Of a DNA stretch of 64,000 bases, positions 1-64,000 are shown piece by piece. Location: contig CAIYWC010000137.1 in assembly GCA_903929795.1 (NCBI GenBank), forward strand, positions 34,566-98,565. The letters are read 5' to 3'. Each line of letters begins with the position of its first letter. Within the stretch, counting starts at the first letter, position 1. The DNA comes from an uncultured Myxococcales bacterium. GTDB lineage: Bacteria; Myxococcota_A; UBA9042. Under the pieces are notes generated by a model, which was given only the letters and a program-made list of their open reading frames with translations, searched no databases and was not told where the DNA came from. A program made the position numbers and the translations under genes.

Positions 1-1351
1 TCGGCACCGGCTTGCCGTCGCGCAGCAGCGCCACCATCTGCACCAGGATCACTTCCAGCCGGTCGCCCGTCCAGCGGGGATCGCCGCGCATCAGCCCCAG
101 CGCGTGAATCACGCCCTTCAGCCGCGACACGTAGCCGTGGTGATCCGCGCCCAACACATTGATAAGATGGTTAAATCCGCGCGCCAGCTTGTGGTCGTGA
201 TACGCGATGTCCGCGGCAAAGTACGTCGGCCGGCCGTCGCCGCGCAGGATGACGCGGTCCTTGGTGTCGCGGAACGGCTTGGGCAGCAGCTCGCTGGTGC
301 CGCGAAAAAAAATGGCCTTGCCGGCAGGCGCCGCGTCTTCGTCGTCGGCCGGCTGGCTCGCGTCTTCGTAGGCCCAGTCAGACGCAACCAAGCGTCGCGC
401 CACGTCTTTCACGGCGTCGTCCGAGTGCGGATCCAGCCCGTGCAGCCGCCGTTCGCTGAACCAGCTGTCAAACTGGATGTCCAGCTTGGCGAGATCGTCG
501 CGGATGCGCTCCAGCTGGCGCTGCCACGACCGCACGGTGATGGTCCGGTTGTCGGCGCGACCGGTCACGCTCGCCGGATCGGCCGCCAGCCAAGCCGCGT
601 CGTCGCTCCAGTGCGCATGCGGCGCCGCCACGCCGGCTTGCGCCAGGTCCTCCGCACACGTCGCGATGTAGGCGCCGCGATAGCCATCCTCCGGAAAATC
701 CTTGGGAAAACCGTCAGGGAACGGCACGGGATCGCCGTTCGCCCAGATCCGCAGCGCCGCCGCACGGAGCTCGGGCTCGCGCAGCCAGCACCACACGCTC
801 TCGCCGAGCTTGCCGACCTGATTGCCAACATTGTTGATGTAATATTCAGTTGTTACGTCAAAGCCCGCCGCGCGCAGCACCCGCGCCAAGGTATCGCCCA
901 GCACGGCGCCGCGGCCATGACCCACGTGCATCGGCCCGGTCGGATTGGCGCTGACGAATTCAAGCAGCACGCGCTCTTGAGCGCCGACGTTGCACAGGCC
1001 GAACTGCGCACCCGCCGCCAGGACGTCCGTCACGCTCGCCTGCCACGCTACGTCGGACAGGCGCAGGTTCAGAAAGCCGGGCCCCGCGACCTCCACCGCC
1101 TGCAGCCAGCCGTGCGCGTCGACCTGCCGCACGATCGGCGCAAAGGCGTCGGCCAGCGCGCGCGGATTCTTGCCGGCCGCCTTCGCCAGGGCAAAGCACA
1201 GGTTGGTCGCCATGTCGCCGTGGCTGGCCTGACGCGGCCGCTCCAGCTGGATCGCGTGCGGCGCAAGCGCTTGAGGCAACACGCCGGCCGCAAACGCCGC
1301 GTCGGTTGCGCGAGCGAGAAGATCGCGAATTCGTTCATGCAAGGTCGTCAT
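1..1351 (-). CDS. argS: Arginyl-tRNA synthetase, partial (3' end outside window)
   Basis: Reverse-strand translation from ATG at 1351: MTTLHERIRDLLARATDAAF...; contains ANPTGPMHVGHGRGAVLGDTLARVL, class I aaRS HIGH-type region. The ORF track misses it because it runs off the window. Confidence 0.9.
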   Translation of the reverse strand, partial: MTTLHERIRDLLARATDAAFAAGVLPQALAPHAIQLERPRQASHGDMATNLCFALAKAAGKNPRALADAFAPIVRQVDAHGWLQAVEVAGPGFLNLRLSDVAWQASVTDVLAAGAQFGLCNVGAQERVLLEFVSANPTGPMHVGHGRGAVLGDTLARVLRAAGFDVTTEYYINNVGNQVGKLGESVWCWLREPELRAAALRIWANGDPVPFPDGFPKDFPEDGYRGAYIATCAEDLAQAGVAAPHAHWSDDAAWLAADPASVTGRADNRTITVRSWQRQLERIRDDLAKLDIQFDSWFSERRLHGLDPHSDDAVKDVARRLVASDWAYEDASQPADDEDAAPAGKAIFFRGTSELLPKPFRDTKDRVILRGDGRPTYFAADIAYHDHKLARGFNHLINVLGADHHGYVSRLKGVIHALGLMRGDPRWTGDRLEVILVQMVALLRDGKPVP

Positions 1352-1470
1352 CAAGCGTCACTCCGGTCGCGATGGCTGGTCCGCGCCGTGTCGGCGAGGC
1401 TAGTGATCCTGCCGTTACTGTCAACTAAACGTGCTGACCTATTTCCAACCCCATCCTTCGTCGCGCAGAC

Positions 1471-1580
1471 CTGATGCATCCCGGACTGGGACCGCGAGCG
1501 TGCTCCTCTGGAGGCACGCCGCGGATCGAGAGCGTATCCTCTCGAACTTCGGTTGTCGTGCATGTTTGCGCCTCTCGCCA
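1471..1580 (+). repeat. Dispersed intergenic hairpin repeat, copy A
   Basis: CCCGGACTGGGACCGCGAGCGTGCTCCTCTGGAGGCACGCCGCGGATCGAG..CTCTCGAACTTCGG; matches copies B-E. Confidence 0.85.
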
Positions 1581-1635
1581 CCCGCCGACGCTTTCTGCTA
1601 TCCTGCCGCCGCGCGTGGCGCTGGGGGTGCCGAAA

Positions 1636-2583
1636 ATGGCCAGACGAGTCTTGATTTCAGGCGGCGCGGGGTTCGTGCCGTCGCATTTGTGCGACCGGTT
1701 CATCGCCGACGGTTGGCAGGTCCTCGCCGTCGACAATTTCTGCACCGGTAGACAGAGCAACATTGCACATTTGCTGGGAAATCCGGCGTTCGAGCTGCTG
1801 GAGCAGGACGTGTCCGTGCCGTTCACCGTGGCCGGTCCGGTCGCGGCGGTGCTGCATTTCGCGTCGCCCGCGTCGCCCATCGACTACCTCCGGCTGCCGA
1901 TTGAGACGCTGCAGGTCGGCTCGCTGGGCACGATGAATCTTCTTGAAATCGCTCGGGAAAAACAGGCGCGTTTTCTGATGGCGTCGACCTCGGAAATCTA
2001 TGGCGATCCGCTGGAGCACCCGCAGCGCGAGAGCTACCTCGGCAACGTGTCCAGCATCGGCCCGCGCAGCGTGTACGACGAGGCCAAGCGGTTCTCGGAA
2101 GCCGCCGTCATGGCCTGGCGCAGCGCGCGCGGCGTGGACACAAAAATCATACGGATTTTCAATACCTACGGTCCACGGATGAAGACCGGCGACGGCCGCG
2201 TCGTCAGCAATTTCGTCGTCCAGGCGCTGCGCGGCGAAAAGCTGACCGTGTACGGCGACGGCCTGCAGACGCGCTCGTTTTGCTACGTCAGCGATCTGGT
2301 GGACGGCATCGTGCGGGTGCTGGAGCGCGGCGACCACATGCCGTACAACCTCGGCAATCCGGGCGAGTTCACGATGCTGGAGCTGGCGAACGAAATCTCC
2401 AAGCAAATTGGGCAGGTGGAGATCGAGTACCAGCCGCTGCCCAAAGATGACCCGACGAGGCGCAAGCCGGACATCACGCGCGCCACGACCGACCTGGGCT
2501 GGACGCCGAAAGTGCCGCTGCATGAGGGGCTGGTCGCGATGATCGCCGACCTGCGCGCGCGCCTGGCTGCGGGTGACGCCTAG
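1636..2583 (+). CDS. NAD-dependent epimerase/dehydratase, UDP-glucuronate decarboxylase (UXS)-like
   Basis: MARRVLISGGAGFVPSHLCDRFIADGWQVLAVDNFCTGRQSNIAHLL...; STSEIYGDPLEHPQ, SVYDEAKRFSEA (YxxxK), RIFNTYGPRM. Start set to internal ATG at 1636 instead of 1474. Confidence 0.85.
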   Translation: MARRVLISGGAGFVPSHLCDRFIADGWQVLAVDNFCTGRQSNIAHLLGNPAFELLEQDVSVPFTVAGPVAAVLHFASPASPIDYLRLPIETLQVGSLGTMNLLEIAREKQARFLMASTSEIYGDPLEHPQRESYLGNVSSIGPRSVYDEAKRFSEAAVMAWRSARGVDTKIIRIFNTYGPRMKTGDGRVVSNFVVQALRGEKLTVYGDGLQTRSFCYVSDLVDGIVRVLERGDHMPYNLGNPGEFTMLELANEISKQIGQVEIEYQPLPKDDPTRRKPDITRATTDLGWTPKVPLHEGLVAMIADLRARLAAGDA

Positions 2584-2937
2584 ATGCGGCGAGTTCTGGC
2601 GCTGGCGCTGCTGACCGCCGTCTTGACAGGCTGCAAGGCACCAGAGTGTCCGCCGCTGTCCGGTCCGTGGAAAGGTTTCGAGAAATCAAGCGGTTTCGAC
2701 GTAGAATGCTGCGCCCGCGACAACACGTTCGCCAAGCACGGCCATTACACCGCGTATTTTCACAAGACGCGCCACAAAGCCATGGAAGGCGTCTACGAAG
2801 ACGAGGTCCGCACCGGGCTCTGGCACGCATGGAAGCGCTCCGGCACGTACGATCTCGGCGTGTGCTATGACGGCAAAGGTGCTGAAATGTGGCGCGAAAG
2901 CGACGAGGCCAAAGCCAAAGCGCGGGCCTGCCCCTGA
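2584..2937 (+). CDS. Small lipoprotein with a MORN/YwqK-like C-terminal motif
   Basis: Signal peptide and lipobox LTGC; GVYEDEVRTGLWHAWKRSGTYDLGVCYDGKGAEMW resembles YwqK/MORN-variant repeats. Confidence 0.6.
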   Translation: MRRVLALALLTAVLTGCKAPECPPLSGPWKGFEKSSGFDVECCARDNTFAKHGHYTAYFHKTRHKAMEGVYEDEVRTGLWHAWKRSGTYDLGVCYDGKGAEMWRESDEAKAKARACP

Positions 2938-2939
2938 GC

Positions 2940-4074
2940 TCAGTCGGCCTCGGCCTGGAGCGTCAGCGGGCCGTTCGCCGCCGCCAGCAGGTACGCTTTC
3001 ATGAACGCGTCCAGGTCGCCATCCAGCACGCCGCGCGTGTCGGAAGTCTCGTGTGAGGTCCGCAAATCCTTGACCATTTGGTACGGCTGGAGCACGTAGC
3101 TGCGGATCTGGCTGCCGAAATTGATGCCCAGCTTGCCGGCCTCGATTTCCTCTTTCACCGCACTGCGCCGACGTTTTTCCAGATCGACAAGCCGCGCGTG
3201 CAGCATCTTCATCGCCGACGAGCGGTTCTTGTGCTGGCTGCGATCGGTCTGGCACGCCACGACGACGCCGGTTGGCATGTGCGTGATGCGGATCGCGGAA
3301 TCCGTGCGGTTCACGTGCTGGCCGCCGGCGCCGGATGCGCGGTACGTGTCGATTTTCAAGTCGGCTTCATTGATGTCGATGTTGATCGAGTCGTCTTCTT
3401 CCGGCACCACAAAGACCGAGCAAAAGCTCGTGTGGCGGCGCTTGTTGGCGTCAAACGGGCTGATGCGCACCAAGCGGTGCACGCCGTTTTCAGACTTCAA
3501 CCAGCCAAACGCGTACGCGCCGTCGATGCGCAAAACCGCATTGCGAATGCCGGCTTCCTCGCCGGGCACTTCGTCGACCAGCTCGCACTTCATGCCGTGC
3601 TTTTCCGCCCAGCGCGCGTACATGCGCATGAGCATGGCCGCCCAGTCTGCGCTCTCGGTGCCGCCGGCGCCGGCGCTGATTTGCACAAGCGCGGGCGAAC
3701 GGTCGGTCGGCGCGCTCATCGATCGGGCAAATTCCGCCTCGTCCAGCTGGGTCGTCACCTGGTCGATCTGCGCCAGCAGGTCGGGGATCAGCGACGAATC
3801 ACCTTCTGATTCGGTCAGTTCCAGCATGTCACGGACGTCTTTCACGATGCCCGACGGCACGAGCACGGAATCCACGGTCGCCTGCAGATCGCCGCGCTCC
3901 TTGGACAGCTTTTGCGCACGATCGGCGTCCAGCCAAAAGGCTGGCTCGCCGCTCAGTTTTTCCAGTTCATCGATGCGCGCAGCTTTGGCATCGACGTCAA
4001 AGATGCCTGCGCAGCGAAGCGAGGCGATCCTCAGCAGCGCTGACGCAGGACCGTACATCGGCGAACGTGGCCAT
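2940..4074 (-). CDS. prfB: Peptide chain release factor 2, expressed by +1 programmed frameshift (4074..4000 then 3998..2940)
   Basis: RF2 body with GGQ motif (SGAGGQHVNRTDSAIRITH). ATG at 4074 opens a 25-codon zero frame MATFADVRSCVSAAEDRLASLRRHL ending CTT TGA C; the +1 frame continues DVDAKAARIDELEKLSGEPAFW. Confidence 0.9.
3997..4002 (-). promoter_or_regulatory. RF2 programmed +1 frameshift site (CTT TGA, followed by C)
   Basis: Minus strand reads CGC AGG CAT CTT TGA C GTC; canonical RF2 site with in-frame TGA and an AGG-containing SD-like stretch just upstream. Confidence 0.85.
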
Positions 4075-4179
4075 GACAGGTTTCCGCAATGCCGGCGAAC
4101 ATGCCGGGCGAGGGCGGGAGCTTAGCAGGGAATGCGCCGACCGTCACGGATTCGCGCTGTCACGCCGGTGTCATCGGGT

Positions 4180-4206
4180 TGATAATGATGTTGACAATCA
4201 CTTTCA
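4180..4206 (+). promoter_or_regulatory. Candidate Fur-like operator (two overlapping imperfect 7-1-7 motifs)
   Basis: AT-rich TGATAATGATGTTGACAATCACTTTCA upstream of the gene at 4267; partial match by eye to TGATAATNATTATCA in two overlapping registers. Confidence 0.3.
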
Positions 4207-4266
4207 ATAAGCCGAGACTGACGGTGTTGACGGATGCTGCGACGGCAGCGGCGGGAGGAAAAGCTC

Positions 4267-5133
4267 ATGACGATCAAGGCCCTTCACGGCGCGGCGCTCC
4301 TCGCGCTCCTGCTGGCGACTCCGGCGGCCGCGCTCAACAAGCAGGGCGTCGCGACTGCGGACGAATTCACCGTCACTGAGGACGGCCAACCGCCCGCGTT
4401 CAATGCCAGCGGCTATGTGTTTGCGGGCGCGATGGTCTACAACCCGTCGTACGCGGCGCGGCCGGACAATACGGGCCACGCGCTCGGGCGGACCGGCGCG
4501 CACCTGGATCTCGATTTTTTCGGCAAGCGCGCTGGGATTACGTACGACGTCAACGTGTTCTCGGACCGCGATGGCGCCAACACACTGCGGCCGACGGAGC
4601 ACGACCACATCATCGGCCTGTTGGCGCGCTGGCGGGGCTTCGATGCCGGCGGGCATTGGGAAGCGGATCTGCCGGCGGATCGGCCCGGGCTGGCGCAGTC
4701 GTACGTGGACGTGTTCGCGCGCTGGTCCTGGCGGCTGGAGCCACCGACGGCGCGCGTTGGAGCGCAGGGCTTCGTTGCGCTGGCGGGCCTTGTCGACAAC
4801 CCGACTTACGCGGCGCGACCGGACCTGTCGGGGCTGGCGATGTTGCGGCTGAACGGCCACGCCGAAATCGATCTGCTCAAGCCGTGGCTCGGCGCGGCGG
4901 TGGACCTGAACGTCTTTACCGACCGATTTGCCCACGCTGGGCTGCTGCCGAGCGAGCTGGACACGACCGTCGGCGCGGTTGTGCACGTCCGCGCGTTCGA
5001 CGTCTCGCTCGTGGCTGAAAATGATCGGCCGCTCGACCGTCCAGGGCTCCAGCAGTCCTACTTGATGACGCTGCTGAGCTATCGGTTTGACGCCCAGCGC
5101 TGGATGGTCGGTCGGCGGGGGCATGGCGCGTGA
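4267..5133 (+). CDS. Exported protein of unknown function with an internal ~105-aa duplication
   Basis: Signal peptide MTIKALHGAALLALLLATPAAA; two copies of a unit with NPSYAARPD/NPTYAARPD, DVNVFSDR/DLNVFTDR and DRPGLAQSY/DRPGLQQSY. Confidence 0.7.
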   Translation: MTIKALHGAALLALLLATPAAALNKQGVATADEFTVTEDGQPPAFNASGYVFAGAMVYNPSYAARPDNTGHALGRTGAHLDLDFFGKRAGITYDVNVFSDRDGANTLRPTEHDHIIGLLARWRGFDAGGHWEADLPADRPGLAQSYVDVFARWSWRLEPPTARVGAQGFVALAGLVDNPTYAARPDLSGLAMLRLNGHAEIDLLKPWLGAAVDLNVFTDRFAHAGLLPSELDTTVGAVVHVRAFDVSLVAENDRPLDRPGLQQSYLMTLLSYRFDAQRWMVGRRGHGA

Positions 5134-5232
5134 GGGCTGTGGCCGCGGCACACGCTTGCACGGTCGCCGCCAATCTGTTGCACTACGCCCGCGGCCGCGT
5201 TGCCGTATGCCTTTCTCCTGCCCCAGACACGC

Positions 5233-6075
5233 ATGCCATCGCTCGAAGCTCCTGAAATTCCTCGCGGCAACATCGTGCCGATCGGCGGCGCGGAGGACAA
5301 GCTCGCCGACCGCCTGATCTTGCGCAAGCTGGTGGAGCGCGCTGGCGGGCCGCAGTCGCGCATCGCGATCATCCCAACCGCGTCGGAGCTGCCTGACACC
5401 GGCGAGCGCTACGAGAAAGTCTTCCAGGAGCTCGGTGCCAGCCACGCGCAGGCGCTGCCGTACCTGACGCGCGCGGACGCGGAGCGCAAGGACTGGCTGG
5501 AGGTGCTGAACAGCGCCACTGCCATCTTCATGACCGGCGGCAACCAGCTGCGCCTCTCGACCATCCTCGGCGGCACGGACGTCGCTCAGGCCATCCGCAA
5601 GCGCAACGCGCGCGGCGTCCACGTCGCGGGCACGTCAGCGGGCGCGGCGTTCTGCTCCGAGCACATGATCGCAGGCGGCAAAGGCGGGTCCACGCCGGTC
5701 GCCGGGCAGGTCACGCTCGCGCCCGGTCTCGGGCTCACCAACCGCATCATCGTCGACCAGCACTTCCGCGAACGCGATCGCCTCGGGCGGCTGATGGCGG
5801 CGATCGCCTACAACCCGTTCGTCGTGGGCCTGGGTCTGGACGAGAATACGGCCGCGTTCATCGATGCGGACAACGTCATCGAAGTCGTCGGCAACGGCGC
5901 GATTACCGTGATCGACGTGTCGCAGCTCGGCTGGTCCGGCATGGCGACCGCGCGCACAGGCGCGCCCGTGGGGCTCATCGGCGTGAAGCTGCACGTGTTG
6001 CCGCACGGTGCGCTGTTTTCGCTGGAGACCCGCGAAGCGACGCCGCCGGGCGTGCCGGTCAAGCGTCGCCGATAA
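5233..6075 (+). CDS. cphB: Cyanophycinase (peptidase S51 family)
   Basis: GNIVPIGGAEDK, MTGGNQLRL, VAGTSAGAAFCSEHMI (nucleophile Ser), LGLTNRIIVDQHFRERDRLGRL. Confidence 0.88.
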   Translation: MPSLEAPEIPRGNIVPIGGAEDKLADRLILRKLVERAGGPQSRIAIIPTASELPDTGERYEKVFQELGASHAQALPYLTRADAERKDWLEVLNSATAIFMTGGNQLRLSTILGGTDVAQAIRKRNARGVHVAGTSAGAAFCSEHMIAGGKGGSTPVAGQVTLAPGLGLTNRIIVDQHFRERDRLGRLMAAIAYNPFVVGLGLDENTAAFIDADNVIEVVGNGAITVIDVSQLGWSGMATARTGAPVGLIGVKLHVLPHGALFSLETREATPPGVPVKRRR

Positions 6076-6104
6076 CGGAGTGTGTCCCCGCCGCAAAAAC
6101 TGCA

Positions 6105-6132
6105 CCGCCGCCGAAGTCTCCCTCGGCGGCGG
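6105..6132. terminator. Strong hairpin between convergent cphB and gltA, possible bidirectional terminator
   Basis: CCGCCGCCGA-AGTCTCCC-TCGGCGGCGG, 10-bp perfect stem with 8-nt loop; no clean U-tract. Confidence 0.5.
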
Positions 6133-6183
6133 CACATGCTTGTCATTTGTCTTTGACGTTTATCCAGCTAACTGGATGAACGT

Positions 6184-7464
6184 CTAGCGCTTGCTCAGCT
6201 CGACCACGTCCCGGGCGTTCTTGCCGGTGTAGATCTGCCGCGGCCGGCCGATCTTCGCCTTCCCCGCGTTGTGCTCATTCCAGTGCGCCGTCCAGCCCGG
6301 CAGGCGACCGATGGCGAACAGCACCGTGAACAGGCCGTACGGAAAGCCCAGCGCGCGGTAGATGATGCCGCTGTAGAAGTCGACATTCGGGTACAGCTTG
6401 CGGGCGACGAAGTACTCGTCTTTCAGCGCCGCTTCTTCCAGGCCCTTGGCGATGCCGAGCTGCGGGTCGTTCTTGCCCAGCTTGCCGAGCACGACGTCCG
6501 CCTGGACCTTGATGATCGTGGCGCGCGGGTCGAAATTCTTGTAGACGCGGTGGCCAAAGCCCATCAGCCGAAAGCTGCTGTCCTTGTCCTTGGCCTGCGC
6601 GACCGCCCAGTTGACGTCGCCGCCGTGGGCCACGATGCCGTCCAGCATCTCGATCACCGCTTGGTTGGCGCCGCCGTGCAGCGGACCCCACAGCGCCGTG
6701 ATGCCGGCCGCGATGGACGCGAAATAGTCCGTCTGCGCCGAGCCGACCAACCGTACCGTCGACGTCGAACAATTCTGCTCGTGATCCGCGTGGAGAATCA
6801 GCAGCAGATCCAAAGCCTTGGCAATCTCCGGATCGCCCGCGGCGGCGTTGCCGGTGCCTTCGAACATCATGTGCAGGAAATTCGCCGAGTATGCAAGCTT
6901 CGCGTCCGGCGCGACCGCGGCCAGGCCTTTGCCTTTGCGGTAGATCGCCGCGGCGATTGTCGGAAACTGCGCCAGCAGCAGCAGCTGGCTCTTGTTCAGG
7001 CCCGCTTCCGTCACTTTTTCGTCGGCCAGGTAGGTCGAGGACAGCGAGAGCGTCGCCGCCGACAGGATCGCCATCGGGTGCGCGTCCGCCGGGAAAGCCG
7101 CGATGATGGCGTGGACGTGCGCCGGCAGCGCGCGATGGGCCTTTTCCGCGGCCGTGAACGCCGCCAGCTCCGCCGCGTTGGGCAGCTCGCCCTTGAGCAG
7201 CAGCCAGGACACTTCCAGAAACGACACCTTGCCGGCCAGCTGCTCAATCGGATAGCCGCGGTAGCGCAGGATGCCCAGCTCGCCGTCCAGGAACGTGACC
7301 GCGCTCTCGCACGCGCCGGTGTTGCCGTAGCCCGGATCAAACGTCACGGCGCCCGTCTTGTCGCGAAGTGCCTGAATATCCAGGCCAACTTCCTGCTCGG
7401 TGCCGACGATCACCGGCAACGGAAGGGTCTTGTCGCCAACGCGAATTTCAGCAGTGATCGACAT
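6184..7464 (-). CDS. gltA: Citrate synthase
   Basis: MSITAEIRVGDKTLPLPVIVGTEQEVGLDIQALRDKTGAVTFDPGYGNTGACESAVTFLDG...; LHADHEQNCSTSTVRLVGS, MGFGHRVYKNFDPRA. Start chosen at 7464. Confidence 0.92.
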   Translation of the reverse strand: MSITAEIRVGDKTLPLPVIVGTEQEVGLDIQALRDKTGAVTFDPGYGNTGACESAVTFLDGELGILRYRGYPIEQLAGKVSFLEVSWLLLKGELPNAAELAAFTAAEKAHRALPAHVHAIIAAFPADAHPMAILSAATLSLSSTYLADEKVTEAGLNKSQLLLLAQFPTIAAAIYRKGKGLAAVAPDAKLAYSANFLHMMFEGTGNAAAGDPEIAKALDLLLILHADHEQNCSTSTVRLVGSAQTDYFASIAAGITALWGPLHGGANQAVIEMLDGIVAHGGDVNWAVAQAKDKDSSFRLMGFGHRVYKNFDPRATIIKVQADVVLGKLGKNDPQLGIAKGLEEAALKDEYFVARKLYPNVDFYSGIIYRALGFPYGLFTVLFAIGRLPGWTAHWNEHNAGKAKIGRPRQIYTGKNARDVVELSKR

Positions 7465-7705
7465 GTTTAGCTCCTGCAATGGGCCCGAAGGTCCCCTGGA
7501 AAAAGAATGGGTGGTGAACGTGGCGCCGGCAGCTCCCGGCTTGCTGTCAAGGGCACGCCAAGTGCACTTGAGATGCGGTGCGTCAAAGGGGCGCGCGTCA
7601 CCCTTTTCACGCGGCCGAGACATTACAGGAAGGCCCGGGGCGAAGCAACCGCTTGCGTAACAGGGACGTCACGGAAACCGATCGCCGCGGCCGTCCCAGG
7701 CCTGG

Positions 7706-10700
7706 CTATTCGGCCGTCGCAACCGCGGGCATTGTCGGCACGGCATCGGCGTGCATCGGCTTTTTCTTGGCCCAGCGCCCCAGCGCCAGATACACCACCG
7801 GCGTCGTGTAGAGCGTCAACAGCTGCGACGCCAGCAGCCCGCCGACAATCGTGATGCCCAGCGGGCGCCGCAGCTCCGAGCCCACGCCGGTGCCAAACGC
7901 CAGCGGCAGCGCGCCGAGCAGCGCCGCCATCGTCGTCATCAGGATTGGCCGAAACCGCAGCAGACAAGCTTCCTCAATCGCGGCCAGCGGCGTCATGCCG
8001 TGGCGTTCGCGCTCGATGGCGAAATCGATCAGCAAGATCGCGTTTTTCTTGACGATTCCGATCAGCAGCAGCAGGCCAATCAGGCCGATGATGCTGAGAT
8101 CCAGCTTGAACCAGCCCAGCGCCGCGATGGCGCCGATGCCCGCCGACGGCAGCGTGGACAGGATCGTCACCGGGTGGATGTAGCTCTCGTACAGCATCCC
8201 CAGGACGATGTAGACGATGATGAGCGCCACCAGGATCAGCATCGGCTGCGTCGCGAGCGAGGCGGTGAAGGCTTGGGCAGTCCCTTGAAAATCCGCGTGA
8301 ATTCCCGGCGGCAAGCGCAGCTCGCGCTCCGAGCGGTGGATCTCATCGATGGCCTGACCCAGCGACACGCCGGGCGCGACGTTGAAAGAAATCGTCACCG
8401 ACGGGAACTGGCCGTTGTGGTTCACCGCCAGCGCCGACGCCGACGACGAAAACTTGGCGATCGCCCGCAGCGGCACCTGCGCGCCGGAAGCCGAGCTCAC
8501 GAAGATCCGGTCCAGCGAATCTGGGCTCTGGCGCAGCTTCGGCGGCACTTCCATCACGACGCGGTACTGGTTGCGCTGCGTGTACATCGTGGCGATTTGC
8601 CGCTGGCCGTAGGCGTCGTACAGCGCGTTGTCGATGTCCGCCGGCGTAATGCCCAGCCGCGCCGCCGTGTCGCGGTCGATCTTGACGTCCAGCTGCAAGC
8701 CCGCGTCCTGCTGGTCGCTGGCGATGTCCTTCAACTGTTTGAGTTTTTGCATGTTTTCCATCATGCGCGGCACCCACAGCCGCAGCTCGTCCAGATCCGC
8801 GTCCTGGACCGTGTACTGGTATTGCGTTCGCGCCGCCCGCCCGCCGACGCGCACGTCCTGCGCCGCCTGCATGTAGGTCATCAGCCCGGGCAGCCGTCCG
8901 ACCACCGGCCGTAGCTTGTTGACGATGTCATCGGCCGAGAGCTTACGCGGCGGCATCGACTTCAGCATGATGAACGCCGAGCCCGTGTTCGACGTACCCG
9001 CCGACGGCCCGGCGCCGATGAACGCCACGACGTGCTCCAGGTCCGGATCGCCCACCAGCACCTTGTTCAGCGCCTCCTGCCGCGCCTTCATCGACGGGAA
9101 CGACGCGTCCTGCGCCGCCTGCACCGTCGCGGTAATCAGCCCGGTATCCTGCTGCGGAAACAAGCCCTTGGGCACGTCCATGAACAGCTTGACGTTGAGC
9201 GCGATCGTCAGCAGCGTCGCCACCAGCGTCAAAACCCGGTGGCGCAGCACAAAGCGCAGCCCGCGCGCGTACAGGCCCAGCAGCGCGTTGAAGCCGCCTT
9301 CCGCGATGCGCGACAGCCGGTTGGGCTGCTCCTCGGCGTGCGGCCGCAGCATCCGCGCGCACATCATGGGCGTCAGCGTCAGCGAGATCAGCCCGGACAT
9401 CGCGACCGCCACGCTCAGCGTCACCGCGAATTCCCGGAACAGCCGGCCGACGATGCCGCCCATCAGCAAAATTGGAATAAAAACAGCGAGGAGCGACGCG
9501 GTGATCGAGACGATCGTGAAGCCAATTTCCTTGGCGCCGCGCAGCGCAGCGTCCATCGGCGACAGGCCGCGTTCGATGCCGCGTGCGATGTTTTCCGTGA
9601 CGACGATGGCGTCATCGACAACAAAGCCGGTCGAGATGGTCAGCGCCATCAGCGACAGGTTGTCGACGCTGTAGTCCAGCAAATACATGATGCCAAACGT
9701 GGACATGAGCGACAGCGGTACCGCGACCGAGGGGATGAGCGTCGCCCGCCAGGAGCGCAGGAACACGAACACGACGCCGATGACCAGGAACACGCTGAGC
9801 ACGAGCGTGCGGCCGACGTCGTTCACCGATTCGCGAATCGTCTGCGTGCGGTCCATGGCCATCTGCATGTGGATCGCCGGCGAGATCGACGTCGCGAGCT
9901 GCGGCAGCATCTGTTTGATGCGCTCGTTCGTCGCCAGAATATTCGCGCCGGGCTGCTTGCGAATCACCAGCAAGACCGAACGCTTGCCGTCCACCCAGGC
10001 GGCTGCACGGTCGTTCTCCACGTCGTCAAAAACCCGCGCCACGTGGTCCAGCCGCGCGCCGCCTGGCCCATCCGAGGCGATGATCAGCGGCTCGTACGCC
10101 CGCGCGCCCCAGAGCTGGTCGTTGGCGCCCACCGTCGGCGCCTGCAGGTTGCCCACCAGGTTGCCCTTGGGCGAGTCCACCGTCGCCCCGGCGATCGTCG
10201 CGCGCACATCCTCGGCGCCAATTTGCATCGACGCCAGCTGCGCGGGATCGACCTGGACACGCACCGCGGGCTGCTGACCGCCGCCGACAAACACCTGGCC
10301 AACGCCTGGAATCTGCGCCACTTTCTGCGCCAGCACGTTGTTCGCCGCGTCAAACACGTCGGCCAGCCGCAGCGTGTCCGACGTCAGCGCGACGATCATG
10401 ATCGGCGTGTCGCCCGGGTTCACTTTCTGGTAGCTCGGCCGCGACGGCATGTTCGGCGGCAGTTCACCTCCCGCCGCGGCGATCGCCGCCTGGACGTCGC
10501 GCGCCGCGGCATCGACGTTGCGATCCAAGTCAAACTGCAGCGTAATCGAGGTGTTGCCGAGCGTGCTCGTCGACGTCATCTCGGTCACGCCGGCGATCCG
10601 GCCAAAACGCCGCTCCAGCGGGGTCGCCACCGACGACGCCATGGTTTCCGGACTGCCGCCCGGCAGCGCCGCGCGCACCTGAATCGTCGGAAAATCGACG

Positions 10701-10816
10701 TGAGGCAGCGGCGCCACGGGCAGCTTGGTCAACGCCAGCGAGCCGGCCAGCATCAGCGCCGCCGCCAGCAGCGTGGTCGCGACCGGCCGGTGGATGAACG
10801 GCGCGGAGATGTTCAC
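7706..10816 (-). CDS. RND efflux transporter, MdtC-like
   Basis: 1036 aa; MNISAPFIHRPVATTLLAAALMLAG...; RND helices, GFVVDDAIVVTENIARGIERG. Confidence 0.88.
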   Translation of the reverse strand: MNISAPFIHRPVATTLLAAALMLAGSLALTKLPVAPLPHVDFPTIQVRAALPGGSPETMASSVATPLERRFGRIAGVTEMTSTSTLGNTSITLQFDLDRNVDAAARDVQAAIAAAGGELPPNMPSRPSYQKVNPGDTPIMIVALTSDTLRLADVFDAANNVLAQKVAQIPGVGQVFVGGGQQPAVRVQVDPAQLASMQIGAEDVRATIAGATVDSPKGNLVGNLQAPTVGANDQLWGARAYEPLIIASDGPGGARLDHVARVFDDVENDRAAAWVDGKRSVLLVIRKQPGANILATNERIKQMLPQLATSISPAIHMQMAMDRTQTIRESVNDVGRTLVLSVFLVIGVVFVFLRSWRATLIPSVAVPLSLMSTFGIMYLLDYSVDNLSLMALTISTGFVVDDAIVVTENIARGIERGLSPMDAALRGAKEIGFTIVSITASLLAVFIPILLMGGIVGRLFREFAVTLSVAVAMSGLISLTLTPMMCARMLRPHAEEQPNRLSRIAEGGFNALLGLYARGLRFVLRHRVLTLVATLLTIALNVKLFMDVPKGLFPQQDTGLITATVQAAQDASFPSMKARQEALNKVLVGDPDLEHVVAFIGAGPSAGTSNTGSAFIMLKSMPPRKLSADDIVNKLRPVVGRLPGLMTYMQAAQDVRVGGRAARTQYQYTVQDADLDELRLWVPRMMENMQKLKQLKDIASDQQDAGLQLDVKIDRDTAARLGITPADIDNALYDAYGQRQIATMYTQRNQYRVVMEVPPKLRQSPDSLDRIFVSSASGAQVPLRAIAKFSSSASALAVNHNGQFPSVTISFNVAPGVSLGQAIDEIHRSERELRLPPGIHADFQGTAQAFTASLATQPMLILVALIIVYIVLGMLYESYIHPVTILSTLPSAGIGAIAALGWFKLDLSIIGLIGLLLLIGIVKKNAILLIDFAIERERHGMTPLAAIEEACLLRFRPILMTTMAALLGALPLAFGTGVGSELRRPLGITIVGGLLASQLLTLYTTPVVYLALGRWAKKKPMHADAVPTMPAVATAE

Positions 10817-13800
10817 GGCGCCGCCTCAAAAACCGCTGTTGTTTTCGTCACATGCGGAGCGATCGGCGTGGCAGGCGGCTTGGCCGGCCCCTTGAACCAG
10901 CGGCCGATGCGGTCCATGTACAGGTAGATGACCGGCGTCGTGTACAGCGTCAGCACCTGCGACACCAGCAGCCCACCGACAATCGTGATGCCCAGCGGCC
11001 GCCGCAGCTCCGCGCCCATGCCCGTGCCCAGCGCCAGCGGCAGCCCGCCCAGCAGCGCCGCGAACGTCGTCATCATGATCGGCCGAAAGCGCAGCAGGCA
11101 GGCCTGGTGAATCGCCTCGATCGGTGGCATGCCGTGCTCGCGCTCGGCCTCCAGCGCGAAATCGATCATCATGATCGCGTTTTTCTTGACGATTCCGATG
11201 AGCAAGATGATGCCGATCAGCGCAATGACACTGAAATCGGTGCGGACGACGTAGAGCGCCAGGAACGCGCCGACGCCGGCGGACGGCAGCGACGAAAGGA
11301 TGGTGATCGGATGGATGAAGCTCTCGTACAGCGCGCCCAGCACGATGTAAACCGTTAAAATCGCAGCGAGAATCAGCAGCGGCTCGCTCGCCAGCGACTC
11401 GTTGAACGCCTGCGCTGCGCCGACAAAGCCGGCGTGGATGCTCGCCGGCATCCCGATCGTGTCCTGGGTCGTGCGAATCGCCGCCACCGCATCGCCCAGC
11501 GACGCTTCGGGCGCGAGGTTGAACGAGACCGTCACCGCGGCGAACTGGCCCTGGTGGTTGATCGCCAGCGGCGCCTGCCGGGTGCTCATCGTGACAAGCG
11601 AGCTCAGCGGCACCGGCGTACCCGTCGCGGACCGCACGAACAGCTGCGCCAGCGCATCGGCGGACTTCGCCATCGACGGCGTGACCTCCAAAATAACGCG
11701 GTACAGGTTCAATTGGGTAAAAATAATCGATACTTGTCGTTGGCCAAACGCGTCGTACAGCGTGTCGTCGATGGCCTGCGGCGACACGCCCAGCCGCGCT
11801 GCCGTGTCGCGATCAATGGTCAGCGTGACCTCCAGCCCGGCGTTTTCCTGATCGCTCGCCACGTCGCGGATGTGCGGCACGTCGCGCAGACCCTCGACAA
11901 GCTTGGGCGCCCACAGCGCCAGCTCGACCGGGTCGGAATCCTCCAGCGTGTACTGGAACTGCGTGCGACCGGCGCGGCTGTCGATCTGCAGATCCTGAAC
12001 CGCCTGCAAGTACACAGCAATCCCGCGCACTTCCGCAAGCTTGGGCCGCAGCCTGGCGATGATTTCCTCCGCGCTCGCCGTCCGGTTGTCGCGCGACTTG
12101 AGGCTGATCGATAGCCGGCCGCTGTTCGTCGTCGAATTCGTGCCGTCCGAGCCGATGAACGACGTCAGCCCCGCAACGTCCGGATCCTTCAGCACCACAT
12201 CCGCCAAATTGCGCTGTAATTCCATCATGTGCGGAAATGACACGTCCGCCGCCGCTTCCGTCACGCCCAGCACCGAGCCGGTGTCCTGCTGCGGAAAAAA
12301 GCCTTTGGGCACCTCGATCGCCATCCACGCGGTCGCCGCCACGGTCGCCAGCGTCGCCAGCAGCGTAATCACCTGATGGCGCAGGACCCACCGGACGCCG
12401 AGATCGTAGAAGTGCAGCGCGCCGTCAAACACCTTTTCGCTCAGGCGATACAGCCAGTTGCGCTGGTCCGCCGCCGGTTCTGGCCGCAGCAGGTAGGCGC
12501 ACATCATCGGCGTCAGCGTCAGCGAGAGCACCGCCGAAACAGCGATCGCGACCGCCAGCGTCATCGCAAATTCGCGGAACAGCCGGCCGATCAGCCCGCC
12601 CATGAACAGCAGCGGAATCAGCACGGCGATGAGCGAAACCGTCAGCGAAACAATGGTAAAGCCGATTTGGCCGGCGCCCTTCAACGCCGCTTCGAACGGC
12701 TTGTCGCCGTGCTCGATGTAGCGCGCGATGTTCTCAATCATCACGATGGCGTCGTCGACGACAAAGCCGGTGGAAATCGTCAGCGCCATCAGCGACAAAT
12801 TGTTCAGGCTGTAGCCCAGCGCGTACATCACCGCGAACGTGCCGACCAGCGACAGCGGCACGGCCACGGCCGGGATGATCGTCGCGCGGACGTTGCGCAG
12901 GAACAGGAAAATCACGGCGACGACCAGGCCAATCGTGATCAGCAGGGTCTGCTCCACGTCTTCGACCGACGCGCGGACGGTCTCGGTTCGATCCGCGGCG
13001 ATCTTGACCTCAATGCCCGGCGGCAGCGACGCCTCCAGCTTGGGCAGCAGCGCCTTGACGCGCTCCGCGACCTCGATCACGTTGGCGCCCGGCTGCCGTT
13101 GCACGTTCAGGATGATCGCGCGCTTCTCGTTGGCCCAGCCGGCGAGCTGCACGTTTTCCACGCCGTCGACCACCGTCGCCACGTCCGCCAGCCGCACTGC
13201 CGCGCCGTTCTTGTACGCCAGCACGATTGGGCGAAACGACTTGGCGTCAAAAAGCTGGTCATCCGTCGCCAGCGCATAGTCCTGCCGCAGCCCGTCCAGG
13301 TTGCCCTTTGGCTGGTTGATGTTGGCCGCGACAATCGCCGTCCGCACGTCCTCCAACGTCAAGCCCGTGCCCGCCAGCGACTGCGGATCGACCTGCACGC
13401 GGACCGCCGGCTTCTGGCCGCCGTTGATGGTCACCAGACCCACGCCGGACACCTGGGAAATCTTCTGCGCGAGAATCGAATCCGCGTAATCGTCCACCTG
13501 CTGCAGCGGCAGGCGGTCGGAGCTGACGTACAGCGTCAGGATCGGCGTATCCGCCGGGTTCGACTTGCTGTAGCTCGGCGGCGCCGGCAATGTCCGCGGC
13601 AGCAGCGCCGACGCCGCGTTGATCGCCGCCTGCACGTCCTGCTGCGCGCCGTCGATGTCGCGGTCCAGCGTAAACTGCAGCGTCACCTGCGAGCTGCCGA
13701 AGCTGCTCACGGACGTCATCAGGGCCAGCGACGGCATCTGGCCAAACTGCCGCTCCAGCGGCGTCGTCACGGCCGAGGTCATCGTCCCCGCGCTCGCGCC

Positions 13801-13992
13801 CGGCAGGAATGTCGAGACCACAATCGTCGGGTACGCGACCTGCGGCAGCGCGGCCACCGGCAGCTGCTTGAACGCCATGATGCCGGCCAGCAGCAGGCCG
13901 ACCATCAGCAGCGTCGTCGCGACCGGCCGCCGAATAAACGGCTCGGAGACGCCTCGGCTCGGCTGTTCCTGCTCGTCGCTCATTTCTGCCAT
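10813..13992 (-). CDS. RND efflux transporter, MdtB-like
   Basis: 1059 aa; SEPFIRRPVATTLLMVGLLLAG...; GFVVDDAIVMIENIARYIE. Overlaps the next gene by 4 nt. Confidence 0.88.
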   Translation of the reverse strand: MAEMSDEQEQPSRGVSEPFIRRPVATTLLMVGLLLAGIMAFKQLPVAALPQVAYPTIVVSTFLPGASAGTMTSAVTTPLERQFGQMPSLALMTSVSSFGSSQVTLQFTLDRDIDGAQQDVQAAINAASALLPRTLPAPPSYSKSNPADTPILTLYVSSDRLPLQQVDDYADSILAQKISQVSGVGLVTINGGQKPAVRVQVDPQSLAGTGLTLEDVRTAIVAANINQPKGNLDGLRQDYALATDDQLFDAKSFRPIVLAYKNGAAVRLADVATVVDGVENVQLAGWANEKRAIILNVQRQPGANVIEVAERVKALLPKLEASLPPGIEVKIAADRTETVRASVEDVEQTLLITIGLVVAVIFLFLRNVRATIIPAVAVPLSLVGTFAVMYALGYSLNNLSLMALTISTGFVVDDAIVMIENIARYIEHGDKPFEAALKGAGQIGFTIVSLTVSLIAVLIPLLFMGGLIGRLFREFAMTLAVAIAVSAVLSLTLTPMMCAYLLRPEPAADQRNWLYRLSEKVFDGALHFYDLGVRWVLRHQVITLLATLATVAATAWMAIEVPKGFFPQQDTGSVLGVTEAAADVSFPHMMELQRNLADVVLKDPDVAGLTSFIGSDGTNSTTNSGRLSISLKSRDNRTASAEEIIARLRPKLAEVRGIAVYLQAVQDLQIDSRAGRTQFQYTLEDSDPVELALWAPKLVEGLRDVPHIRDVASDQENAGLEVTLTIDRDTAARLGVSPQAIDDTLYDAFGQRQVSIIFTQLNLYRVILEVTPSMAKSADALAQLFVRSATGTPVPLSSLVTMSTRQAPLAINHQGQFAAVTVSFNLAPEASLGDAVAAIRTTQDTIGMPASIHAGFVGAAQAFNESLASEPLLILAAILTVYIVLGALYESFIHPITILSSLPSAGVGAFLALYVVRTDFSVIALIGIILLIGIVKKNAIMMIDFALEAEREHGMPPIEAIHQACLLRFRPIMMTTFAALLGGLPLALGTGMGAELRRPLGITIVGGLLVSQVLTLYTTPVIYLYMDRIGRWFKGPAKPPATPIAPHVTKTTAVFEAAP

Positions 13993-15257
13993 TTGTCTGC
14001 GCCCGGTTTGCCGCCGCCGTCGCCGCCGCCTTTGCTGCCCTTGCCGCCGCCTTTGCCCTCCGCGCCCTTGGCACCCGGCAGGGACACCTTGCCGCCCGGC
14101 TTCAGGCGGCTCTGGCCGTCGACCACGATCTGATCGCCCAGCTTCAAGCCCTTGGTCACGATCGCGTCGTCGCCCTCCAGCGCCTGCAGCTCAATCGGCT
14201 GCACCTGCGCGGTCATGTCCGCGCCGACGAGGTAGACGAAAGTCCCGGTCGGATTCTGCGCATTGGGCGGCCCATGCTGCACCGCCACCGCCGGAACCAC
14301 CGTCGCCTGCGCGCGCACGGACACCTGCACGCGCGCCTTCACGAACTGGTTGGGCCACAACGTATGGTCCGGATTGGCAAAAATCGCCTTGAGCTTCGCC
14401 GTCGCCGTCGCCTGGTTGATCAGGTTGTCCACGACCTCCAGCTTGCCCGTCGCCAGCTTGACCATGCCGTCGCGGCTGTACGCGTCGACCGTCAACTGCC
14501 CGTCCGCCATGCCACGCTGCACCGCCGCGAGCTCGTCCTCCGGCAGCGTGAACAGCACCGCGATCGGGTCCAGCTGGGTCACCACCACGATGCCCGTCGG
14601 ATCGCCCGGATGCACGATGTTGCCCGGATCCACCTGCCGCACGCCGGTCACGCCATCGATGGGCGAGACGATCTTCGCCCAATCCAGCAGCAGCCGCGCG
14701 CTGTCCTCCTGCGTTTCGTCGGCGCGCACCTGCGCTTCCAGCTGCTCCACTTGCGCCTGCTGGTCGGTCACCTGCTGGGTCGGCACCAGGTCCTGCTTGC
14801 GCAGCGTCGCGTAGCGCGCCAGATTCAGCTTGGCGTTTTTCACCTGCGCCAGATCGCGCGCGTGCGCCGCTTCCGCCGCGTGCAGCTGGATCGTGAACGG
14901 CCGAGGGTCGATTTGCGCCAACAGGTCGCCTTTCTTCACCGGCTGACCTTCGCGAAACGGCATGTCCGTGATGCGCCCGTCGACCTGCGTCTTGACGGTC
15001 ACGGTGTAAAACGCCGCCACGCTGCCGATGCCTTCCAGCGTCACCGGCATGTCGCGCTGCGCCACTTTCGCGGTCAGCACCGGCGTGGGCCGCTGCGGCT
15101 CGGTCGGCTTGCCCAGGCCGCTGTGCGCGCCCGCGCCGTCGTCCGCCGCGCCTTTCTTGGCGCCCAGCTTGTGCCACAGCAGCCAGCCACCGGCACCCGC
15201 CAGGCCGAGAAAGAGCAGAACCAGCAAAAATCGCCGCATCCGTTTTGCCTCAGTCAC
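13980..15257 (-). CDS. RND periplasmic adaptor (MdtA-like membrane fusion protein)
   Basis: Lipoyl/biotinyl hairpin: TVTVKTQVDGRITDMPFREGQPVKKGDLLAQIDPRPF; VSPIDGVTGVRQVDPGNIV; Gly/Lys-rich C-terminal tail. Confidence 0.88.
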   Translation of the reverse strand: MTEAKRMRRFLLVLLFLGLAGAGGWLLWHKLGAKKGAADDGAGAHSGLGKPTEPQRPTPVLTAKVAQRDMPVTLEGIGSVAAFYTVTVKTQVDGRITDMPFREGQPVKKGDLLAQIDPRPFTIQLHAAEAAHARDLAQVKNAKLNLARYATLRKQDLVPTQQVTDQQAQVEQLEAQVRADETQEDSARLLLDWAKIVSPIDGVTGVRQVDPGNIVHPGDPTGIVVVTQLDPIAVLFTLPEDELAAVQRGMADGQLTVDAYSRDGMVKLATGKLEVVDNLINQATATAKLKAIFANPDHTLWPNQFVKARVQVSVRAQATVVPAVAVQHGPPNAQNPTGTFVYLVGADMTAQVQPIELQALEGDDAIVTKGLKLGDQIVVDGQSRLKPGGKVSLPGAKGAEGKGGGKGSKGGGDGGGKPGADKWQK

Positions 15258-15267
15258 AGTTGGCTCT

Positions 15268-15374
15268 ACACGCTCGCCACAGTGCGAGCTCGAGCGTCAG
15301 TCATCCGCGGTGTGCCTCCAGAGGAGCACGCTCACGGTCCAATCCGAAAGGCACCAGGTCTCATCCCGCAGGAT
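15268..15374 (-). repeat. Dispersed intergenic hairpin repeat, copy B
   Basis: Minus strand: GCCTTTCGGATTGGACCGTGAGCGTGCTCCTCTGGAGGCACACCGCGGATGACTGACGC. Confidence 0.85.
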
Positions 15375-15392
15375 TCTGAGATCGCACAAGGG

Positions 15393-16814
15393 CTATCGCT
15401 CATCGTGCTGCCCCAGCGCCGCGAGCAGTTGCGCCCGCGCAGTCGACAAGTTGAAACGCGCGGCGATGACCTGCACCGCCGCGTTTGTAAACGCCAATTG
15501 CGTATCGCTCAGCTCAATGCCGTTGCCAATACCGGCCAGGTAGCGCGCTTCCGCGAGCCGCAGCAGCTCCTTGGCGTTGGTCAGCGCGTCATCGGCGGCC
15601 AGAATCGTGGCCTTGGCTGCCCGCACCGCCAGGCGCGCCTGGGTGATATCCGCTTGGATCTGCAGCAGTTGCACGGTGTTTTGCGCCGCGACCGCCGACA
15701 GGTTTGCCGTCACTTCCGCTTCCTGCGCCTTGGCCAGTCCGCCTTGGAAAATCGGCCAGTTCAGCGTCGCGCCCACGTTCCAGTTCGGCACCAGGTTCAG
15801 CGCGTTCACGCCCACGTCCGTCACACCCGCGGTCACCGCCAGCGTCGGCCACAGCGTGTTCTGGATCGCGCGCTGCGCCAGCTCCTGCTGTTTGCGCTGC
15901 CGGTCCAACGCCACAAGCTCCGGCCGCAGCGCGATCGCCTTGTCCACGAGCGCCTGCTGCGGGCCGTCCTCGCCCTCGACCGGCGGCTGTTCATCGTCGC
16001 CCACGTCATAGTCGACCTCCGCCTGCACGCCGATGGCCTGGTTGAGCAGCGCGCGCCCGGTGTCGTAGGCATTTTGCGCTGAAATCAGGCCGACTTCCGC
16101 GTTGGACACGTTGGTCTTGGCCTGCACCAGGTCGATCTCCGGCCGCGTGCCGGCTGCGACAAACCCCGCGATTTGCTTCATGTGCCGCCGCTGGTTCGCC
16201 AGCGTCTCGCGCGCCACGTCCAACATGGCTTTTTGCGCCCGCGCCTGAAAATACGCCCGCCGAGCGCCGACCAGGATTTGCAATTCCGTGGATTTTTCCG
16301 TCCACGCCAGCGCGTCTTCGGCGGCCTCGGCTGACGCCTGACGGTCCGCTGTTTGGCCAAAATCGTAGACAAGCTGGGACGCCTGCAGGCTGACGTTGAA
16401 CAGGTCATACGACGGCGCGAACGACACCGACGACACCGTTGGCACCACCGTGCCCGGCCGCGGCGCAAAATTGCCGGTGGAGCGCTGGTACTGCACGAGC
16501 CCGTTGACCTGCGGCAGAAAACCCGTGTGAATTTGCGCTGCTCGCGCGCGGGCGGCCGCCGTCGCCGCGCGTGCAACCCGGATCTGCGGCTGGTTCTCGC
16601 GGGCGAGGCGCTCGGCATCCAGCAGCGTCAGGTTGCGCAGCGGCGGCGGCACATCGGTCGGCGTCTCCTGCCGCGGCAACGCCACCACCGCCAGCTTGAC
16701 GGGCGAGCGCGCCAGCGCGGACAGCGCGAGCAGGTGCGCAAGGGCGAACGCGAGGCGCGTTACACATCCCAACCTAAAACGAGCACCAAGTCTTATTGGG
16801 CACAGCTTTTGCAT
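15393..16814 (-). CDS. TolC-family outer membrane factor
   Basis: LLDAERLARENQPQIRVARAATAAARARAAQIHTGFLPQVNGLVQYQRSTG...; paired helical repeats. Start at 16814 gives a plausible signal peptide. Confidence 0.8.
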   Translation of the reverse strand: MQKLCPIRLGARFRLGCVTRLAFALAHLLALSALARSPVKLAVVALPRQETPTDVPPPLRNLTLLDAERLARENQPQIRVARAATAAARARAAQIHTGFLPQVNGLVQYQRSTGNFAPRPGTVVPTVSSVSFAPSYDLFNVSLQASQLVYDFGQTADRQASAEAAEDALAWTEKSTELQILVGARRAYFQARAQKAMLDVARETLANQRRHMKQIAGFVAAGTRPEIDLVQAKTNVSNAEVGLISAQNAYDTGRALLNQAIGVQAEVDYDVGDDEQPPVEGEDGPQQALVDKAIALRPELVALDRQRKQQELAQRAIQNTLWPTLAVTAGVTDVGVNALNLVPNWNVGATLNWPIFQGGLAKAQEAEVTANLSAVAAQNTVQLLQIQADITQARLAVRAAKATILAADDALTNAKELLRLAEARYLAGIGNGIELSDTQLAFTNAAVQVIAARFNLSTARAQLLAALGQHDER

Positions 16815-16904
16815 TTCGGACTTGAACCGCGAGCGTGCTCCTCCGGAGGCACGCCGCAGATGACGGAGGCCGCGACGTTGGAATTCGGTCAGCGTGTAGA
16901 GTCG
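16800..16904 (+). repeat. Dispersed intergenic hairpin repeat, copy C
   Basis: GCATTTCGGACTTGAACCGCGAGCGTGCTCCTCCGGAGGCACGCCGCAGATGACGG..AGCGTGTAGAG (tail shared with B). Confidence 0.85.
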
Positions 16905-17051
16905 TCGGCTGGCCATGGTGCTGGGCATGCGCGTCCCGGTGCAGGAATGCCGACTCCCGTAGTCGGCGCGGGTCGGGAGTATAACGCGGTTCTGCCAGAT
17001 GCGCCGCGCTGGCAACGATTCTTTAAGATGTCGGCAAACTCAGACAAGTGC

Positions 17052-18404
17052 TCAATTCTTAAAGCCTTCCGCGAGGCACTTGTCCACCATCGCCGGGTCG
17101 ATCACCGCCTGGGGCAGCGTCGGCGGCGTCAGGAACGCCGGATGGTCAAAGTCAAACAGGTCCAACATGGGATCCGCGTTGGCGTCGCGGCGGCTCATCG
17201 CCGGCAGGTCGTGGCGCGTCTCGATGAAGCGCAGGATCGACGCGTGGTCATAGACAACGTGCGAGACAAAACCGGGCTTGGCAAAAGGGGAAATTAGCAT
17301 CAGCGGCACGCGAAAACCGAGCTGCGCGTAGGTCGCCGACGGATCATCCGGCACGTACATCGGCGTCACGTCGTCGGGCGGACACGCGGCTGGCGGCGGG
17401 ACGTGGTCATAGAAGCCGCCATGCTCGTCGTACGTCAGAAAGAACGCGGAATCCTTCCAGTTTGGGCTCGCCATGAGCGCGTCAATGACCTGCTTGACCG
17501 CCGCCTCGCCGACCTGGATATTCACCGACGGGTGCTCATCCAGCTCCGGGCCGGAGACGTTTTCCTGCGCCAGCTCGATGAACGAGACGGCCGGCAGCTT
17601 CCCGCCCAGAGCGTCGGCAAAATACTGGTCCAACGTCACGACTTGCGGCGAACCGACGAGGTTGGAAAACAGCCACGCATACGGCACGTCGCCGTAGTAG
17701 ACCTTCCAGCTGATGCCGCGCTGGCTGAGCGCCTCGAGGACCGTGGGCATGTTGTAGCCGCCGAGCGTGTAGACGGTGCGCGTCTCGCCCGCGGCGGTGC
17801 CGGCGTACAAAAAGAAGCGGTTGGGGTGCGTCGGTCCCATGACCGAGCAGAAGTACCTGTCTGCAATGGCAAAAGTCTGCGCGATGCCGTAGTAGTATGG
17901 CAAGTCGGTCTGGTCGTAGTAGCCGATGGAGCGCGCGCCATCGGGCTCGTTTTCGCGTACGAAGCCGTCGTTCTTGCCGCCGTCGAATTCGCGGTGGCTG
18001 GAATCCCAGCCGTGGGCGGTGTCCCTGGTGCAATAGCGCGGCATGTGAAACGGCGCAACGGCGGTACCCGTGGCGTCCGGATTGCTGGCGTCTGCAGGCA
18101 GGCCGTCGACGTCGGTCTTGCCCAGCGCCGGAAGCCGGCCAAAATAGTGGTCAAACGAGCGATTTTCCTGCATCAGCACTACGATGTGCTGGATCGGAAT
18201 CTGCGCGCCGTGACGGGCTCCTGTGGGCAGTGTATCCGCGGGCAGCGCACCGGCGGCATGAATGCACGACGGCGCCGCGGGCGGCCAGGCATCCGGAATG
18301 GCTGCGTCCGTGGGACCGGCATCCGCCGTCGCCGCGCTTTGACCACCGCAGCCGTAAGCGACCAGCGCCGACAGGAACAGGAGAACACACAACGAACGCG
18401 CCAT
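17052..18404 (-). CDS. Phosphoesterase family lipoprotein (AcpA/phospholipase C-type)
   Basis: HIVVLMQENRSFDHYFG, THPNRFFLYAGT, FFLTYDEHGGFYDHVPPP; lipobox YGCGG. Confidence 0.85.
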   Translation of the reverse strand: MARSLCVLLFLSALVAYGCGGQSAATADAGPTDAAIPDAWPPAAPSCIHAAGALPADTLPTGARHGAQIPIQHIVVLMQENRSFDHYFGRLPALGKTDVDGLPADASNPDATGTAVAPFHMPRYCTRDTAHGWDSSHREFDGGKNDGFVRENEPDGARSIGYYDQTDLPYYYGIAQTFAIADRYFCSVMGPTHPNRFFLYAGTAAGETRTVYTLGGYNMPTVLEALSQRGISWKVYYGDVPYAWLFSNLVGSPQVVTLDQYFADALGGKLPAVSFIELAQENVSGPELDEHPSVNIQVGEAAVKQVIDALMASPNWKDSAFFLTYDEHGGFYDHVPPPAACPPDDVTPMYVPDDPSATYAQLGFRVPLMLISPFAKPGFVSHVVYDHASILRFIETRHDLPAMSRRDANADPMLDLFDFDHPAFLTPPTLPQAVIDPAMVDKCLAEGFKN

Positions 18405-18538
18405 AGCTGCCTCCCACGCGCCGCGGCGCGCTGACCGACGCCGGGGATCCAAGCCTGCCAAGCCAGTGCGCAGACTCGCGGCGGCGGCTGCGACAAAACT
18501 ACCCAATATCACAGGGTTTTCGTCGCACGGCAGCCGTC

Positions 18539-19582
18539 TCATAGCGCCGCAATCACCCAGTCGGCGACGCCACTGGTCGTCAGCGACCCACCGAGATCCG
18601 GCGTCACGGCTTTGGCGATCACAGCCCGCGCGCAGGCTGCGTCAACCGCGTCAGCCGCGTCCGGATAGTCAAAATCGCGCAGCAGCATCCCCAGCGACAG
18701 GATCGCCGCCAGCGGATTGGCCTTGCCCGTGCCGACGATATCCGGCGCCGAACCGTGCACCGGCTCGTACAGCGCCGTCCGCCCCGGGTGCGTCGACGAC
18801 GACGGTGCGAGTCCCAGCCCGCCGACCAGCGCCGCCGCGAGATCACTCAGGATATCGCCGATCATGTTGTCGCCGACCACCACGTCGAACTCGTGCGGGT
18901 GCGTGACCATGCGCATCGCCGCCACGTCCGCGTACAGCGTCGACGCCTGGACGTCCGGGTATTGCGGCGCCATCGCCTTGAGCGCCTTGCGCCACAGCCC
19001 ATGCGCCGACTCGATCGCGTTGGCCTTGTCGCACAGCACCAGCTTGCCGCGCCGTAACCGCGCCAGTTCAAACGCGTATTTCAGCAGGCGATCGCAGCCC
19101 TTGCGCGTCGCCAGCATGACGTTTTGCGCGACTTCGTCCTCGGTCCCCGGCTTGAAGCTGCCGCCGATGCCCACGTACACGCTCTCCGTGTTCTCGCGCA
19201 CGATCGCCATGTCCAGCTGGCTCGGGCCGATGTCTTTCAACGGACACAGCCGCGCGTCCACAAGCTTCACCGGCCGGAGATTCACGTACAAGTCCAGGCG
19301 CTGCCGGAGCCCGAGCAGGATGTCCTTGGCGTGAATGTTGCTCGGCACGCGCGGGTCGCCAAACGCGCCGAGCAAAATGCAGTCGAACTCATCGCGCAGC
19401 CTGGCGAATTCCTTGTCCGGCATCGTCTCGCCCGTGCTGAGGTAGCGCTCTGCGCCGAGGTCGAACCACTCCGACGTGTACGTGAAGCCAAACTTGACGC
19501 CGGCAGCGTCCAGGACCCGGACAGCGGCGCGGATGACTTCAGGACCGATGCCATCGCCGGGAAGAAGCGCGATTTTCAACAT
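18539..19582 (-). CDS. Isopropylmalate/isocitrate dehydrogenase family protein (probable 3-isopropylmalate dehydrogenase)
   Basis: MLKIALLPGDGIGPEVIRAAVRVLDAAG...; IVRENTESVYVG, FDVVVGDNMIGDILSDLAAALVGGLGLAPS, EPVHGSAPDIVGTGKANP. Confidence 0.85.
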   Translation of the reverse strand: MLKIALLPGDGIGPEVIRAAVRVLDAAGVKFGFTYTSEWFDLGAERYLSTGETMPDKEFARLRDEFDCILLGAFGDPRVPSNIHAKDILLGLRQRLDLYVNLRPVKLVDARLCPLKDIGPSQLDMAIVRENTESVYVGIGGSFKPGTEDEVAQNVMLATRKGCDRLLKYAFELARLRRGKLVLCDKANAIESAHGLWRKALKAMAPQYPDVQASTLYADVAAMRMVTHPHEFDVVVGDNMIGDILSDLAAALVGGLGLAPSSSTHPGRTALYEPVHGSAPDIVGTGKANPLAAILSLGMLLRDFDYPDAADAVDAACARAVIAKAVTPDLGGSLTTSGVADWVIAAL

Positions 19583-19591
19583 GATGTGCAC

Positions 19592-20218
19592 TCAGAGAAA
19601 GTAGTAGGTGAAACCGAGGCCGCCGGAGAATTCGCCGCGGGTGAGCGAGAGATCCCAGCTGCTGACGTTGGTGGTGAGCGGGTTGCGAATCGGCACCGAT
19701 GTGCCGGTGCGGTCGGTGCGCCACGGGCTGGGAAAATGCAGGACCGGGCCGACGGCGGCGCCAATCGCGAACGCGGGCGTGAAAAAATATTCAATGCGAA
19801 TAGGGACTTCAATGGCAAAAGCGTAGCGGCTGCCCAGATCGTGGTCGTCCTGGTTGACGTTGGCCCAGGCGAAGATGCCGCGCGCGCCGATGGTCAGATT
19901 GACGTCCTGCGCGCGAAACGCGGCGTAATGGGCCCCGAGCGCGACGAATCCGGCGTGGCCGAGCGTTTGGCCAAATTTCAGGCTCGCGCCGACGATCGCT
20001 TCCAAGCCGACATTGCCGATCCAGTAGCGCGCGGCCAGGCCGCTGGGCCGGACATCCGGCGTGGAAGCGTCACCGGAGAGAATTTGGCCGACCGAGGTCA
20101 GCGTCTCCTCGAAGCCAATGCCAGCCTTGCCGTCCACGTTTGCCGCAAAAACCGGCGGCGCCAGCAGCGCGGCAAGCGCCAGCACGACAAGGCTCAGACT
20201 GCGGCGACGGTTCAGCAC
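19592..20218 (-). CDS. Predicted outer-membrane beta-barrel-like exported protein
   Basis: Signal peptide, alternating hydrophobic strands, C-terminal aromatic FTYYFL. Confidence 0.5.
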   Translation of the reverse strand: MLNRRRSLSLVVLALAALLAPPVFAANVDGKAGIGFEETLTSVGQILSGDASTPDVRPSGLAARYWIGNVGLEAIVGASLKFGQTLGHAGFVALGAHYAAFRAQDVNLTIGARGIFAWANVNQDDHDLGSRYAFAIEVPIRIEYFFTPAFAIGAAVGPVLHFPSPWRTDRTGTSVPIRNPLTTNVSSWDLSLTRGEFSGGLGFTYYFL

Positions 20219-20318
20219 GGCTCGCTCCAGCCTGCCGTGTTAGCGCGTCTGGCGGCTGCGCGCAACTTGCCACCGCGGCGAGCGCGTGTCATGACACCGT
20301 GGCAGGAGGGCTTGACCG

Positions 20319-21797
20319 ATGACCGCGACGCACCGCTTGACGGCAAACTACAGCGATATCGCGATCATCGGCAGCGGCTTCTCCGGCTTGGGCATGGCCA
20401 TCCGCTTGAAACAACAGGGGATTGGCGACTTCACGATTTTTGAGAAGGCACACAGCGTCGGCGGGACGTGGCGGGAAAACCACTATCCCGGCATCGCGTG
20501 CGACGTGCAATCGCACCTGTATTCGTTCTCGTTTGCGCCCAACCCCGCGTGGTCACGCATGTTTTCTCCCGGTGCGGAGATTCGCCGCTACCTGGAGCAC
20601 TGCGCGGAGCGGTATGAAATCCTGCCGCACGTGCGCTTTGGCGCGGAAGTGGTTCACGCGCGCTGGCAGGAGCCCGAGCGCACCTGGCTGCTGGAGACCG
20701 CGGACGGCCAGACGCACCGCGCGCGGGTGCTCGTCGCGGGCATGGGCGGGCTGAGCCGGCCGGCGATCCCGCAGATCGCGGGGTTGGAGACGTTTCAGGG
20801 CACCACGTTTCACTCGGCGGCGTGGAACCACGACTGCGATCTGCGCGGCAAGCGCGTAGCGGTGATCGGCACGGGCGCGAGCGCGATCCAGTTTGTTCCG
20901 GAAATTGCCAAGGATGTCGCGGAGCTGCGGCTGTTTCAGCGCACGCCGCCGTGGGTGCTCGCCAAGCCCGATCGCGCAGTCTCGGCGCTGGAGCATTGGC
21001 TGTTCCGGCGGTTTCCGCTGACCCAAAAGCTGGTGCGCGGCGCGATCTACGGCGTGCTGGAAGCGCGGGTGCCCGGGTTTACGCTGCTGCCGGGGGCGAT
21101 GAAGATCGCGCAGAACCTAGCGAAACTGCACATCAAACGTCAAATCGCCGATCCCGAGTTGCGGGCGCTCGTGACGCCGCACTACACGATGGGCTGCAAG
21201 CGCGTGCTCATGTCCAACGACTACTACCCGGCGCTGGCCCGCGGCAATGTTCGGGTGATTCCTGCGGGAATTCAAGAGATTCGTCCCAACGGCATCCTGA
21301 CCCAGGACGGCGAACTCCACCAGGTCGACGTGCTGATCCTCGGCACCGGCTTTCAGGCCACCGATCCGCTGCCGGCGGGCGTGCTGTTCGGTCGCGGCGG
21401 GCAGGACATCGTCGCGGCGTGGCGCGAGGGTCCGCAGGCATATTTGGGTACAACCGTCGCGGGTTTTCCCAATCTTTTCATGCTGATGGGGCCCAATACC
21501 GGGCTCGGCCACAGCTCCATGGTGTTCATGATCGAGTCGCAAATCCAGTACGTGCTGGGCGCGCTTGAGGCGATGAAACAGCGGCAAATTCAAGCGGTTG
21601 ACGTGCTGGCGGGCGTGCAGGCGTCGTTCAATCACCGGCTGCAGGAGAAGTTGACGGGCACCGTGTGGCAGACCGGCGGCTGTCAGAGCTGGTACCGCAA
21701 CGCGGCGGGCCGCAATGTGGTGCTGTGGCCGGGATTTACTTGGCAATTCCGCTTGCAGACCAAGCACTTTGACGTTGAGAACTACCAGCGGCTGTGA
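20319..21797 (+). CDS. Flavin-containing monooxygenase (Baeyer-Villiger type)
   Basis: IAIIGSGFSGLGMAIRLKQQGIGDFTIFEKAHSVGGTWRENHYPGIACDVQSHLYSFSF; second GxGxSA motif VIGTGASAIQ. Confidence 0.88.
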   Translation: MTATHRLTANYSDIAIIGSGFSGLGMAIRLKQQGIGDFTIFEKAHSVGGTWRENHYPGIACDVQSHLYSFSFAPNPAWSRMFSPGAEIRRYLEHCAERYEILPHVRFGAEVVHARWQEPERTWLLETADGQTHRARVLVAGMGGLSRPAIPQIAGLETFQGTTFHSAAWNHDCDLRGKRVAVIGTGASAIQFVPEIAKDVAELRLFQRTPPWVLAKPDRAVSALEHWLFRRFPLTQKLVRGAIYGVLEARVPGFTLLPGAMKIAQNLAKLHIKRQIADPELRALVTPHYTMGCKRVLMSNDYYPALARGNVRVIPAGIQEIRPNGILTQDGELHQVDVLILGTGFQATDPLPAGVLFGRGGQDIVAAWREGPQAYLGTTVAGFPNLFMLMGPNTGLGHSSMVFMIESQIQYVLGALEAMKQRQIQAVDVLAGVQASFNHRLQEKLTGTVWQTGGCQSWYRNAAGRNVVLWPGFTWQFRLQTKHFDVENYQRL

Positions 21798-21806
21798 GGA
21801 GGGCGC

Positions 21807-22619
21807 GTGAAGATTCAGGCGGGGCAGGTGGCGGTCGTGACGGGCGCGGCGTCGGGGATCGGGCGCGCGCTGGCGCAGGCGCTTGCGGCGCGCGGCGTGA
21901 AACTGGCGCTGGCCGATTGGAACGAGGCGGGGCTGGCGGAGACCGCGCAATTGCTACAAGTTCCCGTGATCACACGTAAATTGGACGTCGCGGACCGCGC
22001 CGACTTCGAGGCGTTTGCGGCGGAGGTGCAGGCGGCGCATGGCCAGGTTGATTTCGTCTTCAACAACGCGGGCGTTGCGCTGTTGCAACGGGTTCAGGAC
22101 ATGACCTATGTCGACCTGAATTGGTTGATGAACATCAATTTTTGGGGCGTCGTTCACGGCACGCACGTGTTCCTGCCGGCGATGCTGGCGCGCAATTCCG
22201 GCGTCATCGTCAATCTTTCCAGCTTGTATGGCCTCATGGCTTGGCCGGCAAACTCCGCCTATTCTGCGGCAAAGTTCGCGGTCCGCGGTTACACGGAAGC
22301 GATGCGCCACGATCTTCACCGGACCGGCGTGCGCGCCGTCAGCGTGCATCCGGGAGGTATACAAACATCAATCGTTCGCAATGCGCGCTTTACATCTGAC
22401 GACCTGGGGCGCATTGACCGGCGCAAGCTGGAGCGCGACTTCGACAAGTTCGCGATGACCAGCGCCGACCAGGCGGCCGCGATCATCCTGAACGGCGTGG
22501 AGCGCGGGCGGGACCGGATTGTGGTCGGCAAGGACGCGCAAGTCCTCAGCCTGCTGACCCGGCTGTTTCCGGAGAAGTACTTCAATGTGATTCGCGCCTT
22601 GCAGCGCTTTGCCCGGTAG
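21807..22619 (+). CDS. Short-chain dehydrogenase/reductase
   Basis: VAVVTGAASGIGRALAQALAARG; VFNNAGVAL; YSAAKFAVRGYTEAMRHDL. Confidence 0.88.
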   Translation: MKIQAGQVAVVTGAASGIGRALAQALAARGVKLALADWNEAGLAETAQLLQVPVITRKLDVADRADFEAFAAEVQAAHGQVDFVFNNAGVALLQRVQDMTYVDLNWLMNINFWGVVHGTHVFLPAMLARNSGVIVNLSSLYGLMAWPANSAYSAAKFAVRGYTEAMRHDLHRTGVRAVSVHPGGIQTSIVRNARFTSDDLGRIDRRKLERDFDKFAMTSADQAAAIILNGVERGRDRIVVGKDAQVLSLLTRLFPEKYFNVIRALQRFAR

Positions 22620-22688
22620 CAGCGGCGCCGGCGTTGCGGCAAATGCCGGTCTGTGGTTCCCTAGCGGCGGCTTCTTCTGGAGGATTTC

Positions 22689-23060
22689 ATGTCGTTTGCG
22701 ACCCAATTCGAGTTCACGCTTCCGCGCGGCTTCGTCGACAAGGACGGCGTGGTGCACAAGAAAGGCATCATGCGGCTGGCGACCGCCAAGGACGAGATTC
22801 TGCCGCTGCAGGACTACCGCGTGCAGAATAACCGCGCGTATTTGGTCATCATTTTGCTGTCGCGGGTGATCGAGCAGCTGGGCTCGCTCAAGTCGATCAA
22901 CCCGTCGGTCATCGAGTCGCTCTTCTCGGCGGACCTGGCGTATTTGCAGGACTTCTACCGGCGCATCAACGAGGAAGGCTCGTCGCTGATCAAGGCGAAG
23001 TGCCCGGAATGTGGTCACAATTTTGAGATCGACACCGGAGGTGACCTGGGGGAATCGTAA
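22689..23060 (+). CDS. CIS/phage-tail gpE-like (tail assembly chaperone-like) protein
   Basis: First gene of the tail-like cluster; FEFTLPRGFVDKDGVVHKKGIMRLATAKDEI...; C-terminal CPECGHNFEIDTGGDLGES. Confidence 0.65.
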   Translation: MSFATQFEFTLPRGFVDKDGVVHKKGIMRLATAKDEILPLQDYRVQNNRAYLVIILLSRVIEQLGSLKSINPSVIESLFSADLAYLQDFYRRINEEGSSLIKAKCPECGHNFEIDTGGDLGES

Positions 23061-23218
23061 GCTACCCCCTGGACCGCCTGTACCAGGAGGTAGCCTACAT
23101 CGGTTACCACTTTCATTGGTCGCTCGATGAGGTGCTCAGCATGGAGCACAAAGAACGGCAGATTTGGGTCAAGGAGATTTCCGATATCAATAAGGAAATC
23201 AATAAGTCCCGCAAGTAG
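23048..23218 (+). CDS. DUF6760-like small CIS protein; no standard start codon, possibly a -1 frameshift extension of the upstream gene
   Basis: Frame reads (GGG GGA ATC GTA AGC) YPLDRLYQEVAYIGYHFHWSLDEVLSMEHKERQIWVKEISDINKEINKSRK-stop (TAG 23216-23218). No ATG/GTG/TTG precedes YPLDRLY. Confidence 0.65.
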   Translation, partial: GGIVSYPLDRLYQEVAYIGYHFHWSLDEVLSMEHKERQIWVKEISDINKEINKSRK

Positions 23219-23230
23219 GTCGGTGTCGCA

Positions 23231-24985
23231 ATGGTCATGCCGCGTCCGCCAGGCGTCCGGATCGAACGGGTCATCGACCAGCCGCGCGGCCTTGGGCTCG
23301 TCGAGACCGGCGTCCCGTGTTTTCTTGGCCTGTGCGAGCGCGGTCCGGTCAGCGAGCCGGTCCGGATCGCCGGCGTCGCTGAATTTCATGAACTTTTTGG
23401 CACACTTGACGTCGGAAGCTACCTCGCTGCGGCCATCGACGGCTTCTTTCTCAACGGCGGCCGCCACTGCTACGTCGTGCGCATCGCCCACCTGTTCGAG
23501 CGCGCACGCGGCGAGATCGCGACCAAAGCCAGCGCGCGCCTGCGCGACGCCGAAAAGCAGAATACACTTTTGATTTCAGCCGCTTCGGAGGGTATGTGGG
23601 CCAATAGCGTCCGCGTCTCGGTCCGCCACACCGCGAGCCCGATCCAGACGTTCATCAGCGTCGACGCCCACGTCGGCGAGACCGCGGTCACGGTCAAGAG
23701 CACCCACGGCATCGCGCGCGGCACGCTCGTGCGCATCCACGACGACGAAGCGGCGGCGTTCCGCGTCATCAGCAGCGTCGACGGCCGCGTGCTGTCGTGG
23801 GCCGAGCGCGAACCTTTGCAACGGGAATTCCGCTCCGCCGCGCCGACGCTCATCGAACCGGTCGGCTTTGACCTGATCGTGGAGACGCACCGCACGCGCG
23901 AGGTGTTTCGCGGCGTGAACCTGTCGCGCCAGTCGCCGCAGTTCGTGGAGCGGGTCGTGAACGGCGCGTCGCGGCTGATCACGGTGGCAAGTCTGGAGCC
24001 GTCCACGGCGCTGCCTGATTGTTTTCCTGCAGAAATCAGTGACTTGCGCTTGGAGGGCGGCACCGACGGCCTGTTCACCGTCGTCGCCGAGGACTTCATC
24101 GGCGCGGATCTGGGCCCCGGCAGCCGTTTCGGCCTCGCGGCGATCGCGGATTCAGACGAGATCGACCTGCTCGTGCTGCCTGACTTGCCCTGGTGCCTGA
24201 AGAATTCCACGGGGTTCAAGTCGGCCAAGGACATGGAGATCGTGCAGCAGGCGGTGGTGACGCTCTGCGAGCAGCGGCGCGATCGCGTGGCGCTGTTGGA
24301 TTTTCCGCCGGAGACGACGACGATGGGTGCGCAGCAGTGGCGGCGGCTTTTTGACAGTAGTTTTGCGGCGTTCTACTACCCGTGGGTCGTGCCGTCGACC
24401 GGCGGCGCCGCTATCCCGCCGAGCGGGCACGTCGCGGGCGTCGTGGCGCGCTGCGACCTCGCCCAAGGCGTGTTCCGCGCGCCGGCCAACGAGGTCCTCC
24501 AAGGCGTGGTCGATCTGGCGCTGTTCTTGCAACCGCACGATTTAACTGCGCTCAACAACGACGGCATCAACGGCTTGCAGGTGTTCGCCCAGCGCGGCAT
24601 CCGCATTTGGGGCGCGCGGACGGCCTCGACGGACCCGCAAAATCGCTACCTGAATGTGCGACGGACGGTTTCCACGCTGGCGCGGACCATCAATCTGGGG
24701 CTGCAGTGGGTCGTCTTTGAGCCGAACGCGCCGGAGCTCTGGGGCACGATCGAGCGCGACGTGCGCGTGCTGCTGGAGAGCCTCTGGCGCAAAGGCTGGT
24801 TTCGCGGCGCGACGATGGACGAGGCGTTCTTCGTGCTGTGCGATGACCGCAATAATACAGTGGAAACGCGCGATGCGGGGCAGATTGTTCTGGAGATCGG
24901 CCTGTCGCCGCTGCGGCCAGCGGAGTTCGTGACCGTGCGGCTGACGCAGGAAGTCGACGTGCTGTCGCGCGAAGATGGCGCTTGA
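23231..24985 (+). CDS. Contractile tail sheath protein
   Basis: PRPPGVRIERVIDQPRGLGLVETGVPCFLGLCERGP...; C-terminal GIRIWGARTASTDPQNRYLNVRRTVSTLARTINLGLQWVVFEPN. Confidence 0.9.
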   Translation: MVMPRPPGVRIERVIDQPRGLGLVETGVPCFLGLCERGPVSEPVRIAGVAEFHELFGTLDVGSYLAAAIDGFFLNGGRHCYVVRIAHLFERARGEIATKASARLRDAEKQNTLLISAASEGMWANSVRVSVRHTASPIQTFISVDAHVGETAVTVKSTHGIARGTLVRIHDDEAAAFRVISSVDGRVLSWAEREPLQREFRSAAPTLIEPVGFDLIVETHRTREVFRGVNLSRQSPQFVERVVNGASRLITVASLEPSTALPDCFPAEISDLRLEGGTDGLFTVVAEDFIGADLGPGSRFGLAAIADSDEIDLLVLPDLPWCLKNSTGFKSAKDMEIVQQAVVTLCEQRRDRVALLDFPPETTTMGAQQWRRLFDSSFAAFYYPWVVPSTGGAAIPPSGHVAGVVARCDLAQGVFRAPANEVLQGVVDLALFLQPHDLTALNNDGINGLQVFAQRGIRIWGARTASTDPQNRYLNVRRTVSTLARTINLGLQWVVFEPNAPELWGTIERDVRVLLESLWRKGWFRGATMDEAFFVLCDDRNNTVETRDAGQIVLEIGLSPLRPAEFVTVRLTQEVDVLSREDGA

Positions 24986-25083
24986 GGCGCGAATTGGCAC
25001 GCAAATTGCTTGCAGCTGGTGCGGGTGCGGCGGAGCGGAGTGCGCGAAGCTGTCGCCGGGCTGCAAGAGGGGAGCGACGCGAG

Positions 25084-25863
25084 ATGGCAAACCGCAATCC
25101 GACCGCGCAGCGTCGTGGGGCCGCCGGGCCTCGCTGGCTGCCTGCAGAAACAGCGCGTTCCGGCCGCGTCGCGACCGTGCTCCCCGCAGTCGCACCCGAG
25201 CTCGTCATGGATGCGCCCGACGCGCACCTGGCCGTGGCGGCGATGGCGGTTCCTGGCCTCGCAGCGGCGCAAGATGCCCTGGACGGCGTCGGCGACGCGA
25301 TGGACAAGGCCTTGAATTTTGGCGCAGAAGCCTCGGCGGGCGCGACATTGGCCGCAGCCGCGAAGGCCAAGCTGACGTCCATGGGCGGCGTCCAGGACAA
25401 GCACACCGGCCACGCCACCAAGCGCCAAGGCGACCCCGACATCGCGTACGCTTTCGACATCCAAATCGGCGGCGTCAGCTACGGCATGTTCACCGAAGTT
25501 AGCGGATTGTCTTGGAAAGCGGAAGTCCAACCGATGCCTGAGGGCGGCAACAACGCGTTTGTGCGCGGCCTGATCCGCCCCGGCAAGTTCGAGCTGTTGA
25601 CGCTCAAGCGCGGTTGGTTCGCGGCGACCGGCGAGTTCATTGACCTGCTGCGCGGCGTGCTGGACCCGGTCGGCCCGATCACCCGCAAGAACGTCACGAT
25701 CACCGTACTTAGCCGAACTTACGAAGAAATTGGCCGGTACGATCTGTCGAGCGCCGCAGTTGTCGAGTACGAGGGCCCGGCGCTGAACTCGATGTCCGGG
25801 CAGGTCGGTTTCGAGCAAATTCGCATGGTTTACGACAGCTTCACCTACACGCCCAAAGGCTAG
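25084..25863 (+). CDS. Tail tube protein with a long N-terminal extension
   Basis: DPDIAYAFDIQIGGVSYGMFTEVSGLSWKAEVQPMPEGGNNAFVRGLIRPGKFELLTLKRGW... typical phage-tail region protein; start may be ATG 25084 or TTG 24982. Confidence 0.85.
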   Translation: MANRNPTAQRRGAAGPRWLPAETARSGRVATVLPAVAPELVMDAPDAHLAVAAMAVPGLAAAQDALDGVGDAMDKALNFGAEASAGATLAAAAKAKLTSMGGVQDKHTGHATKRQGDPDIAYAFDIQIGGVSYGMFTEVSGLSWKAEVQPMPEGGNNAFVRGLIRPGKFELLTLKRGWFAATGEFIDLLRGVLDPVGPITRKNVTITVLSRTYEEIGRYDLSSAAVVEYEGPALNSMSGQVGFEQIRMVYDSFTYTPKG

Positions 25864-25868
25864 TCCGC

Positions 25869-28800
25869 GTGCCAAACGACCGCCCACAGGACGCCGTACT
25901 GACGCTGCACAACGACGTGCTCGCGCGCTTGGCGCCGGCGTCAAATGCCTTGAAGTCACAGGCGTTTCTCGGGTCGCTGGCCAAGGCGGAGCGGATGATG
26001 AACCGGCTGGCCGGGCTGAACACGGCGATGGCCGCCTTCTCGGCGCAGGCCTGGGCGATGGCGACCGCGCTGGTGGAGTCGCCGGCCCTGTGCGCGCGCC
26101 TGGGCCTCGACGCCCGCGTGCTGCGCCTGGACGAGCTGGCGGACCTGGTGCAGGTCGTGCTGGAGGAAGAGGCGCTGTTCGCGGCGGACGCGCTGGCCCA
26201 TCCTGGCGCCGAGCCTGGGCGCGCAGACTCGGCGAAATCGTCAAGCAGTCCAAGGCAATCGGCGCACGCGGCGCGACCATCGCTGCACCCCGCTCGCGCC
26301 CGCGCGCGCCCGCCGAAAGCCGAGGCGCTGGTCAAACGCGAAGTGCGGCGGCTGCTGCGGGAAGTCCGGAGCGCACTCGCTGACGCCGCCGCTGCGCCGG
26401 ATCGGCAAGCCCTGGGGTCTGTTGCCCCCGTCGAGCCGGGGTCTGCGGACCTCAGCGCGTCGGCTTCTGGCGCGCGTGCCGAGGGGCAGACGCCGCTCGT
26501 TGCGCAGCTCTCCGCTCCGGCGCTGGAGCGTTGGCGTGCGGCGACCAGGCAGTCCAGCCACCGACTTGACCCGCAGGCGCGCGCGGCGCAGACGACGCGG
26601 GAGGGTCAGTGGACGCACGCCGGGCTGGCGTCCGGGCGCGCGGGCGCAGGGCTGTCGCGGGCGCTGCGCTTGAACGAAGCCGCCGCCGATCTTGCGTTTC
26701 TCGCGACCGGCGCAGACGCCGCCGACGACCCGATGGGAGCCGGAGCCGCGGGCGCCGCGGCGTGGTGGGGCCGGGATCCGGGCGTTGCCAGCAATGCCGC
26801 TGGCCGCCGAACGCCGCGGACAGCGGCGGCAGCGGGCGAACGCGCAACGACTGCTGTCCCGGTGACGGTGCGCGCAAGCGACGCCTTGGGGCCTGCCCCA
26901 CGTCGCGGCCTGACGGCGGCGATCGCCCAGGCTGTTGCCTCGCTCCGTCAGGGCAGGGCGGTTGCGCGGCTGGCCGTTCCTGCGGCCGAGGTCCCAGCTG
27001 CGGGCGTCGTCGTAGCGCCAACGCGCGATTGGGCCGCGGCCCGACTGGCTGTCATGACGCCGCGCTGGCAGCGGACGCTCGGGGCGTGGGCGGACGCCGC
27101 TGCGCCGACGCCAGTCTCGACCGTTCGGTCAGGATTGCTGGCCGTGGGCGACACACGCGGCGCCGATCGCCCGGTGCCCGGCGAGGCCGCCGGCGTTCGC
27201 GTCGGCTATCGCGCTTCCGGATTTCGCGCCGGGCAGCTCTTGGCGCTGGCCCCGCCGTCGCAAGGCCCAGCTGCGCATCCCGCCCCTGCAGCTGCCGATC
27301 GTGCCGCCGGAACGCCGCGCTGGTTGGCGGGCGAAGCCCACGCAGCGGAGGGGACCCAGCGTGCGGCTGCGGCGGGTCCGGTCGGCCTGCGCGCGGGCGC
27401 ACTGGCAGACGCGCTCGCGGCGCGACACGGTGGTGACTTGGCGGGAGGTGTGGCGGAAAGTTTGGCGCGCGTCGCGGGAACGGCGCTGCAGCCCTGGCGA
27501 TCAGCGGCAGGCGGCTATCGCGCTCCACAGGCGGAGCGGGCGGTCCTGGCGCTGGGCGCGGCGGCGATGGAAGTCGGCGCGGACGCGGTGGTTGCGTCTC
27601 CTGAACGGCGCAGCGCGCACGCGTCTGCTGCCCGCGCGCCCTGGGCGAAAGCAGCGGCCGCCGCGGTCTCGGCGGTGGTTGCGCAGGCTTGGCAGCGAAC
27701 GCGGCGCGCACCGGTGGCCAAGCCGGGCCATGGCGTGCTGGAACTCGCGCGCGGCGAGTCGGCCGGTCAGCCAACGGCGCCGGGTGCGCGCGATGTGCCA
27801 CAGATTCTGACGGCGCGACCACAGGGTCGCACGGACGCGATCAGCGCGTGGCTCGCGGCGCCTTTGGCCTCCCCGGCGGTTGCGCGTGGAGTGCGCGCCA
27901 GTTCAGCAGGTGCTTGGCTGCAGCCAGGCGAGGCGCGAGGGTCGTCAGCGACCGCCATGGACGTGCCGCACGCAGCGAGAACGCCGCAAACGCTGGTCCC
28001 GGCGGCTGTTCGCGCGGCGCTCGCCGTCTTTGGGGAACGCGCGGTGGCGCCTGCAGATCGCTCCGTCGGCGCGGCTTACCTTGCGCGATTTCTGGGGCGG
28101 CCGGCGCCCGTCCGACAGCGCCGTGCGTTGGCAGATGAGCCGTGGACGACCGTGGCGTTGGCGGATGATACCGCGACGGAGCCCCAAGCGGCAGCGATGG
28201 ACGCTGGGCGTCATGCGGAAAAATCGCTTGAAAATCATCTAGCTGTGCGCGGAGAGCCGGTCTTGCGCGGCCTGGCGGCGCTTGAGGCGCTCCTGGCTGG
28301 CCCGGGCGCGGCCGACGCTCTGCTTGGCCAGGCGGCGGAACGCGAACTGCGCGTGAATGCCGCGGAACAGACGCTGCTGGCGCCCGCGGCCGATGCAGCC
28401 GAGGCGGCGGCCATGGACCTGTCGGTGCCGACCGCGCGAGTTGCACCACCGACTGTTGCCGCAGCCAAGGTGGCGCCGGCGTGGCCGTCCGCGCAGTTGC
28501 ACCGTTTTGCCCCGGTCGGCTTGGGGCGCGGGCGCGGCTTGCTCTCGCGCACCCGGGCTGCCGAGTCTGCCGCTCCCGCAGCGTTGGGTGCGCGTGCGAC
28601 AAACGCGCGGCCGTCCGGTGCAGCCTCGTGGACCGCGCGCCCGGCCGTCGTTTCGGGTGCGACGCCAGTCGGATATGGAACCTCGGCGCTGGGTGGCGGT
28701 GAGCTGCTCGGCCTGGGGTCAGGCGATGTGCTTGGATTCTTTGGCGAAAACGCGGCAGGTCCGACCGCGTTACGCGGGGCCGATGCACTGGCAAGTTGGG

Positions 28801-29441
28801 TCGCGGGCCGGCGCGGCGGGGCACCGATTCGCGGGCACGCTGCGGCTGTCGCTGGTTTCGGTGCGGCTGCCGGAGGTCAGGAGTTCGTCCGTCCCGAGGC
28901 GGGTGGTCCGGCCGCGTTTGGCGAAGCCGCCGCGCTGAATCCAGGGACCATGCCGACGAATTTCAGCTACCAGCAGGCGCAGGCGAGCGGCTCGACGTAT
29001 GCCCAATCGCCCCAAGCGACGCTGATCGAAGCCGGCGGGGCGGCGGCGCGTCAAGCCCAAGCGGCGGCACGCGCGACGGGCCCGACCGCGTCTGCGCGCG
29101 CGACCCAAGCCGGCGCAATGGCACGTGTATTGTCCGTGACCGACGCCCCGACGGCCAACATGCTGCCGCTCGTGGCACCGGCAGCCCACGCGGTTGTAAC
29201 GGCGGCGGCGGCGAAACCGCAATCCGAGCACCTTGTGACGAGCGGGTATGGGCCGAGCCAGGGCATGTCGGCGCGGTCGCTGCAGGGCGCTGCACACAGT
29301 GATGGCGCACAAGCTTCTGGAAATAACGGCGATTCTCCGGGACACGACGCGCAGGACATCGACGCGTTGGCGGCGAAGATCGCCCGTTCCGTCCTGTTGA
29401 GGATGCAACGCGAACGGGAACGCAGGGGGCAATATGGCTAG
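25869..29441 (+). CDS. 1190-aa low-complexity Ala/Arg/Gly-rich protein of the CIS locus
   Basis: Uninterrupted ORF from GTG 25869, 5 nt after the tube stop; its stop overlaps the next start (ATGGCTAG). Helical N-terminus and charged C-terminus DIDALAAKIARSVLLRMQRERERRGQYG. Confidence 0.7.
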   Translation: MPNDRPQDAVLTLHNDVLARLAPASNALKSQAFLGSLAKAERMMNRLAGLNTAMAAFSAQAWAMATALVESPALCARLGLDARVLRLDELADLVQVVLEEEALFAADALAHPGAEPGRADSAKSSSSPRQSAHAARPSLHPARARARPPKAEALVKREVRRLLREVRSALADAAAAPDRQALGSVAPVEPGSADLSASASGARAEGQTPLVAQLSAPALERWRAATRQSSHRLDPQARAAQTTREGQWTHAGLASGRAGAGLSRALRLNEAAADLAFLATGADAADDPMGAGAAGAAAWWGRDPGVASNAAGRRTPRTAAAAGERATTAVPVTVRASDALGPAPRRGLTAAIAQAVASLRQGRAVARLAVPAAEVPAAGVVVAPTRDWAAARLAVMTPRWQRTLGAWADAAAPTPVSTVRSGLLAVGDTRGADRPVPGEAAGVRVGYRASGFRAGQLLALAPPSQGPAAHPAPAAADRAAGTPRWLAGEAHAAEGTQRAAAAGPVGLRAGALADALAARHGGDLAGGVAESLARVAGTALQPWRSAAGGYRAPQAERAVLALGAAAMEVGADAVVASPERRSAHASAARAPWAKAAAAAVSAVVAQAWQRTRRAPVAKPGHGVLELARGESAGQPTAPGARDVPQILTARPQGRTDAISAWLAAPLASPAVARGVRASSAGAWLQPGEARGSSATAMDVPHAARTPQTLVPAAVRAALAVFGERAVAPADRSVGAAYLARFLGRPAPVRQRRALADEPWTTVALADDTATEPQAAAMDAGRHAEKSLENHLAVRGEPVLRGLAALEALLAGPGAADALLGQAAERELRVNAAEQTLLAPAADAAEAAAMDLSVPTARVAPPTVAAAKVAPAWPSAQLHRFAPVGLGRGRGLLSRTRAAESAAPAALGARATNARPSGAASWTARPAVVSGATPVGYGTSALGGGELLGLGSGDVLGFFGENAAGPTALRGADALASWVAGRRGGAPIRGHAAAVAGFGAAAGGQEFVRPEAGGPAAFGEAAALNPGTMPTNFSYQQAQASGSTYAQSPQATLIEAGGAAARQAQAAARATGPTASARATQAGAMARVLSVTDAPTANMLPLVAPAAHAVVTAAAAKPQSEHLVTSGYGPSQGMSARSLQGAAHSDGAQASGNNGDSPGHDAQDIDALAAKIARSVLLRMQRERERRGQYG

Positions 29442-30105
29442 TGGAAACCCGACGGGACAGCTCGTCCGCGCCATTTTGGACTTCCACGACAAAGTGGAAA
29501 ACGGCGTCGGCTTGGCGTTCCAGTTCAATCCGACCGAGATGACGATGTCCAAGTCGTCCACGCCGGTCGCGCAAAACACCGCGAACGCCAACGCGCCGGA
29601 CCAGCAGCACGTGACGGGCGGGCCGGCGACGCTGAAATTCGGCACCGTGTGGTTTGACACGTACGAGCAGGGCGAGAGCGTTTACCTGAACTATATCAGC
29701 AAGCTGGAGCGCATGGCGCACGTCGATGAGGACCTGCACCGGCCGCCGTACGTCGTGTTCATGTGGGGCGCGAATTTTGGCTCGGTCGCCGGTCAGACAC
29801 CGACGTATGTGTGGCAACTGGCTGATTTTTCAGTGACCTACACGATGTTTTTGCCCGATGCCACGCCGGTGCGCGCGAGCTGCACGATTACGCTGAAGGA
29901 AGTGCCGCAGGAGCAGACGCAGCTGAAGAGCCCGGACACCGCGCACGTGCGGCTGCTGCAGCGCGGGGACACATTGCAGGGGCTGGCGGCGGCGGAATAC
30001 GACGACCCGGCGCAGTGGCGGCGCATCGCGGAGGCAAACGGCATCGACGATCCGCTGAGCTTGACGCCGGGACGCCGCCTGCTGATTCCGCCGATTCTCA
30101 AGTAA
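29434..30105 (+). CDS. CIS baseplate LysM-domain protein (Afp7/gp53-like)
   Basis: AFQFNPTEMTMSKSS...; C-terminal LysM-like LLQRGDTLQGLAAAEYDDPAQWRRIAEANGIDDPLSLTPGRRLLIPP. Confidence 0.82.
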   Translation: MASGNPTGQLVRAILDFHDKVENGVGLAFQFNPTEMTMSKSSTPVAQNTANANAPDQQHVTGGPATLKFGTVWFDTYEQGESVYLNYISKLERMAHVDEDLHRPPYVVFMWGANFGSVAGQTPTYVWQLADFSVTYTMFLPDATPVRASCTITLKEVPQEQTQLKSPDTAHVRLLQRGDTLQGLAAAEYDDPAQWRRIAEANGIDDPLSLTPGRRLLIPPILK

Positions 30106-30144
30106 TTTCAATACATTTGCGACACTACGGCTCAGGAGCCACCC

Positions 30145-31302
30145 ATGCCGGACCGCCATGCACCGCAGCTGCTGATCAAGATCGACGGCTCGTACTCGTT
30201 GAAGACCGACACCGGCGAGACGTTCGACTTGCGCAATGGCACGGCCATCCTGGGCGCGCACGTGGACTTGCGTTTGGACAATCCGGACATGTTCACGGTC
30301 GAGTTCAACATGAAGAAATTCGCGAAGTTCGCGCTGCTGGATGCGTTCAAGCCCGGCGCGGAGGTGTCGATTTCCATGGGCCTGACGGACGCCGCCGTGG
30401 AGCTGTGCGTGGGCGAGATCGCCTACATCGAGCCGAGCTTTGACGCGGATCTGGGCTTTCGCACGACGATTTCCGGCTACCACAAGCTGCACCGGCTGAC
30501 GCGCGGTCAGCGCTCCAAGACCTGGGGCGACGGCCTGCAGGCGACCCAGACGCCGACAACGGCGGTGAAGCAGGTCATCGACGACTCCAAGTCGCAGCAA
30601 GGCGGCGCGTCGGATTCGCTGTCGACCGGCAAGCTGTCGTCGACGACGGTGAAGCACGATTACATTCCGCAGCTGAACGTCAGTGATTTCGAGTTCTTGC
30701 GGGCGATCGGCGCGAGCCTTGAATTCAAGGCGGATCCGACGGGCAACAAAGACGTGCAGTTCATCAAGCCCGACGCCAAGGCGACGCCGGTGAGCAAGCT
30801 GTCCTGGGAGCGGCCACAACCGGGCGACAAGACGGGTGGCCTGGTGCTGGCGGTGCAGCTGCGGCTGTCGACGGTACAGCAGTATTCCGCAGTAGAAGTG
30901 CGGAGTTGGGACTTCAAGACCAAGAAGAACATCGTCGGCATCGTCAAGTCGTCGACGTACGCGTTCACGGGCGAGGCGGGCGCGGAGATGGCGGGCAAGG
31001 CGCTGTACGGCAGCGCATCGTCGGGGCGAAAGTACGTGGTTGTTGACCAACCGGTCAACTCGAAGGAAGAGGCGCAGGCGCTCGCGCAGGCACTGTTTGA
31101 CCAGTTCAGCATGGACCTGCTGACCGGCGAGCTGACCGTGCAAGGCGACCCCAAGCTGCTGCCGGGCAAGACCGTTGAACTCGTCGGGTTTGGCAAGGCG
31201 TACACGGGCGTTTACCTCATCACCGCCGCGACGCACACTTACCGGCCGTCGGAAGGCTACCGCACGACCATCAGCGTCTCGCGCAACGTCAAGGGCAACT
31301 GA
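30145..31302 (+). CDS. Tail hub protein, gpD/gp27/VgrG N-terminal-like
   Basis: 385 aa; FTVEFNMKKFAKFALLDAFKPGAEVSISMG..., FDADLGFRTTISGYHKLHRLTRGQRSKTW; ends ISVSRNVKGN with no obvious OB/beta-helix spike. Confidence 0.78.
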   Translation: MPDRHAPQLLIKIDGSYSLKTDTGETFDLRNGTAILGAHVDLRLDNPDMFTVEFNMKKFAKFALLDAFKPGAEVSISMGLTDAAVELCVGEIAYIEPSFDADLGFRTTISGYHKLHRLTRGQRSKTWGDGLQATQTPTTAVKQVIDDSKSQQGGASDSLSTGKLSSTTVKHDYIPQLNVSDFEFLRAIGASLEFKADPTGNKDVQFIKPDAKATPVSKLSWERPQPGDKTGGLVLAVQLRLSTVQQYSAVEVRSWDFKTKKNIVGIVKSSTYAFTGEAGAEMAGKALYGSASSGRKYVVVDQPVNSKEEAQALAQALFDQFSMDLLTGELTVQGDPKLLPGKTVELVGFGKAYTGVYLITAATHTYRPSEGYRTTISVSRNVKGN

Positions 31303-31314
31303 CCGATCGGTCAG
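31299..31314. promoter_or_regulatory. Perfect 16-bp palindrome CTGACCGATCGGTCAG at the hub gene stop
   Basis: Reads identically on both strands; followed by a relatively AT-rich gap. Confidence 0.35.
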
Positions 31315-31489
31315 GTCGAGGTCGTGCAAGCTTGCCGTTGGTGACGGGGCATCTTTTCCATTTATCACCTTGAAAATGCAGATAAAATCGCAAATTGCAA
31401 TGCAGCGATCTGCAGCGCCCTGGAGCCGGAGTTCGCGGCACGTTGACAGGCTGCCGCAACGCCAGCCATGCTCCGGCGCGGAGGGGAGC

Positions 31490-31687
31490 GTGCAGCCCAA
31501 CGACCTCGATCACGAAGAGCTGCTGCTGATGCTGGGCGACGTGCTGACGCAGGTCGCGTCCGGTCATGCGGACGGCCACCGCTGCCCGGTCTGCGAAAAC
31601 GCCGAGCTGGTCTGCAGCGCCGACGCCGGCAAAATAACCGTGCGCTGCCCCGGTTGTCGCCTCGACTTCGAAGGCTGGTTGGGTTGA
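31490..31687 (+). CDS. 65-aa zinc-ribbon protein in the CIS locus
   Basis: GTG start after GAGGGGAGC; CPVCENAELVCSADAGKITVRCPGC, two CxxC pairs; TGACATG junction to the next gene. Confidence 0.65.
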   Translation: MQPNDLDHEELLLMLGDVLTQVASGHADGHRCPVCENAELVCSADAGKITVRCPGCRLDFEGWLG

Positions 31688-31688
31688 C

Positions 31689-32090
31689 ATGGCGCGCAGC
31701 TTCCTCGGCAAAGGCATCGCTTTTCCCTTGCGTCTCAATGCGTTCGGCGGCATGGCCATGGCTGACGGCTCCGACAACATCGAGCAGGGCATCCGCTCGA
31801 TCCTCGGCACGGCCATCGGCGAACGCGTCATGCGCCCGCTCTTTGGCTGCCGGATTCACGACTACGTCTTCCACCCGAACTCGCCTACCACCGCGGGATT
31901 TGTGGCGTTTTACGTCCGGGAAGCGCTGGACAAGTGGGAGCCGCGCATCCGCGACGTGGAGGTGCAAGCGGCGCCGGATGGCACGCACGCGTCGCAGCTG
32001 AACGTGACGATTCGCTACAAAATCATCGCCACAAACGAGGATCGCAACCTCGTCTATCCGTTTTACCTGCGGCGTGAGCAGGATCTGTAA
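31689..32090 (+). CDS. gp25-like (GPW/gp25) baseplate wedge protein
   Basis: NIEQGIRSILGTAIGERVMRPLFGCRIHDYVFHPN; size and position typical. Confidence 0.88.
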   Translation: MARSFLGKGIAFPLRLNAFGGMAMADGSDNIEQGIRSILGTAIGERVMRPLFGCRIHDYVFHPNSPTTAGFVAFYVREALDKWEPRIRDVEVQAAPDGTHASQLNVTIRYKIIATNEDRNLVYPFYLRREQDL

Positions 32091-32105
32091 CCGGCCGGAG
32101 GGCAC

Positions 32106-35100
32106 ATGATCCCGAGTCCCAACCTAGACGACCGGACATTTGACGACATCGTCCAGGAAGCGATCCGCCTGATTCCGCAGTATTGCCCGGAGTGGACCAA
32201 CCACAATCCGTCGGATCCGGGGATCGCGCTGATCGAACTGTTCGCCTGGATGACCGAGATGACGCTGTATCGGCTGAACCGCGTGCCGGAGAAGAATTAC
32301 CTGGCGTTCCTTGAGCTGATGGGCGTGACGCTGGCGCCGCCGCAGCCGGCGCGGACGGTGCTGCAGTTTGCGATTCATCCCAAGGCGGATCGCGTGGTTG
32401 TGCCCGCGGGCACGCGCGTGGCGACCAAGCCGGGCCAGGACGGCAGCTCCGTGACGTTCGAGACGGACCACGAGATCACGGTCACGAACAACCAGCTGGT
32501 GAAGTGCCTGAGCCAGCACCATGACACGTTTTCCGACAACACGGCGCTGTTGGGCCGCAAGCGCGAAGGCGTCCCGATTTGGGCCGGTGTGCGCGCGCTG
32601 GAGCGGTTCCTGTACGTGTCGGACGCGCGGCTGGCGGCGTTCAACGAGTCCTCGATCCTGACGCTGCGGACGACGGCGCCGGCGGACGCGCAGACGCCGC
32701 TGTGCCGGATGCTGGAGTGGGAGTATTTTGACGGAGAACGGTGGCGTGAGCTGCAGCAGCCGTCGATCGACACGGACGCCGATCAGATCGCGCTGATCGG
32801 CCCGCTGGTGCCGCCGGGCGTGACCACGGTCGCCGAGCACGAGGGGCTCTGGCTGCGCGGCAAGCTGGCGGAGGTGCCGGCCAGCGCGGCGCAGACCGCC
32901 TGCGACGTGGTGCGGATGCGGCTGGAGCTGACCGGCGAGGGCGAGCAGGCGGAGCTGGCCTACTGCGTGCTGGACAGCGGGACGCAGTTTCGTCTGGACC
33001 TGGAACGCCACGTGCAGCCGTTTGGCAAGGAGCCCGCGCAGGATTTCGCGCTGTACCTGCTGTGCGAGCGCGTGCTGGGCCACGTGGATGCGGAGGTGCG
33101 GATCGACATCGAGATCGCCGACCCGTCCGTGGTGGAAGCGCCGCAGGCGAGCAAGGAATTGGTTATCGCGTGGGAATACTGGAGCGGTAAGCGCTGGAAA
33201 TTGCTAGGCAAATCCGGAATTGGCGAGTTTGACGAAGAGGACGCCGGCCTGGATTTTCGCGACGAGACGCGCTGCCTGACGAACTCGGGGCCGATTGCGT
33301 TCCGGCGGCCCAAGGACCTGCGATCGCTGGATTTTGGCGGCAAGGAAGGGCCGTGGATCCGCGCGCGCATTGAGCGCGGCGACTATGGCGCGCGCGGCAC
33401 GTACGAGCTGGAAAACGACCGATGGATGTGGAAAAACCCGCGGCCGCTGCGTCCGCCGACGTTGAAGAGCGTGGCGCTGCGGTTCGCGGAGCAGGAGCAC
33501 GCTTTTGACAAGGTGGTTGCGTACAACGATTTTGTCTACACGGACTTGACCGCGCAGGCGTCCGAACCGTTGAAGCCGTTCGTCGCGTTCACGCCGGTGA
33601 GCGAGGAGAGCCCGACCTTGTACCTCGGCTTTCGCGACCCGTTTTCCAATGAACGGCACCTGCTGTGGATGGATCTGGCCGACGGCGAAGGCAACGTCCG
33701 CAACTTGCGCGCGGGCGCGGGGAGCACGGCGCGGCACTTGGCGCAGTCGAACGCGGAGCAGCTGATCGCCTGGGAGTTCTGGAATGGCCGGGAATGGGCG
33801 GCGCTGAACGCGCGGGACCAGACGTGGGGCTTTGCGCAATCGGGGTTTCTGGAATTCGTCGGGCCCAAGGACCACCGCGCGAACAAGCGCTATGGCGAGA
33901 ACCTGTACTGGCTGCGGGCGCGGCTGGAGTTTGGCGGCTACGACGAGCTGCCCCTGTTGCGCGACGTGGTGCTGAACGCAGCGACGGCGTCGAACCTGAC
34001 GACGTATGGCGACACCGCGCTGGGCTCGTCCAACGGTACGCCGAACCAGGGCTTTCGGTTCGTGCGCGGCCCGGTGCTGCCCGGCGAGGAAATCTGGGTG
34101 CGCGAGCGCGAGCGGCCAACGGGCGTGGATTTGGACGCGCTGAAGACGGCGTTTGGCGAAAGCGCGGTGCAGGACGTCGGGCAGCCCGACGGCGGTGGAC
34201 CCGGCGAAGGCGTGCTGGTGCGCTGGCAGCAGGTCGACAGCCTGTACGAGTCGGCGGGCAACGCGCGGCACTACGTCAAGGACATCGTGAACAACGAGAT
34301 CCGTTTTGGCGACGGAATTCATGGACTTGTGCCGCCAAAAGGCGACCGCAACATCCTGTGCAAGCGCTACCAGGTCGGCGGCGGCGAGGAAGGCAACGTG
34401 CCGGCGGAGAGCTTGACCGTGCTGCTGCAGGCGGTGCCGTACGTGGAAAAAGTGCGCAATCTGCACGCTGGCGCGGGCGGTTGCAACCTGGAGACCGTGG
34501 AGCAGGCCAAGCGGCGCGGGCCCCACAGCTTGAAAGCGCGGGGCCGGGCGGTGACGGCGGAGGATTTTGAGTGGCTGGCGCTGGAGGCGTCGAACTCGGT
34601 CGCGCGCGTGTGTGCGCTGCCGACGCCCGAGCGCGAGGGCGAAGTGACGTTGGTAGTTGTGCCGAAAGTCGCTGAAAATCATCCGGATTTTCTGGAGAAG
34701 CCGATCCCGTCGACCGAGCTGCTGCGGCGCGTGCGCCACCATCTGGCCGATCGCAAGCTGCTGTCGACCGTGCTGAACGTGCGGCGGCCGGCGTTTCGCG
34801 AGCTGTCGGTGCAGGTGGACATCATCGTGCTGCAATCCGCCGGATCGGAGCGGGTCAAGCGCGAAATCCAGCGGCGGGTGCGCTGGTTTTTGCATCCACT
34901 CAAGGGCGGCCGCGACGGCAAAGGTTGGCCATTTGGCCGGCCGGTGTACCGCGTGGACCTGTACCACGTGATTGAGGACGTCCCGGGCGTCGATTTCGTG
35001 GATCGCGTGCGGCTTTTGGACGAATCGTCCAAGCTGGAAGTGGAGCAGTTCAAGGTCGCGCCGGGCGAGCTTGTGCATTGCGTGCGGGTGGACGTGGTCG

Positions 35101-35126
35101 AGAAGGCGCACGAGCGAATCGTCTAA
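32106..35126 (+). CDS. Large baseplate assembly protein (gpJ/Afp11-like)
   Basis: MIPSPNLDDRTFDDIVQEAIRLIPQYCPEWTNHNPSDPGIALIELFAWMTEMTLYRLNRVPEKNYLAFLELMGV, typical start of this family. Confidence 0.88.
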   Translation: MIPSPNLDDRTFDDIVQEAIRLIPQYCPEWTNHNPSDPGIALIELFAWMTEMTLYRLNRVPEKNYLAFLELMGVTLAPPQPARTVLQFAIHPKADRVVVPAGTRVATKPGQDGSSVTFETDHEITVTNNQLVKCLSQHHDTFSDNTALLGRKREGVPIWAGVRALERFLYVSDARLAAFNESSILTLRTTAPADAQTPLCRMLEWEYFDGERWRELQQPSIDTDADQIALIGPLVPPGVTTVAEHEGLWLRGKLAEVPASAAQTACDVVRMRLELTGEGEQAELAYCVLDSGTQFRLDLERHVQPFGKEPAQDFALYLLCERVLGHVDAEVRIDIEIADPSVVEAPQASKELVIAWEYWSGKRWKLLGKSGIGEFDEEDAGLDFRDETRCLTNSGPIAFRRPKDLRSLDFGGKEGPWIRARIERGDYGARGTYELENDRWMWKNPRPLRPPTLKSVALRFAEQEHAFDKVVAYNDFVYTDLTAQASEPLKPFVAFTPVSEESPTLYLGFRDPFSNERHLLWMDLADGEGNVRNLRAGAGSTARHLAQSNAEQLIAWEFWNGREWAALNARDQTWGFAQSGFLEFVGPKDHRANKRYGENLYWLRARLEFGGYDELPLLRDVVLNAATASNLTTYGDTALGSSNGTPNQGFRFVRGPVLPGEEIWVRERERPTGVDLDALKTAFGESAVQDVGQPDGGGPGEGVLVRWQQVDSLYESAGNARHYVKDIVNNEIRFGDGIHGLVPPKGDRNILCKRYQVGGGEEGNVPAESLTVLLQAVPYVEKVRNLHAGAGGCNLETVEQAKRRGPHSLKARGRAVTAEDFEWLALEASNSVARVCALPTPEREGEVTLVVVPKVAENHPDFLEKPIPSTELLRRVRHHLADRKLLSTVLNVRRPAFRELSVQVDIIVLQSAGSERVKREIQRRVRWFLHPLKGGRDGKGWPFGRPVYRVDLYHVIEDVPGVDFVDRVRLLDESSKLEVEQFKVAPGELVHCVRVDVVEKAHERIV

Positions 35127-35141
35127 GGAGTTTGCGTAGTT

Positions 35142-36023
35142 ATGGTCGATTCTGGCAACATGCGCAGCGCGCGGCAGGCGGAACGGCGGGGCCGCAAGGT
35201 CATCGTGCCGGAACTGACCGGCATGCGGCTGCGTGACGCGCAAATCGTGATTGCCCAAGCCGGTTTTGCCAACGCCGACGGCCAGCCGAACGTGCAGGTT
35301 CGCTACGTCGAGGCGTACGCCGAGGATTTTCAGGTCGTCGCGCAGTCGCCGATCCGCGGCCAATTGGTCGACGGCGCGGCGCCGATCGCGCTGCAGGTTG
35401 CGCGCAAAAGCTGGAGCCGGTTCCTGCCGCAGTTGTATTCGGTGGCCAACGAGGAAAACGCGCTTCTGCAGCAATTCCTATGGATGTTCCAACAGATCCA
35501 TGACAAGACCTCGGAGACGATCGACCGCGTGCCGGCCCTGCTGCGGCCGCTGGAGACCGACGCGCAGTACCTCCCGTGGCTGGGCTCCTGGCTGGCGCTG
35601 CATCTGGAAACCGACTGGACCGAGGCGCAAAAGCGCCAGTGGCTGCGGGTGGCGCCGGCGCTTTACAGCCAGCGCGGCACCAAGCACGCCCTGGCGACGC
35701 TGCTGCGGATGTACCTGGGCTTTGACGCCGAGATTCGCGAAAACGTCTGGCCTTTCGAGCCGTTCCGCGTGGGCGTGGCGTCGGAGATCGGCGTGTCGTC
35801 GACGATCCTGCCGCCGCTGAACCTGGCGCACTGCTTTGTCGTGCACCTGCCGGTGCCGGACAGCCACTTTTCCAACGAGCAAATCGTGCGGATTCACCGC
35901 GTGATTCTGGCCGAAAAGCCAGCGCATACGCTATATTACTTGACTTTTGCCCATGCCGACACGGTGGAGGACGGTTCGCCGTTTCTGACCATCGGCGATG
36001 ACGCCCTGAGCGCCGACAGTTAA
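35142..36023 (+). CDS. gpI/Afp12-like tail protein with an N-terminal PASTA domain
   Basis: PASTA-like KVIVPELTGMRLRDAQIVIAQAGFANADGQPNVQVRYVEAYAEDFQVVAQSPIRGQLVDGAAPIALQVA, then gpI-like FLPQLYSVANEENALLQQFLWMFQQIHDKTSETIDRVPALLRPLETDAQYLPWLGSWLAL. Confidence 0.8.
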   Translation: MVDSGNMRSARQAERRGRKVIVPELTGMRLRDAQIVIAQAGFANADGQPNVQVRYVEAYAEDFQVVAQSPIRGQLVDGAAPIALQVARKSWSRFLPQLYSVANEENALLQQFLWMFQQIHDKTSETIDRVPALLRPLETDAQYLPWLGSWLALHLETDWTEAQKRQWLRVAPALYSQRGTKHALATLLRMYLGFDAEIRENVWPFEPFRVGVASEIGVSSTILPPLNLAHCFVVHLPVPDSHFSNEQIVRIHRVILAEKPAHTLYYLTFAHADTVEDGSPFLTIGDDALSADS

Positions 36024-36047
36024 CCCGACGTAGCCTGCGAGGATGCG

Positions 36048-37589
36048 ATGGCAGAGATCACCGACAAGAACTTCAAGAGACTGAACTTTTTCCGCGGCTT
36101 TCGCACGTCGGAGACGGACTGGAACCAGGGCGAGCGCTACCACGTGGAAAAGCGCAAGCTGCACAACCGGATGCTCCACGGCCCGGGCGTCGTGCCGCAC
36201 GCGCTGGGCGGCTTCAAGGTGTCCGGGCGCGGGCGCGGCGAGCTGGCTGTGGAAATCCAGTCCGGCTACGCCATAGACGGCCAAGGCAACGACATCTTTT
36301 TGTGGGAACCGGAGATCAAGCAACTGAACCCGGTGGATTTCAAGTTGCCGACGACGGTGTATCTGGTGGCGCGGTACGTCGAGGAGCTGACCGATTTCAT
36401 TAGCTATAAAGAGAACTTGGACTTCAAGGGCCACCGGCGCGTCAGCGAGACGGCGAAAGTGGAATGGACTGTCGCGGAGCCGAATGCCGCCACCGAGATC
36501 GAGCTGTGTCGCATCGCGCTGAGCAAGGACGTGCGGCGGATTACCATGGCAAAATCCCCGCTTCAGCCCGGCGCGGACGAGATCGACACGCGGTTTGCGC
36601 CGACGGCGGGCATCGCGGGCAGCTTCCTGAGCCCGCAGCAGCTGTGGGCGATGACGGAGACGATCGCCAAGTCCAAGCAGATTTACGCGTATCTTTTTCA
36701 TCAGTTGCAAATCTGGCCCGCGGCGGATGTGCTGCACAGCTTCATCACGTTGGAAATGTTGCTGCACACGCAGCTGGTGGACCTGCGCAACGTCTTTGAT
36801 TTGCAAGCGATTGTTCTGGCACACCAGACGGTGCTGGTGACGAGCATCGAGACAAACCAGCCGGCGATCTCGAGTCAACGCGATTTTGCCAACTACAAAA
36901 AACACGTGGAAATCGCCGTGAAGCGCTATGACGAGCGCGTGTTCACGTCGGAATTCCTCACGGAATTGTTGAGTTACCAAAACGAGTGCCTGAAATTCAT
37001 GAACGCGCTGTTTGCCAAGAACCTGGACAGCTCGCCCAAGGTCCTGGAGCGCTCGACGGACACGAACGCGGTGATTGAGAGCATCAAGGTGCGGTCGGCG
37101 GCGTTCACGGACCAGCTGAGCATCGAGGGGCTGGACTTGGTGCTCATCGACACGCTGGACCCGCTGGACGCCGAGAGCGAGCGCAGCCATGCGTGGAAAG
37201 TCACCGGCGAGCGCGACAAATACCGCACGCGGCAGAAGCTGAAATACCCGGATGGCGCGGTGGTGGAAGACGCGGGCGTGGCGTTTGAGGGCGGGCAGCT
37301 GGAATTTGAGATGCGTAACATCGAGCCGGGCAAGGACGTGTACCTGATTTGGCGGACTGATTACGTGCACGGCGACTGGGAAGCGGAGGTCGAAGGCAAC
37401 GATCGGCGGCTGAAGAACGCGGTGTGCGCGGGCAGCGATCGCAAATTCCGCTGGCGTAACTGGGTGTACGTGGTCCCGGCGGAGCACGTGCGCGAAGTGG
37501 CCATGCGTTTCAAGTGGAAGCCGGTCACGGCCGACCGCGACCTGAACGTGTTCAAGATGTGGGCGTACCAGCCGGCAAAACGCGGGTAA
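36048..37589 (+). CDS. Hypothetical CIS-associated protein, 513 aa, C-terminal beta-rich region
   Basis: MAEITDKNFKRLNFFRGFRTSETDWNQGERYHVEKRKLHNRMLHGPGVV...; co-directional with and close behind the gpI-like gene. Confidence 0.6.
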   Translation: MAEITDKNFKRLNFFRGFRTSETDWNQGERYHVEKRKLHNRMLHGPGVVPHALGGFKVSGRGRGELAVEIQSGYAIDGQGNDIFLWEPEIKQLNPVDFKLPTTVYLVARYVEELTDFISYKENLDFKGHRRVSETAKVEWTVAEPNAATEIELCRIALSKDVRRITMAKSPLQPGADEIDTRFAPTAGIAGSFLSPQQLWAMTETIAKSKQIYAYLFHQLQIWPAADVLHSFITLEMLLHTQLVDLRNVFDLQAIVLAHQTVLVTSIETNQPAISSQRDFANYKKHVEIAVKRYDERVFTSEFLTELLSYQNECLKFMNALFAKNLDSSPKVLERSTDTNAVIESIKVRSAAFTDQLSIEGLDLVLIDTLDPLDAESERSHAWKVTGERDKYRTRQKLKYPDGAVVEDAGVAFEGGQLEFEMRNIEPGKDVYLIWRTDYVHGDWEAEVEGNDRRLKNAVCAGSDRKFRWRNWVYVVPAEHVREVAMRFKWKPVTADRDLNVFKMWAYQPAKRG

Positions 37590-37970
37590 TGGAGTGTTTG
37601 AAGGCTCATCATTGAGTTGTATCGGGGATTTCGCCGATTTGTCCCCAGTTTGGGTGGGCCCCGACCCGCCACCGCCGCCATGGCCTCGGCCGACCTCCGG
37701 GCAAACCCGTCCGTCGGCGCGGGAAGCTCCACCCGTTGGACTTCCCTGCGCAATGTGCGCCGCGCGCATGGCTGACGCGCCCGCACGCCCCGGAGCGTGC
37801 GCGCGTGGCGACAGGGTAGTCACTGCCGCAGGAGAGTATTCGCGCGCCGGCGGCTTTTGCCGCGGATGGCGCCGGTGATTTTTCGCCACATCGCGCGCCG
37901 CCCGGCCGGCTCGGCGAATAATGCGCGGCGCTGCGGCGTTACAACGCAGAACCACTCCGGCCGAGGCACC

Positions 37971-38450
37971 GTGTACCGCCGAATTCTCGCTCTCATCGCC
38001 GTCACCGTCGGCTTGTGGCACCTGGGCTGCGGCGCCGCCCACATCGATCGCGTGCAGACGTTCGAGCCGCGCGACTTACCGCGGCAGGCGACCGGGACGG
38101 GACGGGTCGCGGGGACGGCGTATTACATCGACGCCACGGGCGACTTGCACCTTCCGGTGCTGGGGCGAGTCAGGATGGGGCCGGACACGGCGTATCTCCG
38201 CGAGGAAGCGCAGCAACTGTCGGCGCAACTCCCGGTGGTGCTGGACCCGCCGCTGGACCCGCGCGCGGCGCCGTGGCTGGCGAAGACCGACGACCGCGGG
38301 CATTTCGAGTTTACGGACTTGCCGGCGGGCAAATTTCTGATTATCGCGGAGTATTCCTGGCTGTACGGGCGCGGCTATGCGACTCACCACGTCGCCCTTG
38401 GCCATGTGACACTCGCGGACGGCGAGACGGCAACCGTGCGCTTGGATTGA
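37971..38450 (+). CDS. Lipoprotein of unknown function
   Basis: GTG start; VYRRILALIAVTVGLWHLGCG lipobox; carboxypeptidase-regulatory-like DDRGHFEFTDLPAGKFLIIAEY. Confidence 0.65.
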   Translation: MYRRILALIAVTVGLWHLGCGAAHIDRVQTFEPRDLPRQATGTGRVAGTAYYIDATGDLHLPVLGRVRMGPDTAYLREEAQQLSAQLPVVLDPPLDPRAAPWLAKTDDRGHFEFTDLPAGKFLIIAEYSWLYGRGYATHHVALGHVTLADGETATVRLD

Positions 38451-38708
38451 CTTTTCGTCCGCTCGGAAGTGCGCGTTCCCGCGCGCGACCTGCCCGGACC
38501 GCAGGACCGGTGCAGCCGGGCGGCGTCGCTGGGCACGCGTTCGTGTGTTTCCGCAGCCCAAGCGCCCAGACAGCACTTCTGATGTCGCGCTCCTCCGCCA
38601 CGGCCATTTTCCGGCGAATTTGCCCCGCCCCGCGATCTTGCCACCGGTCCAATCCGGTGCCATCCTCGCAGCGGTCGCGCGGGGCACGCGTCTCGCGGAG
38701 GGCAAGTC

Positions 38709-39341
38709 GTGATCGCCAACTTGATTGTCGACTTCTTTCGCAACCTTGGCCAACAGCGCATCGACGGCGTTGTGAACACGGCCAATGCCAAGAAGATGGG
38801 CGCGATCGCCAAGGCGAAGACTGAAGCTGCCAAGAAGTTTAACGCTGCCGTGGATGCGCCCGTCAAGGTCGCCAAGGGCGTCGTGAAGACGGACGGCATG
38901 AAGAAAGTGGACCCGAAAAAGGAGGGCGACGTGGGTTGGTTCAGCCGCAAGAAGCCCGAGCCGGCGCAGGAATCGCAGGGGTACGCCGAGCAGGATCGCA
39001 CGGTGGCGATCGACGTCAGCCAGTTCAACCGCGGCACGTTTCAGCCGTGTGTCGGCTGGGTCGTCGTGCGCACCGGCGAGCTCACGGGGCGCGATTTCCG
39101 TCTGGTCGATGGCAAGAATACGATTGGCACCGCTGCGGACTGCGACGTTGTGCTGACCGACCCGTATCTCTCGTCCAAGCAATGCGTGATTCGCTATGAA
39201 AATAGCACCTTTACGCTCGTTGACTTGGACTCGACCAACGGCACGTACTTGAACGATACACGCGTCTCCAAGGAAGACTTGATCGACAATGACACGATTC
39301 GCGTCGGCCGGACGGAGCTGAAATTCAAGGCGCTCGAGTAG
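38709..39341 (+). CDS. FHA domain protein
   Basis: LVDGKNTIGTAADCDVVLTDPYLSSKQCVIRYENSTFTLVDLDSTNGTYLNDTRV. Confidence 0.85.
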   Translation: MIANLIVDFFRNLGQQRIDGVVNTANAKKMGAIAKAKTEAAKKFNAAVDAPVKVAKGVVKTDGMKKVDPKKEGDVGWFSRKKPEPAQESQGYAEQDRTVAIDVSQFNRGTFQPCVGWVVVRTGELTGRDFRLVDGKNTIGTAADCDVVLTDPYLSSKQCVIRYENSTFTLVDLDSTNGTYLNDTRVSKEDLIDNDTIRVGRTELKFKALE

Positions 39342-39365
39342 GCCAAATTGTCCCGGAGGTAGTCG

Positions 39366-40895
39366 ATGTCCCTGAATTGCCACGGCTTGTTCCGCATGGT
39401 CGCGGCGTGCGCGCTGCTCGTGCTGGTGGCGCCCGCGTTCGCCGCGGAGAGTCGTGTCACGCTCGACCGGGTGGAGGTGGAGGCGAAGGAGAATTTCCTG
39501 CGGCTGCACGTGGATGTGCTGGATGCCAAGGGCGCGCCGGTGTCGAGTCTCGCGCCGGGCGACGTGGAGGTTCTCGCCAACGGCAAGCCGATCAAGCTGA
39601 CCGACATCGAGATCCAGACGGCTGAACAGGCGCAAGAGCCCGTCGCGATTGTGATTTTGCTCAATGCCTCGCGCGGCTACCAAATCCAGGGCGCGGGCGA
39701 AGAGCACGGCACGTTCCAGCAGGCCAAGGAAGGCGCGGCGCAGTTCATCCAGCGGCTCAAGGGCAACGACATGGTCGCGGTGGTCGTGTACCGCGAATCG
39801 GTGCCGCACGAGGTGGTGTATTCGTTCGCGTCGGATTTCAGCCAGGCCAAAGAGGCGGTGCTGAACTACAACGTGCCGGCGGCGGACCTGAATCCCGAGA
39901 ATAATCAGGGACAAGCGGCCCGGGAGCGCAGCCTGCTGCCGGAGTTTCAGAGCGCGGTCAAGAAGGTGCTCGACTTCTTCAACGACAACCTCGCATCGAA
40001 CACGAAGCTGGCGGGCGCGCACCGCCGGTTTCTCGTCATCCTGACCGACGCCAAGGATCGCGAGACGCGCAAGGACAAGCTGCAGCCCAAACTCAAGAAG
40101 ATGGTTGAGGAAAAGATTGAAGAGAACGGGATCCGCATCTTCGCCATCGGCTATTCGCCGGACGATGAGCAGTACCTGTCGCTGCTCCAGGACATCGCCA
40201 ACGTCTCCGGCGGCGCGTACACCTATGTGCCGAACAAGGACGGCCTGGGGCAAATTCCGTCGGTTTTTGATGCGATTGCGACGCGAATCAAGAAGCAGTA
40301 CATCATCAAGGCCAAATGGGCAGAGCTGCCGGACTGGGGCGACCCGGTCAAGGGCAAGGACGAGGCGAATTACGCCATCGGCTTGAAGGTCAAGATGAAG
40401 GACGGCGCCGAGGCCGAAGCCGCGTTCAACGACGTGCGACTGCCGCTGCCGAGTCTGAACTGGCTGAAATATCTGAAGATTGCCGGCATCGTGCTCGGCG
40501 GGCTGCTGGGCATTGTTCTGCTTGTGGCGCTCATCGTGTTCCTGGTGCGGCGCAAGAAAGCCGCGCCCGCGCAGGTCGAGACCAGGGCGGCGTATGACGG
40601 TCCGGCGCGCGGCAAGCTCGTCGTGCTCGCGGGGCCGTTGGCCGGCGAGACGTTCCCGCTGATCGACGACGTCACCACGATCGGCTCCATGAAAGGCAAC
40701 ACAATCGTCATCGCGGACGGCTCGATCTCGCGGCGTCACGCGGCCATCAAGATCGACCAAATGCGCTATGAAGTCGCGGACATGAACTCAACCAACGGCG
40801 TGCTCGTCAACGGTCAGCGCATCCACAAGGTGTTCATGAAGGACGGGGACCGCGTGCAGATCGGCACGACGGAATTGCAGTTCAATTTGAAGTAG
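39366..40895 (+). CDS. Signal peptide-VWA-TM-FHA protein
   Basis: N-terminal signal; VWA-like region; TM IAGIVLGGLLGIVLLVALIVFLV; C-terminal FHA SISRRHAAIKIDQMRYEVADMNSTNGVLVNGQRI. Confidence 0.82.
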   Translation: MSLNCHGLFRMVAACALLVLVAPAFAAESRVTLDRVEVEAKENFLRLHVDVLDAKGAPVSSLAPGDVEVLANGKPIKLTDIEIQTAEQAQEPVAIVILLNASRGYQIQGAGEEHGTFQQAKEGAAQFIQRLKGNDMVAVVVYRESVPHEVVYSFASDFSQAKEAVLNYNVPAADLNPENNQGQAARERSLLPEFQSAVKKVLDFFNDNLASNTKLAGAHRRFLVILTDAKDRETRKDKLQPKLKKMVEEKIEENGIRIFAIGYSPDDEQYLSLLQDIANVSGGAYTYVPNKDGLGQIPSVFDAIATRIKKQYIIKAKWAELPDWGDPVKGKDEANYAIGLKVKMKDGAEAEAAFNDVRLPLPSLNWLKYLKIAGIVLGGLLGIVLLVALIVFLVRRKKAAPAQVETRAAYDGPARGKLVVLAGPLAGETFPLIDDVTTIGSMKGNTIVIADGSISRRHAAIKIDQMRYEVADMNSTNGVLVNGQRIHKVFMKDGDRVQIGTTELQFNLK

Positions 40896-41718
40896 TTGCG
40901 GACGCAGTCGCCAGGAACTTGACGGACGGCGTGGACGTCGCGTTCAGGCCCGGCCGCACAATGGTCCACTGCACGATCCCGGCAAGCAGCCAGCCGCCCA
41001 GCAGGTCCAGCAGCACGTGCTCCTTGGTCGTCAGCGTCGACAGCGCAATGGCCACGGCCCACACGAGCCACAGCGGGCTGTGCTTGCGGACATTCCAGCC
41101 CAGCAGCCCGGAAAGCGCGCAGTGCAGGCTCGGCAGCGTGTTGCCCGGGTCGTCCAGCAGGTAGAACCGCCGGTACATGCCGTTGAGCCAAACCGGTTGG
41201 ACGTAGCTGATGTCTGGGTGCGGAACATGCGCGGTGAACAGGCAATACATCAAATAGGACGCAAGGTTACAGACGAGCACGCCAACCCACAGCCGCGTAA
41301 ACTGCGCAGGGCGAATGACGTACGCGCCGCCGATGAACAGGCCAAAGTAGCTCCAGTAGATCAGCCCGCTCCAGGGCAGAAACGGAATTTGCGCGTCGAT
41401 TGGCAGCGCAAAGTCGTAACGCGGCGTGAAACTCTCGTTCACCGTCTTGTACGAATACGCCAGCAGGCAGCCGGTCGCCGTCACCAGCGCGACTCGGAAC
41501 TGCGGATGCTGCACGAGGCGCTGCCAAGCGCTGTTCACGTCGGTGACGGTCGACTCGGCGGATCGGAACATCGACATTGCGGCCCCACGGCTCCCCGCGG
41601 CGCATTGTCGGATTGTCATGGAGATGTTGCAAGTGCGTGCGGCAACCGCCGTCCGTGTCACGGCATTGTCAGCGCGTCCGCCCCAATTCAGACCCATTGC
41701 GTCGCTTGTGGGGTTCAT
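40882..41718 (-). CDS. PAP2-superfamily membrane phosphatase/transferase-like protein
   Basis: NTLPSLHCALSGLLGW and TTKEHVLLDLLGGWLLA (PAP2 motif histidines); several TM helices. Confidence 0.75.
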   Translation of the reverse strand: MNPTSDAMGLNWGGRADNAVTRTAVAARTCNISMTIRQCAAGSRGAAMSMFRSAESTVTDVNSAWQRLVQHPQFRVALVTATGCLLAYSYKTVNESFTPRYDFALPIDAQIPFLPWSGLIYWSYFGLFIGGAYVIRPAQFTRLWVGVLVCNLASYLMYCLFTAHVPHPDISYVQPVWLNGMYRRFYLLDDPGNTLPSLHCALSGLLGWNVRKHSPLWLVWAVAIALSTLTTKEHVLLDLLGGWLLAGIVQWTIVRPGLNATSTPSVKFLATASATTSN

Positions 41719-41733
41719 TTCAAGTCCACCCGG

Positions 41734-43581
41734 CTAGGGCGAACCGGAGCAGCGAAAGCCGATGTTGGCCGCCGCGGAGCCGTCCGACACGTCTCGGTGC
41801 GTGCTGCGCAAGCCAGCTGGAAGGCTCAAGAAGCTGCCGCCGCGGACGACAAACGGCGGGCCTGAAAAGATCCACGGGCTCTTTTGTGGCTCGGCGGGGT
41901 AGGAGAGCGCGGTGTCGACGGTCCATTCGGCCAGGTTACCGGACAAATCCTCGACGCCGTAGGGACTTGCGCCCGCCGGGTAGCTGCCGACGGCCGACGG
42001 GCCATCCTGACCGCAGCCGCACGCGGGGCTGCCGGCGCATTGGGTCGCGGAGAAGGCTGTCACGCCCGGCGTGAGGCTGGCCAGCGCGCAACTGGGCATG
42101 GTATTGCCCCACGGGTACATCCGCATCATGGAAGCGCATTTGGGGTCATAGCCGATGCTGCCGTTGAGCTCGCAGCTGCCGCGCGCGGCGAATTCGAGAT
42201 GCGTCTCCGTTGGCACGCTGTTGCCCTTGCCCCGCCATTGCGCGCAAAACGTCCGCGCCTGCTGCCAGGACACGTAGTTTACCGGTGCCGAGCGAAAAAA
42301 TGGATATGTTTCAGCAGGTTGTGCCTCCGGTGGCGCCTCGCATACCCCGGCATTGACGCACGCGTCGTACTGCGCCACGGTCACCTCCGTCTTGTCGATC
42401 AGAAACGCGTCCTGCGACACGAGGTGCGCGGGAGCGTCGAGCGCTGCGCAATCCGGATCGCCGTCCGTGTCACAGCCCTGCCAGAACGTGCCGCCGGGGA
42501 TCAGGATGCGCGCGGTGCAATCCGCTGGGCACTGCGCAGGGCTCTCGTTGGGCGCGCACACGCCGTCTCCGCACGGTTCGCGGACGCAGTGGAGCGCGAA
42601 GACGGCGCTGAACAGGTCGAACGGCGCCAAGGCCGCGGTGTCAAAGTCGACGACCCAGATGGAGTTTGGCGCGCCCGCATCAAAAGTCGCGGTCTGAAAG
42701 AGCCCCGATGCCATCTGAAAAAAGCCGGGCGCAATGGTCGGTTGGCTGCCGGAGCGGTCGAGGATGGACAGCAGCTCCTGCACCGTCGGTCGCCGCCAGC
42801 CGTGGCCCTGGATACCCAGATTGCGGCACCAGCCGAGCGCGTCGATTGGCGCCTGCGGAATCGGCGAATCGGTCGCCTGCCACTGCAAGCCCGTGTTGGT
42901 GTCGGTCGCGATGTTGTCCGTGGTGCCGAGCGGCCCCTGTGCGAGAAACCGCTGCGGCGGCACGGGCTTGGGCCACGGATCCGCGCGCACGCACCAGGCG
43001 GACGCCAGCGCGCCCATGGGCAGGAGCGCGGAGCTGCCATCGTCAAACGCCACGGTCCAGGCGAGCGCGCCGTGCGTCACCAGCGTCCAGGCCACGGCTC
43101 CCGGCGTGACGGTCAAGGGCAGGGCAACCGCTGGATTTGCCTTGGAAAAATCGACGAGACTCAGCGCCTCCGCGACCGTCGGCAGGCGCCAGTCGGCAAA
43201 ACCGCCGGCCGCCAAGGCGTCGCATGCGCTCGCGGCGGCCGCCAACGGCACGCGATCCAGGACCGGAGCCGCGCGCCAGACGAGCGTGGTCCGCGTGTCG
43301 GAAAACGTCCCGTCGGCGCGGTCGACGGCTGACGTCGGGTTGGCATCCGCGACGCCCCAGACCGGATAATCTGCTGCGCAAACAGTTCGTTGCGCCCCGC
43401 CGTCGTCCAGCGAAACCGTCACCCAGCCCGGCAGGCCGCAGTGCGGATCGCCGGAAATCTCCGCCGCCGCGTCGGACGCCGCCGTGTCCGCGTCCGCGTA
43501 GCCGAACTGTCCGGAAGTCGGCAGATCCCGGCAAGCCCACAGGGCGCCAGCCGCAAGCAGGGCGACAAACCACCTCAGCAT
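41734..43581 (-). CDS. Lipoprotein with DUF1566-type regions, a CGDGxC unit and a formylglycine-generating-enzyme-like (SUMF1) domain
   Basis: FADWRLPTVAEALSLVDF and WRRPTVQELLSILDR; CGDGVCAPNESPAQCPADC; IPGGTFWQGC...YDACVNAG...YPWGN...GNLAEWTVD...VVRGGSF...IGFRCSGSP. Confidence 0.85.
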   Translation of the reverse strand: MLRWFVALLAAGALWACRDLPTSGQFGYADADTAASDAAAEISGDPHCGLPGWVTVSLDDGGAQRTVCAADYPVWGVADANPTSAVDRADGTFSDTRTTLVWRAAPVLDRVPLAAAASACDALAAGGFADWRLPTVAEALSLVDFSKANPAVALPLTVTPGAVAWTLVTHGALAWTVAFDDGSSALLPMGALASAWCVRADPWPKPVPPQRFLAQGPLGTTDNIATDTNTGLQWQATDSPIPQAPIDALGWCRNLGIQGHGWRRPTVQELLSILDRSGSQPTIAPGFFQMASGLFQTATFDAGAPNSIWVVDFDTAALAPFDLFSAVFALHCVREPCGDGVCAPNESPAQCPADCTARILIPGGTFWQGCDTDGDPDCAALDAPAHLVSQDAFLIDKTEVTVAQYDACVNAGVCEAPPEAQPAETYPFFRSAPVNYVSWQQARTFCAQWRGKGNSVPTETHLEFAARGSCELNGSIGYDPKCASMMRMYPWGNTMPSCALASLTPGVTAFSATQCAGSPACGCGQDGPSAVGSYPAGASPYGVEDLSGNLAEWTVDTALSYPAEPQKSPWIFSGPPFVVRGGSFLSLPAGLRSTHRDVSDGSAAANIGFRCSGSP

Positions 43582-43614
43582 GTTGACCCGTGTCGGACAC
43601 CAAGCTCGCTCGGC

Positions 43615-43727
43615 GGGACGCGTTGCGTTTCAGACGGGTAGCGCGACCGTGCATCTCCGGCGGCACGCCGCGGATCGAGGACGCTTGATCTCGAACGTCG
43701 GTGGGCGTGTCTCATCTCGCCACCACG
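43615..43727 (+). repeat. Dispersed intergenic hairpin repeat, copy D
   Basis: GTTGCGTTTCAGACGGGTAGCGCGACCGTGCATCTCCGGCGGCACGCCGCGGATCGAGGACGCTTGATCTCGAACGTCGG..CTCGCCA (tail shared with A). Confidence 0.8.
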
Positions 43728-43792
43728 CGTCGCCGCGGTCCTGTCTCTTGCGTCGTGCGTTGTCGCGTGGCCATCGGCTCCCTCTTGCGCGG

Positions 43793-44701
43793 TCAAAAAT
43801 TCACGGCGATTGGCGAGCCCGAACCGTCGCTTGTGTGCCGAACAGGGGAACGCAGGAGCCACCAACCGGCGGCGACCAAGCTGGCAACGCCCACGCCGCC
43901 CAGCGCACCGGACCAGCCCCAGCGGGTGTTGATGGCGCGTTGGGCATTCACTGCGTCGTTCATGGCGATTTGCGCCAAGTCATAGCGCCCGTCCGGCAGC
44001 TTGTGGGCATCGAGCGCACCTTGCGCGCCATCGGCCGAGACGGCCAAACCTACGGCGACAGCAGCCGCTGCCACGCCAACCGCCAGCGCCGTCCAACCGG
44101 CAGCGTCTTGCCAATTCGCAGATTTCACACGCATTTCTGTGGCAATGGGCGCCGAAATGGCCGGCGGCGAGGCCACCGCTGCAGCCGGGGAAGGCGCGGT
44201 CGCGTGCACGACGACGGACGCGGCGGTCGGCGCGGCGGGCAGGGTTACAGGTGCCCCGACGGGCGACGGCGGCGGTGGCGCGACCGGCGGGGGCGGTTGC
44301 AGCGCCCGGAGCGCGGCTTGCGCGCGGGCATGGAGAGGGTGGCCGACCGGCGTCACGGCCAGCGCGCGGGCAAAGTCGTCCGCTGCGGCGTCCAGGTCGC
44401 CAGCTTCCTGCTCCGCGCGCGCGGCGCCAAATGCGAACTCGCCGACCTGCGGCTCGAGCTCCTGGGCCGTGTGGTACAGCGCGGCAGCCGCGGCGAATTC
44501 TCGCCGCAGGAAAGCGTCCAGCGCGCGGTGACCCAGAGCCATCGCGCGGGCGTGTTCGCGTGACGCCACCGGTGCCCCGGCAGCGTGCGCAGGACAGGCC
44601 GTAGCCACATGAAAGAACAAGGCAAGTGCGGCGACGGCGCGCGCGGTCGCCGCAGCCGGGTGTGTTCGCAGGACGACCAGCCGTTCAGCCATGGCGACCA
44701 A
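43793..44701 (-). CDS. TPR-like protein with TM segments and Pro/Ala linker
   Basis: Helical repeat ALGHRALDAFLRREFAAAAALYHTAQELEPQVGEFAFGAARAEQEAGDLDAAADDFARAL; two C-terminal TM helices. Confidence 0.6.
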   Translation of the reverse strand: MVAMAERLVVLRTHPAAATARAVAALALFFHVATACPAHAAGAPVASREHARAMALGHRALDAFLRREFAAAAALYHTAQELEPQVGEFAFGAARAEQEAGDLDAAADDFARALAVTPVGHPLHARAQAALRALQPPPPVAPPPPSPVGAPVTLPAAPTAASVVVHATAPSPAAAVASPPAISAPIATEMRVKSANWQDAAGWTALAVGVAAAAVAVGLAVSADGAQGALDAHKLPDGRYDLAQIAMNDAVNAQRAINTRWGWSGALGGVGVASLVAAGWWLLRSPVRHTSDGSGSPIAVNF

Positions 44702-44741
44702 CGCAGGGTGTCGGATCCCGAAACGGGGCAGGCGTGGTCAT

Positions 44742-44840
44742 AGGCGCTGACCGCAGCTCAAGATCAAACGCACCCGATCCGCGGCGTGCCACCCGAAGCG
44801 CACGCTTGCGGTCCCGGACTTAAACGCAACCGGTCTGACC
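44742..44840 (-). repeat. Dispersed intergenic hairpin repeat, copy E
   Basis: Minus strand: GGTTGCGTTTAAGTCCGGGACCGCAAGCGTGCGCTTCGGGTGGCACGCCGCGGATCGGGTGCGTTTGATCTTGAGC. Confidence 0.8.
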
Positions 44841-44874
44841 CAAAGTTTTTGATCTCCGAATTGCGTCAGCATGG

Positions 44875-46275
44875 TCAGTCCGGTGGCACGACGGTGATGG
44901 GATCGTCTTTCGCGGCCGCGCGGTGCGGGTGCGCGTGCGCGGATCGCGCGCGGTGAGCGACCGGGCGCGGCGGCGTCATCGGCGTTTTCCGTGCAAGTTC
45001 AGGTGGTTCTGGCGCAGTCGTCGGCTCGGCAACCGGGGTGCGCGTCGGAGTCGGCTGGGGCGCGCTGGCCGGAGCCGGCGTGGGCACGGCTGCGGTCACG
45101 AGCGCGGGCGCCGGCGCTGGTCTGGTTGCCACCGGGTGCGCCTGCGCCGGCCACAGCCGGCTCACGAGCAGCAGCGTCAGGCTCCCGGCCGCCAGAAGCC
45201 AAGGAGTGGTATTTGTCCGCAAATTCAGCCACTTCTGCCGCAGCCGCGCGCTTGGCCTCTCACCGTCTGGCGGCGGCGCCACAGGCATCAGCCGCAGCGG
45301 GGAGGCCGTCCGGGTCTCCAGCGACCGAATCTCTCGGGATGGCGCGTCCTTGGCCACTTCCAGCGCGTGGCTCATCGCCTGCGCGTCGGCAAACCGCTCA
45401 TCCGGTGTCTTCGCCAGCGCGCGCATGATGACGTCCACAAAGCCCGCGGAAAGCGCCGTGCGCGCCACCGTCGCCAGATCGCGCGGCGCCACGTTGACGT
45501 GGTTGAACATGACGGTCAGCGCGTTCGGATCGTCAAAGGGCGACCGCCCGGATACGCAACGGTACAGAACCGCCGCCAGCGCGTAGAGATCGCTCCGGCC
45601 GTCGACCTCCACGCCGAGACACTGCTCCGGGCTCATGTAAGTCGGCGTTCCCATGAGCTTTCCAGTCGCAGTCAGCGACGATTCCTGCGTCTGGGCGATG
45701 CCGAAGTCCAGCACCTTCGCCCGCACCTGGCCGTCCTGGTCGTCCAGCATGATGTTGGCCGGCTTGATGTCGCGGTGCACCAGTCCCAGCGCGTGTGCTT
45801 CGGCGAGGCTCCCCAGCACTTGCAAGCCGATCGCAGTCGCGTCCGCTTCGCTCAGCACTTCCTCGTGGTCCAGCCGCTGGCGCAGCGTCGCCTCCAGCGA
45901 GTGGCCCTCGACCCGCTCCATCACCAAATACAGCGTGCGATCCGCGCTTTGGCCGGTATCCAGCACGCGGACGGTGTTGGGATGGTGAAGCCGCGCCAGA
46001 ATTTCCGCCTCGCGCTGGAAACGCCGCACGTGCGCTTCGTCGTCGCCGGTCTGCAGCAGGAGCTTGAGTGCCACGTCCCGGCGGGTCCGCGTGTCCAGCG
46101 CGCGAAACACGATGCCGTGGCCGCCACGGCCCAGCAGCCGGATCAGCCGGTAGCGCGCGCCTACGAGCATTCCCGCCCGCAGCGGCGTCGGCGCAAAATG
46201 CGGCAGCGACGACGACGCGGTCGCAGCGTGCAACTCTGCCACGAACGGATTGGTGTGGGCCGTCAGCCTCTCCAT
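44875..46275 (-). CDS. Ser/Thr protein kinase (eukaryotic-like), one TM, Pro/Ala-rich C-terminal tail
   Basis: YRLIRLLGRGGHGIVFRALD, HRDIKPANIMLDD, DFGIAQ, GTPTYMSPEQ. Confidence 0.92.
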   Translation of the reverse strand: MERLTAHTNPFVAELHAATASSSLPHFAPTPLRAGMLVGARYRLIRLLGRGGHGIVFRALDTRTRRDVALKLLLQTGDDEAHVRRFQREAEILARLHHPNTVRVLDTGQSADRTLYLVMERVEGHSLEATLRQRLDHEEVLSEADATAIGLQVLGSLAEAHALGLVHRDIKPANIMLDDQDGQVRAKVLDFGIAQTQESSLTATGKLMGTPTYMSPEQCLGVEVDGRSDLYALAAVLYRCVSGRSPFDDPNALTVMFNHVNVAPRDLATVARTALSAGFVDVIMRALAKTPDERFADAQAMSHALEVAKDAPSREIRSLETRTASPLRLMPVAPPPDGERPSARLRQKWLNLRTNTTPWLLAAGSLTLLLVSRLWPAQAHPVATRPAPAPALVTAAVPTPAPASAPQPTPTRTPVAEPTTAPEPPELARKTPMTPPRPVAHRARSAHAHPHRAAAKDDPITVVPPD

Positions 46276-46392
46276 TTCGCCAGCCTGACACTTCGCTTGA
46301 GCCGGTGCAAGTGGTCAGATTTGCCGCGGCCTTGACGCTTCCGCCGCCCCGCGCACAATGCGCACGAACCCACGCACCACGGGCGCGCGCAC

Positions 46393-47106
46393 ATGCAAGT
46401 CTGGTTGAGCAAAGCCCTTGCGGATCTCGCGCCTTTCGCGTCCCGGGAGCGGGCCGCGCAGGAGAAAGCCTACCTGAAAAGCCAGCTGACCTTTTTGGGC
46501 GTCGGCATTCCGAAGACGCGTCAGGTCGCGATCAGTGTGCTACAACAGATTGAAAATCACGGGAAATTGACCGCGACGCAGCTCCGCGACTTGACGCTGG
46601 CGGCCTGGGCGACGGAAGGTCACGACGCCCGCGCGATCGCCCTGGCGCTGCTGGAAAAGCGCGCGAAATGTTTGGGTATCGTGGACCTGCCGTGGCTGGA
46701 GGACGTGCTGCGGCGCAGCTTTACGTGGGCGTATGTCGACCAAATCGCGGTGCACGCGGTGGGGCAGATCGTGCGCAAGGAGCCCGACGCGGCCAAGCGC
46801 GTGTTGGCAAAGTGGGCGAGCGACAAGGACTTTTGGCTGCGGCGTTCCGCGCTGCTGGCGCTGCTGGGCGAACGGCGTGCCGGCGGGCGTTTTGACGGGG
46901 CGCACTTTGAGGCGTGGGCGCTGCCGATGTTGGCGGAAAAAGAATTTTTCATCCGCAAGGCGATCGGCTGGGTGCTGCGCGACGTGGCGCGCGACGATGC
47001 GGCGTGGGTGCAAGGATTTTTGGAGCGTCACGCGGCGCAGATGAGCCCGCTGAGCCTGCGGGAGGCGCGGCGTGGCGTGGCGCGCGCGTTGGATGTGTCG
47101 AAATAA
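46393..47106 (+). CDS. DNA alkylation repair protein (AlkD/ALK-type)
   Basis: TRQVAISVLQQIENHGKLTATQLRDLTLAAWATEGHDARAIALALL; FWLRRSALLALL; EFFIRKAIGWVLRDVARDD. Confidence 0.82.
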   Translation: MQVWLSKALADLAPFASRERAAQEKAYLKSQLTFLGVGIPKTRQVAISVLQQIENHGKLTATQLRDLTLAAWATEGHDARAIALALLEKRAKCLGIVDLPWLEDVLRRSFTWAYVDQIAVHAVGQIVRKEPDAAKRVLAKWASDKDFWLRRSALLALLGERRAGGRFDGAHFEAWALPMLAEKEFFIRKAIGWVLRDVARDDAAWVQGFLERHAAQMSPLSLREARRGVARALDVSK

Positions 47107-47290
47107 CCGACATGCAGGAAAAAACAACATCCGGGCGCGCGGCATCGCAGCGTGTTGCGGCATTCGATTCGCGCTAAATCCTTTTATTTCGGTAGATTGA
47201 AACTCATCGGCCACTTGGCCCGGTTCCTGCAACTTGCTTGGGCAGGGAACCGTGTGCAAGCAGCGCGGCCATGCCGCAGGGGAGCCGATC

Positions 47291-48664
47291 ATGAAAAACG
47301 CGATTCACAGGTACTTGGCCGCCGTTTTAGCCGTTTGCGCGCTGTGCGCAGGCTGTGGCAGCTCCGCCGACACGGGCAGCGCCTTCAACGGCATGATCCC
47401 GGAAGCGTCAGCGTCCGACAAAGCGGGCGGGACGGCGGTGCCTTCAGGCGGCGGCGGCGGCTCAGGCGAGGCGACAGCTTCCGACGCGAGCGCTGGCGAC
47501 GCGAGCGCGTTTGGTGCGGACGATGCGGCGGCGGGCACGGACGCTGCCGTTGGCGAACAGCCAGCAGCAGGCACGTTGACGGCCGGCGACTGGAACGACA
47601 ACCTCAATTTCAGCTGGTTTGTCAGCTACTTGGCGGACATGGCGCAGGCCAACCCCGGCTGGGCGACGCTGCCCTTGCAGACGCGCGTGCTGGTGCATGT
47701 CGTGACCGCGCAAGAGGGGCCGGTCGGCAACGCGCACATCCGGCTGCTGGAAGACGGCGCGGAAGTGTCGGCGACGTTTGCCGGGACCGACGGGCGCGGC
47801 GTGGTGCTTGCACAGTCGGCGGCGGCCAAACGCGTCGTGGAGGTGCAGGTCGGGGCGGCGGCGCCAACGGCGGTCGACTTGCCGCAGGGCCAGACGTCGC
47901 TCACCGTCGTGACGCCCGAGGCTGCGGCGCCGATCGACGGCATGGACGTCGCGTTCATCGTCGACACGACCGGTTCGATGGGCGATGAGCTCGATTTCCT
48001 CAAGGTCGAGGTCGAGGCGCTCGCCAGCAACGTCAAGGCGGCGACCGGTGGCGCGGATCTGCGCTTTGGCCTGGTGCTCTACCGCGACATGGGCGACGAG
48101 TACGTGACCCGCACGTTCGATTTCACCACGGATATCGCGGCGTTCAAGGCCAACATCGGCGCGCAGGAGGCGGCGGGCGGCGGCGACACGCCCGAAGCGG
48201 TCCAGGAAGGCTTCAAGGCGGCGGGCGCGCTCAGCTGGCGCACCGGCAACGTCGCGCGGGTGGCCATTCACGTGGCCGATGCCTCGCCGCATGATCAGGA
48301 TTTCGTCGCGTATTACGCGGCGCTCGAAGCGCTGCACAAGCTGGGCGTGCGCGTGTTTCCCGTGGCGTCCAGCGGCCACGACGACGGCTGCGAGTACGTC
48401 ATGCGCGCGGCCGCGGCGCTGACGGTCGGTCGGTACGTGTTCCTGACCGATGACTCCGGCGTCGGCGTCGCGCAAGGCCACGCCAAGCCGCACATCCCGT
48501 GTTTCGACGTCGAATTGCTGCTTGGCAAGCTCGTGCGGCTGCTGACCTCGGAGCTGCAGGGCAGCTATATCCCTGCGGATCCCAAGGCGATTATCAGCTC
48601 GTCGGGCGGGCCGGTGGCGGGCGTCTGCACGCTGGACGACGGCTCGCAGACCTACATCTACTGA
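47291..48664 (+). CDS. VWA-domain lipoprotein
   Basis: Lipobox CAGCG; VAFIVDTTGSMGDELDFLKVEVEAL (canonical MIDAS). Confidence 0.85.
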   Translation: MKNAIHRYLAAVLAVCALCAGCGSSADTGSAFNGMIPEASASDKAGGTAVPSGGGGGSGEATASDASAGDASAFGADDAAAGTDAAVGEQPAAGTLTAGDWNDNLNFSWFVSYLADMAQANPGWATLPLQTRVLVHVVTAQEGPVGNAHIRLLEDGAEVSATFAGTDGRGVVLAQSAAAKRVVEVQVGAAAPTAVDLPQGQTSLTVVTPEAAAPIDGMDVAFIVDTTGSMGDELDFLKVEVEALASNVKAATGGADLRFGLVLYRDMGDEYVTRTFDFTTDIAAFKANIGAQEAAGGGDTPEAVQEGFKAAGALSWRTGNVARVAIHVADASPHDQDFVAYYAALEALHKLGVRVFPVASSGHDDGCEYVMRAAAALTVGRYVFLTDDSGVGVAQGHAKPHIPCFDVELLLGKLVRLLTSELQGSYIPADPKAIISSSGGPVAGVCTLDDGSQTYIY

Positions 48665-48670
48665 ACGCGC

Positions 48671-51223
48671 TTATGGCGCCGCCAGCAGCTGGACCGCCGC
48701 CGGGTACGTGTCCACCATCAGCCACGCGCGCACCTGCGCCGGCAGCTGGACCGCTGAGACGTCCAACGCCACCGCCGTCAAATGTCCAGCATTGTCGGCC
48801 TGTTGCGTCGTCTTTGGCCCGTACGCGATCGCCAGCGGCACGCCGGTCGTCGCGTCCTCCAGCAGGATCCCCAGCCGATGCGCCGTCGCGTCCAGCGTGC
48901 CTCCGGTCAGCGCAAAGCTGACGGTCAACGGCAGCCGCGTCGCGAGTGCCGTGCCCACGCCCATGGGCGCGTGTTGGATCCCCGTCCCGAGCGGCCGCAG
49001 CAGCGCCGCGCCGTAAGCAACCAGCTGATCCGTCGCAGGATTGCAAAAACCAAGCTGCTGCAAGAACGCGCCGTAGAAGGCGATCGTGCTGCACGTGCTC
49101 GTCACCGACAGCACCGCGCCGCCATTTTGCGCCTGGCCCGTGGCGTCCAGCGTCGCGCTCAGCCGGAAGTCGTCAAAAGACAGCGACGCGCCCATCGCTT
49201 CCAGCGCCAGACCGGCCTGGTTTTCCAGCGTCACACGCCCGGCCTCAAAGTGAATCGTCACGGGAAACAAGGCCTTGGTCGCCGGATCCGGCATCACGCC
49301 CGGCGTCGCGTCGCTCGGCAGTGCGCCCATGACCCAGCCCACGGCGTCCTGGCCATTGCCGTGCACAAGCCCGACCTCCCAGTGCAGCGAATCGAAGCCG
49401 ATTTGGTTGTACGACGGCAAGATCGTCGGCAGCGGCGCCGCGAGCCGCGCCATCTCCCAAATCCCCGCATCCGCGCCCGGCGTCGCCGGCACGGGCAGCG
49501 GCAGCGCTGTCAGCGCGCCGTCGGCCATCGCAAACGTGAACGTTTGGTCCAACTTGCCGCCCAGCGTCCCGCCGGTCGTCTTGAGCCCGTCGCGCTGGGG
49601 ATCCTTCAACCACTGGCCGGTCACGTGCAGCGTCACGTTGTGGTTCGCGTCCGCAGCAAACCGCGTCTTGGGCGCCAGCGTGAAGAACCGCCGATCGCCC
49701 GACACCCGCAGCACCACATCCGCCGGCGGCTGGACGTCGACCTGAAGCGACGCGTCGTCGATCAGCCCCAGCAGCGTGTCGCCTGCCGCGCGGATGTACA
49801 ACGAGAACGCAAGCGCCTGGTTGGCGTCGATCTGGCTGGGCGCGGTCAGCAGCGGCGAGCCGTATTTGCTTGTAAACAAAAGGAAAGTCCCATCGGCCGG
49901 CAACGCCTCGCCCGGCGTGATGTCGCAGTTCGGGTTGTTTTGCGCAGTTGGCTGTAAGCAGAGGTCGTAGGGCACGCTGAACACGTTGCCATCCTCGCCG
50001 CCCAGGTAGACCGCCTCGCGCCCCAGCGCCGGCGACGCGTTCAGGTCGTTGCGGTCCGCGTTGATGAGGCGCAGCGAAAACCGTTTTTTACCAGTTGGTT
50101 CAATAACATACAGTCGGCCATCGCCCGCGCCCACGTAAATTCGGTCGTCAGCATCCACCGCCGGCGAGCCACGGATCGGGTCGAGCGTGTCAAAAGCCCA
50201 GCGCTCGTGGCCGTCCGCCGGATCAAGCGCGTAAATCGTGCCATCGCAGGACGGGACGATCAGCGTGCCGTCGGACAGCTCCGCCGCGCTCGCGTACACG
50301 TGATCGCGCGTCGGGTGCGACCAGGCCTGCGCGCCGGTTTTTGCAGTGTAGGCGTGCACGTAGCCGTCAAAACCGCCCACGACGACCAAGCCATTCGCGG
50401 TGAGCAGCGGGCTCGCGGCGATCGACCCCGGCGCGCTTGAGCTCCACGCCGGCGTGCCATCCAGTCGAACCGCGAACAGGTTGTCACCCAGCGCCGGCAG
50501 CAGCTGGTTATTGCCGTGAATCATCAGGCCGTTGGCAACGTCGATGGCCGGCAGTGACCAGGTCTGGTCGGCGTGCTGCTCGTGCCATTTCGGCTGACCG
50601 GTCAGGCGGTCAATCGCGTACACGCGAAAGTTGTCGTTGGGCACGATCAGCGTGCCGTCGGGCGCGATGGCGACGTTGCCCTCGAACCAGCTGATGATGC
50701 CGCCGGTGACTGCCGCGGAATCCGCTGTCCAGGTCCAGACTTCCGCGCCGGTGGCGGCGTCCCGGGCGTAGAGCTTGCCGTCGCCGGAGCCAAAATAGAG
50801 GTGGCCGCTGTCGTCCAACAGGCCGGAACTATCGATGATCTCGCCGGTTTCGACGGACCAGACCAGCTTGCCGTTGTGGTCGATGGCGCGGAATTGACGG
50901 TCCGCCGAGCCGACGTACACCGTTTCGTCCGCGCCGACGATCGGCGAGGAAAAGATGCCCTTCGCGGTCGGAAACGTCCACGGCGCCGCGCTGCTGGTGG
51001 CCCGGGCCAGCGGGCTGCGGCCGGTCTGGCGGGCGTCGCGGCGGAACTTGGGCCACGGCGCCTGGGCGGCGAGCGGGACTTCCTGGCTGGTGGCGGTCGC
51101 GTCGGCAGCGGTGTCGGCGGCGGTTGCGTCCGTTCCAGTCACGGCGTCCGTGTCAGCGGCCGTCGTCTTGGCGCCGCAAGCCACGAGCAACGGCACGGCG
51201 AAAGCGAAAAAAAATCGACGCAT
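48671..51223 (-). CDS. Lipoprotein with PQQ-type beta-propeller repeats
   Basis: Lipobox LVACGA; repeated VYVGSADRQFRAIDHNGKLVWSVETG, LYFGSGDGKLYARDAATGAEVWTW, YVHAYTAKTGAQAWSHPT, IYALDPADGHERWAFDT. Confidence 0.82.
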   Translation of the reverse strand: MRRFFFAFAVPLLVACGAKTTAADTDAVTGTDATAADTAADATATSQEVPLAAQAPWPKFRRDARQTGRSPLARATSSAAPWTFPTAKGIFSSPIVGADETVYVGSADRQFRAIDHNGKLVWSVETGEIIDSSGLLDDSGHLYFGSGDGKLYARDAATGAEVWTWTADSAAVTGGIISWFEGNVAIAPDGTLIVPNDNFRVYAIDRLTGQPKWHEQHADQTWSLPAIDVANGLMIHGNNQLLPALGDNLFAVRLDGTPAWSSSAPGSIAASPLLTANGLVVVGGFDGYVHAYTAKTGAQAWSHPTRDHVYASAAELSDGTLIVPSCDGTIYALDPADGHERWAFDTLDPIRGSPAVDADDRIYVGAGDGRLYVIEPTGKKRFSLRLINADRNDLNASPALGREAVYLGGEDGNVFSVPYDLCLQPTAQNNPNCDITPGEALPADGTFLLFTSKYGSPLLTAPSQIDANQALAFSLYIRAAGDTLLGLIDDASLQVDVQPPADVVLRVSGDRRFFTLAPKTRFAADANHNVTLHVTGQWLKDPQRDGLKTTGGTLGGKLDQTFTFAMADGALTALPLPVPATPGADAGIWEMARLAAPLPTILPSYNQIGFDSLHWEVGLVHGNGQDAVGWVMGALPSDATPGVMPDPATKALFPVTIHFEAGRVTLENQAGLALEAMGASLSFDDFRLSATLDATGQAQNGGAVLSVTSTCSTIAFYGAFLQQLGFCNPATDQLVAYGAALLRPLGTGIQHAPMGVGTALATRLPLTVSFALTGGTLDATAHRLGILLEDATTGVPLAIAYGPKTTQQADNAGHLTAVALDVSAVQLPAQVRAWLMVDTYPAAVQLLAAP

Positions 51224-51444
51224 GCAGCGACTCCGGAAACGCGCGAATTCAACGCTGCGCGCGGCGCACCAGTGTGGCCGTCTGGCCGTGGGGCGTCAAT
51301 TGCGCGCCGAGCGGCGTGGGCACATGCACGCGCGACCCAGTTTCAGTGCCCCTTGACGCCCATGGCTGCGGATGTAGCATTCCAGCGTTCCTCGGGGGTA
51401 ATCGCGTCATGGTGACCCAAGCACTTGGTTTGAGGAGCGGTCCG

Positions 51445-52506
51445 ATGCCGGCCTGCCGCTGGCTCGCGCTGCTCGTTCCGCTGGCTTTTGCGCTGAACGC
51501 CGCGCCAGCATCGGCATTTGACAAGCAAAAAGCCGCTGCGAAGATGGCCGAACAAGCGCAAAGCGCTTATGAATCCGGCGATTACGACCGCGCGGCTGAG
51601 CTGTACGCCAACGCGTTTCACACCGATCCGGAGCCGAATTACCTGTACGCGCAGGCGCGGGCGGAGCAGGTCGGCGGCAAGCCAGACGCGGCGACCGGGC
51701 ATCTGGAAGAATTCATCGCCAATCCGCAGGCAACGCCCGATCGTGTCGCGAAAGCCCGCGAATTGTTGGATGGTTTGCACGCGGCTCGGCTGGACAAGAG
51801 CGTGGCGGACGGCGAGTCGGCGGCGCGGTCGGGCGACTACAAGCTGGCGGCGCAGATCTGGCTGGACGTGGCGCGGCAGGCGCCCAAGCGCGTGGAGCTG
51901 TACTACCGCGCCGGCGTGGCGCTGCAGCAGGCGGCGGACCTGAACGGTGCGCTGGCGGCGTTTGACGCGTACCTGCAGAAGGCGCCCGATGGCCTGGATC
52001 GCAGCCAAGCCAAGCTGCGGCGCGACGGGGTGGCGGAGAAGCTGCGGCCGACCGTGGCTCGGCCGACGGTCCCGGAAAAGGCGCCGGGAACGGACATGGC
52101 GGCTGACAAAACCAACAAAAATCAGACCGTTGCGCCGATCGCGACCACGACGGCCCCGGCGGTTCGGCCAACGCCGGTTGCCGGCTACATCGTGGCCGTT
52201 GCGGGCCTGGCGGTGGCCGCGGGCGGTGTTGTCCTGTACGTGCTGACGCGGCCGGACATCAGCGCCTACGAGGCGGCGACCGGCCAGACCAACGCGGCGG
52301 GCAAGATTGTGGGCATCGACCAACAGACGGCGACAAGCCAGCACACATCCATCCAAAACCGCGAGATCGCGGCGGTGGCGCTGGGCGGCGCTGGGCTGGC
52401 GATGGCGGGCGTCGGCACCTGGCTGATCCTGCGCACGCCCGACGCCAAGGTGACGTGGGTGCCGGGTCCAGCTCTGGCGGGCGGCGGCCTCGCGTGGCGA
52501 TTCTGA
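51445..52506 (+). CDS. TPR-like exported protein with TM segments
   Basis: Signal peptide; AEQAQSAYESGDYDRAAELYANAFHTDPEPNYLYAQARAEQVGGKPDAATGHLEEFI; two C-terminal hydrophobic segments. Confidence 0.65.
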   Translation: MPACRWLALLVPLAFALNAAPASAFDKQKAAAKMAEQAQSAYESGDYDRAAELYANAFHTDPEPNYLYAQARAEQVGGKPDAATGHLEEFIANPQATPDRVAKARELLDGLHAARLDKSVADGESAARSGDYKLAAQIWLDVARQAPKRVELYYRAGVALQQAADLNGALAAFDAYLQKAPDGLDRSQAKLRRDGVAEKLRPTVARPTVPEKAPGTDMAADKTNKNQTVAPIATTTAPAVRPTPVAGYIVAVAGLAVAAGGVVLYVLTRPDISAYEAATGQTNAAGKIVGIDQQTATSQHTSIQNREIAAVALGGAGLAMAGVGTWLILRTPDAKVTWVPGPALAGGGLAWRF

Positions 52507-52523
52507 AGCAGCTGGAGGTCGAC

Positions 52524-53780
52524 GTGCGTCGTGAATGGCCAGTGAATTCAGTTGGTTTGTGGGCGACCGCCGTGATCGCGCTGGCGGGGGCGTGCGAGCC
52601 GCTGGCGGGCGCGGATTCATTTCTGTACAAGACGCCGGCGGAGATGGCCGACGCGCTGGGGCAAGACCAGTCCGGCGGGACCGATGCGGCGGACGTGTCG
52701 GGCCTGACCGACGCCGTGGATGCTTTGAACGACGCGGACGCCGGGCTGACGGACACCGTGGGCACAGACGCGGTTGACGCGGTGGATGTCCTGGATACTG
52801 CGCCGGATGCGCCGGATGCGCCGGACGTCGCCGATGGGAAGGAGGTGCCGGACGTGCCGGTTGTGCCCGACACCGGCCCGCCAGTCGTGTGTGGCGATGG
52901 CGCCTGCGCCGCGACCGAGACGCCCGTCAATTGCCCGGCCGACTGCACGACCACGTGCGGCAACGGCGTCTGCGATGCCGGCGAGACCGCGGCCTCGTGC
53001 CTGAAAGACTGCGCGTGCGGCGACGGCAAGTGCGAGGCCACCGAGACGTTCAAGAAGTGCCCCGCCGACTGCGCGTCCGGCTGTGGCGACGCGGTTTGCT
53101 ACAAGGACCTGCTCGGCGCTGAGACCAGCAATACCTGCCCGTTCGACTGCTACTGCGGCAACGGCACTTGCGACACCAACGAGTTCAACTGCCCGGCCGA
53201 TTGCTTTTGCGGCAACGGCACTTGCGAGACGGCAACGGAGAATGCCACCAACTGTTTTGGCGATTGCTGCGTCTGCGGCGACGGCTGGTGCAATTCCGCG
53301 GCGCCGTGTGGCGAGGGACAGGGCACCTGCCCGGCCGACTGCAGCGCGTGCGGCGACGGCGTGTGCTCGCCCGGCGAGAGCCCCAAGGCGTGCCCGGCCG
53401 ACTGCTGCGGCGCCTGCGGCGACGGCCTGTGCCGCTGCAATGAGACCGGCGACCCGAATTCCACCAAGCCCGGCTCGCTGTTTTGCGCCGACGACTGCGG
53501 GAACGGGTGTGGCGACGGCACGTGCGCCAAGGGCGAGAACCCGCAGACGTGCTCGGAGGACTGCGCCAAGAACGCCTGCGGCAACGGCACATGCGAGCCC
53601 AGCGACGGCGGACCCAGCGGCTGCCCGATCGACTGCGGCGGCGCGTGCGGCAACGGCACCTGCGACAAGGGCGAGGACTTCGTGGTCTGCCCCGTCGACT
53701 GCGGCTATTGCGGCGACGGCTACTGCGAGCTGAAAGCCGGCGAGTCGCAGGCAAACTGCCCGAAAGACTGCAAACCGTAA
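52524..53780 (+). CDS. Cys-rich lipoprotein with about 13 CGDGxC...CPxDC repeats
   Basis: GTG start with GGAGG upstream; lipobox LAGAC; Asp-rich linker; tandem units such as CGDGKCEATETFKKCPADC. Confidence 0.8.
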   Translation: MRREWPVNSVGLWATAVIALAGACEPLAGADSFLYKTPAEMADALGQDQSGGTDAADVSGLTDAVDALNDADAGLTDTVGTDAVDAVDVLDTAPDAPDAPDVADGKEVPDVPVVPDTGPPVVCGDGACAATETPVNCPADCTTTCGNGVCDAGETAASCLKDCACGDGKCEATETFKKCPADCASGCGDAVCYKDLLGAETSNTCPFDCYCGNGTCDTNEFNCPADCFCGNGTCETATENATNCFGDCCVCGDGWCNSAAPCGEGQGTCPADCSACGDGVCSPGESPKACPADCCGACGDGLCRCNETGDPNSTKPGSLFCADDCGNGCGDGTCAKGENPQTCSEDCAKNACGNGTCEPSDGGPSGCPIDCGGACGNGTCDKGEDFVVCPVDCGYCGDGYCELKAGESQANCPKDCKP

Positions 53781-53887
53781 CGCTTTTTCCGGATTCGCCG
53801 CCGTCGCAGATCCGTCTGGCGACTCGCGCGTCCCACTCCTGCCCGCCGTGCGCACGCGCGCATCACCCCGGCTGGCAGGAGGCTCCC

Positions 53888-55648
53888 ATGTTTCGTCCTT
53901 TTCTCGTGGCCACGCTGCTGTCTGGCGCGCTGGCCCAGCCCGCGTTGGCGGTCGACCAGCCGGCGCTGTCGACGCAGATCTCCGCCGTGACCGTGTACGC
54001 CGACCGCGCGCAAGTGACGCGCAGCGCCGCCATCGAGCTGACCCGAGAGCCGGCCAAGCTGGTCATCGCCAAGCTGCCGGGCTGGATAGACGCAGATTCC
54101 GTGCGCGTGGCGCTGGACCCGCCGTCGGCGGGGCGCATTTTGGATGTCACGGTAAGCACAGCGTTTTTGGCCGAGGCGTCCGAAGCGGCGGTCCGCAAAG
54201 CGACGCTGGCGGTGCAGGCGACGAGCGACGAGATTGCCGCCCTTGCCGACGACGAGCGCACGCTGGTCGAGGAGATCACGCGGCTGGACGGCCTGCGCAC
54301 CTTCGCCGTCGAGCGCGTGCCGCGGGAGATGGCGACGGGTGAAGTCAAGCTGAAAAGCTTCACGGACACGCTGGGCTATGTGACCGACGCGGTGCGCAAG
54401 GATCGCCAGCAGTTGCGGCAGCTGGCGCACAAGCGGCGTGACCTGGAGCCGGTGTTGTCCCAGCGGCAGCGCGAGCTGGCGGAGGTGCAGACGCGCGCCC
54501 AGCTGCAGCAGAGCGCGGTGACCGTCGAGCTGAGCGGCGCGGGCAAGGCGCAGTTGCGGCTGACGTACTTGACCCCGGGCGCGGCCTGGGAGTCGGCGGG
54601 TGAGCTGCGCGTGGCGCATGGGGCGACGGCGGTGGCGGTGCAGCAGTTCGCGTCCGTGGTGCAGACCACGGGCGAGGATTGGTCGGGCGCGGCGCTGGCG
54701 TTTTCCACCCAACGGCCCGACGAAGTGCTGGACGTTCCGCAGGCGCACGGGCTGATGCTGGACAAAAACGGCGCGGGCTTGGGCGACGTGATCGGCCACA
54801 TGGGCGAGTCGTTCAGCCGCGCGCAGACGCTATATGCCGAACAAAATGCCGCAGTTGCAGGACAAGCGCGCTACTGGCAGGACTCGCTGACGCGCCAGGC
54901 GGACATGCAGAACCGCGCCGCGGAGAGCTTCGCCCAGCTGCGGAGCCGTGGCACGACCGGCCACTTTGCGGCGCTGGCTTCGCTGACGGTGCGCAGCGAC
55001 GGCAAGCCGGTGCGGGTGCCGATTTCTACAGGCGAATTTGCCGCCACGACCAAGATCGTCGCGGTGCCGGAAGTGTCGCTGAACGCGGTGCGCGTGGCCG
55101 ACCTGCGCAACACCGGCAAGACGCCGATCCTGCCCGGCCGCGCGGCGCTGTTCACCGAGGGCGCGTTCGTCGGCGCGAGCGAGCTGGCGTTTACCGCGCC
55201 CGGCGAGGCGTTTTCCGTGTTCCTGGGCGTGGATGATCGGGTCAAGCTGGAGCGCACGTTGGACAAGAAAACCAGCGTACTGCGGCGCAGCGGGCGGCGG
55301 ACGGAAATGGCGCTGGCGTTCGTGCTGATTGCGGAAAACCTGAGCAATGAGCCGGTGGTCGTGGAGATGGCGGAGCGCATTCCCGTGGCGCAGACCCGCG
55401 AAATCGAGGTGGACGACGTCGAGCTGCCGCGCGACGCCAAGCCGGACGCCCACGGCGTGGTGCACTGGACCGAGACGCTCGCGCCGCACGCGAAGGCGAC
55501 CTGGCGTGTCAGCTACACCCTTGAATATCCATCGGATTACGTTGCGCGTGCCAAGGCGGAACGCGACGACGATGCGCCGACGTCCGCCGCGCCGTGTGCG
55601 GCGCCCAAGATGTACGAGCAGATCGAGATGCTGGAAAAGCGGCTCTGA
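53888..55648 (+). CDS. DUF4139/MuiA (mucoidy inhibitor A)-like exported protein
   Basis: ISAVTVYADRAQVTRSAAIEL..., coiled coil, LRLTYLTPGAAWESAGELRV, ERIPVAQTREIEVDDVE...HWTETLAPHAKATWRVSYTLEYP. Confidence 0.78.
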   Translation: MFRPFLVATLLSGALAQPALAVDQPALSTQISAVTVYADRAQVTRSAAIELTREPAKLVIAKLPGWIDADSVRVALDPPSAGRILDVTVSTAFLAEASEAAVRKATLAVQATSDEIAALADDERTLVEEITRLDGLRTFAVERVPREMATGEVKLKSFTDTLGYVTDAVRKDRQQLRQLAHKRRDLEPVLSQRQRELAEVQTRAQLQQSAVTVELSGAGKAQLRLTYLTPGAAWESAGELRVAHGATAVAVQQFASVVQTTGEDWSGAALAFSTQRPDEVLDVPQAHGLMLDKNGAGLGDVIGHMGESFSRAQTLYAEQNAAVAGQARYWQDSLTRQADMQNRAAESFAQLRSRGTTGHFAALASLTVRSDGKPVRVPISTGEFAATTKIVAVPEVSLNAVRVADLRNTGKTPILPGRAALFTEGAFVGASELAFTAPGEAFSVFLGVDDRVKLERTLDKKTSVLRRSGRRTEMALAFVLIAENLSNEPVVVEMAERIPVAQTREIEVDDVELPRDAKPDAHGVVHWTETLAPHAKATWRVSYTLEYPSDYVARAKAERDDDAPTSAAPCAAPKMYEQIEMLEKRL

Positions 55649-55718
55649 GCCTGCGGCTTTCGCCCGCTTCACCCTTTGGGCAGCCCACGGGCCGGGAAGA
55701 ACGGGGCTCCTCCGGCCG

Positions 55719-55934
55719 TCAGACGACGATCGACCACCACGACGACCGGTTGGGGTCAACGGTCCGCGAGACAACACCCTTTTTCAGCAGGCGATCCAAG
55801 GCGTTGTTCAGGTTCGGCTTGGTCCAGCGGCCGCCGCACGCCTGGTGAATGTCAGCGATCTGCCATTCGTAATCCGGCTGCGCGCTGAGTAACTTGACGA
55901 TGAATTCCGGGGCCGACTCAGGGGTCGTGGGCAT
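55719..55934 (-). CDS. Small winged-helix-like DNA-binding protein
   Basis: EWQIADIHQACGGRWTKPNLNNALDRLLKKGVVSRTVD looks like a wHTH; start assumed at MPTTPES. Confidence 0.5.
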   Translation of the reverse strand: MPTTPESAPEFIVKLLSAQPDYEWQIADIHQACGGRWTKPNLNNALDRLLKKGVVSRTVDPNRSSWWSIVV

Positions 55935-56027
55935 GGGCGCTCCTTCTTGGGCGGACCGAGGCGTCCAGCCCATCTTGCGACCGTCCTTTTAGCACAAGGA
56001 CTTGGCCGGGCGATAGCGCTCGCTCGC

Positions 56028-56585
56028 TTAGGCCCGCCGCCGCACCAGCTCGTACGCGCCGGCGAATTCCGCGCGCACGTCGCCGGTTTGCCGGTCCAGC
56101 AGCCATACCATCGCCAGCTTCTCGGGCACGCGCACGCGCGCGGACGGCTCCAGCGTGCCGAACAGCCAGTCCCAGAGCGGTGAAGTCACCCCGTGGTTGG
56201 ACTTCGGGTTGCCAAAGTGGTGGTGAAAATGGTGGCGCCGCAGGAATTTGCCATACGGCCCGAGCCCCGCGTGCGTGTGCGCGCGCCGGTGCAGCGCCTC
56301 GTAAGTCACGTACATCGCCACGAACGCGCCGCTGAACACCGCGCCGCGCACTAGGCCGACCAGCGCGATCGAGACCGGCAAAAAGACCGCGAGCACCGCC
56401 AGCGCGGCCAGGGCTTTCTTGTACGACGGCGCAAAATAGTCGCCCTGGCTGTGGTGGCGGATGTGCTCGGTGGCAAAAAGGTTCGGCAGCGTCCGCTTGT
56501 CGTGGCCCAGAAATCGGTGCAGCAGGTACTCGGCGAGCGACCAGGTCAGGATGCCGACGAGCGCCGCGATGAGAATGCCAGCCAT
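56028..56585 (-). CDS. Fatty acid hydroxylase/sterol desaturase-type membrane protein
   Basis: Histidine clusters EYLLHRFLGHDKR, HIRHHSQGDYF, HRRAHTH, RRHHFHHHFGNPKSNHGVT. Confidence 0.82.
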   Translation of the reverse strand: MAGILIAALVGILTWSLAEYLLHRFLGHDKRTLPNLFATEHIRHHSQGDYFAPSYKKALAALAVLAVFLPVSIALVGLVRGAVFSGAFVAMYVTYEALHRRAHTHAGLGPYGKFLRRHHFHHHFGNPKSNHGVTSPLWDWLFGTLEPSARVRVPEKLAMVWLLDRQTGDVRAEFAGAYELVRRRA

Positions 56586-56646
56586 GAAACCTCCTCCGCC
56601 CAGCGTGTCAGATGGCCGGGCAATCTGCAACTGCGCCGCCGCACGC

Positions 56647-58146
56647 TCACTTTGCGGTCACGACCACGTTGACGGTGCCCGCGCCGCCCGCGCGAACGAA
56701 GAGCCCGCGCTGCCCGTACGCCGGCGAGGCACACGCGTCGCCGGTCACCTGAACGGTCCAGCCGCGGGGAAACGCCCGGGTCGGTAGCGAGATTTCGCTT
56801 TGGCCGCCGGTAGTTGCGCTCCAAGTCAGCTTGAACTGGCGGCTAACGAGGCTCCAGGACCACGTCGCGTCGTCGCCGGCGATGGCGCGCGGATAGGGCC
56901 GGGCGACGGCGTCGACGATGGCCGCAAACTCGTTGCCATCGCCGTCGACCAGTGACAACGTCTCGGAATTCCAGGATGTTTTTGCGACGCTGTAGTCCCA
57001 CCAGGTCGCGTGAACCCCGTTGGCGTCGAGCGCGTCGTACAGCGCGCTGGCGGCCTGCGCGGCCTGGTCGCGGTCGTGTGGATAGCCGGTTTCGCCAATC
57101 CAGGTCGGGACATTCCACGCATCGCCGACGGTCTTCCAGGCCGCGACAGCGGTCGCTGGCGCCGCGAGATCGAAGGCGCCGGACGTGTACACGGCCGGAT
57201 CGTACCAGTGCGGCGCAAAGACCACGCCGCTGAGCGCCGGCTTGGCGAGGTTTGTCGAAAACGTCATCCCGTCCAGCGGGGATGTGTCGATCGCCACAAG
57301 CATCGTCGGCGCGATGCTCTGCAGCAGCCCGGTCATCTCCGTGTAGAACGGCGACAGCGTGTTGGCCTCCCACGCGCCCATCTGCGCCGAGCCAGCCATC
57401 GGTTCGTTGATGATTTCAAACGCGATGACGCCCGGTCGGTCGATGTAGCGTGTCGCCATGCGCGTCCAAAGTGCACGATAATCTTGGCGAACTGTGCCTT
57501 CGCTGCCCCAGAACCGGTCGAACGCCGCAGCAGCCGGCGAAGTCGTGTCGAAGTATTGTTGGTACCAGCCCGGGCAGTCATCGTGCGGCGCGGGCCACGG
57601 CTTGCCATCCGCGTCAACCGGCGGCAGCGTCCAAATCGGAAAGCCGTCGCCGCAAAACGCCCGCGTGTAGACGTCCTGGTGGAAATCGATGACGGTCCAG
57701 ATGCGCCGGGCCCAGGCGGCGTCGATGAGCGCGTCGTAGCGGGCGAGGTAGTCGGTGGAGTCGGTGCCGCGCGAGGGCTCGACCGCTTCCCAGGTGAACG
57801 GCGCGCGGATGACGTCGATGCCCCACGCTTGCGCGCGATCCAGGTAGGCGGCAAGCGCGGCGTCATAGCTGTTGGCGTCGAACTCGAAGGGCGCGAACGG
57901 CGGCATCTTGGCGCGCCCCGACGCGTTGACGCCGCGCAGCAGCACGCGCCGGCCCAGCGCATCGCGAATCGCCGTGCCATCGGCCAGCAGCACGTAATTC
58001 GCCATCGGCGGCGGGTCGAGCGCGCAGGACTTGTCGATGTTCGCGCAGCCGTCCGCCGTGCACGTCTCCGACTGCTGGGGCTGACATGCCTGCACAGCAA
58101 AAATGATCACAATCAGCAGAAAAAACAAGGTGTCTTGTCGTGCCAT
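56647..58146 (-). CDS. Glycoside hydrolase family 5 lipoprotein, endoglycoceramidase-like
   Basis: Lipobox VQACQ; DALGRRVLLRGVNASGRAK; FEIINEPM; WIGETGYPHDRDQ (two catalytic Glu regions). Confidence 0.82.
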   Translation of the reverse strand: MARQDTLFFLLIVIIFAVQACQPQQSETCTADGCANIDKSCALDPPPMANYVLLADGTAIRDALGRRVLLRGVNASGRAKMPPFAPFEFDANSYDAALAAYLDRAQAWGIDVIRAPFTWEAVEPSRGTDSTDYLARYDALIDAAWARRIWTVIDFHQDVYTRAFCGDGFPIWTLPPVDADGKPWPAPHDDCPGWYQQYFDTTSPAAAAFDRFWGSEGTVRQDYRALWTRMATRYIDRPGVIAFEIINEPMAGSAQMGAWEANTLSPFYTEMTGLLQSIAPTMLVAIDTSPLDGMTFSTNLAKPALSGVVFAPHWYDPAVYTSGAFDLAAPATAVAAWKTVGDAWNVPTWIGETGYPHDRDQAAQAASALYDALDANGVHATWWDYSVAKTSWNSETLSLVDGDGNEFAAIVDAVARPYPRAIAGDDATWSWSLVSRQFKLTWSATTGGQSEISLPTRAFPRGWTVQVTGDACASPAYGQRGLFVRAGGAGTVNVVVTAK

Positions 58147-58198
58147 CGCGCGCTCCTCCGCGCGCCCGCCGCGCCGGTCGGTTTGGACGAAACCCGAG

Positions 58199-58969
58199 CT
58201 ACTTGTCCGGCGCCATCAGCTGCCGCGCGCCGATGCCCACGACGAGGTCATACGCCCAGTTCGGCAGCAGCCGGACGAGCCGCATCGCGGTCGCCGTCGG
58301 CTCCGGAAAATTCACCTCGCGCGCGCCGCGCAGCAGGCCATCCGCGACAATCACGGCCGCGCGTTCCGCCGAGATCATGAACGGCTTGCTCACCGTGTTG
58401 CGATCCGTCAGCGGCGTTTTGACAAAGCCCGGATTCACCGTCGTCACTGTGATGCCGTGCGGCTTGAGCTCGACGCGCGCCGCCTCCAGGAACGCCTGCA
58501 TCGCCGCCTTGCTCGCCGAATAAATCGCCGACATCGGCAGCCCGCGCAAGCCCGCCAGCGATGCAACGCCCACGAATTGCCCGGACTTACGCGCCAGCAT
58601 CGACGGTCGCACGGCGTCAAAAAGGTGCAGCATCCCCAGGAAATTCACGCGCAGGATGTACTCCGCGTCGGCGAGCCGCATTTCCGTCACCGGCTTGGGA
58701 TCGCCCAGCCCGGCGTTCGCGACCGCCATGTCAATCGGGCCCCAAGCGGCTTCCACCTGCGCCACCGCCGCACGCACGGCCTCCGCGTTCGCAACGTCGC
58801 AGGTCACGGCCATCGCCGTGTGGCCCGCCGCCGTCAGCTGCGCCACCGCCTCGTCCAGCAGGTCGGTTCGCCGCGCCGCCAGCGCCACGCGCCAGCCGCG
58901 CCGCGCCAATTCACGCGCCAGCGCCAGACCGATCCCCGTGGAAGCGCCTGTAATCAAAGCTGTCTGCAT
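58199..58969 (-). CDS. Short-chain dehydrogenase/reductase
   Basis: [51 protein letters not shown]. Confidence 0.85.
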
Positions 58970-59148
58970 CGTCGCTCTCCGGGTCGTCGCCGTGTGCTGC
59001 CGTGGCTGGGCTTGCGGGTGCTTGCCCCGTTGCGGCAGCGTATGCCGCCGCGCCCGGTCGGGCAAGGGGTGGCGACAGCGCATTCGCCTGCGGTTTGCCC
59101 AACCGCCCGCGGTTCCGTACACTCCGCGCGGGTTGGCCCGGAGTCCTC

Positions 59149-61617
59149 ATGCGCGTCCTCAAGTTCGGTGGTACTTCGGTCGGCAGCGCGGATCGGATGC
59201 GCGACGTGTGTCGGCTGGTGGAGCGCGCGCTGGTACAAACGCGTGTAGTTCTCGTCGCTTCCGCGGCGAGCGGCGTGACCAACCTGCTGATCGAGGCCGT
59301 GACCAAATCCGCCGATGGCGCGCCGATTGAGCCTTTCCTGGCCGCCTACGCGGACCGCCATCGGGCAATCCGCGACGCGCTGGCAACCGAGCTGGGGCCG
59401 CGCGCGCCGTCGCTCGATGCCGCGCTGGCGCAGCTGACCGACCAACTTCGCGACCTGCTGCGCGGGGTGTCCTTGCTGCGCGAGTGCTCGCCGCAGGTCC
59501 AAGCGCTTGTGGCGAGCCTGGGCGAGCGCGCGTCGTGCGCGATCCTCGCGGAATTGCTGGAGTCGCTTGGCCAGCCGGTGGTGCGGCTCGACCCGGCGCA
59601 GCTGCTGCTGTGCACCGGCGATCCACTTTCGGCCACGCCGCAGATGCCGGAAATCTTCAAGCGTTTCGCGGCGTTTCGTCAGAGCGACGCGCGACTTGCG
59701 GTCATGCCCGGATTTTTTGGCGGCGACGCGCGCGGCAAGACGGTGCTGCTGGGCCGCGGCGGATCAGACTGGTCGGGCGCGATCGCCGCGGCCTCGGTCG
59801 ACGCGGAACTGCTCGAAATTTGGACAGATGTTGACGGAATCTACAGCGCCGATCCGCGCGTGGTGCCCGAAGCCCGGCCGCTGCCGGAAGTCAGCTTTGA
59901 CGAGGCGATGGAGCTGGCGCATTTTGGTGCCAAGGTCCTGCATCCCAAGACGATTGCTCCGGCGCGCGACAACGGCATTCCGGTGCGGGTCTGCAACACG
60001 TTTCGGCCGGATGCGCCGGGTACGTTTGTGCGTGCCGTGACCGCGCCGTCGCTACAGCCGGTGCGCGGCATCTCTTTTCTGCAGGATATCGCGCTCTTGA
60101 ACGTGGCGGGTCCGGGCATGCAGGGCGTGCCGGGCGTCGCGGCGCGGATCTTCGGCGCGATGGCGCAGCGGGACATCTCCGTCGTACTCATCACCCAGGC
60201 GTCCAGCGAGTGCACCGTCTCGTTTTGCATCCGTGAGGTCGACGCGGACGGTGCAGCTGAAGCGCTGGCGCAGACTTTTGACGTCGAGATCGCCGCAGGA
60301 CGCGTCGATCCGATTGAAGTGCGGCGCGGGCTGGCGATCCTCTCGATTGTCGGCGACGGCATGCGCCAGCAGGTCGGCACCGCGGGGACGTTCTTCACGG
60401 CGCTCGGCGCGGTGGCGTGCAACGTCGTGGCGATCGCCCAAGGCGCGTCGGAGCGCTCGGTCTCGGCGGTGGTGGAAGCGCGCCACGGCGACCGCGCGAT
60501 GCGCCACGTGCACCACTGTTTCTTCCAAACGCGCCAGGTCATCGAGCTGCACGTGCTCGGCGTGGGCACGGTGGGTCGGCAGTTCCTGCAGCAGCTGGCG
60601 GCGCAGCAGGAGGCGCTGGCGGACAGCCCGACGGAGCTGCGCCTGTGCGGCGTCGCGAATTCCCAACATTTGCTGCTGGATCCGGCCGGAATCCACCCGC
60701 TGGCGGCGCTGGAGCGTCTGGCGCGCGCGACCGAGCCCGCGGACCTCGCGCGCATCTACGCGTCGGTGCACGAGCGGCTGCCGGACCAGCCGGTGCTTGT
60801 CGATTGCACGGCGTCGGCGGCGATTGCCGCGCAATATCCGCAGATTCTGGCCGGCGGGCTGCACCTGGTCACGGCGTGCAAAATCGCGAACGCATCGTCG
60901 ATGGCGCACTACCGCGCGATCCGCCAGGCCGGGTTTCGCCACGGCCGACGGTTCCAGTACGAGACCAACGTCGGCGCGGGGTTACCGGTCATCGACACGC
61001 TGCGCAACCTGCTCGCCGGCGGTGACCGGATCGTGCGCTTCGAGGGCATCTTGTCCGGGTCACTTTCCTATCTTTTTGGGCTGTTGCAAGATGGCGTGGC
61101 GTTTTCCGAGGCCGTGCGGCAGGCGCGCGACCAGGGCTTTACGGAGCCTGACCCGCGCGACGATCTCTCCGGACTGGATGTCGCGCGCAAAGTGCTGATT
61201 TTGGCTCGGGAAACTGGCAGCACGCTCGAACTCGCGGACGTCGAAGTGCAGGGCGTCCTGCCGCCCGGGTTCAACGCGTCGGGCGACGTGGCGGCGTTCA
61301 TGGCCCGGCTGCCGGAGCTCGACAGCTATTTTCGCACAAAAATCCAAGAGTTACAGGAGAGCGGCCGGGCGCTGCGCTTCATCGCGGCGTTTGACGCCGA
61401 TGGGTGTCGTGCCTGCGTCCAGGCCGTCGACGCGCGCCATCCGCTTCACGGGATGCGCGACGGCGCCAACGCTTTCTCCTTTCTTTCCAAGCACTACCAG
61501 CCGAGGCCGCTGGTCGTGCACGGCTATGGCGCGGGCGCGGCGGTGACGGCGGCGGGCGTCCTGGCCGACGTGCTCAAGCTGGCGACGACACAAACGAGCG
61601 CGTGGGGTTCGCCGTGA
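59149..61617 (+). CDS. thrA: Bifunctional aspartokinase/homoserine dehydrogenase
   Basis: [55 protein letters not shown]; homoserine dehydrogenase [42 protein letters not shown]. Confidence 0.92.
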
Positions 61618-62540
61618 TTATCCGAGCGTACGCGCCCGCCAGCATGGGCAATGTTGCCGCGGGGTTCGACGTCCTGGGGGCTGCATTTGCGCCAATCGAT
61701 GGCTCGCTCTGGGGTGACATCGTCGAGGTCGAACCGGCGCAGACTGCGTCGTTTACGTGCGTCGGGCCATTCGCCGACCGCCTGCCGCAAAACCCGAGTG
61801 ATAATCTGGTCCTGAAGGCGAAGACGTACTTCGAGGACGCCTGGCATCGGCCGCTGCCGCCGCTGCGCATCGTCTTGCACAAGCTGCTGCCGGTGTCGTC
61901 CGGGCTCGGCTCGTCGTCGGCTTCCGCGGTGGCTGCGGCGGTTGCCTTTGACGCGGTGGTGGGCGCGCACTTGGGCCGCGATGCGCTGCTGCAGGTGGCC
62001 GCCCGTGCGGAGAGCGTGGCGTCCGGCGCGGTGCACCTCGACAACGTCGCGCCGTGCCTGCTGGGCGGGCTGCAGCTGTGCGCCGATGGCCGCGCGTTCG
62101 CCTTGCCGTGGCCTCAGGAACTGCTGGTCGCCGTGGCGAGTCCGCAGCTGGAGCTCGCGACGCGTCAGGCGCGCGCCGTCTTGCCGCGCGAGGTGCCGCT
62201 TTCGCTCGCGATCGGCCACGCGGCGAACCTTGCACACCTCGTACACGCGCTGCATGTCCATGATTTGCAAAGCATTCGCGGCTGCCTGCGCGATCTTATT
62301 GCCGAGCCGCATCGCGCTTCGCTCGTCCCCGGTTTTCGCCAGGCGCAGGCTCAGGCGCTGGCCGCCGGCGCGTGGGCCTGTTCGCTCTCGGGCGCGGGCC
62401 CAGCGGTCTTTGCCGTTGCCGAACCCAAAGACGCCGCTGCGGTTGCCGCCGCGCTCGTCGCGGGATTTGGGTCGGTTGGCGTGCCGGCGCTGGCCAAGGT
62501 CTGCGGCATCGACGCGATCGGCGCCCGCGTGCTTCCCTAG
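61614..62540 (+). CDS. thrB: Homoserine kinase
   Basis: GTG start in a GTGA overlap with thr[41 protein letters not shown]. Confidence 0.9.
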
Positions 62541-62548
62541 AGGTCCTG

Positions 62549-63841
62549 ATGGATGTCATTTCGAGCCGTAACCCCGCGCAACATGCGACGTTTCGCCACG
62601 CACTGACGGCGAACTTGACGCCTGATGGCGGGCTGTGGATTCCGGCGCGCCTGGCGCCGTTCGCGGACATCGACGGGCTCCTGGCGCTGCCGTTTGCCGA
62701 CCGCTGTGCCGCGATCCTGCAGCGCGTGATCGGCGACGAATTTGCCCCCGCGGACCTGGACGCGCTCGCCCACGACGCCTTCGATTTTCCGCTTCCGTTG
62801 ACCCCCATCGACCGGCAAACGTGGGCGCTGGAGCTGTTTCACGGACCGACGCTGGCGTTCAAGGATTTTGGCGCGCGGCTGCTGGCCCGGCTGCTGGCCC
62901 TGCATGACCGCGACGCCACAGTGGCGACGCCGCGGATGATCCTGACTGCGACCAGCGGCGACACGGGCGCTGCCGTCGCCCACGCGTTCTGGCACCAGCC
63001 GGGCGCGCGCGTGGTCGTGCTGTACCCGCGCGGACGCGTGTCCGCGATGCAGGAGCGGCAGTTTGCGGCGCTGGGCGACAACGTGCTGGCGCTGGCGGTC
63101 GAGGGCAGCTTTGACGACTGCCAGGCGCTGGCCAAGGCCTGCTTCACCGACGCGGCGCTCTCGGCCGAGCTGCGGCTCACGTCGGCGAATTCGATCAACT
63201 TGGCGCGCATCCTTGCGCAGGTCGTGTACTATTTCGAGATCGTCGCCGGGCTGCGGGCGCATGGCATCGATCAGGCGCCGCTGATCGCCGTGCCTTCCGG
63301 TAATTTCGGTAATCTTTGCGCAGGCTTGTATGCACAGCAGCGCGGGCTGCCGGTTCGGCAGTTCATCGCAGCGACCAACGACAATCGGACGGTGCCAAAT
63401 TTCCTCAGTGGTGGCGCCTACTTGACGCAGCCCTCGGTCGCGACGCTGTCCAACGCGATGGACGTTGGCGCCCCGTCCAACTGGGAGCGCATCAGCGCGC
63501 TTTTTGGCGGCGATCGCGCGCGGATGCTGGCGGCGATGCGGTTCGGTTCGGCGACGGATGCGGAGACGCGCGCCGAGATTGCCCGGCTGTGGCAGCTGGG
63601 ATGGCTGGCGGACCCGCACGCGGCGGTGGCGTCGGCGGTGCTACAGCGCGTTCGGCAGCCGCACGAGGTGGGCGTCTTTCTGGCGACGGCGCACCCGGCG
63701 AAGTTCCCGGATGCGGTTGAGCAGGTGACGGGCAATTCCGTGGCGCTGCCGCCCGCGCTTGCCCGGCTGGTCGACTTGCCGCTGCAGTCCGAACCGCTGG
63801 CGAACGACGTCGCGGCGCTGAAGCGGCGGTTGCGCGCGTAG
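62549..63841 (+). CDS. thrC: Threonine synthase
   Basis: LELFHGPTLAFKDFGARLLARLL (PLP Lys), TATSGDTGAAVAHAFW, LTSANSINLARILAQVVYYFE, VPSGNFGNLCAGLYA. Confidence 0.93.
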   Translation: MDVISSRNPAQHATFRHALTANLTPDGGLWIPARLAPFADIDGLLALPFADRCAAILQRVIGDEFAPADLDALAHDAFDFPLPLTPIDRQTWALELFHGPTLAFKDFGARLLARLLALHDRDATVATPRMILTATSGDTGAAVAHAFWHQPGARVVVLYPRGRVSAMQERQFAALGDNVLALAVEGSFDDCQALAKACFTDAALSAELRLTSANSINLARILAQVVYYFEIVAGLRAHGIDQAPLIAVPSGNFGNLCAGLYAQQRGLPVRQFIAATNDNRTVPNFLSGGAYLTQPSVATLSNAMDVGAPSNWERISALFGGDRARMLAAMRFGSATDAETRAEIARLWQLGWLADPHAAVASAVLQRVRQPHEVGVFLATAHPAKFPDAVEQVTGNSVALPPALARLVDLPLQSEPLANDVAALKRRLRA

Positions 63842-64000
63842 GCGGCGGGTGCCCGTTATCCCGCCCGGACAGGCTACGGATTGATCGCATCTCATCGCAG
63901 CACCAGCCTTGCTCCCTCGGCGAGGTCCTCAAGGCGCCGCCATCCTGTATAGAGCGTTTGCCAGCCGGGTCTACCGTTACGCGGCAAGTGCCCACCAAGC

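Follow-up and report, generated by a model that had tools for sequence, protein, structure and literature searches.

The spike plug of AlgoCIS, Alg6, forms a trimer within the spike cavity, where it touches the LysM protein Alg7 and the hub protein Alg8, and is needed for assembly (PMC8894135). Anabaena Cis6 is likewise present in three copies and sends a loop into the lumen (PMC8894136). In AlgoCIS, proteins with an eCIS_core domain are cargo that sits in the tube lumen (PMC8894135). In diffocin the tape measure is trimeric, and its C-terminal helix lies on the spike, at the same place as the plug (PMC10996793), and in a survey, phages and tailocins were found to lack Cis6 but to have a tape measure (PMC12210884). 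A large, about 70% disordered effector related to tape measures, Tme, has been described from Streptomyces davawensis (PMC11126660). In a haloarchaeal CIS both cis6 and cis14 were reported missing, the sheaths varied in length and the lumen showed no additional density; Streptomyces CIS are without a typical Afp14. A plug and/or a tape measure has not been identified in several well-studied CIS, and the questions concerned are what determines their length and how they keep cargo in place until they fire.

The stretch of DNA analysed here (the window, 64,000 nucleotides) belongs to the 6.35-Mb draft MAG of an uncultured Myxococcales bacterium and contains a CIS gene cluster with a 1190-aa, mostly disordered protein, termed X, encoded between the tube and LysM genes. 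The class relatives used for comparison are Myxococcota MAGs.

Gene cluster and coding evidence

All genes of the cluster lie on the forward strand. A tail assembly chaperone-like protein with a C-terminal zinc ribbon (22689-23060, phrog_508) is followed by the contractile sheath (23231-24985, PF04984/PF17482) and by the tube (24982-25863, PF06841 and TIGR02241), in which the gp19 fold starts at about residue 150. After X (25869-29441) come a CIS_tube and LysM protein of the Afp7/Alg7 type (29434-30105, PF19266 and PF01476), a VgrG/gp27-like hub of the Afp8/Alg8 type (30145-31302, PF05954, NF033848 and phrog_52), a gp25-like baseplate protein (31689-32090, PF04965), a 1006-aa baseplate J-like protein of the Afp11 type (32106-35126, PF04865), a Tail_P2_I/TIGR02242 baseplate protein (35142-36023) and a CIS13-like protein (36048-37589; weak match to NF053767, E 4.7e-8, below the cut-off). 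The gene order of contractile phages resembles the series chaperone, sheath, tube, X, LysM, hub, gp25 and J of the window. No CIS protein of the class is better conserved than the chaperone-like one (71-98% identity, above sheath or hub). It matches phrog_508 in the window and in seven of seven further loci tested, and this chaperone is encoded with X-type clusters.

Several features of the cluster and its relatives were recorded alongside. The tube gene has an N-terminal extension and its likely start is the ATG at 25084; the Ala-rich extension of about 110 residues before the gp19 fold (protein 24982-25863) is conserved in family f1 and not in f5. Two FHA-domain proteins, one with VWA, are encoded directly downstream of the CIS genes (38709-40895), and FHA and VWA genes likewise adjoin the sheath in the plasmid CIS of Treponema succinifaciens (L286). 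In other Myxococcota families (L109, L110, L111, L115, L118 and L193) a second sheath and tube lie upstream of the chaperone, so that one cluster holds two sheath-tube pairs. One record titled Klebsiella pneumoniae (L150, CAMDBH010000037.1) has a CIS locus that clearly groups with Myxococcota MAGs and is probably mislabelled.

On re-reading of the open frame, the coordinates, GTG start, 1190-aa length and 8-nt overlap of the 3' end of X with the LysM gene were as given in the preliminary description. Since GC is 66.5% and an 894-aa antisense ORF is present nearby, an open frame alone is weak proof of a gene, and relatives were therefore examined. One large ORF (589-1809 aa) fills the gap between tube and LysM genes in 30 of the 30 class relatives with a readable gap. 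At five loci in a few MAGs (L108, L190, L196, L200 and L204) the gap holds no single ORF, possibly through sequence errors. Codon-position statistics, which had been proposed as a check on translation, gave a typical coding pattern over the first 300 nt of X (GC by codon position 0.75/0.45/0.92), and within the genus substitutions fall mainly on position 3 (0.56, vs 0.29 and 0.26 at the other two). Coding of the region on the antisense strand or in another frame was considered and rejected: stops interrupt the reverse strand in that register, and none of the frames looks better. Within the genus dN/dS of X is about 0.27 vs 0.04-0.12 for neighbour genes, with pS near saturation. X is thus under purifying selection, with a ratio clearly below 1 yet above that of its neighbours, and is a real, translated gene.

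Matches to the window's LysM protein were found in 42 of the 53 genomes searched. The X tail profile gave one strong match per genome, the X gene, with no second strong match, and none in genomes without the LysM gene; X is single copy and co-occurs with the CIS. No family match to X was found in Pfam, PHROGs or NCBIfam. Thirty relatives searched against Pfam and PHROGs gave nothing but an eCIS_core domain in one protein (L123) and chance matches.

Anatomy of X

X is rich in Ala (24-30%), followed by Arg, Gly and Pro, as had been noted from the sequence, and carries a net charge of +29. Tandem repeats inside the gene are minor (2-2.5 copies of 9-12 nt), and no transmembrane stretch was found. 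An AlphaFold2 model, built on a shallow alignment of 21 sequences, has a mean pLDDT of 46 with 823 of 1190 residues below 50 (about 70% disordered), in agreement with the disorder suspected earlier; it contains no strands and no long coiled coil. Helices are predicted within residues 6-110, best at 60-110, where a helical N-terminus of about 110 aa had been expected. A further helix is predicted at 150-175 and short ones along the chain, and the C-terminal helix at 1159-1186 stands isolated (block pLDDT 82-92).

Conservation in the family is best in three parts. The N-terminal helical region (residues 1-110, 25869-26198) contains the family-conserved motifs VLTLHxxVxxRW and ELADLVQxVLEEE, and its residues 86-110 show 52% identity to the window's X across family f1. 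A segment at residues 1060-1130 (29046-29258; MARVLSVT..MLPLVAPAA..AAAKP.SE) has 66% identity and is conserved in family f1 only. The C-terminal helix (residues 1159-1186, 29343-29426; DIDALAAKIARSVLLRMQRERERRG) is common to all X-type proteins and is alike to the DUF5908 plug helix. The last 30 or so residues are the sole part shared by all relatives: in full-length profile comparisons between the X families of the phylum, tail-to-tail was the best alignment for most pairs and the rest of the protein was not alignable. The C-terminus had also been called amphipathic, which holds weakly, its hydrophobic moment being unexceptional and reached by 27% of shuffles. A search of solved structures with the tail returned just de novo helical designs and chance matches.

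The C-terminal helix and the spike plug

The comparison of the C-terminus with DUF5908/Afp6 that the preliminary description had suggested was positive for the C-terminal helix. By hhalign, 49 X tails aligned with seven true DUF5908 proteins at a probability of 91.4% (score 32.9), and the alignment reaches the last residues of both families. Among the controls, 20 termini from ten other CIS proteins scored no higher than 13.8, and column-shuffled tails reached 10.5. A C-terminal helix ending in an ER-type motif, a feature of DUF5908, is present in X (hhalign 91.4%; AlphaFold2 helix 1159-1186), and so is the gene position between the tube adaptor and the LysM gene. Seven independent weak hits in six-frame searches of genomes with the Pfam DUF5908 model (G049, G040, G045, G037, G288, G281 and G072) land in the last 56 or so codons of X genes. 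Two systems coexist in genome G023: an 1809-aa X belongs to the first, and the second has a 53-aa DUF5908 plug at the same place.

The Pfam model itself, PF19265, gave no match to X, to 21 isolated tails or, at E up to 10, anywhere in the window's own genome; the best score among X relatives (E 0.067) is below the curated cut-off. The N-terminal strand of DUF5908 (MPxEIxELxI) was not found in X, where the alignment covers the helix only and the AlphaFold2 model is strandless. The earlier view of X as a massively expanded DUF5908 protein is therefore correct in the tail alone, where about 30 residues out of 1190 are alike, and X is not filed as a DUF5908 member, because the strand part is absent and the Pfam cut-off was failed.

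These same facts (some 30 aligned residues, no strand, no single X above the Pfam cut-off) could be read as convergence of short charged helices, with X unrelated to the plug and different in role. We consider this improbable, since the gene position is the same, the alignment runs to the last residues of both families with controls far lower, and weak DUF5908 hits recur on X ends; moreover, an independent set of tails, taken from other phyla, could likewise be aligned with DUF5908 (37%, score 21.0; shuffles reach at most 10.9). From these profile comparisons, the X tail probably works like the DUF5908 spike plug.

Distribution and length

Tails of the X type occur at the same position in cyanobacteria, Chloroflexota, Firmicutes, Proteobacteria, Nitrospirales and archaea, on proteins of 172-2319 aa, and the tails from other phyla align by profile with those of Myxococcota (97.2%, E 3.5e-11). 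Such genes are present in an ANME-1 archaeon, in Anaerolineae, Nitrospirales and Lachnospiraceae and, with a divergent tail, in Zixiibacteriota. Plasmid-borne ones were found in Nostoc (524 aa), Paraburkholderia, Paenibacillus, Rhodococcus, Streptomyces clavuligerus (a 1381-aa open frame 5' of the second tube gene) and Haloferax larsenii, where the annotated protein has 177 aa and the open frame 2319 aa. Some of the long plasmid frames are open frames only, with flat codon statistics. Lengths run from 172-306 aa in Lachnospiraceae to 2129 aa in Myxococcota, with 1084-1231 aa in the genus of the window.

Some clusters differ at this position. In Roseomonas and Cereibacter it is occupied by short, strand-plus-helix-like proteins of 59-71 aa, and nothing lies between the tube and LysM genes in Myxococcota family f16 or in T. 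succinifaciens (L286). Since this gap is empty in some CIS, the X part is not obligatory in every CIS. The tube gene is followed directly by LysM, with no X or plug gene between, at L121, L122, L125, L138 and L286. A search for phages with X by way of the LysM protein gave no match in phage records and three weak ones in viral contigs, covering the LysM part only.

Cargo and the eCIS_core proteins

A 606-aa relative of X (L123, genome G274) has an eCIS_core (DUF4157) domain (E 1.6e-16) ahead of the same tail; this domain is absent from the window's X. In the genome of the window a 235-aa eCIS_core protein, encoded far from the CIS cluster (L230:6610-7314, on G000:C63), has an X-like end helix, DPHALEDKVMAILERLQRTEGERSG, and small eCIS_core proteins of this type were found there and in 19 further family-f1 genomes examined. 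Their tail aligned with X tails at 85.6% (E 5.6e-6, score 30.5); in a genus-only version, the controls reached at most 13.4 for shuffled tails and 14.8 for other CIS termini. The same tail gave no match to DUF5908 itself. Because both kinds of eCIS_core protein share the tail, and those of AlgoCIS are lumen cargo, the X tail may, judging from sequence, be a general docking tag.

The domain-bearing relative and the small eCIS_core proteins also speak for X as mainly a cargo or effector, docked at the hub by the plug helix acting as its loading tag. The load delivered would be the hypervariable middle, and particle length would be set otherwise or not at all. X evolves faster than the machine genes, as this reading would have it, and precedents exist in the eCIS_core proteins of the AlgoCIS lumen (PMC8894135) and in the large, disordered Tme (PMC11126660). 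We nevertheless regard it as rather unlikely for the window's X, which has no recognisable enzymatic or toxin domain and no adjoining immunity gene, and which is present once per genome in obligatory linkage with the machine genes, whereas typical effectors are scattered.

Two observations on giant eCIS_core frames belong here. One in the window's genome (L229, G000:C115:8000-24414, minus strand) is open over at least 3869 aa, has an eCIS_core domain and runs off the contig end, and in related genomes such ORFs reach 4647 aa. L229 is an unlikely candidate for the missing tape measure, having no X tail and being unlinked to the CIS cluster.

Tape measure and scaffold

The preliminary description had remarked on the lack of a conventional tape measure, and indeed none other than X was found in the cluster, nor did the tape measure family PF10145 match anywhere in the draft genome (G000). 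It had proposed X as tape measure, lumen cargo or scaffold; all three remain candidates, which sequence does not separate.

X has the tape-measure traits of being the largest gene of the cluster and of lying between tube and hub with a tail assembly chaperone; the long helical coiled coil is missing from the AlphaFold2 model (21-sequence alignment), and no sequence match was found between X and tape measure families. The phage-like position and the chaperone favour a tape measure, while the eCIS_core domain in one relative and the length range of 172-2319 aa favour cargo or filler. The same range argues against length setting by X in some lineages: with 0.15 nm for each residue, the 172-306 aa of the Lachnospiraceae form would span only 26-46 nm, too short for measuring a tail.

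The chaperone-like gene of the cluster, the disordered, Ala/Pro/Gly-rich chain and the gene position between tube and initiator would also fit a scaffold or chaperone that assists tube growth during assembly and stays outside the finished particle. We hold this to be very unlikely, given that the X tail resembles a structural plug which is retained in mature particles.

Proposed model

Our preferred reading, which we hold with slightly better than even confidence, is that X is a hub-anchored lumen protein that combines the plug with the tape-measure position. One chain would do the jobs that elsewhere are split between a short plug (Afp6/Alg6/Cis6, DUF5908) and a tape measure (Afp14/Cis14). 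X would dock by its C-terminal helix, probably as a trimer, in the cavity of the hub and of the LysM tube-initiator protein encoded by the neighbouring gene. The remaining 1150 or so residues, positive and mostly disordered with short helices, would run from the hub up the negative tube lumen. During tube growth the chain would hold the tape-measure position, probably helped by the tail-assembly chaperone encoded upstream, and on firing X would leave the tube.

Docking, trimerisation, lumen location, length control and ejection are all inferred, with unequal confidence. Plug-type docking of the tail is likely from the profile comparisons: because the end helix resembles the base plug, X is probably plugged into the base and threads up the tube, there to serve as length measure or as load. 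A location in the lumen is reasonably probable, and the charge of +29 vs the negative lumens of CIS (PMC8894135, PMC8894136) was counted in favour of the fit. True length control by X is put forward tentatively and seems somewhat doubtful. Against the model, the likeness to the plug spans about 30 residues only, and short helices can converge. Also counted against it were the missing long coiled coil and transmembrane stretch, the wide range of lengths, the CIS with an empty tube-LysM gap, and the varied sheath lengths without additional lumen density of a haloarchaeal CIS.

X-type genes are candidates for the plug or tape measure reported missing in haloarchaeal and Streptomyces CIS. A wider proposal, which we regard as speculative and on balance unlikely, is that X-type proteins make up a so far unrecognised family of CIS parts, widespread among bacteria and archaea and defined by a C-terminal hub-docking helix on a chain of free length. 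The family would account for the parts missing in those systems. The short spike plug would then be what remains of an ancestral tape measure, and the helix, which an eCIS_core protein in the window's genome carries too, would serve as a portable tag for cargo loading. The conserved and easily spotted helix points to a candidate gene in each cluster without an identified plug or tape measure and predicts a binding place for it, and it would explain cargo loading too, if cargo proteins use the same tail.

Comparison with known systems

Tme of S. davawensis is, like X, very large, mostly disordered and encoded just upstream of baseplate genes. It differs in having DUF4157, predicted transmembrane helices and a C-terminal nuclease, none of which is present in X, and, by locus tags, it precedes the tube initiator gene whereas X follows its tube gene. 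X is linked to eCIS_core cargo by the one relative that holds the domain and by the small protein of the same genome with an X-like end; the window's X differs from such cargo in having no eCIS_core domain.

The tape measures of contractile phages and tailocins (diffocin CD1366) and Afp14/Cis14 are, like X, the largest protein of their cluster and encoded between tube and hub genes; as with tape measures, a tail assembly chaperone is present in the X cluster and the C-terminal helix of X would be expected at the hub. Unlike them, X has no sequence match to the family, is mostly disordered, and has neither a long coiled coil nor a transmembrane part.

The Afp6/Pvc6/Alg6/Cis6 plug (DUF5908, PF19265) differs from X in size, true members in the phylum being 53-62 aa long against 1190 aa, and in its N-terminal strand, absent from X, which scores nothing against PF19265. 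X resembles this plug in its position between the tube adaptor and LysM genes and in its C-terminal helix, which aligns with that of the plug by profile.
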